Positions 1-64,000 of a stretch of DNA of 64,000 nucleotides are shown one piece after another (the stretch's first letter is position 1; each line of letters starts with the position of its first letter). Location: contig LDYB01000018.1 in assembly GCA_001442985.1 (NCBI GenBank), positions 62,001 through 126,000 on the forward strand, read 5' to 3'. Made by a program: the position numbers and the translations under genes. Below the pieces are notes generated by a model. The model was not told where the DNA came from, made no database searches, and worked only from the letters and a program-made list of their open reading frames with translations. Origin of the DNA: Armatimonadetes bacterium DC. GTDB lineage: Bacteria > Armatimonadota > Fimbriimonadia > Fimbriimonadales > GBS-DC.

Positions 1-1
1 G

Positions 2-322
2 CTGCAGGGCAAGCACAAGCCCATCTATACCCCCCATATGGATGTGGGCGACCATGTGATTGTGCTGAACGCCGATAAAGTGGTGTTTACAGGGAAAAAG
101 ACACAGGAAGTTCTCTATCATCACACGATGCACCCTGGGGGGCTGCGCGCCTACACCCGCGAGAAGCTGATGACCGAGAAGCCCGAAAAGATGATGCGGC
201 GCGTCATCAGCGGGATGTTGCCCAAAAATAAGCTCCGGGCGCGAATGCTGAAGCGTCTGCGCATCTTCGCGGGCAGCGAGCATGTGCATCAGGCGCAGAA
301 GCCCCAGCCCTACGAGATTTAA
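2..322 (+). CDS. rplM: 50S ribosomal protein L13 (5' truncated by window edge)
   Basis: Frame open to window start; HMDVGDHVIVLNADKVVFTGKK...YTREKLMTEKPEKMMRRVISGMLPKNKLRARMLKRLRIFAGSEHVHQAQKP is typical L13; followed by S9. Confidence 0.96.
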   Translation: MQGKHKPIYTPHMDVGDHVIVLNADKVVFTGKKTQEVLYHHTMHPGGLRAYTREKLMTEKPEKMMRRVISGMLPKNKLRARMLKRLRIFAGSEHVHQAQKPQPYEI

Positions 323-335
323 GTGAGGTGACCTT

Positions 336-731
336 ATGGAAGAACCGATTCGCTATTATGCTACAGGGCGTCGGAAGACGGCAAGTGCGCGTGTGTGGCT
401 GATGCCGGGCACGGGCAAAATCACCATCAACGGGCGCGAGGCGTCGGAATATCTGCGGCGGCTCGCGCTGGAGCGCCTCGTGCAGCAGCCCCTGCGCCTG
501 CTCGGTCTGGAAGGGCAGTACGATGTGAAAGCCACCGTGCGCGGGGGTGGCATCTCAGGGCAGGCAGGCGCGATCCGACACGGGATCGCCCGCGCCCTGC
601 TGCAGGTCAACCCTGAGTTCCGCTTGACGCTGAAGCAGGCTGGCTTGCTCACACGCGACGCCCGCGAAAAGGAGCGCAAGAAGTACGGACGCCACGGCGC
701 ACGCCGCGGCTTCCAGTATGTAAAACGCTGA
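336..731 (+). CDS. rpsI: 30S ribosomal protein S9
   Basis: [28 protein letters not shown] ... [30 protein letters not shown]-terminus. Confidence 0.98.
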
Positions 732-737
732 AGCCCT

Positions 738-2006
738 ATGCGAATTGCGCTGGTGGGCAGTGGCGGACGCGAGCATGCGCTGGCGTGGCGCATCGCGCAA
801 AGTCCGCACTGCTCCCAGCTGTTCGCCCTGCCCGGCAACGGCGGTATCGCCCAGATTGCCGAATGTGTGCCCCTTGCCCCCAGAGCCATCCCTGAAATCG
901 TGCAGTTTGCCAGAGACCAGCGCGTGGAGCTGGTCGTGGTGGGACCTGAGTCGCCGCTGATTGCGGGGCTGGCGGACGCTTTGGCGGAGGCAGGCATCCC
1001 GTGCTTTGGACCGCGCCGCGCCGCCGCGATGCTGGAAGGTAGCAAAGCGTTCGCCAAGCAACTGATGGCGCAGGCGGGCGTGCCCACGGCACCGTTTGCG
1101 GTGTTTGACCAGCCTGAAGAGGCAAGAGCCTACCTGCGTCAGCATTTCGCCGCCCAGCCTATGGTGGTCAAGGCAGACGGCGAGGCGCTGGGCAAAGGAG
1201 TCTTCGTGTGTGAAACGCTCGCCGATGCGCTGGACGCCGTGGAGTTCCTCATGGAACAGCGCGGGCTGGGCGAGGCAGGCGCGCGTGTGGTGATCGAGCA
1301 ACGCCTTTACGGGCGCGAGCTTTCCTTGCTCTGCTTCACCGACAGCACGCACGCTGAGCCGATGCCCCCCGTGCGCGACTATAAACGCGCGTTTGACGGC
1401 AACCGCGGTCCCAACACGGGCGGGATGGGCTGCTACACACCGCCCCCCGACGCCACGCCCGACATCCTGCAAAAAGCCTACGAGCAAATCGTCCTCCCCA
1501 CGCTGCGCACGATGGCGGAACGCGGCACTCCCTATCAGGGGGTGCTGTATGCAGGGCTGATGATCAGCGACGGTCAGCCTTACACGCTGGAGTTCAACTG
1601 CCGTTTCGGCGACCCCGAAACCCAGACGCTGATGCCCCTGCTGGAAAGCGACCTCGTGGAGGTGATGCTGGCGAGTATTGAGGGACGCCTGCGCGAAGCG
1701 CGCCCCCAGTTCGCCTCACGGTGCGCCGTGTGTGTGGTGCTGGCTTCGGGCGGCTATCCGGGGTCATATCGCACAGGCTTCCCGATAGAGGGGCTTGAAA
1801 CCGTTGCCCAGATGCCCGATGTGGTGCTGTTCCACGCGGGCACGGCGTTCGAATCGGGGCGCTATCTCACGGCGGGCGGGCGCGTGCTGAATGTGGTCGG
1901 ACTGGGCGAAACCATTGAACAAGCACGCCAGCGTGCCTACGAAGCGGTCGCCCAGATTCACTTTGAGGGCATGCACTACCGCACTGATATTGCGCTGAAC
2001 GCCTAA
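738..2006 (+). CDS. purD: phosphoribosylamine--glycine ligase
   Basis: MRIALVGSGGREHALAWRIAQS, GPNTGGMGCYTP, LEFNCRFGDPETQ motifs of GARS. Confidence 0.97.
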   Translation: MRIALVGSGGREHALAWRIAQSPHCSQLFALPGNGGIAQIAECVPLAPRAIPEIVQFARDQRVELVVVGPESPLIAGLADALAEAGIPCFGPRRAAAMLEGSKAFAKQLMAQAGVPTAPFAVFDQPEEARAYLRQHFAAQPMVVKADGEALGKGVFVCETLADALDAVEFLMEQRGLGEAGARVVIEQRLYGRELSLLCFTDSTHAEPMPPVRDYKRAFDGNRGPNTGGMGCYTPPPDATPDILQKAYEQIVLPTLRTMAERGTPYQGVLYAGLMISDGQPYTLEFNCRFGDPETQTLMPLLESDLVEVMLASIEGRLREARPQFASRCAVCVVLASGGYPGSYRTGFPIEGLETVAQMPDVVLFHAGTAFESGRYLTAGGRVLNVVGLGETIEQARQRAYEAVAQIHFEGMHYRTDIALNA

Positions 2007-2752
2007 AGCGCCGTCGCCTGACGCCAGAGCCGCTCGCGCAGGCGCGTGTAAGCCAGATTCGCCAGAGGCTTCAAGTTCACAATATCTTCCCGATTGTAGC
2101 GCAACAGCGTCTCCAGCGCGCTGTGATGCCCCAGCCGATAGGCTTTCCAGAGGCGAATCGCGTCCATGCCGTCCATACCCTCTAAATCGGGGTCGCGCAC
2201 CAAGCCAAGTGTCTCCTCGATGCGCTTCAAGCCACCACGCAACCCCACGCGCCGTAAAGTCGGACACAAATCCAGATGCAGCTGGTCAAACGCCAGGGCA
2301 GGGAACTGGCGGTTAATCATCGGCAGGTCAAAGTGGAGACCGTTGAAAGTCACCAGCATAGAAAACTCGCGAATAAACTCAGGGAACTCGTCCAGATTGT
2401 CTCCCTGCACGAACTGGTAGACCTCTTCGCCGTCGTAGACGCCGATCACGGTGATGGTGTTTGCGCCGTCGGTTTCGATGTCTAAGAAGGCGGTTTCGTG
2501 GCGGTACTCTTCGTAGGCGCGCCAGTGTTCGCGCAGGGGCAGTCGGGTGGCGAAGTAGGGGTAATCCCCCTGTTCGAAGGCTTCTATGGAGCGCTCCACA
2601 CCCGCAATCAGCGCACTGCGGTATGGCTCCGACACGCGCCAGCGGTCGGGCGTTTCCAGCAGCGTTTCCCAGTCGCTTGCGCCCTGACGCCAGAGCGACA
2701 CCTCTATCTCCTGCGTAATGCCCGGAATGTGAATGTAGGTCTGCACCAGCAC
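2003..2752 (-). CDS. ribonuclease H-like / YprB-type 3'-5' exonuclease domain protein
   Basis: FLDIETDGANTITVIGVYDGEEVYQFV...LVTFNGLHFDLPMINRQF...HHSALETLLRYNREDIVNLKPLANLAY DEDD exonuclease pattern; convergent 4-nt overlap with purD. Confidence 0.8.
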   Translation of the reverse strand: MLVQTYIHIPGITQEIEVSLWRQGASDWETLLETPDRWRVSEPYRSALIAGVERSIEAFEQGDYPYFATRLPLREHWRAYEEYRHETAFLDIETDGANTITVIGVYDGEEVYQFVQGDNLDEFPEFIREFSMLVTFNGLHFDLPMINRQFPALAFDQLHLDLCPTLRRVGLRGGLKRIEETLGLVRDPDLEGMDGMDAIRLWKAYRLGHHSALETLLRYNREDIVNLKPLANLAYTRLRERLWRQATAL

Positions 2753-2893
2753 GGCGCTATAAGTGTACCTGAAGATTTGGCGCTATGGCGGGGTTTGATT
2801 CCCCTGCGGATCCGCCGGTAAGGGGACAGCGGGCGCGTTCAAAATGGAGAGCATTCCCCGCATTTTTACTCCGGGATGCCCCCTCCTCAAGGT

Positions 2894-3025
2894 CTTAAAG
2901 GGGTAGGTTTTTTTGAGAAGGACGCCGGCTTATGCGCTCCCGAAGCATGTGGGGGAACGCCTCCCCCTTGACGGCTGAAGCCGTTCCTATAAGACGAAGC
3001 CGACCTGCGTCGGCTGAAGTCGCAC
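2894..3025. repeat. MITE-like hairpin repeat, copy 1 (left end only)
   Basis: CTTAAAGGGGTAGGTTTTTTTGAG..GACGCCG.CTTATGCGCTCC...GACGGCTGAAGCCGTTCCTATAAGACGAAGCCGACCTGCGTCGGCT shared with copies at 4836 and 41088. Confidence 0.75.
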
Positions 3026-3062
3026 GCGCATCCTACGCGTAGACAGGGGCAGGATGCCCCTG

Positions 3063-4676
3063 CTACGGAGAGCCAGCTCGGCTGGTGGTTGACTGGTTCT
3101 GGATGGCGACGGCTTCCACAAGTCCGTCATGATAAACCAGAATCAGCTGGGGCTGACCGTTCAGCCGCGCGGGCAGCACGGCGACCACCCGCCCCCGATA
3201 AGACACCTGCGCTCCCTGCCAGCGATTGGCGCGGTACTGCATGAGCCAAACGCCTTCGTTGCTGAAGCCCGCGCCTAACACAATCTCGCCTGCGCCATCG
3301 CCATCGTAATCGCCCGCCCACAGAATCTCCCGGTCTTTCAACACCAGCATGTTCCACCGGGATGGGTCGGTTGAGGCTGGCTCCGAGAAACCTGCCAATA
3401 CACTGTATACATTTCGCGCGGCTCTGCCTGCCAGTGTACGGAGGAGAGACTCTTTCTGTCCCGTCCGTGTGTATGCCACGCCGTTGGGGAACCCCACCAC
3501 ACTCGAAGAAAGATTGCTCAGCGCTTCAGGAAGCGCAATGGTGAACGAATTTTGCTGGAACTGTCCGTTCTCGAAGCGCACCACATGCCATGTTTGATTC
3601 GCTCTGGTCTGTCCTGTGAAGTCCGCTATGATAACCTCGGTTCTGCCGTCGCGGTCGATATCCTTGAGCCAGAGATGGGCTGTTAGTCCGACAGGCGCAT
3701 TCCATGAGGCAAGGTGTCGAAAAGCGCCTTCTCTCACCTGATAGAGGGTCAACCGCAGCGGTGGCGTAGCAGAGGGAGGGAGGGGAGTATGCTCCACCAC
3801 CAGCACCTCGCTGCCTGGCTGTCCGTCCATTTCCAGCAGGATTGGCTCGCCGTTCCCGATGGGGAGCCGCTGCTTCGTGCGTGAGGTTTCTAAACGACGC
3901 GGCATAGCAGGGACGATGCGTTCGGGTTTGCCATCGCCATCGAGGTCGGGGAACGAACTCGGTTCAATCGGGGTGCCGCTGCTTCGCAAGTAGGCGAACG
4001 CTCCCAGTCCCACCCCGGTAAGGAACGGAAGCGCGGCGTGGCTTGTGGGCGGCTTTGTGGTGATAGAGCGCAGTTGCCATCGCCCGCTGGCGTCCAGCTC
4101 CAGCCATGCATAGCGTCCCGATTGAGTCATCAGGAGGGCGTCGTCGATTCGCCCGTCCATGTCGAGGTCGCTCCAGGCGGCATCGCGTATCTGCTCCGTT
4201 TGGAGCGGTGGGATTGGACGTATTTGCCAGCGTTCGCCTGCGCGTGTCAGCAGGGCGATTTGCCCCGTTTTCACATTCCAGCCGATCAGCTCGCGTGGGA
4301 GGGGCAGATTGCCTTGCTGGAAGTGGGGGATGGGTTTCTTCAAATCTGTGTGAGAGACCGAGGGCGAGAGCACAAAGAGCGGCATTCGTTCTGGCTCTCC
4401 ACGCAGGTTGTGCCAGAGGGCGCTGTGTGGCATGCCCCCTTTCCGCCAGTCCACATAGAGCGCGATCACTTCGGGTTCGCCGTTGCTGTCCAGATCGCTC
4501 AAACAGCTGGCTTGCACATCGAGCGCCTCTCTGGGCACAGTTGGGAATCTGCCCAGCGACTGGCGCTGGATGGTGAGCGGCTCGTATGGCGGCGGTGTGT
4601 AAAACTGCCAGAGCCAAAACACTACCCCCAGTAGAACCACAATCGCTGCGACAATCCAGAGTGCGCTTTTACGCAT
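3063..4676 (-). CDS. membrane-anchored VCBS/FG-GAP-like repeat protein
   Basis: N-terminal TM (MRKSALWIVAAIVVLLGVVFWLWQF), repeated D.DxDGxxE (SDLDSNGEPEV, SDLDMDGRIDD, PDLDGDGKPER, KDIDRDGRTEV, GDYDGDGAGEI). Start set at 4676; the longer ORF to 4970 runs into repeat DNA. Confidence 0.7.
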   Translation of the reverse strand: MRKSALWIVAAIVVLLGVVFWLWQFYTPPPYEPLTIQRQSLGRFPTVPREALDVQASCLSDLDSNGEPEVIALYVDWRKGGMPHSALWHNLRGEPERMPLFVLSPSVSHTDLKKPIPHFQQGNLPLPRELIGWNVKTGQIALLTRAGERWQIRPIPPLQTEQIRDAAWSDLDMDGRIDDALLMTQSGRYAWLELDASGRWQLRSITTKPPTSHAALPFLTGVGLGAFAYLRSSGTPIEPSSFPDLDGDGKPERIVPAMPRRLETSRTKQRLPIGNGEPILLEMDGQPGSEVLVVEHTPLPPSATPPLRLTLYQVREGAFRHLASWNAPVGLTAHLWLKDIDRDGRTEVIIADFTGQTRANQTWHVVRFENGQFQQNSFTIALPEALSNLSSSVVGFPNGVAYTRTGQKESLLRTLAGRAARNVYSVLAGFSEPASTDPSRWNMLVLKDREILWAGDYDGDGAGEIVLGAGFSNEGVWLMQYRANRWQGAQVSYRGRVVAVLPARLNGQPQLILVYHDGLVEAVAIQNQSTTSRAGSP

Positions 4677-4751
4677 ACTCCATCGCCCACCCTTCTCATT
4701 ACGGCACGCTCCGTGATTTTCCTCTCGGGGAAACTTGCGCCCACTTGCCTC

Positions 4752-4808
4752 GAACCTCTGGGCAGCGGGCTGGTGTTCGTCGCATTCCGCAAGCATCGCA
4801 AAGCATAG
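4752..4808 (+). pseudogene. remnant of a PEP-CTERM gene 3' end (GSGLVFVAFRKHRKA*)
   Basis: 43-nt identical run (4767-4809 vs 5974-6016) with the 3' end of the intact PEP-CTERM gene 5272-6015, in the correct frame with stop. Confidence 0.8.
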
Positions 4809-4835
4809 ATCTCTGGATGTAGGGGTGGGGCTGCC

Positions 4836-5069
4836 CTCAAAGGGGTAGGTTTTTTGAGAGGGACGCCGTCTTATGCGCTCCTGAAGTTGGGGAACGCCTC
4901 CGCCGTGACGGCGGAAGCCGTTCCTATGAAACGAAGCCGACCTGCGTCGGCTCAGCCCCCCAACCCCCATAAACAGGGGGCTATAGCCAGCGGAGGCTGG
5001 CTTTGTTTATGAGGAACGGCTTTAGCCGTCGGGTTTTCAGGCAGGGCACGAAAAACCTACCCCTTTGAG
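4836..5069. mobile_element. MITE-like palindromic element, copy 2 (complete, about 234 bp)
   Basis: Terminal inverted repeats CTCAAAGGGGTAGGTTTTTTGAG / AAAAACCTACCCCTTTGAG, internal hairpins, flanking GGTGGGGCTGCC / GGTGGGGCTACC. Confidence 0.72.
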
Positions 5070-5131
5070 GTGGGGCTACCCCACCCCTTTCTCTAAAACC
5101 CGTATGGTTGCAGGACTCATCCCCCATGCTC

Positions 5132-5146
5132 TGGCACAGAAGTTGC
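5132..5146 (+). promoter_or_regulatory. sigma-54 (-24/-12) promoter of PEP-CTERM gene
   Basis: TGGCAC-AGAAG-TTGC, GG and GC separated by 10 nt; about 125 nt upstream of ATG at 5272; repeated at 6095. Confidence 0.8.
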
Positions 5147-5271
5147 CTTCAGCGATAATGTCAATCCAAAAAGGCTTGAAGACCTGTCCGGTTTCGGCGG
5201 GTTTTTGAGTCTTTATAAGACGAAAGTGCTCCTCAAGAAGGAGCGCGAAAATCTGGTTAGGAGGTAGTACC

Positions 5272-6015
5272 ATGCAGACGCGATTGAATGTGCTGAACGG
5301 CTTGGCTCGCACGACTGTTCGTGCGTTTGCTGTCCGAACGCTTCCTCTGGCGAAGCGCGTTGTAGTTCCCGGCTCTCTCGCCTTGACCCTGATGATGTCC
5401 ACTCCCACCCATGCAAACACGACCCTGTTTAACAACGACGCACTGACTCAGGTGGGTACAGTCACGCTGACCGTAACGAGTGTCTCGCCTGGTGCAACCG
5501 TGCAGGTCACATTCAGCTCCTCCCCCTTTCCCACCCTCGCTGGCTTGTTCAACTTCTCCAGTACACCTTCTTTGCCCGAGAACGAGGCATTTTGCGTGGA
5601 GTTAGACCGTTTCATCTCGCTCAATCAATCCTATACATACGAGGTCTGGTCAGCGAGCGGGCGCGTGGGCGCGCTTCTTGCTCTCAAAAGCAGCTTTCTT
5701 ACCGGAGCAGACCTGAATAATAAAGCTGCCGCTTTCCAGATTGCCATGTGGGAGATTGCCTACGACCACGCACTGGGCAATCCAGATGACCTGAATGCTG
5801 GAGTGTTCCAATACAACGCGGATCCTATCATCGTCGGCTATGCGAATTCCCTGCTGACAGCAACAGCGAACCAGACCGCTGCCTACTTCTTCCTGCGCGG
5901 TCAGGGGCAAACTGAACCGCAGAACCTCGCGACGATTGTTCCCGAGCCCGCTTCGTTGCTGGCGCTGGGTGCAGGGCTGGTGTTCGTCGCATTCCGCAAG
6001 CATCGCAAAGCATAG
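5272..6015 (+). CDS. PEP-CTERM sorting-domain protein
   Basis: RBS GGAGG; C-terminal VPEPASLLALGAGLVFVAFRKHRKA. Confidence 0.85.
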   Translation: MQTRLNVLNGLARTTVRAFAVRTLPLAKRVVVPGSLALTLMMSTPTHANTTLFNNDALTQVGTVTLTVTSVSPGATVQVTFSSSPFPTLAGLFNFSSTPSLPENEAFCVELDRFISLNQSYTYEVWSASGRVGALLALKSSFLTGADLNNKAAAFQIAMWEIAYDHALGNPDDLNAGVFQYNADPIIVGYANSLLTATANQTAAYFFLRGQGQTEPQNLATIVPEPASLLALGAGLVFVAFRKHRKA

Positions 6016-6094
6016 ACCTCTGAACACAGGGGCGGGGGCTGCCCTGCCCCTTTCTCCAAAACCCGTATGATTGCCGAACCGCACTGCCGACCTC

Positions 6095-6109
6095 TGGCAC
6101 AGAAGTTGC
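6095..6109 (+). promoter_or_regulatory. sigma-54 (-24/-12) promoter of second PEP-CTERM gene
   Basis: TGGCAC-AGAAG-TTGC, same 15-mer as at 5132. Confidence 0.8.
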
Positions 6110-6227
6110 TTTCAGAGGCAATATCAGCCAGAAAATGCCCAAAAAGGCTCGGAGACCTGTCCGCTTTTGAGGGGTTTTTGAGTCTATATAGGGTGAAAAC
6201 CAATCTCCAAACGATGGAGGTAACCAA

Positions 6228-7103
6228 ATGATGATGCGATACAAGGGCTTGGTGATTGCATGCATAGCGTTGCTGGTAGCGAATGCCAGCGCACAGACAG
6301 TGTACTCGCAAAATCCTGCTCCGGGCGACCTGTTCACCAATCCGGGTTCCACCAATCAGGGTCAGAGCTTCGGGCACCCCAACTGGGTCTACAACAACAC
6401 GCGGGGTGGTGGCAGCGTCGGCATCCGCACTAACTACCCGCGCAACGGCAACGGCTCGGTCTACTTCAACAGCCCCAGCAACACGGGCAAGGCGGATATC
6501 GAGTATTTCGCGGATCCCGTGAACGCAGGTGGGAACTATGTGCCCAACCCCTTTAATCCAGCCTCTAATCTTGGCAATCTCGCGGATCTCACTTCGCTCA
6601 GCTACGAGTGGTATCGAGATGGCGGCTCCACCGTGCCCGGGCATCTCCATCCTGTGCTGCGGCTGGGGATTTTGCGGCTCAATTCGGATAACACCTTCGC
6701 GCTGGGTTACCTGACCTTTGAGCGCGTCTACAATGGATTTGGCGCTGCGCCGACGAACTCGTGGCAGTTCGACGACATCATCGCGAACAACTACAAACTC
6801 TGGGCAACCGCCTCGCTGGGCTTCGGCGACCCGAATGTCAACATCAACAATGTGCTGAAGACCATTCCCGACTGGATTGCGGCGGCAAGCGCTGTGGGCG
6901 CCCAGCTGTTTGTGGTTTCGGTCAACGCGGGCATCGGCTCTGGCTGGAATGGGCAGTTCACAGGCGCTGTCGACAACATCACCTTCGGCTTCAGTGGCAG
7001 CTCCAACACTTACAACTTCGAGGTTGTGCCTGAACCCGCCAGCCTGACGGCGATTGGCTTCGGCTTGGCAAGCCTGCTGACGCTGCGCCGGCGCAAGCGC
7101 TAA
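6228..7103 (+). CDS. PEP-CTERM sorting-domain protein
   Basis: Signal peptide; C-terminal VPEPASLTAIGFGLASLLTLRRRKR. Confidence 0.87.
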   Translation: MMMRYKGLVIACIALLVANASAQTVYSQNPAPGDLFTNPGSTNQGQSFGHPNWVYNNTRGGGSVGIRTNYPRNGNGSVYFNSPSNTGKADIEYFADPVNAGGNYVPNPFNPASNLGNLADLTSLSYEWYRDGGSTVPGHLHPVLRLGILRLNSDNTFALGYLTFERVYNGFGAAPTNSWQFDDIIANNYKLWATASLGFGDPNVNINNVLKTIPDWIAAASAVGAQLFVVSVNAGIGSGWNGQFTGAVDNITFGFSGSSNTYNFEVVPEPASLTAIGFGLASLLTLRRRKR

Positions 7104-7216
7104 CGCTTCGGAACGCTCTCGCTTGCCCTCCCGTCTCGTTGCCCCCTTTCCAGAGCAGGAAAGGGGGGCAACTGCTTTCGCCTGTGAGACTCGCTGGCGC
7201 AAGAGAGGGCGGAGTG

Positions 7217-8113
7217 CTACCTTTCCTCTTCAGGGATAGCAATCAGCCCTTCAATAAAAGCGTCGGGATCAAACGGTTCCAGGCAGTCGGCTTTCTCGCC
7301 TGTGCCGATGAGTTTGACGGGGATGCCCAGCTGCTGGCGAATGGTCAGTATTGCGCCGCCGCGGCTGGTGCTGTCCAGTTTGGTGAGAATAATCCCTGTG
7401 ATGGGCAAAGCGCGCGCGAACTCTTCCGCCTGACGGATGGCGTTCTGCCCCGCCACGGCGTCCAGCACCAGCAGTACTTCGTCCGCAGGGCGTCCCAGTG
7501 CCTTCTCGGTAACGCGATAAATCTTTTTAAGCTCCTCCATCAGGCGTGCGGCGGTGTGCTGGCGTCCTGCGGTGTCGGCAAGCACATAGTTGTAGCCGCG
7601 CGCTCGCGCCGCCTGAATCGCATCAAACACCACGGCGGAAGGATCGGCGCCCTCTTTGTGTTTAATCACTTCTGTGCCGAGGCGGTCTGCCCAGATTTGC
7701 AGCTGGTCAATCGCGGCGGCGCGAAAGGTATCGCCTGCCGCCAGCAGCACGCGCTTGCCCCGCTGCTGGAGCCAGTAGCCCACTTTGGCGATGCTGGTGG
7801 TCTTGCCCACGCCGTTAACCCCCACGAACAGATAGACCGTGGGTGGGGTGGGGTTTTCGTTCAGGGGCGCAGGCTCGCCCAGCCACTCTTTGAGGATGCT
7901 TCGCAGGCACGCTTTGACATCCTCCACTTCTCGCAGGCGTTGCGCACGCGCCTCCTCTCGCAGTCGCTCCAGCAGGGTCTCCACCGCGTGCACATTCACA
8001 TCGGCGGCAATCAGCGTCTCTTCCAGCTCTTCCAGAAGCGCCTCGTCCACACCGCGTCGGGTGAACGCCTGCCCCACGCGCTTGAGCCAGTCCTTGAAAA
8101 TCCCCAGTCGCAT
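7217..8113 (-). CDS. ftsY: signal recognition particle receptor FtsY
   Basis: [41 protein letters not shown]...[19 protein letters not shown]...[15 protein letters not shown]...[21 protein letters not shown]. Confidence 0.97.
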
Positions 8114-8130
8114 AGCATGAGTCTACCTGT

Positions 8131-8757
8131 TCAGCGTGCGCCCGTGCCGTAGAGCCGGTCGCCGAAGTCGCCCAGACCGGGCAAGATAAATTTGCGTTCG
8201 TTCAGCCCCCGATCCAGCGAGGCGGCGACAATTCGTACCTGCGGGAATTTTTCGTTGAGCAGGCGCACGCCCTCTGGAGCCGCCACCACGCAGATATGCA
8301 CAATCTCTTCCGCGCCTGCGTTCACCAGCACCTCCACCGCCTGCGCCGCCGAGCCGCCCGTCGCCAGCATCGGGTCCAGCAGCAGCACACGGCTGTTATC
8401 CAGCGGCGGGAGTTTGCAGTAGTAGGCGCGGGCAATCGCGGTCTGCTCGTCGCGTTCCAGCCCGATATAGCCGACGCGCAGGTCGGGGAAGAGCTCGGTC
8501 AGCGCCTCCAGCATGCCCAGCCCGGCACGCAGAATCGGCACGGCAACAATCGCCTTCGCCAGCGAGTAGCCTTCCGTGGTCTCCAGCGGGGTCTTGACAG
8601 GGTGGGTACGCACAGGCAAATCGCGCGTGGCTTCTATTGCCAGCAAAAAAGTGAGCTGACGCGCCAGCGCACGGAATCGGGCAGGCTCGGTACGCTCATC
8701 GCGCAACTGGGTCAGGATGTGTTTTACCAGCGGGTGCGACACAATCTCTATCTGCAT
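8131..8757 (-). CDS. upp: uracil phosphoribosyltransferase
   Basis: MQIEIVSHPLVKHILTQLRDERTEPARFRALARQLTFLLAIEATRDL...LDPMLATGGSA; AAGGAGG upstream of 8757 start. Confidence 0.96.
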   Translation of the reverse strand: MQIEIVSHPLVKHILTQLRDERTEPARFRALARQLTFLLAIEATRDLPVRTHPVKTPLETTEGYSLAKAIVAVPILRAGLGMLEALTELFPDLRVGYIGLERDEQTAIARAYYCKLPPLDNSRVLLLDPMLATGGSAAQAVEVLVNAGAEEIVHICVVAAPEGVRLLNEKFPQVRIVAASLDRGLNERKFILPGLGDFGDRLYGTGAR

Positions 8758-8829
8758 CGGCGTTCCCTCCTTGTGATGGGGCAAGGCGTTGCCAGCAGAT
8801 TATACCTTGCAGTGGGGTACAATTCGGGC

Positions 8830-9630
8830 GTGCGCGCCCTTGCCAAGTTCCTCGCGCTGTTGCGAATCTACATCGAGGACAGCCTTGCCTACCGCGCCAG
8901 CGCCTTCATCTGGATGCTGACCGATATCATTCACTGCCTGGTGATGCCGCTGGTGTGGCTCTCCGCATACAACGGCAAAGCCTCGATTGGGGGCTACAAC
9001 CCAGGTGAGATGGTCACCTATTATGTGCTGATGGCGTTTGTTACTAACTTCATCGTGAGCCACCTGATGTGGGACCTTTCGTGGGAGATTAAGGAGGGTG
9101 TGCTGTCGCAGTGGCTGTTGCGCCCTGTGCCGGTGGGCTGGATGCTGTTTGCGCGTAATCTCTCGTGGCGGGCGATGCGGATGGTGATGTTTTTGCCGAT
9201 GGCGGCGCTGGCGCTCTGGTACTACAGTCGGTTCACGACACTCAGCCCGCTTTATCTGGGCTGGGAGTTCTGGCTGAGCGTGTTGCTGGGGCACCTGGTG
9301 TCGTTCTGGGTGGCGTATGCGCTGGCGTGTCTGGCGTTCTGGCTGCAGGAGGTGCAGAGCGTCTTTTCGCTCTACTATGTGCCGATGTTGCTGCTGTCGG
9401 GCTGGGTCGCGCCAATTGCCCTGATGCCGGAGTGGCTCCAGACGCTTGCCAGCCTCATGCCGTTCCGCTACACGACCGCCGTGCCCACCGAGATTGCGCT
9501 GGGCAAACTCACGGGTGATTTGATGTGGTCTCAAATCGGGATTCAGGGGCTGTGGGTGCTGATCGGTATGGGGTTGACTGCGATTCTCTGGCGTGCGGGG
9601 TTGCGCCAGTATACGGGGGTGGGCATGTGA
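8830..9630 (+). CDS. ABC-2 family transporter permease (COG4587-like)
   Basis: Six-TM protein; GTG start at 8830 six nt after TACAAT. Confidence 0.75.
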   Translation: MRALAKFLALLRIYIEDSLAYRASAFIWMLTDIIHCLVMPLVWLSAYNGKASIGGYNPGEMVTYYVLMAFVTNFIVSHLMWDLSWEIKEGVLSQWLLRPVPVGWMLFARNLSWRAMRMVMFLPMAALALWYYSRFTTLSPLYLGWEFWLSVLLGHLVSFWVAYALACLAFWLQEVQSVFSLYYVPMLLLSGWVAPIALMPEWLQTLASLMPFRYTTAVPTEIALGKLTGDLMWSQIGIQGLWVLIGMGLTAILWRAGLRQYTGVGM

Positions 9631-10424
9631 GACGGCTGCGCTTTTACTGGAACCTCTACCGCGCGTTTTTGCGCACGAGCCTCGTGCGCGAGATGGAGTT
9701 CCGCGCCAACTTCTGGGCAAAGATGTTTTACAACGCCATCTGGCTGGGCTTCTTTCTGGTGACGCTGAAGATTATCTACCGCCACACGGAGTCTATTGCA
9801 GGCTGGACGGAAGCGGAGGCGCTGATGCTCGCCGCGACGCTCTACTTTATCGACGCGCTGATTGCTACCTTCTTCTACTTCGGGCTGTCGGAGCTGCCCA
9901 CGATGGTGCGTCAGGGCACGCTGGACTTCGTGCTGTTCAAACCCGTCGATTCGCAGTTCTGGATTTCCCTGCGACGGATTAATCTGGACCAGCTCGGCTC
10001 GCTGGTGGTGGCGGTTCTGCTGGGGATATATGCGCTGTTTCGGCTGGAGTATATGCCCTCGCTGCTGAATGTGGCAGTCTATCTGGGCATGGTGTTCACG
10101 GGCGTGCTGATTTTCTATTCGTTCCACTTCATGATGATGACTCTGAGCATCTGGCTGGTGCGGGTGGAGAATCTGTGGGTGTTGTCGGAGGTGTTTGCGC
10201 AGATAGGGCGCTTTCCGACGGATGTGTTCGACGCGGTGTTGCGTCGTGTGTTCACCTATGTGTTGCCTGTGGCGTTTCTGGCGACGATTCCGACGAAGGC
10301 GTTGCTGGGCAAGGCGTCGCCTGCGTTTCTGGTGTTTGCCGTGGTGTGGGGTGTGAGCTTTTTTATCGCGGGGCGGGCGTTCTGGCGGTTCGCCCTGCGC
10401 AGCTACACCAGCGCAAGCTCTTAA
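9627..10424 (+). CDS. ABC-2 family transporter permease (COG3694-like)
   Basis: GTG at 9627 overlaps stop of preceding permease; RRLRFYWNLYRAFLRTSLVREMEFRANFWAKM. Confidence 0.75.
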   Translation: MRRLRFYWNLYRAFLRTSLVREMEFRANFWAKMFYNAIWLGFFLVTLKIIYRHTESIAGWTEAEALMLAATLYFIDALIATFFYFGLSELPTMVRQGTLDFVLFKPVDSQFWISLRRINLDQLGSLVVAVLLGIYALFRLEYMPSLLNVAVYLGMVFTGVLIFYSFHFMMMTLSIWLVRVENLWVLSEVFAQIGRFPTDVFDAVLRRVFTYVLPVAFLATIPTKALLGKASPAFLVFAVVWGVSFFIAGRAFWRFALRSYTSASS

Positions 10425-11530
10425 ACGCCGCGTTTCGTTTCGGCGATCAGCCAGTCCACCACCGCTTTCAGGTCGCCGCCTGACTCTTCGTAGACCTGCA
10501 GTTGCTTGTCGGCGCTGGTGCCCTCTTTGACGATGCGTCGGGCGCGTTTTGCCTCTTCCCAGCAGCCCAGATGCTCCGCATAGGGGCGTATCAGCGCCAG
10601 CAACTCCTCAACGAGCTCTTCAAAGGGTACTTTTTTGCCCAGCCCGAAGTCTATCAGCTCCCCGTGGATGCCGTGTCGCACAGCAAGCCACTTGTTTTCG
10701 CGAATCAGGTCGCGATGATAAATCCGCCATGAGCGATTGCCCAGCCGCAAGTCCACCAGAAACGCCACCAGCGACTGAATCAGCGCCACCAGACACACGG
10801 CGTCCTCTATGGAGGTACAAATATCGCACACGCGAAACTCGAGCGTTTTGTATTTGGGGTGTGGGCGCACATCCCACCACACTTTGGTGCGGTCATCTAT
10901 CACCCCCACGCGCTCTAAGGTACACATGAAGAGGTCGTAATCGGCGTAGGAGGCGAACGAGTCGGGAATTCCTGTGCGGGGCAGGTTCTCGAAGACCACG
11001 CTTCGGTAGGACTTCAGCCCTGTGCGGCGTCCATCCCAGAAGGGCGAGCTGGTGGAGAGCGCCAGCAGGTGGGGCAAGAAGTAGCGTGCCTGATTGAAGA
11101 TGTCTATGGTGAGCTCCAGGTCGCCGATACCCACATGCACATGCATGCCGAAAATCAGCAGGCGGCGGGCAATATCTTGCATATTCTCTTCGAGCGCCTT
11201 GTAGCGCAGGCGTGGGGTGATGCTCTGGTCTACCCAGCGTGAAAACGGGTGCGTGCTGGCAGCCACGATATGCTTGCCCTGCGACTCGGCGATTTCGATC
11301 AGGGCGCCGCGAAGTCGTTGCAGCTCGCTCCGTACTTCCTGCACCGTCTGGCAGATATGGCTGCCCACCTCAATCTGCGACTCCATGAACTCCTCTTTCA
11401 CCTGATCCTGCAGGCGCACGCGCCCGTCGGGCAGAATCTTGGACACATACGAGTCGAGCGCACGGGTTTCGGCGTCCACAATCTGATACTCTTCTTCCAC
11501 GCCCAGAGTGAGCGGAATCCCTTTGAACAT
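10421..11530 (-). CDS. carboxylate-amine ligase, GCS2/YbdK family
   Basis: FKGIPLTLGVEEEYQIVDAETRALDSYVSKILPDG...HVHVGIGDLELTIDIFNQARYFLPHLLALSTSSPFWDGRRTGLKSYR. Confidence 0.92.
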   Translation of the reverse strand: MFKGIPLTLGVEEEYQIVDAETRALDSYVSKILPDGRVRLQDQVKEEFMESQIEVGSHICQTVQEVRSELQRLRGALIEIAESQGKHIVAASTHPFSRWVDQSITPRLRYKALEENMQDIARRLLIFGMHVHVGIGDLELTIDIFNQARYFLPHLLALSTSSPFWDGRRTGLKSYRSVVFENLPRTGIPDSFASYADYDLFMCTLERVGVIDDRTKVWWDVRPHPKYKTLEFRVCDICTSIEDAVCLVALIQSLVAFLVDLRLGNRSWRIYHRDLIRENKWLAVRHGIHGELIDFGLGKKVPFEELVEELLALIRPYAEHLGCWEEAKRARRIVKEGTSADKQLQVYEESGGDLKAVVDWLIAETKRGV

Positions 11531-11580
11531 GAGAAATCCCTCGTGCTGTTAATTTATGCGGATTGTTGGCGAATCCTGCC

Positions 11581-12735
11581 CTACAGCACGCCCGTTTCAG
11601 GATTCAGCGCGTTTTCGGCGAAGCGGGTGGGGCGCAGGGGCGTGATGTCCACAGGAAGGGGTAAGCCCAGAATGAGCCGCGCGACAATCTCGCCCAGCGC
11701 GGGCGCGTGCATCACCCCGTGCCCCGAGGAGCCGTTCACCAGATACAGCCCTCTGCATTCGGGCGCCTCACCCACAATTGCGTGGCGGTCAGGCGACATC
11801 TCATAGAGTCCCGCCCAGCTGGTGTGGGGGTCTATGCGCGCTTCGGCAAGGCATGGCACCCGCTGGCAGGCGCGCTGATGGACAATCTCCAGCCACTCGG
11901 TCTCCAGAGTAGGCTCAAGGGTATGCTCCTCCTTCAGCCCGTGCGGATAGAGCAGCAGCACGCGCCCATCGCGCACGCGCAGGTGAAACCCGTCGCTGAC
12001 ATCGATGCTCATGGGCATCGTTTCAGGGAGTTTGTCGAACGGGTAGGTCTGGGCGACCTGACGCTTGACGGGCGTTACGGGCAGACGAAGGTTTGCCGTG
12101 CGCGCCAGTTCGGCTGCCCATGCGCCACAGGCGTTCACCACGGCGCCCGCCTCGATGCGCTCGGAGCCAACTTCCACGCCTCGAATGCGCTCCCCTTCGC
12201 GCCAGAGGCGCACCGACGGCACGCCAAACCGATACTCCACTCCCAGCCGCTGTGAGGCGCGCCAGTAGCCCTCCAGAATCTGCATCGGGCGAGTGAACCC
12301 GTCCCAGTCGCAAAAAGTGCCGCCCACCAGATCGTCTGTACGGAGGGCGGGGTTAATCTGGCGAATCTCGTCTACCGCCACCTCGCGTGCGGCGTGGACG
12401 CCTGCGGCATGTTGTACCGCCAGCGCCTGCCGCAACAACCCCATTTGCGCTTCCGTCGTGGCGCAGAAGAGATAGCCATACGGGCGATAGCCTGAATCGA
12501 CGCCGATTTCTTCTGGGAAACGCAACAGTTTCTCTCGCGAAAGCATCGAGAGGCGCACATTGATTTCCGTTGTGAACTGGCAGCGGAAACCGCCTGTCGC
12601 TTTGCCCGTGCTACCTGCCCCCAGCGACTCCGCGCGTTCCAGCACCAGTACCCCCTTCTGCCCCAGCGCGCTCAGGTGATAGGCGACGCTCACGCCTATC
12701 ACCCCTGCGCCCACCACAATCACCTCATACGCCAT
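11581..12735 (-). CDS. FAD-dependent oxidoreductase (DAO / sarcosine oxidase beta-like)
   Basis: MAYEVIVVGAGVIGVSVAYHLSALGQKGVLVLERAESLGAGSTGKATGG; start at 12735 seven nt after TAGAAT. Confidence 0.85.
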   Translation of the reverse strand: MAYEVIVVGAGVIGVSVAYHLSALGQKGVLVLERAESLGAGSTGKATGGFRCQFTTEINVRLSMLSREKLLRFPEEIGVDSGYRPYGYLFCATTEAQMGLLRQALAVQHAAGVHAAREVAVDEIRQINPALRTDDLVGGTFCDWDGFTRPMQILEGYWRASQRLGVEYRFGVPSVRLWREGERIRGVEVGSERIEAGAVVNACGAWAAELARTANLRLPVTPVKRQVAQTYPFDKLPETMPMSIDVSDGFHLRVRDGRVLLLYPHGLKEEHTLEPTLETEWLEIVHQRACQRVPCLAEARIDPHTSWAGLYEMSPDRHAIVGEAPECRGLYLVNGSSGHGVMHAPALGEIVARLILGLPLPVDITPLRPTRFAENALNPETGVL

Positions 12736-12934
12736 GCCCTCGATTCTACCCATCTCGCTTCAGCAAACGATCGCATGGCTACGCCCTGCCGCCAGCCCTT
12801 CACGCAAGCCATTTTCTGGGAGAATTTGGCTCCAAAATCCACCCCAAATCAGAACAAATCCCGTAAAAACCCCGATTTTTTAAGACTCTCGTAAGACCCC
12901 GTGTGTTATAATGCACGCGATGGAGGTCGGAAGT

Positions 12935-14383
12935 ATGTGGAAGCAAGTGTCTTTGTTGCTGGCTTTGCTGACAACTCTGGCGCTTGCGTGCGCCCAGCCG
13001 TTTACTTTTCAGGGGTTCCTGAAAGACAACGGTAACCCCGCGAACGGGACTTACGACTTTCGTTTCCGACTGTACGACGCCCTCACTGGGGGGACGCAGA
13101 TTGGCGCAGACCAGTTTGCGGATGACCTGAATGTGCAGAACGGCTTGTTCACCGCCACGATAGACTTCGGCTCGTCGGTGTGGACAGGCGCGGACAGGTA
13201 TCTGGAGATTGCGGTGCGTCCGGGCAGTAGCACGGGCGGCTATCAGGAGCTTGCGCCGCGTGTGAAAATCAACCCGACGCCGTATGCGATACGCGCGGCG
13301 ACGGCGGGCACAGCGAACCCAATCGGTTCGGCGGGGGGCGACCTGAGTGGGAGCTACCCGAACCCGACGGTGGCGCGGTTGCAGGGGCGCGCGGTGTCGT
13401 CTACAGCGCCGACAGCGGGTCAGGTGCTGAAGTGGAATGGCAGCGCGTGGGCGCCCAGCAACGACCTGCGCGACGCCTTCTGGCAGGCGTCGGGGAGCAA
13501 CATCTTCTATAATGCTGGGCGTGTCGGCATCGGCACGAGCAGTCCTGACAGCCACTTGCATGTGGAGACGAACATAGCCCTCGGCGCTATCTATGGCTCG
13601 GCATCCGCCACCAGCGGCGCCACCTACGGCGTGTGGGGGCGTAGCAACAGCACCGATGGCACGGGCGTGTTCGGCTGGGCATCCGCCACCAGCGGCTACA
13701 CCTACGGCGTGGTTGGGCGAAGCGCCAGCACCGCTGGCACGGGCGTGTACGGCGATGCCACCGCCACCAGCGGCACCACCATCGGCGTGTATGGAGAAAG
13801 CCGTAGCCCCGATGGCAGGGGCGTGTACGGCTTGGTATCCGCCCCCAGCGGCAGAAACTGCGGCGTGATTGGGCTAAGCTTCAGCCCCGATGGCATCGGA
13901 GGCTACTTTCAGTCGCGAGGCAGAACTGGCGCGCGCATCGCTGCTTTCTGGAACAATACCATCTACTTCTACAACGACTGGCCTGCAGGCTGGGCTGGGG
14001 GACTGGAAACCTACGACATCGTGTGCGCCAGCATCCGAACGAACGGCGTCTACACCCGTTCAGACGAGCGGCTCAAGCGCGACATCCAGCCCCTGAATGC
14101 GAGCGATGCCTACCAGCGCCTGTTGAACCTGCGCCCTGTGTCGTACTACTGGCGGGAAGCACCGCTCCCGCAGAGCCTGCAATACGGGTTTGTCGCTCAG
14201 GAGTTGCGGGAGATATTCCCCGAGCTGGTGGAGGAAGGCGGCGACGCCCAGAAGACGCTCGCCGTGAACTATCAGGCGCTCGTTCCGCTGCTGGTGAACG
14301 CCCTGCAGGTACAGGAAGAGCGTATTCGGAAGCTGGAGGCGGAGCTGCAGCAGCTGCGGGCACAGCAGGGTCGGAAGCAGTAG
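12935..14383 (+). CDS. secreted repeat protein with C-terminal peptidase S74 / intramolecular chaperone domain
   Basis: Signal peptide; TRSDERLKRDIQPLNASDAYQRLLNLRPVSYYWRE...YGFVAQELREIFPELVEE...VNYQALVPLLVNALQVQEERIRKLEAEL; GGAGG before ATG 12935. Confidence 0.85.
   Translation: MWKQVSLLLALLTTLALACAQPFTFQGFLKDNGNPANGTYDFRFRLYDALTGGTQIGADQFADDLNVQNGLFTATIDFGSSVWTGADRYLEIAVRPGSSTGGYQELAPRVKINPTPYAIRAATAGTANPIGSAGGDLSGSYPNPTVARLQGRAVSSTAPTAGQVLKWNGSAWAPSNDLRDAFWQASGSNIFYNAGRVGIGTSSPDSHLHVETNIALGAIYGSASATSGATYGVWGRSNSTDGTGVFGWASATSGYTYGVVGRSASTAGTGVYGDATATSGTTIGVYGESRSPDGRGVYGLVSAPSGRNCGVIGLSFSPDGIGGYFQSRGRTGARIAAFWNNTIYFYNDWPAGWAGGLETYDIVCASIRTNGVYTRSDERLKRDIQPLNASDAYQRLLNLRPVSYYWREAPLPQSLQYGFVAQELREIFPELVEEGGDAQKTLAVNYQALVPLLVNALQVQEERIRKLEAELQQLRAQQGRKQ
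13601..13912 (+). repeat. four in-frame 78-nt (26-aa) tandem repeats
   Basis: Units start at 13601, 13679, 13757, 13835 (ASATSGATYGVWGRSNSTDGTGVFGW etc.). Confidence 0.88.
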
Positions 14384-14431
14384 CGCATCCCCTTTCTGCC
14401 CCCTCTCCCGCACCGCAGGAGAGGGGGACCC

Positions 14432-14540
14432 CTGCCTCGCCGATGTGAACTGCGATAGCACCGTAGACGACGCCGACCTGCTGAGTGTGTTGTTCAACTT
14501 CGGCAGTGGCTGTCAGGGCACAGCACGGCTCTGCTCGTGA
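14432..14540 (+). pseudogene. orphan dockerin-like C-terminal fragment
   Basis: ADVNCDSTVDDADLLSVLFNFGSGCQGTARLCS* with no start/upstream ORF; near match to subtilase tail RVDVNCDGVVDDADLLTVLFNFGSGC. Confidence 0.72.
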
Positions 14541-14565
14541 AGTCACGGGCAGGTATACTACCGCC

Positions 14566-15567
14566 ATGCGCGAGTTGCCCGAAGCAAGCCATGCCAAACT
14601 GCCGCGCTGGCGGGGCTTCAACCTGCTGAACCGATTCGGGCTGGAGTGGAGCAACCGCCCGTTCGAAGAGCGCGAATTTGAATGGATCGCCGAACTGGGG
14701 TTCAACTTTGTCCGCCTGCCGATGGACTATCGCATCTGGACGGACAAAGCCAACCCCTACAACCTTGACCAGAGCGTGCTGGAAGATATTGACCGCGCCG
14801 TGCGCTGGGGCGAGAAATACAAGCTCCATGTGCAGATTAACTTTCACCGTGCGCCCGGCTACACCGTCGCTTCGCCGCCTGAGCCAGCAAGTTTGTGGAC
14901 GGACCCGGAGATGCAACGCCTCTGCGCCCACCACTGGGAGCAGTTCGCCCGACGCTATAAGGGCATTCCGGGGCGGCAGTTGAGCTTCAATCTGTTCAAC
15001 GAACCTTCGGGTGTGGACGCCGAGCGCCATCGGCAGGTGGTGGAGCGCGTGGTGGAAGCCATCCGCAAGGTAGACCCCCAGCGATTGATTGTGTGCGACG
15101 GGCGCGACTGGGGGCTGACCCCTGCCGAAGAGCTGCTCCCGCTGAAAGTGGCGCAGGCGACGCGCGGCTACCAACCGTTCCGACTGACCCACTACATGGC
15201 GGAATGGGTGCAGGGCGCGGATAAGTGGGAAAAGCCCACCGAGTACCCCCTCAAGGAGGGCGACACCGTGTGGGACAAGAACCGCCTGTGGGAGACCTTC
15301 TACGCGCGGTGGAAAGCGTTTGAAGGGCGCGGCGTCGGCGTGATGGTGGGCGAGTTCGGCGCGTACAACAAGACGCCCCACAAAGTCGTGCTGGCATGGA
15401 TGCGCGATATGCTGGAACTCTGGAAAGCGGCAGGCTGGGGCTGGGCGCTCTGGAACTTTGAAGGCAGCTTCGGCATCCTCAACAGCCAGCGCGCCGATGT
15501 GAAGTACGAATCGTGGCGCGGCAAACAGCTGGATCGGGCGATGCTTGAGCTGCTCCAGCAGTATTGA
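14566..15567 (+). CDS. glycoside hydrolase family 5 (cellulase-like)
   Basis: RGFNLLNRFG...LGFNFVRLPMDYRIW...LSFNLFNEPSG...GVMVGEFGAYNKTPHKVVLAWMRDML...GWGWALWNFEGSFGI. Confidence 0.92.
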   Translation: MRELPEASHAKLPRWRGFNLLNRFGLEWSNRPFEEREFEWIAELGFNFVRLPMDYRIWTDKANPYNLDQSVLEDIDRAVRWGEKYKLHVQINFHRAPGYTVASPPEPASLWTDPEMQRLCAHHWEQFARRYKGIPGRQLSFNLFNEPSGVDAERHRQVVERVVEAIRKVDPQRLIVCDGRDWGLTPAEELLPLKVAQATRGYQPFRLTHYMAEWVQGADKWEKPTEYPLKEGDTVWDKNRLWETFYARWKAFEGRGVGVMVGEFGAYNKTPHKVVLAWMRDMLELWKAAGWGWALWNFEGSFGILNSQRADVKYESWRGKQLDRAMLELLQQY

Positions 15568-15589
15568 GGGGCGTGTATAATTCGCTTTG

Positions 15590-15865
15590 ATGAAGCGGTT
15601 GTACGCACAGGTGTACGGGCGCGTGCAGGGCGTGGGCTTTCGCTGGTTCGTGCAGGAACACGCCACGCGATTGGGGCTAACCGGCTATGTGCGCAATCTG
15701 CCCGACGGCTCGGTGGAGGTGGTGGCAGAAGGAGAGGAGTCAGCGCTCCGTACCCTGCTGGAACAGGTGCTTCGGGTGGGTCCGCCGGGCGCGTGGGTGC
15801 GTGAAGTGGATGCTCACTGGGACACGGGCACGGGCGAGTTTGGGGAGTTTCGGATTGCGCGTTAG
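15590..15865 (+). CDS. acyP: acylphosphatase
   Basis: [48 protein letters not shown]. Confidence 0.96.
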
Positions 15866-17900
15866 GCTGGCGTTGCTGCTGATGCTGCTGGGGAGCGAGG
15901 CGCTCGCCCAGCCGCGTGTGGTGGTGATTCTGGTGCATTACGGGCATACCCACGAGGAGCTGGGGGGCGCGGTACGCCATCAGCGGGCATGGATGCTCTG
16001 GTCGGAGACGGCGACCCCTTCCCGTGCGCTTGCGCTTGCCACAGGCAGACGATTCAGAGCTTTCCCCGACGAGGTGGCGCTGGCGTTCGCCGAATCGCCC
16101 TATGAACACGGCACGGCAGGCGAGGCGTTCCAGCGGCGCACGGGCAAGACACCCCCTGAAGGCGCGGTCGTGGCACTGGGAGCGGGCGCTCTTTCACGCA
16201 AGGGCATCCTGCCCCAGACCTTCGCCAGTCGTATGCGCGCACGGGGCAAACGCGGAATTTATATGCGCCTCGACGAATCGCCCCCTCCCACACCCTACGC
16301 CCTGCTTGCCGTAAGCGAGAAAGGCTATTTTACGCCTCAGACCTTTCCCGACGCCGAGCTGCTGCGTGTGGCGCTCTTGCAGAGGCAGGTAGATTGGGCG
16401 CTTATAGAGGTCAATCGCTGGCGCTATCGCGATTGGGAGCTGTTGATTGGCGAGGGAATTGAAACATGGGTGGTGTGTACGCGCCCGCCGCCTGAGGCGC
16501 AAGGGGGGCGGCTTACAGCCGTCGTGCGCTACGCGGCGCGCGAGCGCAACGGCTTGCTCACCAGCCCCTCCACGCGCTGGGCAGGGCTGATACAGGATGT
16601 GGACTTCGCGCCGAGTCTGGAGTACGCGATTCTGCGCCGATGGGATTCCGCGCAGGGAGCCGGGGCGCCTGCGTTTGAGGTGAGCCGCTCCGACTGGCAT
16701 CGCTTCTGGAACGGGCTGCTGGTGCGCACGGTGTCGCGGCAGATTTCGGAGCAGATTGGCTACGCGTGGCAGAGCGATGCGCTGGGGCGGATTCTGGGGC
16801 TGGCATGGGTGCAACGCGAGCTGGCGCCTGTGGTGGAGGGCGCGGTTGAAGGGCTGGGGCTGGGCTGGCTCGTGATGGGGCTGACGCTCTGGCGGGCGGG
16901 CTGGCTGCATGGACGCCTGCGCCGCCTGTTTGTGGTGGGGTTGGGGATATGGGCGCTTGCCCCTGCGGTTTTTCTGAGCCTCGCCTATTGTCCGTTCGTG
17001 CTGTGGACGGAAAATTACGGTGTGGACGCGGCGGCAATCGGGGGCTGGCTGACGGGCGTGTGGCTGTCGCTGGCGCTGCTGATGTGGGGGCTTGCTCGTG
17101 GGCTGGAGCTGCCGTTGATGGGCGCGGCGGGGTTCCTCACGCTCGCGCTGGTGATGGCAGATTTGCTGATCGCAGGCGGCTATGGGCTGAATCGCTCGCT
17201 GGCGGCGACAGGGCTGGTGGGCGGCGAGCGGTTGTATGGGGTGGACGGTTTCTGGCTGGGCGTGCTGCTCGCGGCGGGCGCGCTGGCGCCGTCGGCATAT
17301 CTGGAGAGTCGTCAGAAGGGGCGGTTCGGCAATCGGGGCTTGCTGGGGCTGGGCGCGCTCTACGGCTGCCTGATGCTCCTGAGTGGCTTGCCTCTGCTGG
17401 GCGCGAATTTCGCCGCGTGGAGCGTGCTGGGCGCAGGGTTCGGACTGGTGGCACTCTATCAGGCGCGCGTTCTGCCCGAAAAGCCCCCCTTCCGTATGCT
17501 GCTACTAATTGTGCTGGCGCTTGTGGCGCTGGGGTGGTGGCTTGCGTGGGCGATGGAGATTTATGACGCTTCGCAGGCGTGGCAAAAGCGTGCTGTGGGC
17601 GTTCCGAGGCTGGGCGGGAACCTCGCAAGCATCGGCTACGGGCTGGCTCTTGCGGGGACGGTTGCGCTGGGCGCGTGGCTCTTTCGGGGTCAGGTGGCGC
17701 GGTTCTGGGCGCGGGCGACGGCGATGCGCTGGGGCGTGCTGGCGTGTTTCGCAGGCGGGCTGAGCGCGCTCTTTTTGTTGCCCGATGGCTGGCGCACATT
17801 GATGGTCGCCTGCCTCGGCGTGTGCCTCTGGGTGGCAGAAAGTCTGCTCGGCACGAAAGAGTGGGGTTACCCCGCCGAAACGAACGGCAAAGCGCACTGA
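15855..17900 (+). CDS. multi-TM membrane protein with signal peptide, unknown function
   Basis: [36 protein letters not shown] followed by soluble domain and many TMs; TTG start proposed. Confidence 0.6.
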
Positions 17901-17954
17901 GCTGGCAGGAACCTGCACACCGCGCCCGAATTATACGCCCGCAAGGAGGGAACG

Positions 17955-19232
17955 ATGCAGGAGCGACGGGAAAGCACTTTCGCGATTGCGTTTCGGGTGC
18001 TGGTTGAGAAACCCCAGCTTGCGGTGATGATGTTTCTGCAGTACGCTATCTGGGGCACATGGGCAGTGCCGCTGTCGGGCTATCTGGAGAAGGAGCTGGG
18101 CTTTTCAGGCGCAGGGCTGGCGTGGATTTATAACGCCCTGCCCATTATGAACCTGATCGTGCCCTTTACCGCGGGTCAGGTGGCGGATCGGTTTATGCCT
18201 GCCCAGCGCGCGCTGGCAATCTTCTACTTTTTGAGCGGTGTGCTGCTGCTGGCGCTGGCGTTCCAGCGGGAGCTGGTGCCGATGATGGCGCTGATGCTGG
18301 CATATGCCTTCTTCTACGCGCCCACTCTGGCGCTTTCCAACTCGGTCGCGATGCGCAATCTGGATAACCCCGCGATCGAGTTTGGTCCGATCCGGGTGTG
18401 GGGCACGATAGGCTGGATTGTGGCGAACTGGTTTGTGAGCTATACGCGCACCGCTTTCCAGTCACTGGAGTGGGGCGTGATTGACATTTTCGTCATCTCG
18501 GGCGCCATCTCGATTCTGGCGGCTTTGCTGGCGTTCACCCTGCCGCACACTCCGCCCGCCAAAGAAGCCCCCGACCCGCTGGCATTTATGCGTGCCTTCA
18601 GCCTGCTCCGCAACCCGAACTATCTGGTGTTCTTCATCACCGCGCTGATTGTGGCGACCGAGCTGCCGATTTACTATGTGCTGACCTTCCCGTTCCTGCA
18701 GACGGCGGGCGCTGGCATCGGGATTACCGCCGAGAACCTGCCCTCATGGATGACCATCGCGCAGATTGCCGAAATCTTCACAATCGCATTTATGCTCCCA
18801 GCGGTGCTGCCAGTATGGGGCATTCGTAAAACGATGCTGCTGGGCATTCTGGCATGGCCCATACGCTATGCGGTGTTTGCGCTGGCATGGGCACTGCACG
18901 AGACTAACCCACAAATCGTGTGGCTGGCGGTGGCGGCGCTGGCGCTTCATGGGTTCTGCTATGTGTTCTTCTTCGTGGTGGCGTTTATCTACACCGACAT
19001 GGTGGCGCCCGAAGATGTGCGCTCTTCAGCGCAGGCGCTGATTAATGTGGCGGTGCTGGGGATTGGCATGCTGGTGGGCACTTTCTTCGCGGGCTGGCTG
19101 AAGGACTTCTTCACAACCGACGGCGCAACGAACTACACGATGGTGTTCGCCGTCCCGACGGTGATTACCGTGCTGGTGGCGGCGGTGTTTGCGGTAGCGT
19201 TTCGGGAGCGTGCTTCGGAGCAGGCGGCGTAG
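17955..19232 (+). CDS. MFS transporter, nucleoside:H+ symporter-like
   Basis: QLAVMMFLQYAIWGTWAVPLSGYLEKELGFSGAGLAWIYNALPIMNLIVPFTAGQVADRFMPAQR; RBS AAGGAGG. Confidence 0.85.
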   Translation: MQERRESTFAIAFRVLVEKPQLAVMMFLQYAIWGTWAVPLSGYLEKELGFSGAGLAWIYNALPIMNLIVPFTAGQVADRFMPAQRALAIFYFLSGVLLLALAFQRELVPMMALMLAYAFFYAPTLALSNSVAMRNLDNPAIEFGPIRVWGTIGWIVANWFVSYTRTAFQSLEWGVIDIFVISGAISILAALLAFTLPHTPPAKEAPDPLAFMRAFSLLRNPNYLVFFITALIVATELPIYYVLTFPFLQTAGAGIGITAENLPSWMTIAQIAEIFTIAFMLPAVLPVWGIRKTMLLGILAWPIRYAVFALAWALHETNPQIVWLAVAALALHGFCYVFFFVVAFIYTDMVAPEDVRSSAQALINVAVLGIGMLVGTFFAGWLKDFFTTDGATNYTMVFAVPTVITVLVAAVFAVAFRERASEQAA

Positions 19233-19235
19233 GGT

Positions 19236-19805
19236 TCAGCGGGCGGTCTGCTGCTTGGAGGTGATGGTCATCTCGCCCCGGCGCTGACCGCCCTGCAGTT
19301 TGCCTTCTGCTTCCACGCGCAGGCTCTCTTCACCGAGATAGACCACCACGCGCTCGTTGTTGCGCCAGCGCACGCGATAGAATTCGTCCTCGCTGTCCAC
19401 GCTCACATCGCCCGAGAGCGTAACTTTCTGCTCCTTGTCGTCGTAGTCGGCGCGGTTGGCAGTTGCATTCAGGCGGGTGAACGGCTCTTTGCGCTCATAG
19501 AAGAACTCCACGCGCCCTATCGCCGCCGCCGACTGCAAACGCATTTGCCCTTGTTCGTTTTGAGCCAGCACCCCCTGCAGGCGAAGCGTCCGCATCCGAA
19601 AATTCTGGTCAGGCGAATCGACCACGACAGGATTGTTCGCCGAGCCACGCACCTCCAGCATAATCGTTTTGTCCTTGCGGTGCTGGATGGAGGTCAGTTG
19701 CTCGAAATCGATATTCAGTTGCCCGAAACGGATGCCCCGCTCCTGCTGGCTAAAGCCCACCCAGAACGCGATTAGCGCCAGAACTGCAAGCCACCTGTGC
19801 CGCAT
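19236..19805 (-). CDS. OstA/LptA-like periplasmic protein
   Basis: Signal peptide; GRVEFFYERKEPFTRLNATANRADYDDKEQKVTLSGDVSVDSEDEFYRVRWRNNERVVVYLGE. Confidence 0.6.
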   Translation of the reverse strand: MRHRWLAVLALIAFWVGFSQQERGIRFGQLNIDFEQLTSIQHRKDKTIMLEVRGSANNPVVVDSPDQNFRMRTLRLQGVLAQNEQGQMRLQSAAAIGRVEFFYERKEPFTRLNATANRADYDDKEQKVTLSGDVSVDSEDEFYRVRWRNNERVVVYLGEESLRVEAEGKLQGGQRRGEMTITSKQQTAR

Positions 19806-19837
19806 CGCTTGAAGTATACCTGCTGGGGTTGTAGGCG

Positions 19838-20266
19838 CTATGCTTCTTCGCCCTCGGCTTGTGTCCAGTCCTCTACCTGTAGTCCTTCTATCACACTGAA
19901 GTGCGTGTCGCTGGTGACCAGAATCAGGTTGTGCGCCATCGCAATTGCGGCAATCCAGAGGTCGTTCACGGGAATCGGGCGACCTTTTCTTGCCAATTCG
20001 CTCGTGATTCGCGCAAAGTGCTCGGCAACTGCAGAGGTAATTGGCAGAATCTCCGCAATCTCGTTCATCAACTCTTCGTAAATCAAGATCAGTTCTCTAC
20101 GGCGTCGCGCCGAGGATGCCAGATAAATGCCCGCCAACAGTTCTGCCTGCGTAACAACGGAAGTGAGAACCTCTGTTCCAGGCGGAAGCGAGCGGAATTT
20201 GGCTACTACTCTGGGATGACCACGCTGTAAATAGCTGCAGTGGTTCGTGTCGAGCAGATACCGCAC
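19838..20266 (-). CDS. VapC-like PIN-domain toxin
   Basis: VRYLLDTNHCSYLQRGHP...PVNDLWIAAIAMAHNLILVTSDTHFSVIEGLQVEDW; GTG overlaps antitoxin stop. Confidence 0.9.
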   Translation of the reverse strand: MRYLLDTNHCSYLQRGHPRVVAKFRSLPPGTEVLTSVVTQAELLAGIYLASSARRRRELILIYEELMNEIAEILPITSAVAEHFARITSELARKGRPIPVNDLWIAAIAMAHNLILVTSDTHFSVIEGLQVEDWTQAEGEEA

Positions 20267-20514
20267 TATTTTCGTTCCTCCTGATCCTGAAAAAGCTCCC
20301 AATCTATTCGACGGACATGCTTCTCAATAAACTCCATCATCGTATCCGCTTCTTCCTCGCTAAGTGTGCCGACGAGTTGGAGCCATGCCGCTGGTGACCC
20401 TTTGCGTGGTTTCGATTCTGGAGTGATGGTTACTTCCACGCGCGTGCCTTCAGCCAGCGGCAACGGCTCGTCCAGCTCAATACAGTTGCCCCGTACAGTG
20501 CCTTTAACCGTCAC
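20266..20514 (-). CDS. antitoxin, AF2212/DUF104-like N-terminus
   Basis: MTVKGTVRGNCIELDEPLPLAEGTRVEVTI; directly upstream of PIN toxin. Confidence 0.8.
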   Translation of the reverse strand: MTVKGTVRGNCIELDEPLPLAEGTRVEVTITPESKPRKGSPAAWLQLVGTLSEEEADTMMEFIEKHVRRIDWELFQDQEERK

Positions 20515-20615
20515 GGTGTATCACCCCACCCGCATGATACCCGACCGCTTGTGTTGCCCCATAAGCCATCAGGGGGCGCGTCTGGCACGCCCCCTGCAGA
20601 CACAGGCAGGAAGAA

Positions 20616-23600
20616 TCAGCGTCGCGTTTCGGTTTCTGCTGGCTCCTCTGGTTGCTCCGCGACTGCCACGACGCGCCGATGCCAGAGGACGCGCCCCAGC
20701 CACTGGGTCAGGTCGTCCATCACGGTATACATACACGGAATCACCAGCAAGGTCAGCAAAGTGCTGACGGCGACTCCACCGATCAGCACGATTCCCAGCG
20801 GCGAACGGAACTCGCTGCCGCGTCCCACACCGAGCGCAATCGGGATCATCGCCAGAATCAGCGCGAGCGAAGTCATCAGGATGGGGCGTAAGCGGATGGG
20901 ACCCGCTTCCAGCAGCGCCTCGTTGCGCGGCAATCCGCGCTGGCGCAGGGTGTTCGTGAAGTCCACCAGCAGAATCGCGTTCTTGCCCACCAGCCCGACC
21001 AGCGCGATAATCCCAATCATCGAGATGATGTTCAGCTCCGAGCGAGCAATCACCAGTGCGAGCAACGCACCCACCAGCGCCTGCGGCTGGCTGAACATAA
21101 TGATGAACGGGTAGAGCCAGTTCTCAAACAGCGCGACCATCAGCAGGTAGACCAGGATCAGCCCCAGCAGCAGTGCTTGCACCATGTAAGCGCCCTCGCG
21201 CGCCATCACTTCGTTTTCGCCGAACCATTTCGCCGTAACGCCGGGCGGGATGGCGTTCGCCTCGCGGAGCGCGTTATCGATCTGGATGCGCATATTACCG
21301 GGCGTGTAGCCGGGCAGCAGGTTCGCCGTGACGGTAACGCGGCGCTGGCGGTCTGCACGCTCGATTTTGGAGGGACCCTCGCCCAAACGGATGGTGGCGA
21401 CATCGCGCAGGTAGACAGGTGCGCCCTGAACATAGGTAACCACCAGATTTTCCAGCTCGGAGGCGCGTTTCCGCTGGTCTTCGCGCAGGCGCACTCGAAT
21501 ATCATACTCCTGTCCCGCCTCGCGATATTTGACGCTGGTATCGCCCTCGTAAGCGGTGCGGAGCGCGAGGGCAATCTCCGCAATGCTGACCCCCAGCTGG
21601 GTGGCACGCTCGCGGTCGATAATCACCTGCAGCTCCGGGCTGCCCGCTGTCCACGAGAGGTCGGGGTCCTTGATGCCGGGAATGCGGCTGATAATCTGGC
21701 GCACGCGCTCGGCGGTCTCCAGCAGGGTTTGGGTGTCTTTGCCGACGAGCGCGAGCTGAATGGGCGCGCCGAATCCGCCTCCACGAAAGCCCGAAACTGT
21801 GTTCACCGCAATCTGGGCGCCCGGAATCTCGCCAATCTTCTGGCGCAGCTCGCCCGCCACCTGCACATCGCTTCGAGTGCGCAGGGTTTCCTCGTGCTTG
21901 ACCCAGAAGAGCAGGCTGTCCAGCAGCGCTTTTTTCTCGTGCAGGCTGACCTGCAGGTTGGCGTAGCGCGGTCCCACATCGCCTGCGCCCAGCACTCCGC
22001 CCGACACACGCCCCACGACGGTCGAAACATATTTCACCTCAGGGATGGTGAGCGCCGCCTCTTCAATCCGCTTCGCGACTTCACTGGTCTGCTCCAACGA
22101 AGCATCAGGGGGCATTTTGATGGTAACGCTGATGAGCCCCTGGTCTTGCGAGGGCGCGAATCGGAAGGGCAGAAGCGGGCTACCTTTCGCGGCGGAAAAC
22201 CCGATCATAAACAGCACCGCGACCAGCGCGCCGTTGCCTGCGAGAATGACGATCCAGCGGTGGTTCAGCGCCCAGCGCAGAGCGCCTCGATAGACGCGCT
22301 CCAGCGACTTGTAGAGCCGATCAAACCAGCGGAAGAAGCCCTTAGGCTCCTCCAGCGCCTCGCCGCGCCGATACAAACGGCTGGCTAACATCGGGGTCAG
22401 CGTGAACGACACAATCAGCGACAGTAGCACCGCCACTGCCACCGTCAGCCCGAACGAGCGGAAGAACTGACCCACCACGCCCCCCATAAACGCAATCGGC
22501 ACAAACACCACCACATCCACAAAGGTAATGGTAATCGCTGCCAGACCAATCTCGGTGCGCCCATTATAGGCTGCCTCCATCGGCTCCTCGCCCAGCGTCA
22601 GGTGGCGATAGATGTTTTCAATCACCACAATCGCGTCGTCCACCAGCACGCCCACCGCCAGCGACAGCCCCAGCATCGTCATGAAGTTGATGCTGAACCC
22701 TGCGAAATACATGAAAATGAAGGTCGCGAAGAAGCAGGTGGGGATCGCCATCGCCACGATGAACGAGCCGCGCAGGTTATAGAGGAACAGGTAGATAATC
22801 AGCACCACCAGTATAATGGCGATTCCCAGCGCGAGGCGCAGGTCGGCAAGGCTCTCTTTGACGGCGGTCGCCTCGTCTTGCGTGATGGTGAACTGCAGGT
22901 CGGGGTACTCCTGCTCCAGTTGGGCGAGGATGCGGCGCACGCCCTCGGAAATCTCTATCGCGTTCCCATCGCTGGTTTTCTGAATCACGATAGAGACATC
23001 TTCCTTACCGTTGGTGCGTGTAATCACGGTGCGTTCCTGCAAGCCGTCGCGGATTTCGGCGATATCCTGCAGGCGAATCGTGCTGCCGCGCGCCATGGGG
23101 TTGCGGGGGTTCTGCAGGTAGAGTCGTAGCTGGCGCAACTCATCCACAGAAGTGAACTCGCCCAGCAGGCGCACATTGTATTCGCGCTCGCCCTCCGTGA
23201 TGCGCCCTGCGGGCACATTCAGGTTCGCTCGCTGCAACGCCGCCACGACCGCGTTAATAGATAAGCCGTAAGCGTTCAGGCGGTCTTTGTCGATAGCGAC
23301 CTGAATCTCACGCTTCTGTCCACCACTCACTGTTACGGCGGCGACGCCGGGCACACTGGAAAGGCGGTCCTTGATAACATTGTCTGCCAGATCGCGCAGC
23401 TCGTAGGCGGGGCGCGCCCCCGTCAGCGAAATGAAAATCGAAGGTTGCGACTGGGTGTCCAGCTTGCTGATGACGGGACGCTCCGCATCATCGGGCAGCA
23501 GCCGAATGGCGCTGTTCACCTTCGCCTGCACATCGATATAGGCTTGCCCGATGTCCGTGCCGATATAAAACTCCAGCACGACCTGAGAAACCCCATATTG

Positions 23601-23852
23601 CGAGGTGGAGGTAATCTGGCGCAGCCCCTCCACGCCCGCCACCGCGTCTTCTATCGGCTTTGTTACGAGGGTCTCCACCTCATCGGGTGAAGCCCCTGGG
23701 TAGGCGGTGATAATCGTGATGACAGGAACATCCACTTTCGGCAGAAGCTCCACCTGCATCCGATTGAGCGAGTAGAACCCCAGCACAATAATCGCCACGA
23801 CAAACACCATTATCGTGACGGGTCGGTTTAAGGCAAGGCGTGTTGCCCACAT
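20616..23852 (-). CDS. RND efflux transporter, AcrB/MexB-like HAE1 family
   Basis: 1078 aa, LNRPVTIMVFVVAIIVLGFYSLNRMQVELLPKVDVPVITI..GASPDEVE..KPIEDAVAGVEGLR; GKNAILLVDF. Confidence 0.97.
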   Translation of the reverse strand: MWATRLALNRPVTIMVFVVAIIVLGFYSLNRMQVELLPKVDVPVITIITAYPGASPDEVETLVTKPIEDAVAGVEGLRQITSTSQYGVSQVVLEFYIGTDIGQAYIDVQAKVNSAIRLLPDDAERPVISKLDTQSQPSIFISLTGARPAYELRDLADNVIKDRLSSVPGVAAVTVSGGQKREIQVAIDKDRLNAYGLSINAVVAALQRANLNVPAGRITEGEREYNVRLLGEFTSVDELRQLRLYLQNPRNPMARGSTIRLQDIAEIRDGLQERTVITRTNGKEDVSIVIQKTSDGNAIEISEGVRRILAQLEQEYPDLQFTITQDEATAVKESLADLRLALGIAIILVVLIIYLFLYNLRGSFIVAMAIPTCFFATFIFMYFAGFSINFMTMLGLSLAVGVLVDDAIVVIENIYRHLTLGEEPMEAAYNGRTEIGLAAITITFVDVVVFVPIAFMGGVVGQFFRSFGLTVAVAVLLSLIVSFTLTPMLASRLYRRGEALEEPKGFFRWFDRLYKSLERVYRGALRWALNHRWIVILAGNGALVAVLFMIGFSAAKGSPLLPFRFAPSQDQGLISVTIKMPPDASLEQTSEVAKRIEEAALTIPEVKYVSTVVGRVSGGVLGAGDVGPRYANLQVSLHEKKALLDSLLFWVKHEETLRTRSDVQVAGELRQKIGEIPGAQIAVNTVSGFRGGGFGAPIQLALVGKDTQTLLETAERVRQIISRIPGIKDPDLSWTAGSPELQVIIDRERATQLGVSIAEIALALRTAYEGDTSVKYREAGQEYDIRVRLREDQRKRASELENLVVTYVQGAPVYLRDVATIRLGEGPSKIERADRQRRVTVTANLLPGYTPGNMRIQIDNALREANAIPPGVTAKWFGENEVMAREGAYMVQALLLGLILVYLLMVALFENWLYPFIIMFSQPQALVGALLALVIARSELNIISMIGIIALVGLVGKNAILLVDFTNTLRQRGLPRNEALLEAGPIRLRPILMTSLALILAMIPIALGVGRGSEFRSPLGIVLIGGVAVSTLLTLLVIPCMYTVMDDLTQWLGRVLWHRRVVAVAEQPEEPAETETRR

Positions 23853-23864
23853 AAGCGTTCCTCC

Positions 23865-25304
23865 TCAGTTCCCTGAATCGATAATGCGCACAGGTTGCCC
23901 GTCGCTCAGCAGATCCTGCCCCCGTGTTACGACCACCTCCCCGGACTTGACGCCTTCCGCATAAACAACCTCGGTGTTGGTGGCGCGAACCTTGAGCGTT
24001 CTGGCTCTCGCTTTGCCGTCTTCCACCACGAACACGCGCGTGATACCCCCCTTCTCAAGGAGAGCGACCTTTGGGGTAAGCGGCACATTCGTGTAGGTGC
24101 GCAGGGTAATTTCGCCGCGGGCGAACAGTCCTGTCTTGAGGGGCAGGTCAGCGGGGTTTGCCAGGCTGATTCGCAGGCGCAGGTTGCGTGCCTGATCGGC
24201 GGTTGCGGGGTAGATGGCTTCTACCGTGCCCCGAAAAGCGCGATTGGGGAAGGCATCTACTTTGACCGTCACAGGCATGCCCACCCGCACTTCCGAGAGC
24301 AGGGTTTCGGGCAGCACTGCCTCGAAGTAGAGGCGATCCAGCTTCACAATGCGAGCAACGGGCGTGCCCTGCCCTGCCATCGAGCCGATGTCTACGAAAC
24401 GATCTGCGACCACGCCGTCGAAGGGGGCGCGGATAACGGTATCGTCCAGTTGCTGTTTGAGCAGGGCGTACTGGGCTTTAGCTTGTGCGAGCGCGGCGCG
24501 GGCAGCCGCAACGCGCTGTTGCGCCAGCTCAATCTGCGAGCGCCCCAGCAACGCCTGACGGTAAGCCTCCTCGGCTTGCCTGACTGCTTGCTCGGCAGCC
24601 TCGATGTCTTCTTTTCGCGGACCTTCCTGCACCAGGCTGAGCGCCTCTTCCGCCTGACGCAGTTGCGCCTGCGCAGCTTCGTAGGCGGTTCTGGCAGAGT
24701 CGAGTTGCTGTTTGGGGATGGCGCCCTGTTCGTAGAGTCGTTGCGCGCGTTCATAGTTGGCGCGGGCGAGTTCGTAGTTGGCGCGGGCGGCGCGCACCGC
24801 TTGCTCAGCTTGCTGGCGCTCCTGCGGGCGTGCGCCTGTCTGGAGCGCACGGAGCCGCGCCTGCGCCGCCAGCAACGCCGCTTTCGCCGTCTGAATCTGC
24901 GCCTCCACCTGATCGGGCTGGACACGCGCGGCGGTCTCTGCCTGCTGCAAGTTCGCCTCGGCGGCACGCACTGCCGCTTCCGCCTGGCGCAACTGCACGC
25001 GCAGGTCGGTCTGGTCCTGCACTGCTATCACCTGCCCTTGCGCCACGCGGTCGCCCTCACGCACCCGAATTTCCACAATCTTTCCACCGAGTTTGGTGGC
25101 GACCACGGTATCGTTATAGGCGGTCAGCTCGCCCGTGACCGAGACCGCTTCGCTGATGGTACCGGTTTTAATCGTGGCGGTAGCGACAGCGACTTCTGCG
25201 CTTGCTTCCGCCTGCGCCTGAGGGGCTGACCCCCGCCCACATGCTGTCAGGCTCAGCCCGACTGCCGTCAGCAGCAGAAAAGCTCCTGAGTGTTTCGCGT
25301 TCAT
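23865..25304 (-). CDS. RND efflux periplasmic adaptor (HlyD/MFP)
   Basis: Lipobox LTACG; GGKIVEIRVREGDRVAQGQVIAVQD; coiled-coil; IRAPFDGVVADRFVDIGSMAGQGTPVARI. Confidence 0.95.
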   Translation of the reverse strand: MNAKHSGAFLLLTAVGLSLTACGRGSAPQAQAEASAEVAVATATIKTGTISEAVSVTGELTAYNDTVVATKLGGKIVEIRVREGDRVAQGQVIAVQDQTDLRVQLRQAEAAVRAAEANLQQAETAARVQPDQVEAQIQTAKAALLAAQARLRALQTGARPQERQQAEQAVRAARANYELARANYERAQRLYEQGAIPKQQLDSARTAYEAAQAQLRQAEEALSLVQEGPRKEDIEAAEQAVRQAEEAYRQALLGRSQIELAQQRVAAARAALAQAKAQYALLKQQLDDTVIRAPFDGVVADRFVDIGSMAGQGTPVARIVKLDRLYFEAVLPETLLSEVRVGMPVTVKVDAFPNRAFRGTVEAIYPATADQARNLRLRISLANPADLPLKTGLFARGEITLRTYTNVPLTPKVALLEKGGITRVFVVEDGKARARTLKVRATNTEVVYAEGVKSGEVVVTRGQDLLSDGQPVRIIDSGN

Positions 25305-26611
25305 ATTCGGTTCCCTCCTATCGCACCGATGGCTTTCATCAGGCTGGCATAGGCATCCAGATAGTCATATTGTGCGTTCACGAGATTGGTTTGTGCTTGC
25401 GTGTATGCCAGTTCGGCGTCGCTGATTTCCAGCTGGGGCGAGACGCCCGCCTCAAATCGCACACGCGCCAGGCGCAGCGCCTCGGCAGCCACCTCCAGCC
25501 CCTGTTTGGCGACCTCCAGACGCTTTCTGGCATCGAGCAGGTTCAGGTAGGCGTTGCGCACCTCCAGCGCGACCCCTTCCCGTGCTTGAAGCAGGCGCAG
25601 TTGCGCAATCTCAAGGTCATCGCGTGCTTGCGAAACGCGCGCCCGTGTGATACCCCCGTCCCAGATAGGCACGGACAGCACCAGCACGCCCGTGTAGGTC
25701 TCGCGTCGTGGGGTGAAAGGGCTGGTGTTGAGGTTGAAATCGGCTTGTCCTGTCAGCACGAGCGTGGGCAGTTCGCCGCGGCGTGCGTTGCGGATGTTCG
25801 CCTGAGCCAGTTCCACGCCGCGCTCCGCCGCGCGCACCTCCGGGCGCTGGGCATAGGCACGCTGAATGAGCGTCTCAAGGTCTAACCCTGATTCAAGTTC
25901 GGGCAGGCGTTCGGGCTTGACCACCTGTACAGGGGTCTCCAGTGGGCGCCCCAGCAGGTTATTGAGCGCGGCTCTGGCTAAATCCAGCTGGTTGCGGGCG
26001 CTCAAGAGCGCCTGCTCGTTCTGGGCGACCTGCGTGCGTGCCCGAAGCAGGTCAAACTGTGAGGCGACGCCCGCGTCCACCTGTGCCTGAATCACCTTCA
26101 GGCGCTCCTGCGCGTTTTTGAGCGCCTCTTCCGCCACGCGCACGAACTCTTCGGCGCGGGCAACCCCCTGATAGGCAGTCGTAACCTGCAGGATAATCTC
26201 GTTGCGTGTGCGCTCGTAGTCTAACTCCGCAATCTGATAACTCAGCGAAACGACCTGCACCGCCGTGCGGATAATGCCGCTGATGTCTATCGGCTGGGTC
26301 AGCACAATTCGCGCCGTGCGATTTTCGATGTTGCCCAGCCGGACGGGCTGGGGACCAAAGCGTGCCGTGGCGACCTCGTCGAAGCGTGTGTAGGTCGCTG
26401 TGCCCTGAATCTGGAAGCGGCTGGCGCTGCGGGTCTCGCTTACCGCATCACGCGCTTTTTTGACCGTGCGCTCGCTGATCAGCACCTGACGGTTGTTCTG
26501 CAACGCCAGTTGAACGGCTTCCTCCAGAGTCAAACGCGGAGGTTGTGCTGAATCCTGCGCCAGCGCCACACTTATCAGGCAGAGCGCGCCGAGTGCAGTC
26601 CATGCTCTCAT
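25301..26611 (-). CDS. TolC-family outer membrane efflux protein
   Basis: LTLEEAVQLALQNNRQVLISERTVKKARDAVSETRSASRFQI; ATG 26611 overlaps TetR stop (ATGA). Confidence 0.94.
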   Translation of the reverse strand: MRAWTALGALCLISVALAQDSAQPPRLTLEEAVQLALQNNRQVLISERTVKKARDAVSETRSASRFQIQGTATYTRFDEVATARFGPQPVRLGNIENRTARIVLTQPIDISGIIRTAVQVVSLSYQIAELDYERTRNEIILQVTTAYQGVARAEEFVRVAEEALKNAQERLKVIQAQVDAGVASQFDLLRARTQVAQNEQALLSARNQLDLARAALNNLLGRPLETPVQVVKPERLPELESGLDLETLIQRAYAQRPEVRAAERGVELAQANIRNARRGELPTLVLTGQADFNLNTSPFTPRRETYTGVLVLSVPIWDGGITRARVSQARDDLEIAQLRLLQAREGVALEVRNAYLNLLDARKRLEVAKQGLEVAAEALRLARVRFEAGVSPQLEISDAELAYTQAQTNLVNAQYDYLDAYASLMKAIGAIGGNRI

Positions 26612-27240
26612 TTTCGAACCTCCTGATTGAGAAATGCGGGCTTGAAAAATTCCAGTGTTTGCTCTACCAGTTCGGGAAGCGGGGTGGAGTCGTTCTCCAT
26701 AATCCACTCCATCAGGCAGATGCGATATAGTCGGACGGCGTAGTGCGCCAGGTCGCGTGCGCTCACATCCTGACGAAACTCGCCTGTGGCTTGTCCCTTC
26801 TGGAAGCCCATCAGAGCATGCTGGGTCGCCTCTTCAATCATGCTGGCGACCATCTGGCGCAGGTGGTCGTTGTGGCAGCATGCGGCGAACATAGAACGGG
26901 TGAGCGCCAGCGAGCGCCCGTCGTGTTCTGCAATAACGCGCATCACCTGACGCAACACCTCCCACTGACTTTCGGCGCTTTCAGGATGGAGCTGCTCCAA
27001 AAACTCGTATACTTCCTCCACCATCTCCTGCATGTACGCCATCAGCAGATGCTCTTTGGTGGGGAAGTAGTTGAAGAAAGTGCCCTTGGCGACATCGGCG
27101 CGTTCGGTGATTTCTTCCACCGAGATTTGCTCAAAGGGTTTTTCCTGCATCAGCGAGAGCGCCGCCTCGATCAGCCGCTGGCGGGTCTCCTCCTTGCGGC
27201 GCTCTCGCCGATTCCCTGCGACATCCTTAGAAACATTCAT
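26608..27240 (-). CDS. TetR/AcrR family transcriptional regulator
   Basis: RRKEETRQRLIEAALSLMQEKPFEQISVEEITERADVAKGTFFNYFPTKEHLL. Confidence 0.95.
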   Translation of the reverse strand: MNVSKDVAGNRRERRKEETRQRLIEAALSLMQEKPFEQISVEEITERADVAKGTFFNYFPTKEHLLMAYMQEMVEEVYEFLEQLHPESAESQWEVLRQVMRVIAEHDGRSLALTRSMFAACCHNDHLRQMVASMIEEATQHALMGFQKGQATGEFRQDVSARDLAHYAVRLYRICLMEWIMENDSTPLPELVEQTLEFFKPAFLNQEVRK

Positions 27241-27273
27241 AGCAACGCTCGTTTGAACTCCGGGTCATAGATA

Positions 27274-27299
27274 ACCGACGGTCAATCTTGACCGTTGGT
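27274..27299. promoter_or_regulatory. TetR-type operator (near-perfect palindrome)
   Basis: ACCGACGGTCAA-TC-TTGACCGTTGGT, 12-bp arms with one mismatch, 34 nt upstream of the tetR start. Confidence 0.75.
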
Positions 27300-27346
27300 C
27301 AGGAGTATACCCCATCGCCCGAGGGTTTGTCAAGGGGGGTGTGGGG

Positions 27347-27420
27347 GTGTCTGGAAAAAACCCTCTTTTGTGCCTGACGGTTGAAGCCGTTCTTATAAAA
27401 CGAAGCTGACCTGCGTCGGC
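27347..27420. repeat. MITE-like hairpin repeat, fragment (copy 5)
   Basis: TGACGGTTGAAGCCGTTCTTATAAAACGAAGCTGACCTGCGTCGGC. Confidence 0.6.
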
Positions 27421-27615
27421 GTTGGGGGCGCGTGTTTGTGTGCGCGTGTGGCGCGTGGGTATTTGCAGGGGTCGGTTGACCTGTTATCGGGTCAGGTGTG
27501 GTGGCGTTGGTTGGAGCGGTTGGGCAAGGAGGCAGCGTGTGCGGCATCGGGTGCGTGGCGTGAGGCGAGTGTCGGACCCCGGTGGCGTTGAAAAAGGTAC
27601 ACTTACTACGGGGAG

Positions 27616-28467
27616 TTGCAGAGAATGGACGCCCTGCTCCAGAGATGGCAAGCCGAACAGTTGTTCAGCCCTGCCGAGATTGCGACGGTTCAGGCGCAAT
27701 CCGATGGGGTGAGTCTCTACGAACGCCTATACCAGCTCTACCCCGACCGCTGGGGGGCGATGCTGGACTCACGGCGGGCGTTTTTTGAACAGTTAGACGC
27801 CTCGCTCTTTCAACGCGCCCTGCAGGCAAACATGGAAGCGCTTTTCCCGATAGAGGAATTTCATCTGCCGCTGGGGTTGTTCGGAGCGCATGCCAACAAA
27901 TGGGTTCTGGAGACGCCCTATGCATATTTACTCCATGCGGGCGCGCTTCCTCTGGGGCAGTTTGAGGGAACGCTGCTGGTTGCCGTCAAGCGCCCGCTGG
28001 GGTTCATGGCGCGCTTGCGCGCATGGTGGCTGGGCAAGCTCCATCAGGTTCGCGCGGAGCCTGCGATTGTGGAGTGGGGTACGCAACTCTTTCTGCGTCA
28101 TCAGTCTGATGCAATTGACAATAGACTGCCTGCCGCCCGGATCGCCGCAACAATCCTCCAGAAAGCGCTTGCCGAGAGGGTTTCCATCGTGGAACTGCGC
28201 AACACCTCCCGGCATGTGCGTGTTGTCGTCTGGTTGGCTTCGGGCAAATCGGAGCTGGCGCTCATCCTCCCTCGCTTTGTGTACCCTGGCCTGTTTTTGC
28301 GCTACTACTGGCTGCTCGGAATGCGCATTCAGTATAAGCAGATAGCGGACTTCGGGGAACTGTTTCTCTCCCAGCAAGGCACGCCTGTTGGGGTTGTGCG
28401 GGGCTTCGCGCACTGGGCGGGCGATGAGCACGTGTTGCGGCTTTATCTCATAGCAGAAGAAGGGTAG
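27616..28467 (+). CDS. GspE/PilB N-terminal (MshEN)-like protein lacking ATPase core
   Basis: PYAYLLHAGALPLGQFEGTLLVAVKRPL; LPAARIAATILQKALAERVSIVELRN..LILPRFVYPGLFLRYYWLLGMRI; no Walker A in 283 aa. Confidence 0.5.
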   Translation: MQRMDALLQRWQAEQLFSPAEIATVQAQSDGVSLYERLYQLYPDRWGAMLDSRRAFFEQLDASLFQRALQANMEALFPIEEFHLPLGLFGAHANKWVLETPYAYLLHAGALPLGQFEGTLLVAVKRPLGFMARLRAWWLGKLHQVRAEPAIVEWGTQLFLRHQSDAIDNRLPAARIAATILQKALAERVSIVELRNTSRHVRVVVWLASGKSELALILPRFVYPGLFLRYYWLLGMRIQYKQIADFGELFLSQQGTPVGVVRGFAHWAGDEHVLRLYLIAEEG

Positions 28468-28518
28468 TGAGGGCTTTGCTTGGGGTGTCAGGTATCAGAG
28501 GGATTTCCCGAATCCCCC

Positions 28519-28548
28519 TTGACATCGCCGAATCGGATGGGGTATAAT
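28519..28548 (+). promoter_or_regulatory. sigma-70 promoter for ncRNA candidate
   Basis: TTGACA (28519-28524) - 18 nt - TATAAT (28543-28548), both consensus hexamers. Confidence 0.85.
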
Positions 28549-28554
28549 AGGGGC

Positions 28555-28692
28555 GTCGCAAGGGAGTGCGACCTTCAGAGGACGGGAACCATCGGCAACC
28601 TCCCTGAAGCATCGGGGACACGGATGTCCCACACCTTTTTATTATGGCATCCCACGGGGCTTTCTTTAGAGGGGGCTCCGGTTTTTGTTTTT
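28555..28692 (+). ncRNA. unassigned structured RNA (three hairpins plus terminator)
   Basis: Hairpins GTCGCA/TGCGAC, CTTCAG(AGG)/(CCT)CTGAAG, GGGACA-CGGA-TGTCCC, then CGGGGC...GCTCCG-GTTTTTGTTTTT; consensus promoter; no convincing ORF on this strand. Confidence 0.6.
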
Positions 28693-28722
28693 AAGGGGCA
28701 AGGGGGGCGCCCTGCCCCTTTA
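28692..28722 (-). terminator. terminator of hpf operon
   Basis: AAAGGGGCAGGGCGCCCCCCTTGCCCCTTAAAAAC on minus strand, just after stop at 28726. Confidence 0.55.
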
Positions 28723-28725
28723 GCG

Positions 28726-29319
28726 CTACACAATCTCAATCAGGTCGTAGACTTTCTCGCCCTGACGGGTCAACACGCAGATGCGGTCGGTATCCGCATC
28801 GTGGAACACATAGAAGGGGCGTTCGTCCATTTCCGCCTGGAGCAGCGCTTCTTCCACGCTCATCGGCTTGAGGGTCACGCGCTTGACGGAGCGGATGGTG
28901 GGCGATTCGGGCGTCTCCTCCTCGGCTTCAGGCGCCGTTTCGGGAAGCACCGCCTCGCTCAGCGCCACCTCACGGGGCACGCGACCGCGCCCCTTCTGCA
29001 GCTTCTCTTTATAGCGCGCCAGCTGGTGTTCCAGCGCCTGCACCGCGGCGTCCACCGCACCCCGAAACTCGTGGTGACGCTCCTGAATATGGAAGGCATG
29101 CCCATCGGCGTCTACATTAATACTCACCTCGTGCTGACCGCGCACCTGCTCATGCACGAACTCCAGCGTCCAGATTTTGTGGAAGAATCGCGCCAGGCGC
29201 GCCAGCTTGCGCCGCACATAGGTCTTCTCGGTCTCGCTCAACTCGCCGTGCGGACTGCGGAAGGTTACATCGACAATCTCCACCTCTTTGCGTCGGGTTG
29301 ATTTACGCGATTTGCTCAT
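28726..29319 (-). CDS. hpf: ribosome hibernation promoting factor, long form
   Basis: YVRRKLARLARFFHKIWTLEFVHEQVRGQHEVSINVDADGHAFHIQERHHEFRGAVDAAVQALEHQLARYKEKLQKG; C-terminal dimerisation domain KPMSVEEALLQAEMDERPFYVFHDADTDRICVLTRQGEKVYDLIEIV. Confidence 0.94.
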   Translation of the reverse strand: MSKSRKSTRRKEVEIVDVTFRSPHGELSETEKTYVRRKLARLARFFHKIWTLEFVHEQVRGQHEVSINVDADGHAFHIQERHHEFRGAVDAAVQALEHQLARYKEKLQKGRGRVPREVALSEAVLPETAPEAEEETPESPTIRSVKRVTLKPMSVEEALLQAEMDERPFYVFHDADTDRICVLTRQGEKVYDLIEIV

Positions 29320-30515
29320 AGGGAACCTCCTGATGCGTATTTTTGCACTGTGGCAATCGCAAAGCATGCAATCGATTCGCCGCGCCCCATCGAATCCATG
29401 CGTTCGTTGGTGGTCGCCTTGATGCTGACCTGCGTGGGCAGGATTTCGAGGCACTGGGCAATCTGGGAGCGCATCACGGGGATATGGGGCGCGAGTTTGG
29501 GCGCTTCGGCAATCACCGTCGCGTCCAGATTTGCCACGCGGTAGCCCGCTGCTTCCACCTGCTGCTTTACCTCGCGCAGGAGCGTCAGGCTGGAGCAATC
29601 TTTCCAGCGCGGGTCGGTGTTGGGAAAGTGTTGACCAATATCGCCCAGTCCCACAGCACCCAGCAGCGCATCGCAGAGCGCGTGCAACACCACATCCGCG
29701 TCCGAATGCCCCAGCAACCCCTTTTCAAAAGGGATGGGTACACCGCCCAGCACCAGCGTTCGCCCTTCGACCAATGTGTGAATATCATACCCGATTCCCA
29801 CACGCACGCCACTCGCTTCGCCGCTGTAAAACCGCAGCAGCGCCAGATCGTCGGGCGTGGTGAGCTTGAGGTTAGACGCCTCACCGGGCACAATAACCAC
29901 CGGGTAGCCCGCCTGACGCACCAGTTCGGCGTCGTCGGGCGCGTCGTTGCGGGCAGCGGCTCGCTGGTGGGCATCTCGCAGCCATTCTTGACGGAACACC
30001 TGCGGAGTTTGAACCCGATAGAGCGATTCACGGGGGACGCTTTCCAGCACCTGCGGTGGCGAATCGGGATGAACCCGTTTGAGCGCGTCGGTAACGGGGA
30101 GCGCGGGCACCACCGCCCCATGAATTCGCACCGCCTCAAAAAGCCGATCCAGCAAGGCATGGCTCACCAGGGGGCGCGCGCCGTCATGCACCGCCACATA
30201 CGCCGCCGATTCGGGAACCCATGCCAGTCCGTTCCGCACGCTCTGCTGGCGTGTTTCACCCCCCACCGGGGCAATCTGAACCGCCTTCGGCACGGGATGC
30301 GCCTCCAGATACGCCTGATAAGCTTCTGCCGAATCGGGTGCCACCACGACGGTCGCCGACTCCACCTGCGGGTGCGTGATAACCCGCCATAATGCATGCC
30401 ACCAGATGGGCGCGCCGTTCAGCAGCTCCCATAACTTAGGGGTTTTACCGTATCGGACGCCGCTTCCGCCCGCCAGAATAAGCGCGTGAATAGTCGACTC
30501 CTGTGTCGGTTGCAT
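29316..30515 (-). CDS. ispDF: bifunctional IspD/IspF (MEP pathway)
   Basis: [26 protein letters not shown] (IspD) fused to [51 protein letters not shown] (IspF). Confidence 0.96.
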
Positions 30516-31578
30516 GGCTCAGCTCTTTCGGCTCTGCGAACAGCATCTTCCCCCGCGACGACTGTAGCACGCTGGTCACCACCACATCCACAGGCTGATT
30601 CAGATATGCCTTGCCCCCCTCTACCACCACCATCGTGCCGTCTTCCAGATAGGCAATCCCCTGATCCGGTTCCTGCCCCTCGCGGATGGGGATGACGGTC
30701 AGCTCCTCGCCGGGCAACACATGGATTCGCACCGCCTCGGCGAGCTCGTTGATGTTCAGCACGCGCACGCCCTGAAGTTCTGCCACCTTGTTCAGGTTGT
30801 AATCGTTGGTGATGATGTCTGCCTTCATCGCTTTGGCGAGGCGCACAAGTCGTGCGTCCACCTCGTCGCCCATATGGGGTGCGAGTCGGTCATGCACGCG
30901 CACTTCCAGGTCCGCCTCATGCTGGAGCTGCTGGAGCACATCCAGCCCGCGCCGCCCGCGCGCACGACGCAGCGGGTCGTCGGAGTCGGCGATATGCTGG
31001 AGTTCATCTAACACGAATCCGGGCACATAGAGCTTGCCTTCCAGAAAACCCGTGCGCAAAATGTCGCGAATGCGCCCGTCAATAATCACGCTGGTGTCCA
31101 GAATCTTGACCCCGCTTTTGCGCCGCCCCGCCTGCGCGGTCAGCGGCAGGTAGTCTTTCATGCTCAAAAAGCTCACGATGCTCAGGTACACCAGAATCAC
31201 GAATGCCAGCAGGGTGAGCGCCCAGCCCAGCTTGGAGCCGCCAATCGCGAACAGCAACGGGTAGAGCGCAAAAGTAATCACCGCCGCCGAAATCACCCCC
31301 AGCCCAATCGCCAGCTTCTCGTCAGGCTCCGCCTCCTCCAGATGGCGTGCCACGCGCGCCAGCAGCTGAAAGCTGTGATTCGCCACCAGAATCCCCAGCA
31401 ATAAGCCCGCCGCCGTGAAGCCAATCTGCGTCCAGAGCGGCGATAAGTTCGCTTCGGGAACCCAGCCACGAACCGCCTTCAAAAACGGCTCGGTTAAAAG
31501 GAAGCCGATGGTCGCAAAAAGCACCATCCCGACTCCCAGAAAAAGCCAGTACATAAAGCGGTGAATGGACATCCGCAA
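30445..31578 (-). CDS. PIN/TRAM domain integral membrane protein (YacL-like)
   Basis: Four TMs, then [59 protein letters not shown] and TRAM domain. Confidence 0.94.
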
Positions 31579-31641
31579 TAGCCTCCTATGGAATTATACG
31601 CTCTCGCCTGCCAAAAATCACGCTTTTTTGCCCGCAGGCGC

Positions 31642-32112
31642 CTAATCCCAGCGATGATACGCAGGATGCCCTGGCTTGACCGCCACAAACACGCCGCGGC
31701 AGGTGGCGCAAACTTCACCCTTTGCAATCAGCTCTCCTTCGGCAATCACTTTATTGCCCTGCGATTCCACCACCCACGCCCGCAATTGCAGGGGGGCATC
31801 CACGGGCGTCGGGCGCAACATTTTGATGGTGTACTCCGCCGTCACGGTGGCAGGCGGATGGTCTAACCCCTGCGTGCGCATCAGGTGATACGCTGCCGCC
31901 CAGTTGCAGTGGCAGTCCAGCAGCGTCCCGATAATCCCGCCGTTCAGAGCGCCCGGAAACGCCTGATGGTGCGGCTGAGGCGTCCACTCCGCCACCAGCA
32001 CATCGCCCTCCGGAAAACTACGAATGTGTAGCCCCTGGGGGTTCGCAGGACCGCACCCATAGCAGATGCTCCGGGGCGCATAGGTCTCCTGCAGACTCTT
32101 TCGCTCGCTCAT
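31642..32112 (-). CDS. PaaI-family thioesterase
   Basis: CYGCGPANPQGLHIRSF...ALNGGIIGTLLDCHCNWAAAYHLM; start set at 32112. Confidence 0.85.
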   Translation of the reverse strand: MSERKSLQETYAPRSICYGCGPANPQGLHIRSFPEGDVLVAEWTPQPHHQAFPGALNGGIIGTLLDCHCNWAAAYHLMRTQGLDHPPATVTAEYTIKMLRPTPVDAPLQLRAWVVESQGNKVIAEGELIAKGEVCATCRGVFVAVKPGHPAYHRWD

Positions 32113-32206
32113 AACACTCCCTTTTCGCGAAAACCTGCAGGAATCCTGCACCCCATGGGGTATACAAATGTCTACTACTCTGTCCTTAAGGATAGGAGGC
32201 AAGACA

Positions 32207-32635
32207 ATGCACACACAGGAGGTCTGCTTCGAGATTGCCTCGGATGTGAAGGGTGAATATCCCTTCATCCGCGAAGATTCGTTTGAGCGCAAGTTGCGTC
32301 GTCATCGTCAGCGTCAGACGGAGTTGCAGGGTCAGCATCTGGTTGGCTCTGCGGAGGAGGCACGAGCGTACTTTGAGCAGGTGGAGATGGAGGAGGCGTT
32401 GCGCCGCGCCGACCTGACGCCCCGACAGCGCGCCATCTGCGAGCATTACTTCGCGGGCTGGAACACTTACGAGATTGGCAAACTGCTGAAGATTTCGCGT
32501 CAGGCGGTCTGCAAAGCACTGCGACTGGCGCTTACGAAGGTCAAGCACGCATGGGAGTCGAGTCCCTATCGCGGGCTGGCGGAGGTCTATCACCATGAGG
32601 TGTCGCGCGTGAGTGCGCGTCCGCGCCGCGGCTGA
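32207..32635 (+). CDS. sigma-70 region-4-like HTH regulator
   Basis: RRADLTPRQRAICEHYFAGWNTYEIGKLLKISRQAVCKALRLALTKVKHAW; AGGAGG before ATG 32207. Confidence 0.75.
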   Translation: MHTQEVCFEIASDVKGEYPFIREDSFERKLRRHRQRQTELQGQHLVGSAEEARAYFEQVEMEEALRRADLTPRQRAICEHYFAGWNTYEIGKLLKISRQAVCKALRLALTKVKHAWESSPYRGLAEVYHHEVSRVSARPRRG

Positions 32636-32636
32636 G

Positions 32637-34781
32637 CTACGAGGCTTCGGGATAACGATGCAGGCGTTGCAGGGTCAACAGGCTCTGATTGTAATAGAGG
32701 GGCAGCCCCAGCAGAATCAGGGGCGCCAGCATAAAAGCAATACAGCTCACGCCCGAAATCAGCATCGCTTTGAGCGCCACCTGGGTTGCCATCACGCCGC
32801 GCCGATCTGGGGTCAGCAACAGCGCGTCGCGCACCCCGTTCGGCGCGGCAATCAGCCACGCGCACGCCCAGATGATTGCCATCACGCCCACAAACAGGCT
32901 GGCTCCAAACCCCAGCGGAATCGCCCATACGGCGGCGTTCGCCATGGCTGCCCGCGCTATCCCCCCAAGCAGCGCTCCCACGATGAACCCCACCACCACT
33001 CGCCCCTGAAAATACCAGTGGGCGTAGATAATTCCCCAATAGATCTCTGTCGGCTTCAGGTTCGCCAGAAACCACTGTTTCAACTCGCCCGAATCTATCA
33101 GTTTGCGCACGGTGCGATGGGCGCTCATGTAGCCCCAGTACCAGATCCAGCCCCCCACGAAAGGTAGGGCACTCAGGGCAAGGAACATGCCAGCGCCGCG
33201 CTCTGTGATCAGTGTGAACAACAGCGTCCCCAATCCCAGCAGCCATACGAAATCACCCCGACGCTCGCGCACCAGCAAACGAAAGACGGGATTCACGCTC
33301 TCCCGACGCGCCATCAGGTCTAAAATCCCGTAGCCCAGCAGGTAGCCGAGCCATCGCGCCGCAACGCCTATGGGGCGCACATTGGCAAGCGTCCTTTCCC
33401 CTTGCCCAGCGATCCATATCAACGCCAGTACCCCCGCATAGCGCAAGCACGGCAGCGCCAGCGTCGCCCAGAGAGGCAGCTTCACCCAGCTCCACGCAGG
33501 GGTCTGGGAAAACAGTGCGACCGTCGGGCTCATCACGGTCAGCGGCTGGAGCCACGGAATCAGCGTCGCCAGCGGATAGAGCAACGCAGGCGCCGCGCCC
33601 AGCAAGACAATAGACCACGCCGCTCGCTCCGCCTGCATCGCCGCACGCTGAAAGCCATACCGAAACAGGCTCCCCAGCAGAATCTCCACAGCCGTCAACG
33701 CCGCAAACATCGCCCAGAACGGCGGCACCTGGGGCGCCCAGCCCAGCCAGAGCAACGCCAGCCCCAGCAAAAGCAGACTCCAGAGGCGGAGCGTTAGCGT
33801 CTCCATGAGATGATGACGCCATCGCTGAAGCACCTTCTCACGCCCGCGCACCGTGTCCAGCCAGAGCAGGTTCAGATACCCCGCGCCGAAAAAGAAGAGC
33901 ACGCCCAGCAGCTCGGCTTTCGCGGCGCCCCCTGGCACCCACAGGCGCAACACTTCGCTGGTTTGCCACACGCCAAACAGCAGAAACGCGCTCGCCGCGA
34001 GCCAGCGATACCCGCGCCCCCAGCCGCTTGGCGCGTTCAGCCAGCGCGCCTGACGCTCCCAGCGCACTCCCTCCACCACCAGCCACAGCCCCACAAACGG
34101 CACAATATCGGGAAGCGTCGTCATCCAGCGTTCCGGCATCAGCACGCGCACCATCACCGGCAGCCCCGCCAGCAGCGCCATCATCCAGCTGGAAACCCCT
34201 GCACTCTGGGAAGGCTGATTCGGCGTCCAGAAGGCGTAGCCCAGCAATGTCGGCACGAACACCCACCCGAACTCCAGCCAGCCGCCCGGAATCAGCAGGT
34301 AAAAGCTCGCCATCACCAGCACGGGATAGGGCGCGAAACTGAACAACACCCACAGCGCCAGCCCATCCCACGCGCCCATGCCCGCCCACAGGCTCCACAG
34401 GGCATAAAGCGCCAGCCACACGCCCAGAACCGCCGCGCGAGAGAAAAAGGCAGGCAACTGACGGTGAAGCAGCAGCGCATGCGCGGTCCACGGCAGCAGG
34501 CGCAACTGCTCCAGATTGCCCGTGCGCAGGTCTTCGGCGAACCCGGCAACTGGCATGGCGCGCTCCAGGATACTGCGCGCCTGCAGATGCGCCAGAATCA
34601 GCATCCCCAGCAGGAAGTAAAGTACCGCGCTCGGCTTGAGCGCCTCCACAAGGGGATACAGGATCACGCTGACGCCCACCATCCCCAGCGCCCACAGCCA
34701 CGAGGCGTATGCCAGACGCTCCCCCTCTATACGCCGATACTCCAGCCCCCAGAAGGGAAATCGCTCCCTCAGGCTCCCCAT
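32637..34781 (-). CDS. large multi-TM membrane protein, ABC-2 permease-like
   Basis: 714 aa, many TM segments, GFAEDLRTGNLEQLRLLPWTAHALLLHRQLPAF resembles ABC exporter permease coupling region. Confidence 0.6.
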   Translation of the reverse strand: MGSLRERFPFWGLEYRRIEGERLAYASWLWALGMVGVSVILYPLVEALKPSAVLYFLLGMLILAHLQARSILERAMPVAGFAEDLRTGNLEQLRLLPWTAHALLLHRQLPAFFSRAAVLGVWLALYALWSLWAGMGAWDGLALWVLFSFAPYPVLVMASFYLLIPGGWLEFGWVFVPTLLGYAFWTPNQPSQSAGVSSWMMALLAGLPVMVRVLMPERWMTTLPDIVPFVGLWLVVEGVRWERQARWLNAPSGWGRGYRWLAASAFLLFGVWQTSEVLRLWVPGGAAKAELLGVLFFFGAGYLNLLWLDTVRGREKVLQRWRHHLMETLTLRLWSLLLLGLALLWLGWAPQVPPFWAMFAALTAVEILLGSLFRYGFQRAAMQAERAAWSIVLLGAAPALLYPLATLIPWLQPLTVMSPTVALFSQTPAWSWVKLPLWATLALPCLRYAGVLALIWIAGQGERTLANVRPIGVAARWLGYLLGYGILDLMARRESVNPVFRLLVRERRGDFVWLLGLGTLLFTLITERGAGMFLALSALPFVGGWIWYWGYMSAHRTVRKLIDSGELKQWFLANLKPTEIYWGIIYAHWYFQGRVVVGFIVGALLGGIARAAMANAAVWAIPLGFGASLFVGVMAIIWACAWLIAAPNGVRDALLLTPDRRGVMATQVALKAMLISGVSCIAFMLAPLILLGLPLYYNQSLLTLQRLHRYPEAS

Positions 34782-34805
34782 CCCGTATAAGGATACCTCA
34801 GCGCT

Positions 34806-36167
34806 TCAGCGCACAATCTGGAAGGGCACCAGCTGGCTGATGGCGCGTGTGCTACGGTCGTTGGTAAGCGCCAGCACCACCGCATAGTAGGTGCGCCCCG
34901 GCGAGAGCGCAGGACCCGTGTAGACCAGACTCGTGTTCGGCGCGAACACCTTCGCCGCGCCCGGATTGCTCAAATCTGCCGGGTAATAGGGCTGTACCTG
35001 ATAGTCGGGGAAGCGGTCGTAAATCAGCACGAGGTAGTAGTCGGCGCGCTCGACGGGCGTCCACGAGAAAGTCAGCGCCTCCGCACGCAGGTCCACCACG
35101 GCGTTCGGGCGCGGGGCGGTTATCTGAATCTCCGTGAAGGGGCGCGCGCTTGCCCGATTGCTCCGCGGCGAGGTAATCAGCGAGTCGTCGGGCGGGAAGT
35201 AGCTGCTGACGGTTACCACCTCGTAGTAGTAGGTTATATTCGGCTGGAGGGCGGGATCCAGGTCGGCGAAGAAGTCTGCCAGCGGGTCGCGCAGGTAGGC
35301 AATTGAATTTTGGGTCAGTTCGTCCTGATTGCGCCCCCGATAGATGCCGTAGCCCAGCAGGTTGGGGTGTTCGGCATAGTCCCACGAGAGGTCAACTTCA
35401 ATCCAGTAGCCGGTGTCGGCACGAGAGAGGGCGCGGCGGGGTTTGGTGTCGCCATCAATCAGCGCTTTGATGGAGTCGTAGGCGCGGCGGAGCGCGGCGT
35501 TGCGGGTGGCGGTCAGCGAGCGGGGCATCGTCCACGCCGTTGCCGTGAGGTTCTGTGGCGCGTCCATCGGGCGGTTCACCGCGCTGTTCAGCGTGAAACT
35601 GAAAATCGTCGTCTGCCCTGCCACCACCGAGACGGTGCGCTTGTCGTTCTCGTAGTCGGGCGCAGAGGCGACAATCGGGTAATCGTAACCTCCCGGTAGT
35701 CCCTCGAGGCGGTAATAACCGCGCGAGTCGGTTACCGCCATCGCGCTGCTGAGCGCGCCTCCAGCGAACACGCGCGCGCCCTCTATCGGCTGCCCCAGCG
35801 GGTCGCGCACATAGCCCTCCACCGCTCCCTGACGGTTTCTGGGGGCAATCATGATGTTCACGCTTTTCGCAGGGATGTCTTCAAACACCTGCGCAATCTG
35901 CCTGCCCGTATATTCCACTCCGTTAATCTCGGCGCGAGCGCGAATCTCGGTGAACTTTTCGGGCACTTTCGTGAGATAGTAGGTGCCGTTATGGAGGGTG
36001 AAGGTGCGCGCCTCAGGCGAGTTGGGCACATAGACCTCCGCATTCGCCACGGGGTTGCCGTCAACATCCGTTACTGTGCCCGAAACCACGCCAAATTTCG
36101 TTTCTTGCTGACAGCCTGCGAGCCAGAACACGCTCAGCAGAACACCCCAGAATCCAAAGCGCTTCAT
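34806..36167 (-). CDS. lipoprotein with carboxypeptidase-regulatory-like and Fn3-like domains
   Basis: Lipobox FWLAGC; VSGTVTDVDGNPVANAEVYV, VEGYVRDPLGQPIEGARVFAGGALSSAMAVTDSRGYYRLEGLPGG. Confidence 0.8.
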   Translation of the reverse strand: MKRFGFWGVLLSVFWLAGCQQETKFGVVSGTVTDVDGNPVANAEVYVPNSPEARTFTLHNGTYYLTKVPEKFTEIRARAEINGVEYTGRQIAQVFEDIPAKSVNIMIAPRNRQGAVEGYVRDPLGQPIEGARVFAGGALSSAMAVTDSRGYYRLEGLPGGYDYPIVASAPDYENDKRTVSVVAGQTTIFSFTLNSAVNRPMDAPQNLTATAWTMPRSLTATRNAALRRAYDSIKALIDGDTKPRRALSRADTGYWIEVDLSWDYAEHPNLLGYGIYRGRNQDELTQNSIAYLRDPLADFFADLDPALQPNITYYYEVVTVSSYFPPDDSLITSPRSNRASARPFTEIQITAPRPNAVVDLRAEALTFSWTPVERADYYLVLIYDRFPDYQVQPYYPADLSNPGAAKVFAPNTSLVYTGPALSPGRTYYAVVLALTNDRSTRAISQLVPFQIVR

Positions 36168-36232
36168 CGCAGGATGGACGATTCAACAGGGGCGGGGTTT
36201 CTCCTGCTGGAACGGGAAAGGGGCTATTCGCA

Positions 36233-36321
36233 TGGTGCCGGAGGTGGGAATCGAACCCACACCCGGGTCGCCCCGGACCGATTTTTGAGACCGGCGCGTC
36301 TGCCAGTTCCGCCACTCCGGC
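36233..36321 (-). tRNA. tRNA-Leu (CAA anticodon)
   Basis: Minus strand GCCGGAGTGGCGGAACTGGCAGACGCGCCGGTCTCAAAAATCGGT...GTGGGTTCGATTCCCACCTCCGGCACCA; encoded CCA, anticodon loop CTCAAAA, long variable arm. Confidence 0.93.
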
Positions 36322-36331
36322 ACGGGGAGAA

Positions 36332-36643
36332 TTATACCCTACCCTGATACAGTTTGCTGTCAGAAAGCAGCGCTTCCAGCCGGGCGAGGTCTTCTTGAAA
36401 TGCCGACATCGGGGTGTCCCACGGGGCGTTATCGCACGAAAGGAGGTTCACCAGACACGCCTCTATCGCCTCCAGCAGGGGCGGCGTGTCCAGATGATTG
36501 GGCAGGGCGACGAACAAAGCGGTCGCCCATTCCTGAGCTGCGGCGTCGTATGGCGCCACCTGCCCCTCCACAATCAGGCGCGTACGAACAGCGACTTCGC
36601 GAGCGACTGCCTCCAGTGAAGCCTCACCAAACGATTCGCACAT
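36332..36643 (-). CDS. small hypothetical protein
   Basis: MCESFGEASLEAVAREVAVRTRLIVEGQVAPYDAAAQEWATALFVALPN...; preceded by TATAAT; start set at 36643. Confidence 0.55.
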   Translation of the reverse strand: MCESFGEASLEAVAREVAVRTRLIVEGQVAPYDAAAQEWATALFVALPNHLDTPPLLEAIEACLVNLLSCDNAPWDTPMSAFQEDLARLEALLSDSKLYQGRV

Positions 36644-36715
36644 AACACCTGCTGTTGAATTATATCCCATTCGCTCTGGAGGCTGTTTGCGAAAATGAGC
36701 AGGCAACGGAATCGC

Positions 36716-37028
36716 GGCGTGTTTGTGCCGGACGGCTGAAGCTGCTCTGTCGCAAGGATAAGGACATAGGCGTTCCGAGACCCCTCCGTGGGGTTCCCCC
36801 TGCTCCGCAAGGGGAACCAACCCTGCTCCGTGCGACCGATACAGGCACACGGAAGCCCTCGCCCCGGTTCCCCTCGCTTGCGGGGGGAACTTTGCGGAGA
36901 GGGGCATCCTGGGTTCCATCGGGTATCTTTGCGACAGAGCAGGTTTAGCCGTCAGGGCGTGGGCGTTCTCCCACACGCTTCAGGGTCCCATAAAACGGCG
37001 CTCCTCCTCAAAAAAACTACCTTTCAAG
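36716..37028. repeat. MITE-like hairpin repeat, copy 4 (inverted terminus at right)
   Basis: GACGGCTGAAGCTGCTCTGTCGCAAGGAT...ATCTTTGCGACAGAGCAGGTTTAGCCGTC inverted pair; right end CTCAAAAAAACTACCTTTCAAG is the inverted element terminus. Confidence 0.6.
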
Positions 37029-37131
37029 CCTCGCGAAGTGGGGTATCCTTTTAACCACACCGACCGAATGGGGTATCCTCTTATTAACCGAACAGTCGGT
37101 CAAGAGTCAACAACGAGAAGGGAGGCAGCCG

Positions 37132-38742
37132 ATGGACTATCGTGAAACGCTGAATCAGCAGTTGCAGGCGGAAGGGATTGAGATTAGAGGCGCGGTTCCC
37201 CCTGCCTATGCGCAGATTCTGACGCCCGACGCCCTGCGCTTTGTCGCGAAGCTCACCCGCGCGTTCAACCCCACCCGCAAAGCGCTTCTGCAGGCACGGG
37301 AGGAACGCCAGCAGCGCCTGAACGCAGGCGAAAACCCCGACTTCCTGCCCGAAACCCGCGCCATCCGCGAAAGCGACTGGCAGGTCGCGCCCTATCCGCC
37401 CGACCTCGCCGACCGCCGCGTGGAAATCACCGGTCCTGTAGACCGCAAAATGATTATTAATGCGCTCAACTCAGGCGCAAAAGTGTTCATGGCGGACTTT
37501 GAAGACGCCAACTCGCCCACATGGGCGAACTGCGTGGAGGGGCAGATTAATCTTTATGACGCCGTGCGCCGCACGATTGAATACACCAGCCCCGAAGGCA
37601 AGCACTACCGCCTGAACGAGCAGACCGCGGTGCTGTGCGTGCGCCCGCGCGGCTGGCATCTGGTGGAAAAGCACCTCTGGATAGACGGCGAACCCGCCCC
37701 CGCCGCGCTGTTCGACTTCGGGCTGTATTTTTATCACAACGCCGAAGAGCTTTTGCGTCGTGGCACAGGTCCCTACTTCTACCTGCCCAAGCTGGAGAGC
37801 CATCTGGAGGCGCGCCTCTGGAACGAGGTCTTCGTGATGGCGCAACAGGAGCTGGGCATCCCGCGCGGCACGATTCGCGCCACCGTGCTGATAGAGAACA
37901 TCCTCGCCGCGTTTGAAACCCACGAGATTCTCTATGAACTGCGCGAACACGCCGGCGGACTCAACAGCGGGCGGTGGGACTACCTGTTCAGCATCATCCG
38001 CAAGTTCCAGAACCGCCCCGATATTGTGTTGCCCGACCGCGCCACGCTCACGATGACCGTGCCCTTCATGAAAGCCTACTCGGAGCTGGTAGTACAGACC
38101 TGCCATCAGCACGGGATTCACGCGATTGGTGGGATGTCCGCCTACATCCCCCGTCGGGATGACCCCGAAGCGAACGCCGCGGCGATTGCGCAGGTCGTCG
38201 CCGACAAAGAGCGCGAGGTCAGCGAAGGCTACGACGGCACCTGGGTCGCCCACCCCGGTCTCGTGCCTGTGGTGATGGAGGTGTTCAACAAGCACCTGCC
38301 GACGCCGAATCAAATCCATGTCAAGCCCACGCGCACCATTACGGCACAAGAGTTGCTGAACTTCCCCACCGGCGACATCACCGAGCGGGGCATGCGTGTG
38401 AACATCAATGTCAGTTTGCGCTATCTGGATTCATGGCTGCGGGGCACCGGCGCCGCCGCGATTAACCACCTGATGGAAGACGCGGCGACGGTGGAAATCT
38501 CGCGCTCGCAGCTGTGGCAGTGGATCCAGCGTGGCGCAAAACTCACCGACGGGCGCACCATCACGCCCGAACTCTTCCTGTCCATGCTCGACGAAGAGCT
38601 GGCGAAAATCGCCGAAGAACTGGGCAACGACGCCTATGAGCAACGACGCTTCCCCGAAGCCAGCGAGATTCTCAAGCGCGTCGTACTCTCGCCCACCTTC
38701 GTCGACTTCATCACGGTGGTCGCTTACGAATACATCGACTGA
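37132..38742 (+). CDS. aceB: malate synthase A
   Basis: [28 protein letters not shown]...[10 protein letters not shown]-like; [61 protein letters not shown]. Confidence 0.97.
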
Positions 38743-38753
38743 GGAGGTAGACG

Positions 38754-40028
38754 ATGAATCTGCAGCAGGTGATTGAGCAGTTGGAACGCGACTGGCGCGA
38801 GAATCCGCGCTGGCAGGGCATTCAACGCCCCTACAAAGCCGAGGATGTTGTGCGTTTGCGTGGCTCTGTTCAGATTGAATACACCCTCGCCAAACTGGGC
38901 GCCCAGCGACTCTGGGAGCTGCTGCACACCGAGCCGTATGTCGCCGCGCTCGGCGCGCTCACAGGCACACAAGCCGTGCAGATGGTGCAGGCGGGGCTGA
39001 AAGCCATCTACCTCAGCGGCTGGCAGGTGGCAGCCGACGCGAACCTCTCATGGCAGACCTACCCCGACCTGAGTCTGTACCCCGTCAACAGCGTGCCTGC
39101 CGTCGTGAAGCGCATCAACAACGCCTTCCGCCGCGAAGATGAGAAGCAACACGCGCAGGGGCGCAATGACATCTACTGGTACGCGCCGATTGTGGCGGAT
39201 GGCGAGGCGGGCTTCGGCGGCGTGCTGCACACCTTTGAGCTCACCAAAGCGCTGATTGAAGCAGGCGCCGCGGGTGTGCATTATGAAGACCAGCTCGCCT
39301 CCGCCAAAAAGTGCGGGCATCTGGGGGGTAAGGTGCTGGTGCCCACGCGCGAGTTCATTCAGAAGCTGGTTGCCGCGCGGTTCGCCGCCGATGTGATGGG
39401 CGTGCCCACCATCATTATTGCTCGCACCGACGCCCTGAACGCCACCCTGCTCACCAGCGATATTGATCCCTACGACCAGCCGTTTCTCACGGGCGAGCGC
39501 ACCTACGAGGGGTTCTATGTTGTGCGCAACGGGCTGGACGCCGCGATTGCGCGCGGGCTTGCCTACGCGCCCTACGCCGACCTGCTCTGGTTTGAGACCT
39601 CCGAACCCGACCTGGAGCAGGCGCGCCAGTTCGCCGAAGCGATTCACAAGCAATACCCCGGCAAGCTGCTGGCGTACAACTGCTCGCCCTCGTTCAACTG
39701 GAAGAAGAAGCTGGACGAGGCGACGATTGCAAAGTTCCAGCGCGAGCTGGGCGCGATGGGCTATAAATTCCAGTTCATCACCCTGGCGGGTTTCCACGCG
39801 CTGAACTACATCACCTTCCAGCTGGCGCGCGGCTACGCGCAAACAGGCATGACCGCCTATGCCGACCTGCAGGAAGCCGAGTTCAAAGCCCGCGAGGAAG
39901 GCTACCGCGCCGTGGAGCATCAGGCGTTCGTCGGCACGGGCTATTTTGATATGGTGCAGGAAGCCATCACGGGCGGTCAGGCGTCTACTCTTGCCATGCA
40001 CGGTTCCACAGAAGAAGAGCAGTTCTGA
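38754..40028 (+). CDS. aceA: isocitrate lyase
   Basis: [17 protein letters not shown]...[12 protein letters not shown]...[28 protein letters not shown]. Confidence 0.97.
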
Positions 40029-40069
40029 AAAAAACCGCCCCCTCTCCTCAATCACGAGGAGAGGGGGCG
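40028..40069 (-). terminator. rho-independent terminator of PEP-CTERM gene
   Basis: 14-bp stem CGCCCCCTCTCCTC/GAGGAGAGGGGGCG, T7 tract on minus strand. Confidence 0.75.
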
Positions 40070-40093
40070 AAGATAGTGTGGGCGTACCCGCCC

Positions 40094-40738
40094 TCAGCGC
40101 TTACGCCGACGCAGCCCCAGCAGGCTCGCTAAGCCAGCGCCGATTGCCGTTAGGCTGGCGGGTTCAGGCACAAGCTCCAAGCGAACATCATCAACCAGCG
40201 GACCGTAGGCGTCCTGATATGTACCTCTGGTTGTACTAACAAACGACAATCGGTAGGTTCCAGGAGTGCTAACAGTGATGTTCACGGAGTATACTATCCA
40301 CGGATCGCCATAGTTGTGTGCGAAGGTTCCAGAGAACAGACCCCCAAGCGAGACCGTCATCGTGCGCGTAATCTCGGGATTGAACCCATAGTTCCCGTTC
40401 ATAGCGAAAGAAAGGGTATACAATCCTGCTACAGGAATAGTGACATCCTGATAGATGCCGCCTATTCCGGGACTGCCGTTCAGGTCGACCCACTGTTCAC
40501 CCGCATAGGCGTTCGGGGTGAGAGGATTGCGCTTGATGTCTATACTGCCTTGAGAAACATACCAGTGTCCATCAAAGGTGCTTCCCGCGAACCAGGTGGC
40601 TGGTGCCCTCCCAAATGCGTTGTCGCTAACTGGCGTCTCGAAGCTGCCGTTCTGGACAAGCCCGGTCTGGGCGCTGGTGCCCGCAATCAGCGCCGCAATC
40701 GCGATACCGCTCAACCAAAGTTGCGCATGTCTCATCAT
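40094..40738 (-). CDS. PEP-CTERM sorting-domain protein (DUF642-like ligand-binding fold)
   Basis: GLVQNGSFETPVSDNAF...; VPEPASLTAIGAGLASLLGLRRRKR; GGAGG before ATG 40738. Confidence 0.85.
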   Translation of the reverse strand: MMRHAQLWLSGIAIAALIAGTSAQTGLVQNGSFETPVSDNAFGRAPATWFAGSTFDGHWYVSQGSIDIKRNPLTPNAYAGEQWVDLNGSPGIGGIYQDVTIPVAGLYTLSFAMNGNYGFNPEITRTMTVSLGGLFSGTFAHNYGDPWIVYSVNITVSTPGTYRLSFVSTTRGTYQDAYGPLVDDVRLELVPEPASLTAIGAGLASLLGLRRRKR

Positions 40739-41087
40739 TGTTGTACCTCCTCTCTTTAGAGTTCGGGATGCACCCTTTCCGCTCGATGGGGATGGATAAG
40801 GGTCATCCATAATTATAACCCGTTTTGAGGCGAATACCAAGAAGAGCAAGAGGGTGTTTGAAAAATCCTTCTGTAAACCCGTTTCCACCCCATCCACACA
40901 AAAAAACTCCTGCCCACATTCACTAACTTCACCCTATTCCACAACACCACCATCCCCCACACCCACCGACGCCCCCGCTCCCACAAACGACACCCCACCT
41001 AACTCCCATACGCCTCCTTCACACGACCCGCCCACTCACCCGACACCCTCCACCGCTAACGCCCCCAAACGCCCCATTCCCCGCGCC

Positions 41088-41414
41088 CTTAAGGAGGTAG
41101 GTTTTTTTTGAGAGGGACGCCGTCTTATGCGCTCCCGCAGCATGTTGGGGAACGCCCCCGCCTTGACGGCTGAAGCTGCTCTGTTGCAAGGATGGGAGCG
41201 TGAGCGTTCCGAGACCTTTTCTTTCAGGTCCTAGGGGGAGGCTTTTTGACAGGCGTGCCGTCCTGGAACCTGTGCCCTGACGGCTGAAGCCGTTCCTATA
41301 AGACGAAGCCGACCTGCGTTGGCTGACAAAGCCAGCGGAGGCTGGCTTTGTTTCGTAGGAACGGCTTTAGCCGTCGCTCTTTCGGGGAAGCATGAAAAAA
41401 CCTACCCCTTTAAG
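41088..41414. mobile_element. MITE-like palindromic element, copy 3 (both ends present)
   Basis: CTTAAGGAGGTAGGTTTTTT ... AAAAAACCTACCCCTTTAAG termini; internal GACGGCTGAAGCCGTTCCTATAAGACGAAGCCGACCTGCGTTGGCT and AAAGCCAGCGGAGGCTGGCTTTG hairpins. Confidence 0.7.
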
Positions 41415-41517
41415 CCTGCAGAACGAGAGGATCGAAGCGCCAGCTTCCCTGACCGTCTGAAGACCAGCTTTGTATTCAGGGCGATTCGGTACGCCGCGGC
41501 ATGCTACAATCTATAGC

Positions 41518-43335
41518 GTGCAACGGTGGAACGGATTTCTGCTGATAGTGGCGCTGCTGGTGTCGTCGGGCGCAGCGGGCGTGCTCGCGCTCCAGAGGCT
41601 CCGTGTGGAACGCGCCAACCGCACGGTGGAGCTGGTGATGGACTATGAGGACATCGCCACGCTCGCCAGCACGGAGGGCAAAACGGTCTCCGGATGGCTG
41701 AAAGGCTTCTCGACTCCCCTCTCGGTTGCGCTGACCGAAGGCACACTGAACACATGGGGCATTCGCCTGCAGGAGAAGGGGCGCCCCGTTTTTCTGCTTT
41801 CGGAACCGCGCTATCAGCAGGCGAAGGCGATGCTCGCGCTCAAGAGCAGGGTGCGGTTGGAAGCGCCCGACAGCGGGCAGGGCGTGGTGGTGCGCTCGGA
41901 AAGTGGCGCCCAGTTTTTTGTGGAAGGCGATCCGGGCGCAATTGCCGAAATGGGCATCGGCATAGACCCCGAAGCCGCGCAGGGCGTTCTGCAGGCGGGG
42001 CACACGGTTGTGGCGCGCCTGACGAATCAGCCCAACCTCACGCCGCTCGCGATTCGGGGCGCGCTCTTGCGGGCGAATGAGCAGGGAGCGTCGCTGGTTA
42101 TCTTCGCGGGCGATCAGGTGCTGGGCTTTCGGAACCAGGTGGAGACCACGGCGCAGGCGATTCGCGCTTCTGGCATGCGCTATGGGAGTATCGAGTTTGG
42201 CAAGCAGGGGGGCGACGCGAAACTGACTCAACTGCTGATTGACCGAACGGTGCGGGTTCACAGTGTGAGCGCGGGCGAGTCGCTGACCCTCTCACCGCAG
42301 GAGCTGGTGGAGCGTTTCGAGCGCGCCGTGCAGGAGCGCAACATCCGTGTGGTCTATTTGCGGATGGCGGGCGGGGACGCCACCAGCCTGCGCCAGCTGA
42401 TACAAGCGCTGGGGCGTGTGCTGGCGCGTTCAGGCTATACGATTGCGCGTTCGGGAGCGCGCCCGTTCCGACCGCTGGAGCCGCCTGCGTGGCTTTTCCC
42501 ACTGGTGGGGCTGGGCGTGGGCGTGCTGACAGGATGGGTGTTGTGGCAGTTCCGTCGGGCATGGGGCTGGGCGCCCCTGGTGCTGGGCGTGGGGGTTGCG
42601 CTGCTTTGTTTGCTTCCCATCGGGCGCAAAGGCGTGGCGCTGGCGACAGCGATTCTGTTCCCGACAGTGGGGCTGGTGGTGCTACCCGGCTTCGTGCGGG
42701 GTTCCCCATGGCTGGCGCTGCCCATCCCGTTCGGGTGGAGCCTGCTGGGCGCGTTGCATATCGTGGGGTTGCTCGCCGAATCGCCGTTTTTGATCAAAGC
42801 GGACCAGTTTCTGGGAGTCAAGGTGGCGCATGTGCTGCCGTTGCTGCTGGTGGCGGGATTTTATTGCGCGTATGCCGTGGGGCGCTGGCAGTTCTGGCGC
42901 GACTGGCTGGGGCGCCCTGTGCTGTGGGGTCAGCTCGCGGTTATGGGCGTGGTGGTGGGCGCGCTGGGGCTGATGCTGATGCGCACGGGCAACGAAGCGC
43001 CCGGCGCCGTCTCGGAATGGGAACTGCGCTTTCGGGCGCTGCTGGAACAGGTGATGAATGTACGCCCCCGCACGAAAGAGTTTCTGATTGGGCATCCCGC
43101 GCTGGTGGTCGCGCTGGGGCTGCTCAGCGCCGGACGCCGCGAGTGGCTCCCCCTGGCGATGCTGCTGGGCGCAATCGGACAGGTCTCGCTGGTGAACACC
43201 TTCTGCCACCTGCACTCCCCCCTGGAAGTGTCGCTCATGCGCACGCTGTGGGGAATCCTGATTGGGCTGTTGCTGGGCGCCATCGTGTGGGGACTGGTGA
43301 GAAGAAACTGGACTGCGGTCAAAGGAAACGGCTGA
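41518..43335 (+). CDS. DUF5693-like multi-TM membrane protein
   Basis: VQRWNGFLLIVALLVSSGAAGVLALQRLRVERANRTVELVMDYEDIATLAS; C-terminal TM block; GTG at 41518 seven nt after TACAAT. Confidence 0.7.
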   Translation: MQRWNGFLLIVALLVSSGAAGVLALQRLRVERANRTVELVMDYEDIATLASTEGKTVSGWLKGFSTPLSVALTEGTLNTWGIRLQEKGRPVFLLSEPRYQQAKAMLALKSRVRLEAPDSGQGVVVRSESGAQFFVEGDPGAIAEMGIGIDPEAAQGVLQAGHTVVARLTNQPNLTPLAIRGALLRANEQGASLVIFAGDQVLGFRNQVETTAQAIRASGMRYGSIEFGKQGGDAKLTQLLIDRTVRVHSVSAGESLTLSPQELVERFERAVQERNIRVVYLRMAGGDATSLRQLIQALGRVLARSGYTIARSGARPFRPLEPPAWLFPLVGLGVGVLTGWVLWQFRRAWGWAPLVLGVGVALLCLLPIGRKGVALATAILFPTVGLVVLPGFVRGSPWLALPIPFGWSLLGALHIVGLLAESPFLIKADQFLGVKVAHVLPLLLVAGFYCAYAVGRWQFWRDWLGRPVLWGQLAVMGVVVGALGLMLMRTGNEAPGAVSEWELRFRALLEQVMNVRPRTKEFLIGHPALVVALGLLSAGRREWLPLAMLLGAIGQVSLVNTFCHLHSPLEVSLMRTLWGILIGLLLGAIVWGLVRRNWTAVKGNG

Positions 43336-43412
43336 CCCTCGCTCAAGTTGGGCACGGGTTTTTCAGGAACATGGTCAGGCTTTGCGAACCGCTATCGGGT
43401 ACTTTATAAGCG

Positions 43413-44210
43413 ATGCGCGAGGAACTGGTCTGGCAGGACGAGGAGGCTCCCCAGCGTGCCAGCGTGGCGGGCGTGGTGCTGGAGTTTATCGGCGGCTTGA
43501 CCCTGTTGCTGGTTGCCAGCGTTCGGGGGCTGCTGGCGGGGCGCAAAGAGTGGCGCGAAATGCTTCACCAGATGGCGTTTATTGGGGCGACCTCCGCGCC
43601 GATTGTGGTGCTGACCAGTGCGTTCACCGGGGCGGTGATTACGCTCTACTCGGCGTCGCTGCTGGTGCGGGTAGGGGGCGGGAGTTTCGTCGGGGGCGCG
43701 ACGGCGCTGGCGATGGCACGCGAACTGGCGCCGATTCTGACGGGGATTATGGTCACGGCGCGCTGTGGTTCGGCAATCGCGGCGCAACTCGGCACGATGA
43801 AAATCACTGAGCAGATAGACGCCTTGCGGGCGCTGGCGGTCAGCCCCGTGCAGTATCTGGTGGTGCCGCGCCTGATTGCAGGACTGCTGATGTTCCCCCT
43901 GCTGGGCGCGATTGCAAACTTCGCGGGCGTGCTGGGCGGCGGCGTGGTGGCAACCGCCTTTGAAATTAGCCCCTTCACCTACCTGCGCTCTATCCAGCTC
44001 TTTGTGGAGCCGTTTGATTTCATCGGCGGGCTGATTAAGACCCTTGTGTTCGCGCTGATTATCATCATGGTCAGTTGCCATCAGGGGCTGAGCGCGCGTG
44101 GGGGCGCAGTCGGCGTCGGGCATGCCACCACCCGCGCCGTGGTCCTCTCGATGGTGCTGGTGTTTATCGCGAACTACTTCCTTGCCGACGCCCTGTTTGC
44201 CAGGCGATGA
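43413..44210 (+). CDS. mlaE: MlaE-family ABC lipid transport permease
   Basis: TALAMARELAPILTGIMVTARCGSAIAAQLGTMKITEQIDALRALAVSPVQYLVVPRLIAGLLMFPLL. Confidence 0.95.
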   Translation: MREELVWQDEEAPQRASVAGVVLEFIGGLTLLLVASVRGLLAGRKEWREMLHQMAFIGATSAPIVVLTSAFTGAVITLYSASLLVRVGGGSFVGGATALAMARELAPILTGIMVTARCGSAIAAQLGTMKITEQIDALRALAVSPVQYLVVPRLIAGLLMFPLLGAIANFAGVLGGGVVATAFEISPFTYLRSIQLFVEPFDFIGGLIKTLVFALIIIMVSCHQGLSARGGAVGVGHATTRAVVLSMVLVFIANYFLADALFARR

Positions 44211-44983
44211 AAACGAACTCCACCGACGCAATTCTTGTGAAGTCGCTGGTCTACGCCGTGAACGGCACGACCATTCTGAAGGGGGTAGACTTCCGCGCCG
44301 CCTATGGCGAGATTGTGGGCATCATGGGCGCGTCGGGGAGTGGGAAAACGACTCTCCTGAAGTGCATCGCGGGTCTTCTGCGCCCCACCGCGGGCGAGGT
44401 GTGGATTGAGGGGGTCAATATCGCGCCGCTCAGCGAGCGCGAAAAAATGCCCCTGCGGCTGCGGCTGGGAATCGTGTTCCAGTACGCCGCCCTGTTTGAC
44501 TACATGACCGTCTATGAGAATGTTGCCTTCGGTTTGGAACGCCATCGCCGACTGCCACGAAGCGAGATTGCGCGCATTGTCAAAGAGCGACTCGCGTGGG
44601 TGGGTTTGGAGGGCGTGGAGCATCTGTACCCATCGCAACTTTCGGGCGGGATGCGTAAGCGGGTGGGGCTGGCGCGCGCCCTCGCGTTAGACCCCCATAT
44701 CGTGCTATTTGACGAGCCAACCAGCGGGCTGGACCCCGTGAACGCCTACCAGATTGACCGCCTGATCCATCGGCTCAACCGCGAGCTGGGGCTGACCGCC
44801 GTCGTCGTCTCGCACGATGTTACCAGCCTGTTCCGCACCACCGACCGTATTGTGGTGATTGACTCCGGGCAGATTGTTGAAGAGGGCACGCCAGAAGCGA
44901 TTCGCCAGTCGGAGCATCCGAAGGTGCAGGCGTTTTTGCGGATGGCGTCTACCGAATCGCTGGAAGAGCAGGCAGGAATTTGA
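44207..44983 (+). CDS. mlaF: MlaF-family ABC ATPase
   Basis: GIMGASGSGKTTLLKCIAGLLRPTAGEVWIEG; LSGGMRKRVGLARALALDPHIVLFDEPTSGLDP; ATGA overlap with mlaE. Confidence 0.95.
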   Translation: MKTNSTDAILVKSLVYAVNGTTILKGVDFRAAYGEIVGIMGASGSGKTTLLKCIAGLLRPTAGEVWIEGVNIAPLSEREKMPLRLRLGIVFQYAALFDYMTVYENVAFGLERHRRLPRSEIARIVKERLAWVGLEGVEHLYPSQLSGGMRKRVGLARALALDPHIVLFDEPTSGLDPVNAYQIDRLIHRLNRELGLTAVVVSHDVTSLFRTTDRIVVIDSGQIVEEGTPEAIRQSEHPKVQAFLRMASTESLEEQAGI

Positions 44984-45027
44984 AGATTGTTCTCGAACGG
45001 CTGTTCGACAGGTGGAGGTGAACCCCT

Positions 45028-46608
45028 ATGCGAGCGTTGATGCTGCTGTTGAGTGCGCTGATTTTATTGAACGGATGGAGCCAGAGCCTGCAGGCGGGCG
45101 CCGCGGCGAACAAGATTACGCCCAGCAAGCAGGTCTATCTGGCAGGCTACTCGCCCAATCGCCCCAACACAGGCGGCGTGCATGACGATATCTGGGTGCG
45201 CGCGCTGGTGCTGCAGGTCGGCAACGAGCGAATCGCGATTGCGGTCTGCGACCTGCTGGGGCTGCTGCGCGACGATGTGCAGAAAATCCGCCAGAAGGTG
45301 CAATCTGTGCCGGCAAACCGCGTGATTGTCGCCTGTACCCATGTGCATTCCGCGCCCGACACGATTGGACTCTGGGGTCCGCCGGGGCGCTCTGGGCGCG
45401 ACGAAGAGTATGTCAACTTCGTGATCGAGACCGTCGCGAAGACCATCGACGAGGCTGCCCGCAAACTCCAGCCTGCAACCATCGGTTTTGCCAAGACAAA
45501 AATCGAGGGCGTTGCCTACAACTATCGCGTGAAGGAGATTCTGGATACCGAAGCGAGCATTTTGCAGGTGCGGAGCAAGGCGGACGGCAAACCCATCGCC
45601 ACGCTCACCAACTTCGCGTGCCACCCTGAAGTGCTGAATAATGACCAGCTCACGGCGGACTTCCCCCACTGGTTCTATCAGGTGGTGGAGTCGCGCGGAG
45701 GCGGCGTTGCCATCTTTGTGAACGGGGCGCTGGGGGGCATGGTCTCGCCCGCGGCGGACCCGAACTCCACCGCGCCCAAGGGACGCGACTGGGCGCGCGC
45801 CGAACGCTACGGCACGATAATCGCCAACAAAACGCTGGAAGCCCTCGCGAACGCCCAGTTCACTGACTCCGTCACGCTGGAGCATTTCAGCACAACCTAC
45901 ACCGTGCCGCTGGAGAACGAGCAGTTCAAGATGGCGCTTGCGGCGGGCATCATTCCAAAAGGTCCCTCGCTGGAGAACGATAAAATCACCACCGAATCGC
46001 ATCTGATTCGCATCGGCTCGGCGGTGATGTTCACCATGCCCGGTGAGGTACTACCCAATATCGGCATCCTGCTCAAGAATATGATGGCGCCCTACGGCGA
46101 CCCCGTGTTCCTGATTGGGCTGGGTAACGATGAACTGGGCTACATCCTCAGCCCGCCCGATTACTATCTGGAGCTCTACAGCTACGAACGGAGCATGTCG
46201 GTTGGCTCGATGATTGGGCACGCGATGGTGCAGGCGGCACGCGAGCTGCTAACACGCATGACCCCTCTCGCCAAAGGAGGCAGTGGTGGCATGGTCGCAG
46301 AAGTGGAAAAGCAACTGCAGGACTATCTCAAGCGGTTCCGCCCGGAGCGGGCAGGTCAGCTCAAGGTAACCTATCGCTTCGCGTTGAACGATGCGGGCGA
46401 CTTCTATCTGCGGATAGCGGAAGGCAAAGCGACTATCAGCCGCGATGGCTCGCCCAGCGAGGCGCAGGTGACCATCAAAGCGAAGGCGCAGGTGCTGCTC
46501 GATGTGCTGACGGGCAAGCGGAACGCCTTAGACGCCTACAACCTCGGCGAGATTGTGGTGGAAGGCGATATCGGGCTGGCGCAGTACCTGCTCTATGTGT
46601 TTGAGTGA
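45028..46608 (+). CDS. neutral ceramidase-like hydrolase with C-terminal SCP2-like domain
   Basis: QAGAAANKITPSKQVYLAGYSPNRPNTGGVHDDIWVRALVL...CTHVHSAPDTIGLWG; C-term VTYRFALNDAGDFYLRIAEGKATISRDGSPSEAQVTIKAKAQVLLDVLTGKRNALDAYNLGEIVVEGDIGLAQYLL fits SCP2 fold. Confidence 0.85.
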   Translation: MRALMLLLSALILLNGWSQSLQAGAAANKITPSKQVYLAGYSPNRPNTGGVHDDIWVRALVLQVGNERIAIAVCDLLGLLRDDVQKIRQKVQSVPANRVIVACTHVHSAPDTIGLWGPPGRSGRDEEYVNFVIETVAKTIDEAARKLQPATIGFAKTKIEGVAYNYRVKEILDTEASILQVRSKADGKPIATLTNFACHPEVLNNDQLTADFPHWFYQVVESRGGGVAIFVNGALGGMVSPAADPNSTAPKGRDWARAERYGTIIANKTLEALANAQFTDSVTLEHFSTTYTVPLENEQFKMALAAGIIPKGPSLENDKITTESHLIRIGSAVMFTMPGEVLPNIGILLKNMMAPYGDPVFLIGLGNDELGYILSPPDYYLELYSYERSMSVGSMIGHAMVQAARELLTRMTPLAKGGSGGMVAEVEKQLQDYLKRFRPERAGQLKVTYRFALNDAGDFYLRIAEGKATISRDGSPSEAQVTIKAKAQVLLDVLTGKRNALDAYNLGEIVVEGDIGLAQYLLYVFE

Positions 46609-46615
46609 GGTTGAA

Positions 46616-46651
46616 GAGGGGATAGCCTGATTGCGGCTATCCCCTCGTTTT
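46616..46651 (+). terminator. rho-independent terminator
   Basis: GAGGGGATAGCC-TGATTGC-GGCTATCCCCTC-GTTTT. Confidence 0.8.
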
Positions 46652-47078
46652 ACAATCCGCGCAGGATCATCTCCAGCGCCTCTTTGTGTTTCGTTTCATC
46701 GGAGATAATCTCCTCGAGGTCGTTCACCAGTCCGAAGTCGCCCAGCTGCTCCGCCTGCTCACGGCGTTGCTTATAGCGCTCGATGGTCTCCTCTTCGGCG
46801 CGAAGCACATTCTGGAGCATCTCTCTGAGGTCTCTGGCGGGCGGCACGGGGGCAGGCACGGTCGTCGGCTGACCCCCCAGCGCCGCAATCTTGTTCGCCA
46901 GAAACTCCGCATGGCGCAACTCGTCGGGCACTTCGCGCATGAAGAACTCCTTCATCTCCTCGCGGTAAATCCCCGTAACAGTAGAGGCGTAGGTGATGTA
47001 GGTGATAATCGCCTGATACTCGTTCGCCAGGTCGGTGTTCAGTCCCTCAATCAGCTGGTCTTTCAGCATCGTTTTCAA
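46650..47078 (-). CDS. ferritin-like (bacterioferritin/Dps-like) protein
   Basis: LNTDLANEYQAIITYITYAS...EFFMREVPDELRHAEFLANKIAALGG...ISDETKHKEALEMIL. Confidence 0.88.
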   Translation of the reverse strand: MKTMLKDQLIEGLNTDLANEYQAIITYITYASTVTGIYREEMKEFFMREVPDELRHAEFLANKIAALGGQPTTVPAPVPPARDLREMLQNVLRAEEETIERYKQRREQAEQLGDFGLVNDLEEIISDETKHKEALEMILRGL

Positions 47079-47139
47079 CCTCCTGCTGGAGTATACCTGT
47101 TTTGATTCGGGGGCGCGGTTGGGGTATCCTTATACTCAA

Positions 47140-47862
47140 ATGAGCGCACTAAAAGGACAGGTCGCAGTTATCACCGGGGGCGGTCGCGGGATTGGCGCGG
47201 CGATTGCCCACCAGCTGGCGCAACAGGACGCGATTGTGTTTCTGATTGCCCGTACGCAGGCGCAGCTACAAGCCACTGCCGACGCGATTAACCAATCGGG
47301 TGGACGCGCTCACTGGTACGCCGCCGATGTCACGGACGAAACCGCCATGCGCGAGGCGGTTCAGGAGGCGCTGGCGCTCACCGGGCGGATTGACATCCTC
47401 GTCAATAATGCGGGCTTCATCCGCGCGGTGGGGCTGATTGAGCAGACCAACCCTGAAGAGTGGTGGCAAACGGTGGAGGGCAACCTGAAGGGGATGTATC
47501 TCACCACGCGCCTGGTGCTGCCCACCATGCTGGAACAGGGAAGCGGGCAGATTGTGAATATTCTCTCCATTGCGGGGGCGCGGGCGTTTACGGGCTTGAG
47601 CGCCTATAGCTGCGCCAAAGCGGGCGGGCTGATGCTCACCCGAATCTTAGCCAAAGAGGTGCGTAAACGCGGGATTCGGGTCTCTGCCGTGCTACCGGGC
47701 GCCGTGGATACCGACATCTGGGGCGAGGGTGGCTATGTGCCCGACCGCTCCAAAATGATTCGCCCCGAAAGCGTGGCGCAGGTGGTGGTGAACCTGCTGA
47801 CCCTGCCGCCCGACGCGCATGTGGACGAACTCATCCTCCTTCCACAGGAAGGGATTCTCTGA
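47140..47862 (+). CDS. short-chain dehydrogenase/reductase
   Basis: GQVAVITGGGRGIGAAIAHQL...NNAG...YSCAKAG; promoter TTGATT-17-TATCCT just upstream. Confidence 0.93.
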   Translation: MSALKGQVAVITGGGRGIGAAIAHQLAQQDAIVFLIARTQAQLQATADAINQSGGRAHWYAADVTDETAMREAVQEALALTGRIDILVNNAGFIRAVGLIEQTNPEEWWQTVEGNLKGMYLTTRLVLPTMLEQGSGQIVNILSIAGARAFTGLSAYSCAKAGGLMLTRILAKEVRKRGIRVSAVLPGAVDTDIWGEGGYVPDRSKMIRPESVAQVVVNLLTLPPDAHVDELILLPQEGIL

Positions 47863-47877
47863 CACGGGGAACGCCCG

Positions 47878-48516
47878 ATGATCCACATCGAAACGCTGAC
47901 TTTGGGTCCCTTGCAGACCAACACTTATCTTGTGATGTGCCCGCGCACGCGCCAGACGGTCGTGATAGACCCCGGCATGGAGGCGGAGCGTGTGGTGGAA
48001 CGCTGGCAGGCGCTGGGCGCGCCCCCTGTGGTGGCGATTCTGGCGACCCATGGGCATTTTGACCATGTGGTGGGCATTCCCACGCTGAAACGCGCCACGG
48101 GCGCCCCCGTGTGGATGTCGCAGGGCGAGTGGGAACTCTGGGCGCAGTATGCCCACGAACACCCCGTCTATCTGGGGCTTCCCCCTATGGAACCCCTCCA
48201 ACCGCCCGACCGCTTCCTCAAAGAAGGCGACGCCTTTGAGGTGGGCGACTTGCGCTTCGAGGTGCTGGCGCTCAAAGGGCACGCGCCCGACCATATCGGC
48301 TTTCTGGTGCGTACAGAGCCGCCCTATCTCTTCTGCGGGGACGCCATCTTTGCAGGCAGTGTGGGGCGTACTGACATCCCCTACGCCGATTTTGAGACCC
48401 TGCGCCATCACCTGCACACGCGCGTGCTGACCCTGCCCGACGAAACGCGCCTGATGCCCGGACACGGACCTGCGACCACCGTTGCCAGCGAGCGCCAGAC
48501 AAACCCCTTTCTGTGA
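47878..48516 (+). CDS. MBL-fold metallo-hydrolase (glyoxalase II-like)
   Basis: LQTNTYLVMCPRTRQTVVIDPG...ILATHGHFDHVVG...LMPGHGPATTV. Confidence 0.94.
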   Translation: MIHIETLTLGPLQTNTYLVMCPRTRQTVVIDPGMEAERVVERWQALGAPPVVAILATHGHFDHVVGIPTLKRATGAPVWMSQGEWELWAQYAHEHPVYLGLPPMEPLQPPDRFLKEGDAFEVGDLRFEVLALKGHAPDHIGFLVRTEPPYLFCGDAIFAGSVGRTDIPYADFETLRHHLHTRVLTLPDETRLMPGHGPATTVASERQTNPFL

Positions 48517-48549
48517 ACTTACCGAAGGGTATAATCGTATTAACGAAAG

Positions 48550-50661
48550 ATGGCTTTACAACGCGACCCGGTGGCTCTGGAGCGTTCTCCCACGCCGCCT
48601 CTGGTGGTTTATGTGTCTGTGTGGCTGATGACCGTCGCCAGTGTGCTGGTGGTACGGATGGCACAGGTCTCCCTCTTTCCCGTCTTGCCGCTGCTGGGGT
48701 TTGCCACCGTGGGGGTCTGTGTCAGCGTGTGGTTGAGCCGTCGCCCGCTCTCCGAGGCAACCCGTGTCGCTCTGGGCACGCTGGATGGGTTGCTGGCGTT
48801 CTTTGCACTAACAGGGCAGTCGTTTCTCAACAGCCTGCTGGGGATTGCCACGGACCCCGCTGTGGAAATCTATCTCAGCATGGCGTTTCTGTGGTATATG
48901 GTGTTGCGCAGTGGATTGATGGCGACGCTCCCCTCCGCCGCCTTTCAGAGTGTGCCCGCACTGGCGCTCTTTGGACTGATTGCGACCTATATTCTGGCAA
49001 ACGAGATTACCTGGCTGTTCGCGGCTTTTCTGCTGGCGATGCTCTTTGTTACGGCAGTGGCGCATTTTTATGAAACGCGCTTGCTGCGCCCTGCGTTCCA
49101 TGTGAGACTCCTGCTTCGGACGGTGCTGGGCTTTGGGGTGCTGGCGCTGGTGTTTGCGTTCGTCATGGCGCCTCTGTTGTGGTTGACTGCAGGGCGGCTG
49201 GTTTCGGGACTCGTGGTTGGCTTGCCCCTGCGGATGAGAGCTAATACCTCGGAGACCTCATCGGCGCCCGATTTGATGGTCGGCGCTGGACCGACCGCCC
49301 TGAGTCGGATGCCCGTAATGCGGGTGCGACTGGAAGGCTCTCATTCCTACCCCTACCTGCGTGCGGAGGTGTACACCCGCTATACGGGGCGTGGCTGGGA
49401 GCGCGCCGCGTCGTTCCGCTACACCTACCGTCCCAACGAGGAGGGACGCTTCGAGTTTCGTTTTCGGGGCAACCCGCCCAGAGAAACGCTTGCACGCGCT
49501 CGTGTGCAAATCCTCAACGGCTGGCATGACACCTTCTATGCGCCCGGTTTCCCCCTGCAGCTGGAAGCCCCGGCGGACGAAGTGCGCTATCGCTCGCGTG
49601 TGGGGCTGGTGGATATTGCGAGGGAGCCCCTCAAAGCGGGTGAAGAGTATACGATCGTGGCGTATGCGCCGCCGACCGACCCTGCCGTCCTGCGCCGTGC
49701 CAATGCGCTCCTTCCAGACCTCTGGGCGGCAGCGGAATGGTCACGAACCCGAAGCCCTGCGGTAAGGCATCTTGTGGAGCAACTTTCCGAGGGGCGCCCT
49801 ACCGATTACGATAAGGTGATGGCGTTCAAGGAGTATATCGCCCGAAACTGCAAGTATAACCTGAATGTGGAGGCATATCCGGGGGATGTGGATGTGGTGG
49901 AACATTTCCTCTTTGAGGCGCGGGAGGGCTACTGTATTGAATTTGCGACAGCGCTCGCGGTGATGTGCCTGTATGCCGATATCCCTGCGCGAGTCGTGTC
50001 GGGGTTTACGCTCGCAGAGCAGGACCCGCAGACGGGCGAGTATCTGGTGCGCGAGGCGCATCGCCACCTCTGGACAGAAGTCTTCTTTGAAGGGGTGGGG
50101 TGGGTTCCTTTTGACGCCACGGAAGGTGCTGAGGTGGTGGGGCAGGATGATGCGCAACAAGCCGCCAGCGAGGAAGCAGGGGGACGGCGCGGACGCTCGC
50201 TGGAGCGCATGCTGCTGGACGGCGCGATTGCCCTGGTGGCGCTGTATCTGCTCTATCTGCTGGTGCCGTGGCGTAAGGGCACGCAAGCCGCCGCTTCACC
50301 CCAGGCAACCCGCATGCGACGGGCGGTGAACACGCTCCTGTTTTACCTGCAGTTGGCAGGCGCGCCGCCCATGCGCGTGGGGCAAACCATAACCGCCTAT
50401 CTTGAGGAAGTCCTCCCCCACCTTCGCCCCCAGCTGCCGCGCTTCGCCGAACTGCTGGAATCGTTGGGCGCCACGCTTCCCTACTGGCTCTACGGTCCCG
50501 AAGAGCAAACCCCTGAGCGCATCGCCCAGATGCGGGAAGCACTTCGGCAATTGCGGCGCGCGCTGTGGCAGGAGATGGGGGCTATGCGTCTAATCATCAA
50601 AACGGTTCAACTCGGATGGCGAAGGGTATATGGAAATCCCTTACCTGCAACTCAGGGATGA
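48550..50661 (+). CDS. transglutaminase-like membrane protein (TgpA-like)
   Basis: N-terminal TMs; REGYCIEFATALAVMCLYADIPARVVSGFTLAEQDPQTGEYLVREAHRHLWTEVFFEGVGWVPFDATEG. Confidence 0.93.
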   Translation: MALQRDPVALERSPTPPLVVYVSVWLMTVASVLVVRMAQVSLFPVLPLLGFATVGVCVSVWLSRRPLSEATRVALGTLDGLLAFFALTGQSFLNSLLGIATDPAVEIYLSMAFLWYMVLRSGLMATLPSAAFQSVPALALFGLIATYILANEITWLFAAFLLAMLFVTAVAHFYETRLLRPAFHVRLLLRTVLGFGVLALVFAFVMAPLLWLTAGRLVSGLVVGLPLRMRANTSETSSAPDLMVGAGPTALSRMPVMRVRLEGSHSYPYLRAEVYTRYTGRGWERAASFRYTYRPNEEGRFEFRFRGNPPRETLARARVQILNGWHDTFYAPGFPLQLEAPADEVRYRSRVGLVDIAREPLKAGEEYTIVAYAPPTDPAVLRRANALLPDLWAAAEWSRTRSPAVRHLVEQLSEGRPTDYDKVMAFKEYIARNCKYNLNVEAYPGDVDVVEHFLFEAREGYCIEFATALAVMCLYADIPARVVSGFTLAEQDPQTGEYLVREAHRHLWTEVFFEGVGWVPFDATEGAEVVGQDDAQQAASEEAGGRRGRSLERMLLDGAIALVALYLLYLLVPWRKGTQAAASPQATRMRRAVNTLLFYLQLAGAPPMRVGQTITAYLEEVLPHLRPQLPRFAELLESLGATLPYWLYGPEEQTPERIAQMREALRQLRRALWQEMGAMRLIIKTVQLGWRRVYGNPLPATQG

Positions 50662-51742
50662 GGCGTTGCGCGCTCCGGCTTCCGTCTACCTGTTGACGGG
50701 AGAGGAGCCTGTATATCATCGGGCTTTTGTGGAGCGCTTACGCCACGCGCTCGACATCCCGCACGGCAGCCCCGACGAGAGCGTGCTGGATGCACGCGAA
50801 ACACCACCAGCCCAGATCGCCCTTCAGGCGCAAACCATCCCGATGGAGTCCGAAAAACGCCTGATTATCGTTCATGCCGTCAACCGCTACACGGCGAACG
50901 ATTTAAAGCAACTCACAGATCTGGTGCCCAGAGTGCCGCCGTTCACGGTGCTGGTGCTGTTGCCCCTGGTGGGCGCTGAGGAGAGCGAAGCCAGCAAAGC
51001 AGGCTGGAAGGCACTCACCGATGCCGTCAAAGCGCACGGCGTGGTGGTAGTGTGCAAGCCCCTGCGTGGCAGAGACCTCGCCAAGCAGCTGATAGACTTC
51101 GCTCGCGAGCAGGGCAAGGAGCTGGGCAACGCCGAGGCGGACCTGCTGCTGACCCTGGTGGATGGCGTCGCCGAGACCGCCTTCCACGAACTGGAGAAGG
51201 TATGTTTCTATGTGGGGGCGCGCCCCACCATTACTGCCCACGATATTCAAACGGTGGTCAGCCCGTCCCAGCAGGCGCAGGTGTTCGCCCTTGTGGATGC
51301 GATTGTGGAGGGCAACGCATCTGGCGCCCTGCGCCAGATGAAGCTGCTTTTCACCACCGGCACACCCGCAACCGAGACCGCGCTCAAAACCCTTGCGCTG
51401 ATCGCCCGACACTACCGGCTGCTGTGGGGAGTCAAGATACTGCTGGAACATCGGCAGTCGCTCAAGGAGCCTAAAAAGGTGCCACCGGAAATCACGGCGA
51501 TGCTGGTGCAGGAGCCAAATGTGTTGAATGTGCTGGAGCGTCAGCCCTACCTGGCGAACAAGTTTCGTGACCAGGCGTTGCGCCTCAGCTGGCGTCAACT
51601 CCGGAGCGCCAGCGAAGCGCTCAAAGATGCCGATATGGCGCTCAAAGGTTTATTACCCGGTGTGAATCCAGCCGAAATTATGGAAAGACTCATTATCAAG
51701 CTCACCACAGGGGTGGGCACAACCCTGCAAGCGACCAGATAG
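50630..51742 (+). CDS. holA: DNA polymerase III delta subunit
   Basis: SVYLLTGEEPVYHRAFVERLR...; NALKTLALIARHYRLLWGVK-like C-terminal; typical HolA architecture. Confidence 0.88.
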   Translation: MEIPYLQLRDEALRAPASVYLLTGEEPVYHRAFVERLRHALDIPHGSPDESVLDARETPPAQIALQAQTIPMESEKRLIIVHAVNRYTANDLKQLTDLVPRVPPFTVLVLLPLVGAEESEASKAGWKALTDAVKAHGVVVVCKPLRGRDLAKQLIDFAREQGKELGNAEADLLLTLVDGVAETAFHELEKVCFYVGARPTITAHDIQTVVSPSQQAQVFALVDAIVEGNASGALRQMKLLFTTGTPATETALKTLALIARHYRLLWGVKILLEHRQSLKEPKKVPPEITAMLVQEPNVLNVLERQPYLANKFRDQALRLSWRQLRSASEALKDADMALKGLLPGVNPAEIMERLIIKLTTGVGTTLQATR

Positions 51743-51749
51743 GGAGGAA

Positions 51750-52835
51750 TTGAAATTGGCGAAGCGTGTGGCGGAAAATCCGATTATCGTGCCAGAGGCA
51801 GTGCCGCCTTCTGAGCCGAACATGGAAGTGATTGGCGCGTTCAATCCGGGCGCGACACGGTTCGGCGATGAGGTTATCCTGCTCTTGCGTGTGGCGGAAC
51901 GCCCCATTATGGAGGACCCCGACTATGTGGGCGTGCCGATGCTCAATCTGAACCATCGCAACGGGAGCCGTCGGATTGAGATTCTGCCTGTGCCCAAATA
52001 TTCGCCGCTGACCGACCTCAGCGACCCGCGAGCGGTGGTATACGAGGGGCGGATTTATCTCAGCTCCATCTCGCATCTGCGACTGGCGCGCAGCCGCGAT
52101 GGTATCCATTTCACCATAGACCCGGAACCGACCCTGTTCCCCGAAACGCCCTACGAAGAGTATGGGATTGAAGACTGCCGTATCACCCGGATTGACGACA
52201 CTTACTATATCAGCTATACGGCGGTCTCGCGCTATGGGATCTGCGTGGGGTTAGCCAGCACGCGCGATTTCAAGCAATTCCAGCGGCATGGCTTAATTTT
52301 GCACCACGAAAATAAAAATGTGGTGCTGTTCCCGCGCAAGATTGGCGGGCGCTATGTGGCGATGCATCGCACCGCGCCCTCAGGCTTCAACGGACCCCAC
52401 ATGTGGCTGGCATATTCGCCCGACCTGTTGCACTGGGGTGGGCATCAGGTGTTGATGGCGCCGCGCGTGCATCAGTGGGATTCGCGCCGAATTGGAGCCG
52501 GCGCGCCTCCTATGGAAACGCCCGAAGGCTGGCTGATTGTGTATCATGGCGTGAACGCGAAGGATGGCTACTGCGCTGGGGTCGCCTTGCTCGATCTGGA
52601 GGAACCCCATCGGGTGCTTCATCGTTCGCAGGAGCCACTGATTGCGCCCACCGAAGACTACGAGGTGAGCGGCTTCTTCGAGCGCGTGGTGTTCCCGACA
52701 GGGCTGGTGCCCATGTCCGACGGGCGCTGGATGCTCTACTACGGGGTGGCAGACCGCTCTGTTGCGGTGGCGGAAACGAGCATGGAAGAGCTGCTTGCCG
52801 TCGCGAAAGGGGAAGTGGCGGCAGCGAGTCGTTGA
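51750..52835 (+). CDS. glycoside hydrolase family 130 (mannosylglycan phosphorylase-like)
   Basis: GAFNPGATRFGDEVILLLRVAERP...LSDPRAVVYEGRIYLSSISHLRLARSRDGIHF...EYGIEDCRITRIDDTYYISYTAVS...MLYYGVADRSVAVAE; TTG start. Confidence 0.93.
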   Translation: MKLAKRVAENPIIVPEAVPPSEPNMEVIGAFNPGATRFGDEVILLLRVAERPIMEDPDYVGVPMLNLNHRNGSRRIEILPVPKYSPLTDLSDPRAVVYEGRIYLSSISHLRLARSRDGIHFTIDPEPTLFPETPYEEYGIEDCRITRIDDTYYISYTAVSRYGICVGLASTRDFKQFQRHGLILHHENKNVVLFPRKIGGRYVAMHRTAPSGFNGPHMWLAYSPDLLHWGGHQVLMAPRVHQWDSRRIGAGAPPMETPEGWLIVYHGVNAKDGYCAGVALLDLEEPHRVLHRSQEPLIAPTEDYEVSGFFERVVFPTGLVPMSDGRWMLYYGVADRSVAVAETSMEELLAVAKGEVAAASR

Positions 52836-52851
52836 GAAGCTGAGGGCGCGT

Positions 52852-53475
52852 TCAGCGCCCCAGCATCTCTTCAATCACCGCGTTGAACTCGTTCTGCAGG
52901 CGCTGGACCCACTGTTCGGCGTCTTCCACCACGCGCGCCACCGATTGCGCCGCACCCTGAGACCCCGCATTGAACTGAATGAAGTAATACGCAGGGTCGC
53001 TGAACAGCGGCTCGATGCGCAGGTCGCACACATAGGGATGCTCCTCGAAAGTGATTCGCAGCCCCAGCCCGCGCAAGCCCGGAAAATACTGGCGCATCAG
53101 ATGGGGCGGGAGCGGCGTGAACGCCTCCACCGTATGCTCGAACGCGGAGCCGTTCGCATCTTTGTGGGCAATCACCTGGAGCAGCATCGGGAACCGGTCG
53201 TCCAGGAGCAGGGTATCGCGAATCGCGCCGAGCAGATGCTCCACACGGGACGGGGAAAACTCCGCAGGCTGCCCCTCACAGGTGAACTGAATCTGCGCAT
53301 CGGTCAAAAACAACGCTTCCCGACGGAGCGGGTTCACCAGCGCCAGCGCCCCCTGAAACGGGACAGGTTGAATGTTGAAATCCAGCCCGACCGCCTCCAT
53401 AATGCGCTGGCGACGCACCTCGTTCAGAGGACCCACTGCGGCGTTCAAAGTAATCTGAATCTGGCGTAGTTCCAT
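52852..53475 (-). CDS. hypothetical protein cotranscribed with ribonuclease G-like gene
   Basis: 207-aa ORF, 4 nt gap to upstream rng stop, good codon structure. Confidence 0.65.
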   Translation of the reverse strand: MELRQIQITLNAAVGPLNEVRRQRIMEAVGLDFNIQPVPFQGALALVNPLRREALFLTDAQIQFTCEGQPAEFSPSRVEHLLGAIRDTLLLDDRFPMLLQVIAHKDANGSAFEHTVEAFTPLPPHLMRQYFPGLRGLGLRITFEEHPYVCDLRIEPLFSDPAYYFIQFNAGSQGAAQSVARVVEDAEQWVQRLQNEFNAVIEEMLGR

Positions 53476-53478
53476 GCC

Positions 53479-55182
53479 TTACACAACCTCCGATTTTTTC
53501 AGTTTGCCCGCGCCGACCGGCTCCGCAAAGGCGAACGAACGGCGCACCTCGTTCAGCATCACCTTACTGTGCGGCTGAGTGGGGGGCTGATCCTCCCACA
53601 GAATCAGATACCCGTCTTCTGTCCAGCCCACTTTTGATTCTTCATCCGCAGCGGAGGGGACCACGCGGCATTCCACCACCTGCAGCTGGCGATAGGGTAG
53701 ATATTTCTGTTTGAACTGCTCCAGCGTGCCGGGGGTGATGCGGTACTCTTCGATGCCCAGATCGGGGCGGGCGCGGGTAAAGAGCGCGCACTCCAGCGAA
53801 TGTTCCAGCATCTCGATATTGACCCCATCCTCGCCCACGAGGCACTCCACCACAGAAGGATGTGCCTCCACCAGATATGCCTGCGCGTGGTCTTTCAGCA
53901 CGCGCTGTGCCAGCTCGCGCTCAATCCAGAGGCTCACGGTGTCAGGCGAAGGGATACGCCCACGCCCATGGCACACAGGGCAGGGACGGGTCAGCCCTTC
54001 CGTAACCGATTCGCCCGTGCGCTTGCGGGTGAGCTCCACCAGCCCCAGCGAGCTGATCCGCCCGATTCGGAAGCGCGCCCTGTCGCGCTTGAGCGTGCGC
54101 TGGAGCGCCTGCAACACCTGACGGTGGTCGCTTTTGCGCGCCATGTCGATGAAGTCAATCACGATAATCCCGCCAATATCACGCAGGCGCAGCTGACGAC
54201 AGATTTCCTCCACCGCCTCCAGGTTCGTTTTGAGAATCGTTTCCGCCAGCGAGGTTTTGCCCGTAAACTTGCCCGTGTTCACATCAATCGCGGTGAAGGC
54301 TTCGGTCTCGTCGATGGTGAGGTAGCCGCCCGATTTGAGCCATACCTTGCGGCGCATCAGGCGCTCCATCTCCTTTTCGATTCCGAAGTGTTCGAACATC
54401 GGGGTGGGCTTATCGTACAGAATCACACGGCTGCGCAGGCTGGGCGCCACCACCTTGAGAACCTCATGCACTTTCTCGTACTCTTCGGGGTCGTCTATCC
54501 AGAATCGGTCCACTTCCGACGAGAACACATCGCGGATGACCCGATAGAGCAGGCTGGCGTCGCGATGTACCAGCGCAGGCGCCTGCACCTGTCCAATCTG
54601 CTCGCGAATCTGGCTCCAGAGCTGGGTAAGGTACTCAATATCCTGCCGAATCTCTTTCTCGGTCTTGCCTTCCGATTCGGTGCGCAGGATCAGCCCGAAG
54701 CCCGGGGGATGGAGTTTCTGCCCGATCTGCCGGAGCCGATCGCGCTCGGCGCGGTCTTCAATTTTACGGGAAACGCCCAGATGGCTCGCTTCGGGCATCA
54801 GCACCACATAGCGTCCGGGCAGGGTGATGCGCGTGGTGACTCGTGCGCCCTTGGTACCGCGCGGCGCTTTGACCACCTGTACCAGAATCTCTTGCCCTAC
54901 TTTGAGCAGCTCGCTGATGTTGCGCTTGCGCAGGTCGGAGCGCCGGAGTGTTGGAGGCGGTTCGTCCGTGTCGGTAAACTCCGGCAGGATGTCGCCCACA
55001 TACAAAAAGGCGTTGCGTTCCAGTCCGATATTCACGAAGGCGGCGTCCATGCCGGGCAACACATTCTGCACGATGCCCTTATAGATGTTGCCGACCACGC
55101 GCTCGCCCCGCTCGAAGCGCACTTCCATCAGCTGCCCGTTTTCCAGCACGGCAATGCGCGTCTCGCGGGGCGAGACATTCAC
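53479..55182 (-). CDS. rng: ribonuclease E/G family protein
   Basis: IYKGIVQNVLPGMDAAFVNIGLERNAFLYVGDI...RTESEGKTEKEIRQD...FTAIDVNTGKFTGKTSLAETILKTNLEAVEEICRQLRLRDIGGIIVIDFIDM. Confidence 0.97.
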   Translation of the reverse strand: MNVSPRETRIAVLENGQLMEVRFERGERVVGNIYKGIVQNVLPGMDAAFVNIGLERNAFLYVGDILPEFTDTDEPPPTLRRSDLRKRNISELLKVGQEILVQVVKAPRGTKGARVTTRITLPGRYVVLMPEASHLGVSRKIEDRAERDRLRQIGQKLHPPGFGLILRTESEGKTEKEIRQDIEYLTQLWSQIREQIGQVQAPALVHRDASLLYRVIRDVFSSEVDRFWIDDPEEYEKVHEVLKVVAPSLRSRVILYDKPTPMFEHFGIEKEMERLMRRKVWLKSGGYLTIDETEAFTAIDVNTGKFTGKTSLAETILKTNLEAVEEICRQLRLRDIGGIIVIDFIDMARKSDHRQVLQALQRTLKRDRARFRIGRISSLGLVELTRKRTGESVTEGLTRPCPVCHGRGRIPSPDTVSLWIERELAQRVLKDHAQAYLVEAHPSVVECLVGEDGVNIEMLEHSLECALFTRARPDLGIEEYRITPGTLEQFKQKYLPYRQLQVVECRVVPSAADEESKVGWTEDGYLILWEDQPPTQPHSKVMLNEVRRSFAFAEPVGAGKLKKSEVV

Positions 55183-55285
55183 CAGAATCTCCCGAATCAG
55201 TTTCTCGTGCGTCGCGATGGCTGGGTTCCTCCTCGTCGGCAGAATTGTACCCGTTTTGTGCCTGCCAAAAGGCGCTTCATCTGGG

Positions 55286-55314
55286 TTTCATCTTTTGTTC
55301 AGCTTGCGTTCAGT
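55286..55314 (+). promoter_or_regulatory. 11-bp-phased direct repeats (PHO-box-like) upstream of subtilase
   Basis: TTTCATC-tttt-GTTCAGC-ttgc-GTTCAGT at 55286/55297/55308; TACAAT at 55324. Confidence 0.55.
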
Positions 55315-55374
55315 TCGAGCGCGTACAATAACCAGCATCAGACCAACGATGGAGTTGGATAGGGAGGAGACGCT

Positions 55375-56790
55375 ATGCGAAGAAGAATCGGCACCTTCGC
55401 CCTGACGGGGCTACTCTATTTTGGTATTGCGTATGCGGACTCGACGCACCGCACCCTCACGGCTCCCCACGCCTCTGACCGCATCGTTGTGGGACTCAGC
55501 GAGGAGACCCCACAGGTTACGCACCTGATTTTGCAGGGGCTGGGGGCGATTACCCATGAAATAGCCCCAATTCGGGTTGTGGCGCTTCAGCTGGAACCGT
55601 CTTTGAGTTTGCAGGACGCCCTTGCTTTGGCAGAGACTCTCCCTGGTGTTCGCTACGCGGAACCCGACTATATCGTGCATGCTTCTGCAACGCCCAACGA
55701 TCCGGAATATACACGCCAGTACGGCTTGCGCCTTGTGCAGGCGGATCGCGCATGGGATTTGTGGAACCCCCAGCAAACCATCTATGTGGCGGTAATTGAC
55801 ACAGGGATTGAGTATATTCACCCTGACCTGGACAATCGTTTCCGTCGGCGTGCGGACGGCTCTATTTACGGAATCCAGATTCTGGCGGGTGTGCAGCTGC
55901 CCGTTGCCAACGATGATAATGGACACGGCACTCACTGCGCCGGAATTATCGCGGCAGAGACCAATAACGGAGTCGGGGTTGCTGGGGTGGCAGGCTATAG
56001 CCCCTGCCGTGCCGACGCCAGCAACTTTGTGCAGCTGATGCCCGTGAAAGTGCTGACCGCGCCCGGTTCGGGGTTGACCTCCGATGTGGTGGCGGGCATG
56101 ATCTGGGCAGTGGACAATGGCGCGCACATCCTCAGCATGAGTCTGGGTGGAAGCGGCGGCTCGCAGGCACAGCTGGACGCGGTGAACTACGCATGGAATA
56201 ACGGGCGTCTTGTGGTGGTCGCGGCAGGCAACGACGGTACCAACGCGCCCAGCTACCCGGCGTTTTATCCCAATGCGATGGCGGTGGCGGCAACCGATGA
56301 AGCGGATACCCTCACCGACTTCTCACAATATGGCGACTGGGTGGATATTGCCGCGCCGGGCGCCCGCATCTACTCGACTTATATCGGAAACCTCTACCTG
56401 TCGCTCAGCGGCACCTCAATGGCGTGCCCCCATGTGGCAGGCGCGGCGGCGCTCATCTGGTCGCACGCGCCCCACTTGACCAACCAGCAACTGCGCCAGC
56501 TGCTGGAGCAGAATGTAGACCCGTATATCCCCTTTGCAGGGCGTCAAATCGCGCCTGGCGCCGGGCGATTGAATGTCTACCGCGCCTTGCTGGCGACAGG
56601 GCGGACCTGCACCGCGCACACAGGCGATGTGGACTGCAACGGGTGCGTGGACGATGCCGACCTGCTCGCGGTGCTGTTCGCCTTTGGACAGAATGGCACG
56701 GCACTCGGGCGCGTGGATGTCAACTGCGATGGGGTTGTGGACGACGCCGACCTGTTGACCGTGCTGTTCAACTTTGGCTCTGGCTGCTAA
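55375..56790 (+). CDS. subtilisin-like S8 protease with C-terminal dockerin-like repeats
   Basis: VAVIDTGIEYIHPDL, NGHGTHCAGIIAAETNN, LSGTSMACPHVAGAAALIW; GDVDCNGCVDDADLLAVLFAFGQ...VDVNCDGVVDDADLLTVLFNFGSGC. Confidence 0.95.
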   Translation: MRRRIGTFALTGLLYFGIAYADSTHRTLTAPHASDRIVVGLSEETPQVTHLILQGLGAITHEIAPIRVVALQLEPSLSLQDALALAETLPGVRYAEPDYIVHASATPNDPEYTRQYGLRLVQADRAWDLWNPQQTIYVAVIDTGIEYIHPDLDNRFRRRADGSIYGIQILAGVQLPVANDDNGHGTHCAGIIAAETNNGVGVAGVAGYSPCRADASNFVQLMPVKVLTAPGSGLTSDVVAGMIWAVDNGAHILSMSLGGSGGSQAQLDAVNYAWNNGRLVVVAAGNDGTNAPSYPAFYPNAMAVAATDEADTLTDFSQYGDWVDIAAPGARIYSTYIGNLYLSLSGTSMACPHVAGAAALIWSHAPHLTNQQLRQLLEQNVDPYIPFAGRQIAPGAGRLNVYRALLATGRTCTAHTGDVDCNGCVDDADLLAVLFAFGQNGTALGRVDVNCDGVVDDADLLTVLFNFGSGC

Positions 56791-56818
56791 CACTGGCGCT
56801 CCGCTCTCCTGACACCAG

Positions 56819-56848
56819 GCAGGGAGGCATGCCTCCCTGCTTTCTTTT
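56819..56848 (+). terminator. rho-independent terminator of subtilase
   Basis: Perfect palindrome GCAGGGAGGCATGCCTCCCTGC followed by TTTCTTTT. Confidence 0.8.
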
Positions 56849-56877
56849 CTGCTTGCGCTCCCTTGCTTTTACCAGCC

Positions 56878-56906
56878 GTTTACGCTGTGTTAAGGCTCTG
56901 TTTATG
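56878..56906 (+). promoter_or_regulatory. 11-bp-phased direct repeats upstream of ferritin-like pair
   Basis: GTTTACG-ctgt-GTTAAGG-ctct-GTTTATG at 56878/56889/56900. Confidence 0.55.
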
Positions 56907-56936
56907 TTGCAGGCGTTTCATGAAGTGGTGAGAGCC

Positions 56937-57683
56937 ATGAAACAGCGATGGACGACGACGGAGATTATTTCAGGCAAGTCTGACCTGAGCGCACTGAACC
57001 GTATGGTGCGCACGATTGCCGCTTCGAACCTGAGCAGCAACGACCAGCAGATTCTGGAAGCCGCGAAGATTGCGGAGGCGCTGGCAACCACGATGTACAC
57101 GAATATCGTCAAGGGCGCCCCGTTCTTTCGGCGACTCAGCCGATTCGACCAGAGTTATTTTCGTGCCGCGCGCGAGGTGGAGATGGAACATTATCGGCTC
57201 CTCAAGAGCGCGACGGGCACAGGCACGCCGATTGCGCGCTTCTATTTCCCCCAGCGCATGTTCGTCGATGCGAAGGTTACGCTGGACACGCTCGTGACGC
57301 TGGAGGAGGCGTTTGTGGCAGCCTACATCGTGGGCGTGCGCGACCTCTCCAACGACACCCTCAAAGTGATTGCCGCGCGCATTATGGGGGTAGAAAGCGA
57401 TCATCGCACGTTAGGGCGTGTGGTAGCGCAGGAGATAGACCCGCGCGACGGCGGACCGTTTGACACCCTGCGTGGGCTGGCAGGCGAAGAGCCTGTGGAA
57501 CCCCCCAATAATAACGCCTATGAGCGCACTTATCGCCTGCGCGACATCAACGATGCGGTGAACGCCTTGCTACCGTTTATTGATCGGAGCGCTGCGCAGG
57601 CAGCAGGATTCAGCCTGCGCCCGTTCCAGTTCGAGCCTTTTGAGCCAACGCTCCCCTCGCCCTTCGGCGGGCTGGATGGATGA
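56937..57683 (+). CDS. ferritin-like domain protein (Ferritin_2-like), no signal peptide
   Basis: QSYFRAAREVEMEHYRLL...VTLDTLVTLEEAFVAAYIVGVRDL...VESDHRTLGRVVA. Confidence 0.82.
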   Translation: MKQRWTTTEIISGKSDLSALNRMVRTIAASNLSSNDQQILEAAKIAEALATTMYTNIVKGAPFFRRLSRFDQSYFRAAREVEMEHYRLLKSATGTGTPIARFYFPQRMFVDAKVTLDTLVTLEEAFVAAYIVGVRDLSNDTLKVIAARIMGVESDHRTLGRVVAQEIDPRDGGPFDTLRGLAGEEPVEPPNNNAYERTYRLRDINDAVNALLPFIDRSAAQAAGFSLRPFQFEPFEPTLPSPFGGLDG

Positions 57684-57701
57684 ATGGCTGGAGGAGAAAC
57701 C

Positions 57702-58496
57702 ATGCAAGCACGAAACAAGACGACCGGGAATCTGTCGCGTCGCGCCTTTTTGCAGATGGCAGGGGGCGCAGGGGTCGTGCTATTGGGAAGCACCTTACTC
57801 TCCGCTTGCGGCGGCTCGGGCTCCACAGCGCGTGCCCCGTCCGCCGACGACACGATTCTGGGCGCCGCCAAAGTCGCTGAGGCGCTGGCAACCACCATGT
57901 ATACGCAGATTATTCGTCAGGCACCCTTCTTCGGGCGCCTGAGTCCATTCGACCAGAACTACTTCCGCGCCGCGCGTGAAGTGGAGATGGCGCACTACCA
58001 GCTGCTGGTCTCCGCCACAGGCAACGCTCCCACGCCAGTGGACACCTTCTACTTCCCACAGGGGATGTTCGTCGACGCGAAAGTTACGCTGGACACGCTG
58101 GTGACTCTGGAAGACGCCTTTATCGCGGCATACCTCGTGGGAGTGCGCGACCTGTCGACACCCGAGTTGAGGGTTACGGCAGCGCGCATTCTGGCGGTGG
58201 AGAGCGACCATCGCACGGTGGCGCGCGTCGTTGCCAGCGAGATCGACCCTGCTGACGGGGGACCGTTCACGACCCTGAAAGGGCTCGCAGGGCGCGAAGA
58301 GCCTGTAGACCCGCCCAACAATAACGCCTTTGCGCGAACCTACCGCCTCGCTTCCATTCAGGACGCGGTGAACGCGCTCCAGCCGTTCATTAACGCGGAA
58401 GCCGCACGCGAGCGCGGTTTCGATGTGTCCAAGCCCTACCGCTTCGAGCCATTCACCCCGACGCTACCCAGCGAACTGGGAGGCATAGACGGATAG
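57702..58496 (+). CDS. ferritin-like domain lipoprotein, Tat-type signal
   Basis: LSRRAFLQMAGGAGVVLLGSTLLSACGG (Tat motif plus lipobox); paralogue of preceding gene. Confidence 0.87.
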   Translation: MQARNKTTGNLSRRAFLQMAGGAGVVLLGSTLLSACGGSGSTARAPSADDTILGAAKVAEALATTMYTQIIRQAPFFGRLSPFDQNYFRAAREVEMAHYQLLVSATGNAPTPVDTFYFPQGMFVDAKVTLDTLVTLEDAFIAAYLVGVRDLSTPELRVTAARILAVESDHRTVARVVASEIDPADGGPFTTLKGLAGREEPVDPPNNNAFARTYRLASIQDAVNALQPFINAEAARERGFDVSKPYRFEPFTPTLPSELGGIDG

Positions 58497-58505
58497 ACAC
58501 CCTCG

Positions 58506-58540
58506 GAAAAAGCGGAGCGAGCGCTATGGCTCGCTCCGCT
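58506..58540 (-). terminator. terminator of two-component operon (possibly bidirectional)
   Basis: AGCGGAGCGAGC/GCTCGCTCCGCT 12-bp stem, TTTTT on minus strand. Confidence 0.65.
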
Positions 58541-59258
58541 TAGAGGCGCGATGCGGAGAGACGGTGGAAAACTGATAGCCAAACCCGCGCACCGTGATGA
58601 TATAGCGCGGGCGTGAAGGGTCAGGCTCCAGCTTCTTGCGCAGGCGCTAGATAATCACCTCAAGGCTATTCGTGTTGAACTCGCTGTCATAGCCCCAGAC
58701 CTTCTCAAAGAGTGTATCGCGGTGAAGCGGCTTGTTCGCGTGGCGCACCAGCTCTGCCAGCAGGTCAAACTCAATTCGGGTCATCGGCACGCGCTCGCCT
58801 GCGCGGTACACGCAGCGTCCTTCGAGGTCAATCTCCAGCGCATCCACGCGCACCACCGTGTCGGGCGCCGCCTGCGATTTGCCGCCATACTCGTAGGCGC
58901 GTCGGAGCAGGGCGCGTACTCGCGCCAGCAACTCTTTCGGTTCAAAGGGCTTTGTCAAGTAGTCGTCTGCACCCACCTCCAGACCGACCACTTTGTCCAG
59001 GGCATCCGAACGCGCCGTGAGTATCAGCACTGGCATCGTCCAGCGGCTCCGCAAGCGACGACAAAGGTCAATCCCGTCTACATCGGGCAAGCCGAGGTCT
59101 AAGATGATCAGGTCTACGCTTTGTTGGGTTATCGTCTGGAGCGCCTGCTCCGCTGTGTGCGCCACGAGGCACTGGTGGTGATGTTCTTCGAGCAGGCGGC
59201 GGAGCTGCTCTGCCAGAAACAGGTCGTCTTCCACAAGCAAGATTCGGGCGGAATTCAT
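58524..59258 (-). pseudogene. OmpR-family response regulator interrupted by in-frame TAG at 58647-58649
   Basis: ARILLVEDDLFLAEQLRRLLEE...DLGLPDVDGIDLCRRL...TKPFEPKELLARVRALLRR...[38 protein letters not shown]; same-frame continuation after TAG is clean wHTH. Confidence 0.85.
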
Positions 59259-61399
59259 CGTTCCTGCCCCCCTTGATCAGCTGCCAGGGGTAGCCAGATG
59301 CGGAAAGTGGTGCCCGCGCCTAGCTGGCTTTCTACTTCGATTCGCCCCTGATGCGCCTCGACGATGTTCCGGCAGCTATACAGCCCCAGCCCGATTCCTT
59401 CGGAATGCCCACTCTGGAACGGCTCGAAGAGCGTCGCCAGTCGCTCAGGGGGGATGCCTTTGCCTGTGTCGTGAATGGCAATACAGGCGTATCCACGCTG
59501 CTTGCGCAGGCGCAGGGTCAGATGCCCCCCATCAGGTGTCATGGCTTGGAGTGCGTTCAGGCACATATTCACAAACAGATGTTCCAGCTGATGGGGGTCG
59601 CCCACCACCTGCGGTCGGTTTCGGGAGCGATGAAAATGCACCTGCACGCGCCCGATGCGTGCCTGCGCCATAATCAGGCTCAACACCCGTTCCAGCAGGT
59701 CTGTCAGGTCGACTCGCTCGCGCGCCAGCAAGCGCGGGCGTGCATACACCAGCAGTCGGTGCACCAGCACGGTGAACCGATCCAGCTGGGCGCGCACCTC
59801 CTCTAAGGCGCGTTTGGGGTCGTATTCGCCCACTGCCAGCGAAAGCGAGAGCGACGAGATAATGTTTCGGATATCATGCGCCACGCTCGCTGCCAGCGTG
59901 CCCGCCACCGCCAGCTTTTCCTGACGAATCAACTGCTCCTGCGTGTTTTTGAGGTCTTCATAGGCGGTTTCCAGTGATTGGCGTGTCCAGACCAGCTCCC
60001 AGCCAATCGCAATTTGCTTGAGCAGGCTGTCAATAAGCAGCTTAATCAGAGGGTCTTCGAACGCCGAAACGGTCTGGGCGCCAAACATGAGCCAGAGGGG
60101 CGGCGCCGAGCGGGTTTCGAGGCGTGTGAGGGCGTGATAGTGAACCTGCCAGAGGCGCACGCTGGGCGCGTTCCATGTGAACACGCGGGGGCGCGCCAGA
60201 CGCTCCAGCACCTGCGCCATGCGTTTGGAGGGAGTCCAATCGCGCGCTATGGACTCCGCCTCACGCCATTCTATCCCCCAGAAATCGTCGCCCGTTCGAG
60301 CGAGCAGCGCCACCGAGTCGGCGAAAAAGGCTTGGCAAAGCAGGGGTACCTGTCGCTGGAGCCACTGCCGGGGGCTTACGGACTCACTTAGCAGCTGCAG
60401 TCCCTGATTAAGGCTATCCAGAATCTGGCGGCTTTGCTGCAGCAGGCGTTCGCGTTGTTCCAGCGCGGCTTTCTGCTCGGCGATGCGCTCTGTGATGACG
60501 CGCTCGCGCTCCAGCTCTGTGCTGACCCGCATCGCCAGCAGGGCAATGAGTTGCGTATCGTTTTCATCCAGCACGCGGTCGCTCTGCGAGTCCAGAATAC
60601 AGAGCGACCCCAGCGGCTGACCGCTTTGCAGACGCACAGGCGCCCCCAGATAACGGGTCAACCCCAGCTGCGCCAGCGGCACATGGTGAAACTCGCCGTC
60701 TTGAAGCGCGTTTTGCAGTAACACGGGACGGTTCGTGCTGACGACGCGCTTGCAGTAGGCTTCTTCAAAGGGCACGCCCGCAAGGTCGCGCGCCCATTCG
60801 GGCACATTAATCGCTGCCTTGAAAATCATCATCTCTTTATCGCGCATCGTGATGGCAGCCGTCGTGCCCCCATAAAACTCGCTCAGCTTTTGCAAAACGA
60901 ACATGTAGTTCTTTTCAGGGATGGGGTCAAAGAAGGTGCTGACCTCGTACAGGATTTGCTGGATGCGCTCGCGCTTCTTCTGCTCCGTGATGTCGCGAAA
61001 GCGCCAGAGGCGCCCCATCGGTTCGCCCTGGGCGCTGCGAATGGGTGCAGTGCGCCACAACACGAAGCCTTCAGGCGCGCCCAGAGCCAGCTCGCCATGC
61101 CCCTGCCGATAAGGCTGAGCCACTATCCCATCCATCTGGCGACGCCATTCATCAGGGTCTTTCAGACGAAGTCCTATCTGTTCCAGCAGTTCGTCCCAGT
61201 CTGCCTGAACGACCCATTCTATTTCGCACCCGAACAGCTCGCCAAAGCGATGATTGCACGCCAGCGGGCGGTGGGCGGCATCGGTAATCAGCACACCATC
61301 GTCAGCAGTGTTCAGCACAGCGTCCAGAATCTCCGCCCAGCGCACCTCGGCGGTAGGGCGCACTGCCATCCCCGTGCGCTCTGCAGGTAGCATGGACAT
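59255..61399 (-). CDS. soluble PAS-GAF histidine kinase
   Basis: PAS (VLNTADDGVLITDAAHRPLACNHRFGELFG), GAF-like region, H-box AVAGTLAASVAHDIRNII, ATPase NMCLNALQAM / DTGKGIPPERLATLFEPF / GIGLGLYSCRNIVEAH; no TM seen; ATGA overlap with regulator. Confidence 0.93.
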   Translation of the reverse strand: MSMLPAERTGMAVRPTAEVRWAEILDAVLNTADDGVLITDAAHRPLACNHRFGELFGCEIEWVVQADWDELLEQIGLRLKDPDEWRRQMDGIVAQPYRQGHGELALGAPEGFVLWRTAPIRSAQGEPMGRLWRFRDITEQKKRERIQQILYEVSTFFDPIPEKNYMFVLQKLSEFYGGTTAAITMRDKEMMIFKAAINVPEWARDLAGVPFEEAYCKRVVSTNRPVLLQNALQDGEFHHVPLAQLGLTRYLGAPVRLQSGQPLGSLCILDSQSDRVLDENDTQLIALLAMRVSTELERERVITERIAEQKAALEQRERLLQQSRQILDSLNQGLQLLSESVSPRQWLQRQVPLLCQAFFADSVALLARTGDDFWGIEWREAESIARDWTPSKRMAQVLERLARPRVFTWNAPSVRLWQVHYHALTRLETRSAPPLWLMFGAQTVSAFEDPLIKLLIDSLLKQIAIGWELVWTRQSLETAYEDLKNTQEQLIRQEKLAVAGTLAASVAHDIRNIISSLSLSLAVGEYDPKRALEEVRAQLDRFTVLVHRLLVYARPRLLARERVDLTDLLERVLSLIMAQARIGRVQVHFHRSRNRPQVVGDPHQLEHLFVNMCLNALQAMTPDGGHLTLRLRKQRGYACIAIHDTGKGIPPERLATLFEPFQSGHSEGIGLGLYSCRNIVEAHQGRIEVESQLGAGTTFRIWLPLAADQGGQER

Positions 61400-61431
61400 G
61401 GTTATATTATGCCACACGGGCGTAAATGGAA

Positions 61432-61460
61432 GCTGAACGAGGGCTGAACAAAATATAAAC
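61432..61460 (-). promoter_or_regulatory. 11-bp-phased direct repeats upstream of histidine kinase/regulator operon
   Basis: Minus strand GTTTATA-tttt-GTTCAGC-cctc-GTTCAGC; CATAAT downstream. Confidence 0.55.
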
Positions 61461-61485
61461 GGGGAGCAACATGGCTCCCCGTTTT
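61460..61485. terminator. hairpin terminator, likely for PEP-CTERM gene on minus strand
   Basis: CGGGGAGC-AACATG-GCTCCCCG with T-rich sequence on both sides. Confidence 0.65.
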
Positions 61486-61512
61486 AAGGAAGGTGGCGAT
61501 GCGCCGAAAAGG

Positions 61513-62409
61513 CTATCGCTTGCGGCGGCGAAGCGCGAGCAGGCTCACCAAGCCTGTGCCCAACGCCAGCATGCTGGCAGGCTCCGGCACAACGGCAATA
61601 TCGCGCACCAGCAACGCTGTGCCACCAATCGGCGCGACTGGGGACAGCATGCCCGTGTTCAGATCAATCGTTGCCAGCCACGAACGGAAGTCGCCAGCGC
61701 GTGTGATGGCGAGATAGCCTACATCGCGCGTTCCAAAAGTTGCGATATCAAAACCCACCAGGCTGGAAATATCCATCCCCAACGAGCCGACTGTGATCAG
61801 CCCGCCCGGGTTAGGAGGGTTCTGAATGACCAGAATGTCCAGGTTTGAATCGATGTTGTACAGGACTGTGCTGGTCGCGCCATCGAAGTTGTTGGTGTAG
61901 GCGGACCCGACAATATGGGGCGTTCGCCCGAAGTTCGGGTCGCCCGAGTTGTAGGTGAGCGGACCGTCCACTGCAACGACCTGTCCTGTGTCGGGATGCA
62001 GGCGCAGGTTCTGGCGGTTATCGCTTGTCAAGCGAATGCGATCCACGACAGGGTTAAAATCAAACCCGAACTCCACACCGCTCAGCGGCGGGCTAAAGGG
62101 CATGCCAGAACCCACAGGCATCGCCATGCCTGTCATCGGGTTGAGCTTGTAAAGCCGATTGGAGCTCCCCAGCGCATAGAGCTCGCCCGTACGCGGACGA
62201 AAGTCAATTCCCAGAATCAGCTCGTTTTGCTGAAGGAGCCCGCTGATGGGCACATTCTGGGTCAGCGCCGTCGGGTTCATCGCGTCGAAGGCAATCAGGC
62301 GGTTATCCACCGTGACGCCGTAGGTCAGCTGAGCTTCAACACGAGCCACGCTGGTTAGACTAAGCGCGCATACACATCCTGTAAGCCAGGTCATCCATCG
62401 GTTCTTCAT
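61513..62409 (-). CDS. PEP-CTERM protein with DUF4394-like domain
   Basis: TYGVTVDNRLIAFDAMNPTALTQNVPISGLLQQNELILGIDFRPRTGELYALGSSNRLYKLNPMTG...; VPEPASMLALGTGLVSLLALRRRKR. Confidence 0.87.
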   Translation of the reverse strand: MKNRWMTWLTGCVCALSLTSVARVEAQLTYGVTVDNRLIAFDAMNPTALTQNVPISGLLQQNELILGIDFRPRTGELYALGSSNRLYKLNPMTGMAMPVGSGMPFSPPLSGVEFGFDFNPVVDRIRLTSDNRQNLRLHPDTGQVVAVDGPLTYNSGDPNFGRTPHIVGSAYTNNFDGATSTVLYNIDSNLDILVIQNPPNPGGLITVGSLGMDISSLVGFDIATFGTRDVGYLAITRAGDFRSWLATIDLNTGMLSPVAPIGGTALLVRDIAVVPEPASMLALGTGLVSLLALRRRKR

Positions 62410-62460
62410 GATGTGGTTCCTCCTCTCTATGAGAGTATGCAGTTCCTCTAACGCGCAGGA

Positions 62461-62478
62461 GATAAACAGGGGCTTAAC
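62461..62478 (-). promoter_or_regulatory. 11-bp-phased direct repeats upstream of DUF4394 PEP-CTERM gene
   Basis: Minus strand GTTAAGC-ccct-GTTTATC. Confidence 0.5.
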
Positions 62479-62510
62479 GAGACCTGACAGCTCCATAAAC
62501 TCTGGGGACG

Positions 62511-62542
62511 AAAAAAAAAAGCGAGAGCCTCGTTGCTCTCGC
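62511..62542 (-). terminator. rho-independent terminator of dapA operon
   Basis: GCGAGAGC-aacgag-GCTCTCGC-T10 on minus strand. Confidence 0.9.
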
Positions 62543-62572
62543 AGGAATGCAGGGAACCTGTGGTACAAGCCG

Positions 62573-63469
62573 TCAGCTCAAGATGCCCATCTCCGCCAGA
62601 ATCTGGCGCAGGCGTTCGCGCGTGCGCTCCGAAACGGGCACCAGCGGCAGGCGCAACGATTCCTCAATCAGCCCCATCATCGCCAGCGTGCATTTGACAG
62701 GGGCGGGGTTGGTCTCCAGGAAGTTTGCCTGCATCAGCGTCTGCAGTCGGAAATGCCATGTGCGAGCGGTGGGGATGTCGCCCTCCAGCGCGGCGCGCAC
62801 CATTTTCGCTGTCCATTCGGGCAGCTGGTTGCCAATCACCGAAATCACGCCGTCGCCCCCCATCAGAATTGTGGGCACGGCGAAAATGTCGTCGCCTGCG
62901 TAGACGGCGAATCCTGCGGGGCGGCTCGCCAGAATCTCCAGCGCCTGCGTGATGTTGCCGCTGGACTCTTTGACCCCCACCAGCAGGGGTACCTGCTCGG
63001 CAATCCTGAGAATCGTCTCTGAAGAGTAGTTGCGCCCCGTTCGGGAAGGCACATTATACAGAATGATGGGGATGTCCGCCTTCTCGGCAATTGTGGCATA
63101 GTGGCGCAGCAGCCCTTCAGGTTCAGGCTTGTTGTAATAAGGGGTTACGGAAAGCACGGCGGTCGCGCCCGCGCGTCTGGCGTGCTGTGCCAGGTCCACC
63201 GCCTCGTGGGTCGCGTTGCTCCCTGCACCGGGGATGACAGGCACGCGCCCGTTGGCTTGCTCCAGCACAATATCCATCACGCGGCGGTGTTCTTCGTGAG
63301 TGAGCGTTGCGCCCTCGCCTGTGGAACCGGCAGGTAGCAGTGCGTCCACGCCTGCCTCAATCAGGCGATCTACCAGCGCGCGCAGCCGCGGCTCGTCCAG
63401 TGAGCCATCGGCACGGAACGGCGTGACCATCGCCACGCCCAGCCCTCGAAACGGCATCGTTCGTGTCAT
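62573..63469 (-). CDS. dapA: 4-hydroxy-tetrahydrodipicolinate synthase
   Basis: FRGLGVAMVTPFRADGSLDEPRLRALVDRLIEAGVDALLPAGSTGEGATLTHEEH...YYNKPEPEGLLRHYATIAEKADIPIILYNVPSRTG. Confidence 0.97.
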   Translation of the reverse strand: MTRTMPFRGLGVAMVTPFRADGSLDEPRLRALVDRLIEAGVDALLPAGSTGEGATLTHEEHRRVMDIVLEQANGRVPVIPGAGSNATHEAVDLAQHARRAGATAVLSVTPYYNKPEPEGLLRHYATIAEKADIPIILYNVPSRTGRNYSSETILRIAEQVPLLVGVKESSGNITQALEILASRPAGFAVYAGDDIFAVPTILMGGDGVISVIGNQLPEWTAKMVRAALEGDIPTARTWHFRLQTLMQANFLETNPAPVKCTLAMMGLIEESLRLPLVPVSERTRERLRQILAEMGILS

Positions 63470-63470
63470 C

Positions 63471-64000
63471 TCAGTCTATCCTCCCTGTGCTTAGAATTTC
63501 GTTCAGAACCTCGTTAAAGGCGAAGAAGCCCTTGCGCCCGCGCAGCCACTCGCTGGCACGCACGGCGCCATAAGCGAACCCCTCACGGTTCTTGGCACGG
63601 TGGGTCAGCTCGATGAAGTCATACGGACCATCCAGCAACAGGCGGTGGGTGCCGAACTCGTGCCCCACGCGCACCGCGCTCACATGGAACTGGTCTTCGG
63701 GCAGGCGTCCCTGTTCGGGCAGGTGGGCGCTCCATGCTTTGCCGAGCGTTTGCTGGAGCCGTTGCGCCAGCGCGCGGGCGGTGCCACTGGGCGCGTCGGC
63801 TTTAGCGCGGTGGTGAATCTCCTCTATCGCCAGATCCCAGCCTTCCAGTTGCAGAAGCCGCGCCGCGAGCGCCACCGCCTGCTCCAGAAACACCTGGACA
63901 GCGATGGAGAAATTGGGGGCATACAACACGGCGCCTCCTGCCTCGCGAACGCGCTGGGCATATTGCTCGCGCTGGGAATCCCAGCCGGTGGTGCCAATCA
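63471..64000 (-). CDS. dapB: 4-hydroxy-tetrahydrodipicolinate reductase (5' end beyond window)
   Basis: IGTTGWDSQREQYAQRVREAGGAVLYAPNFSIAVQVFLEQA...EIHHRAKADAPSGTA...THRAKNREGFAYGAVRASEWL; frame open to window end. Confidence 0.95.
   Translation of the reverse strand, partial: IGTTGWDSQREQYAQRVREAGGAVLYAPNFSIAVQVFLEQAVALAARLLQLEGWDLAIEEIHHRAKADAPSGTARALAQRLQQTLGKAWSAHLPEQGRLPEDQFHVSAVRVGHEFGTHRLLLDGPYDFIELTHRAKNREGFAYGAVRASEWLRGRKGFFAFNEVLNEILSTGRID

Follow-up and report, generated by a model that had tools for sequence, protein, structure and literature searches.

A short intergenic RNA of the hot-spring bacterium Armatimonadetes bacterium DC is probably a free-standing, two-site sRNA of the Csr type and a competitor of flagellin mRNA for CsrA binding. 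It lies in a window of 64,000 nucleotides, the whole stretch of DNA that was analysed, and it belongs to a conserved family in which the loops of the two outer hairpins keep the CsrA/RsmE recognition motif. The next sections describe the gene and its relatives, the loops and their counterparts in flagellin leaders, and the other explanations that were considered.

The RNA gene and its surroundings

The gap between an ORF of 283 aa and the convergent hpf gene is 258 bp long and holds a promoter, three hairpins and a terminator (Table 1), all of them where an earlier reading of the DNA letters (hereafter the sequence-only reading) had placed them.

Table 1. Features of the RNA locus, in window coordinates
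Feature	Position	Strand	Remark
5' neighbour ORF, 283 aa, outside the RNA	27616..28467	+	no Pfam match
sigma-70/A-type promoter, TTGACA-N18-TATAAT	28519..28548	+	12/12 consensus; TTGACA at 28519-28524, TATAAT at 28543-28548, spacer 18 nt
Expected transcript start	near 28555	+	
Hairpin 1, GTCGCA-AGGGAG-TGCGAC	28555..28572	+	loop AGGGAG at 28561-28566; stem covaries
Hairpin 2, CTTCAGAGG...CCTCCCTGAAG, putative spacer stem	28573..28609	+	covarying pairs in two helix parts
Hairpin 3, GGGACA-CGGA-TGTCCC	28615..28630	+	hexaloop ACGGAU at 28620-28625, closed by C-G
Intrinsic terminator, hairpin and T-run GTTTTTGTTTTT	28655..28692	+	terminator-like, ends at 28692
hpf (Ribosomal_S30AE), convergent neighbour	28726..29322	-	Pfam match

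The promoter is the sole promoter-like match within 2.5 kb (0.7 expected) and is kept 5' of the RNA in 15 of 15 homologues. A near-identical promoter, TTGACA...GGATGGGGTATAATAGAGGGCGTC, stands just 5' of a tRNA-like gene at another place in the genome (L002 1501-1544; G000:C19:256385-256428), which makes the promoter of the RNA look strong and of the housekeeping type; it also looks constitutive. At the other end of the gene, the homologues have a hairpin and a T-rich tail 3' of hairpin 3, and in the divergent copy L052 TTTTTATTTTT comes directly after hairpin 3 itself.

The RNA is single copy, and its neighbour varies: hpf in the window, upp in the relatives inspected (a call read from the C-terminal sequence, without a Pfam test) and fliL in G005. 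Because the neighbours change among relatives, the RNA is neither a leader nor an element of hpf. The sequence-only reading was correct in describing a free-standing structured RNA that has a promoter and a terminator to itself, converges on hpf and is not the leader of the next gene, and the synteny with hpf that it proposed to check proved not to be conserved. A fused IspD-IspF gene adjoins hpf (window 29316-30515, - strand). A protein-coding reading of the RNA was rejected, as the homologues differ in length by 1-5 nt, mostly not multiples of three.

Distribution and structure of the family

A DNA search found relatives of the RNA within the same family of the Fimbriimonadales (Armatimonadota). 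A first covariance model detected it in 15 genomes of this family; after addition of the divergent copy L052, the extended model found it in 16 of the 18 family genomes, with no detectable copy in G003 and G012, and in 0 of the 95 genomes from the rest of the order. Weak matches in the order's other families (L038, L058-L061) were rejected as unrelated sequence without the loop pair. Scanning named genomes with a pattern gave 13 records, including some with Fimbriimonadales and Armatimonadetes/Armatimonadota in their titles.

Alignment of 15 sequences gave 96.2% standard pairs among the pair cells and nine pairs with changes on both sides, compared with a mean of 3.3 in shuffles (nine was reached in 0 of 500) and 0-3 in slid controls; as the alignment was fitted to the structure, these counts lean towards it. 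An initial MAFFT alignment of seven sequences agrees with the same structure. Four of the six pairs of hairpin 1 changed on both sides among the homologues, as did four pairs across the two helix parts of hairpin 2, and one stem pair of hairpin 3 goes from A-U to C-G in L052, with pairing kept. The RNA is a real conserved family, its conservation and covariation being far beyond chance. Folded alone, the 76-nt core gives the conserved structure; when the full 138 nt are folded without constraints, the minimum-energy structure pairs the T tail with the 5' half and disrupts hairpins 2 and 3.

The outer loops as predicted CsrA sites

The sequence-only reading missed that both outer loops, 1 and 3, follow the pattern A(N)GGAX. 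The A and the GGA have zero entropy in all 15 homologues, and N and X vary. In hairpin 1, N is absent, C, G or T and X is A, G or T, the loops seen being AGGAA, AGGAG, AGGGAA, AGGGAG, ACGGAA and AUGGAU; in hairpin 3, N is C, G or T and X is G, T or A (ACGGAU, ACGGAG, AUGGAG and AGGGAAU), with one base extra in the loop of L052. The distance from GGA to GGA is 52-60 nt. Most members of genus g5 have a pentaloop without N in hairpin 1, and such pentaloops are bound more weakly by RsmE.

High-affinity CsrA/RsmE sites consist of a stem capped by the hexaloop ANGGAX, and omission of N lowers the affinity (Duss et al., PMC4005645). The SELEX consensus for E. coli CsrA is RUACARGGAUGU (PMC7652899), to which ACACGGAUGU is the counterpart in the RNA. 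Loops 1 and 3 are predicted CsrA/RsmE sites, hairpin 3 being the nearest to the consensus. When three homologues were dinucleotide-shuffled 4,000 times each, two such hairpins together occurred 0 times and one in about 2%, a figure that serves as a guide because the motif was picked after the sequence was seen. Independent support for the predicted sites comes from the pattern of variable and fixed loop bases and from the flagellin leaders.

CsrA, FliW and the flagellin leaders

CsrA was found in 59 of the 61 genomes searched, and csrA is present without the RNA in the order's other families. The genome of the window has a flagellin-family gene, fliW and csrA in a row, CsrA (2.9e-26) adjoining FliW (1.9e-42), and an alignment of the CsrA protein with solved CsrA/RsmE chains extends along the RNA-binding fold.

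Two motifs in the organism's own flagellin leader, ACGGAU (ACGGAT) some 55 nt 5' of the start codon and AGGGAG at the Shine-Dalgarno, are identical in sequence to loops 3 and 1 of the RNA. Across genera g1, g2, g3 and g5, nine leaders that belong to one flagellin type combine an upstream ANGGAN hairpin, the loop of which starts at -51 to -56 and has C, G or T as N, with ARGGAG at the Shine-Dalgarno. The upstream stems measure 3-8 bp (3 bp in two of the nine), and hairpins with 4 bp or more occur in 8 of the 11 leaders tested, against 0.12 expected. No upstream hairpin was detected in the 120 nt tested of the leaders of G003, which has no detectable RNA, and G005, the RNA of which is divergent. 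In the leaders of these two genomes (L076 and L085), a common upstream GGAGACGGAGGCGC block with ACGGA replaces the ANGGAN hairpin.

A proposed two-site competitor for CsrA

From these features we infer transcription of the RNA, binding of CsrA, titration and an effect on flagellin. The transcript, of about 100-135 nt, would be made from the strong tRNA-like promoter, and one CsrA dimer would clamp hairpins 1 and 3, the spacing of which suits its two RNA-binding faces, with hairpin 2 serving as the spacer between them. CsrA held by the RNA would be kept away from flagellin and other mRNAs, the flagellin leader being the clearest candidate target of this titration. As the same two loops occur in that leader, the RNA would relieve flagellin repression, and the FliW-CsrA switch would gain an RNA-based level of control. 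The sequence-only reading had speculated about ribosome binding or a sponge role; its sponge idea appears to have had the direction right, but the molecule titrated would be CsrA and not the ribosome.

Against the sponge counts the number of conserved sites, which is only two, where Csr sRNAs have many: CsrB contains 22 GGA sequences. An RNA that serves a single CsrA dimer must be abundant to titrate it. The pentaloop of most g5 members, the conserved loop of hairpin 2, the two family genomes in which no copy was detected, the occurrence of csrA without the RNA in the other families, the extra loop base of L052 and the full-length fold also speak against it.

Alternative explanations

The best of the rivals, unlikely in our estimation, is a base-pairing regulatory RNA like McaS or GadY, in which hairpin 2 acts through its loop or 3' arm and CsrA is a partner, protector or chaperone and not the target of titration. 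Hairpin 2 could be a spacer or have such a second function: its loop is partly conserved, with GG..., C and GGC invariant in the 15 homologues, and in the window organism the flagellin Shine-Dalgarno TCAGGGAGG has a perfect complement in the 3' arm of the hairpin, CCTCCCTGA. Furthermore, base-pairing sRNAs of E. coli with at least two GGA motifs bind CsrA (PMC7652899). However, most of the covariation of the arm is with its own stem, and the complementarity is missing from genus g5, where a CTCTACG arm faces AGGGAGG.

A structural or housekeeping RNA of another class, with GGA loops serving a different protein, the ribosome (by Shine-Dalgarno mimicry) or tertiary contacts, is somewhat less likely again. 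The strong tRNA-like promoter and the single copy would suit a housekeeping gene, and AGGAGG in some loops resembles a Shine-Dalgarno sequence, but loop 3 (ACGGAK) and the loops AGGAA, ATGGAU and ACGGAA are poor mimics of it, and the A-N-GGA-X pattern is a precise fit to CsrA and is seen again at the flagellin leaders. SRP RNA (4.2e-17) and a probable 6S RNA lie elsewhere in the genome, for which reason a divergent SRP or 6S identity was rejected, and the RNA matched neither the bacterial SRP RNA nor the 6S RNA covariance model. The 6S candidate, L095 (G000:C25:74602-74782), is a subthreshold match (33.2 bits, E 5.6e-5) and is probably the lineage's diverged 6S RNA. In the Rfam search with the window RNA, no family reached the gathering threshold and the relaxed threshold (E<=10) gave chance matches only, none credible, which bears out the earlier claim that the RNA falls outside the known classes.

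Very improbable are the variants that the sequence-only reading itself put forward, a pseudoknotted switch or a 3'-UTR/antisense element acting on hpf: AGGGAG and CTCCCT are indeed complementary in the window and the RNA does converge on hpf, but a complement to loop 1 occurs inside the RNA in only 2 of the 15 homologues (the window's genome and G002), its loss from the other 13 leaving the pseudoknot unsupported, and upp or fliL is the neighbour in relatives.

Relation to known CsrA-binding RNAs

CsrA antagonism is usually pictured as sRNA-based in Gammaproteobacteria and FliW-based elsewhere, and we know of no established Csr sRNA outside Gammaproteobacteria. Like CsrB/C and RsmX/Y/Z, the RNA described here is an independent gene with promoter and terminator, has A(N)GGAX hairpin loops and comes from a genome with csrA. 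Opposite to them, it has two sites and not many, has no Rfam match (the CsrB, CsrC and RsmX/Y/Z covariance models included) and belongs to the Armatimonadota, with FliW present; fliW is reported to be absent from Gammaproteobacteria (PMC7652899).

Outside Gammaproteobacteria, TwoAYGGAY (RF01731) and Bacillaceae-1 (RF01690) are predicted CsrA-binding RNAs (PMC4333381). They resemble the present RNA as small RNAs with two GGA hairpin loops and a CsrA role proposed from sequence; in contrast, the RNA studied here has a third, putative spacer hairpin, comes from another phylum, has a promoter traced in all copies and shares its genome with flagellin leader sites and csrA-fliW, and no covariance model matched. 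The RF01731 model was silent on the window RNA and also on the relatives, but in the latter search the positive control was equally silent. TwoAYGGAY is defined by AYGGAY in two loops; here loop 3 is ACGGAU and loop 1 is AGGGAG, with AGGAR in most relatives.

In Bacillus subtilis, the hag leader has CsrA sites, one of which lies at the ribosome-binding site. Two ANGGA loops occur in the flaA 5' leader of Campylobacter jejuni, where one CsrA site is likewise at the ribosome-binding site, and this leader additionally acts against CsrA as an RNA (PMC4894983); the flagellin leaders described above resemble its two-site layout. Both hag and flaA are mRNA leaders, whereas the present RNA is a separate non-coding gene. 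McaS and GadY of E. coli are also sRNAs with at least two GGA motifs, and they bind CsrA; the RNA has no known relation to them in sequence or structure, and for the RNA base pairing is a putative function.

According to a 2020 review, it was an open question whether any species uses FliW and sRNAs jointly (PMC7652899), and the locus provides a specific, testable case of this combination, with likely target sites in flagellin mRNA already identified. The chances seem to us about even that it is the first Csr-type sponge to act jointly with FliW, a minimal imitation of the flagellin leader for one CsrA dimer and an independent origin of RNA antagonists outside Gammaproteobacteria; novelty was judged from open-access papers, so that later experimental work may have been missed. 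The locus also suggests that other short CsrA RNAs with two sites may escape notice elsewhere, because their sites are so few.

Other candidate CsrA sites

Three loci of relatives (L010, L012 and L013, near 1501-1600) have a promoter matching that of the RNA, followed by a conserved leader ending CGGAGGTGTATG, in which RCGGAGGT ahead of the start codon is possibly one more site of the CsrA type. A second flagellin type (L064, L067, L068, L070-L072, L074, L079 and L083) has an apparent sigma-28 promoter, TAAAGA...CCGATAAT, and, directly 5' of the start codon, ACGGA or ATGGA, which may be an additional CsrA site.
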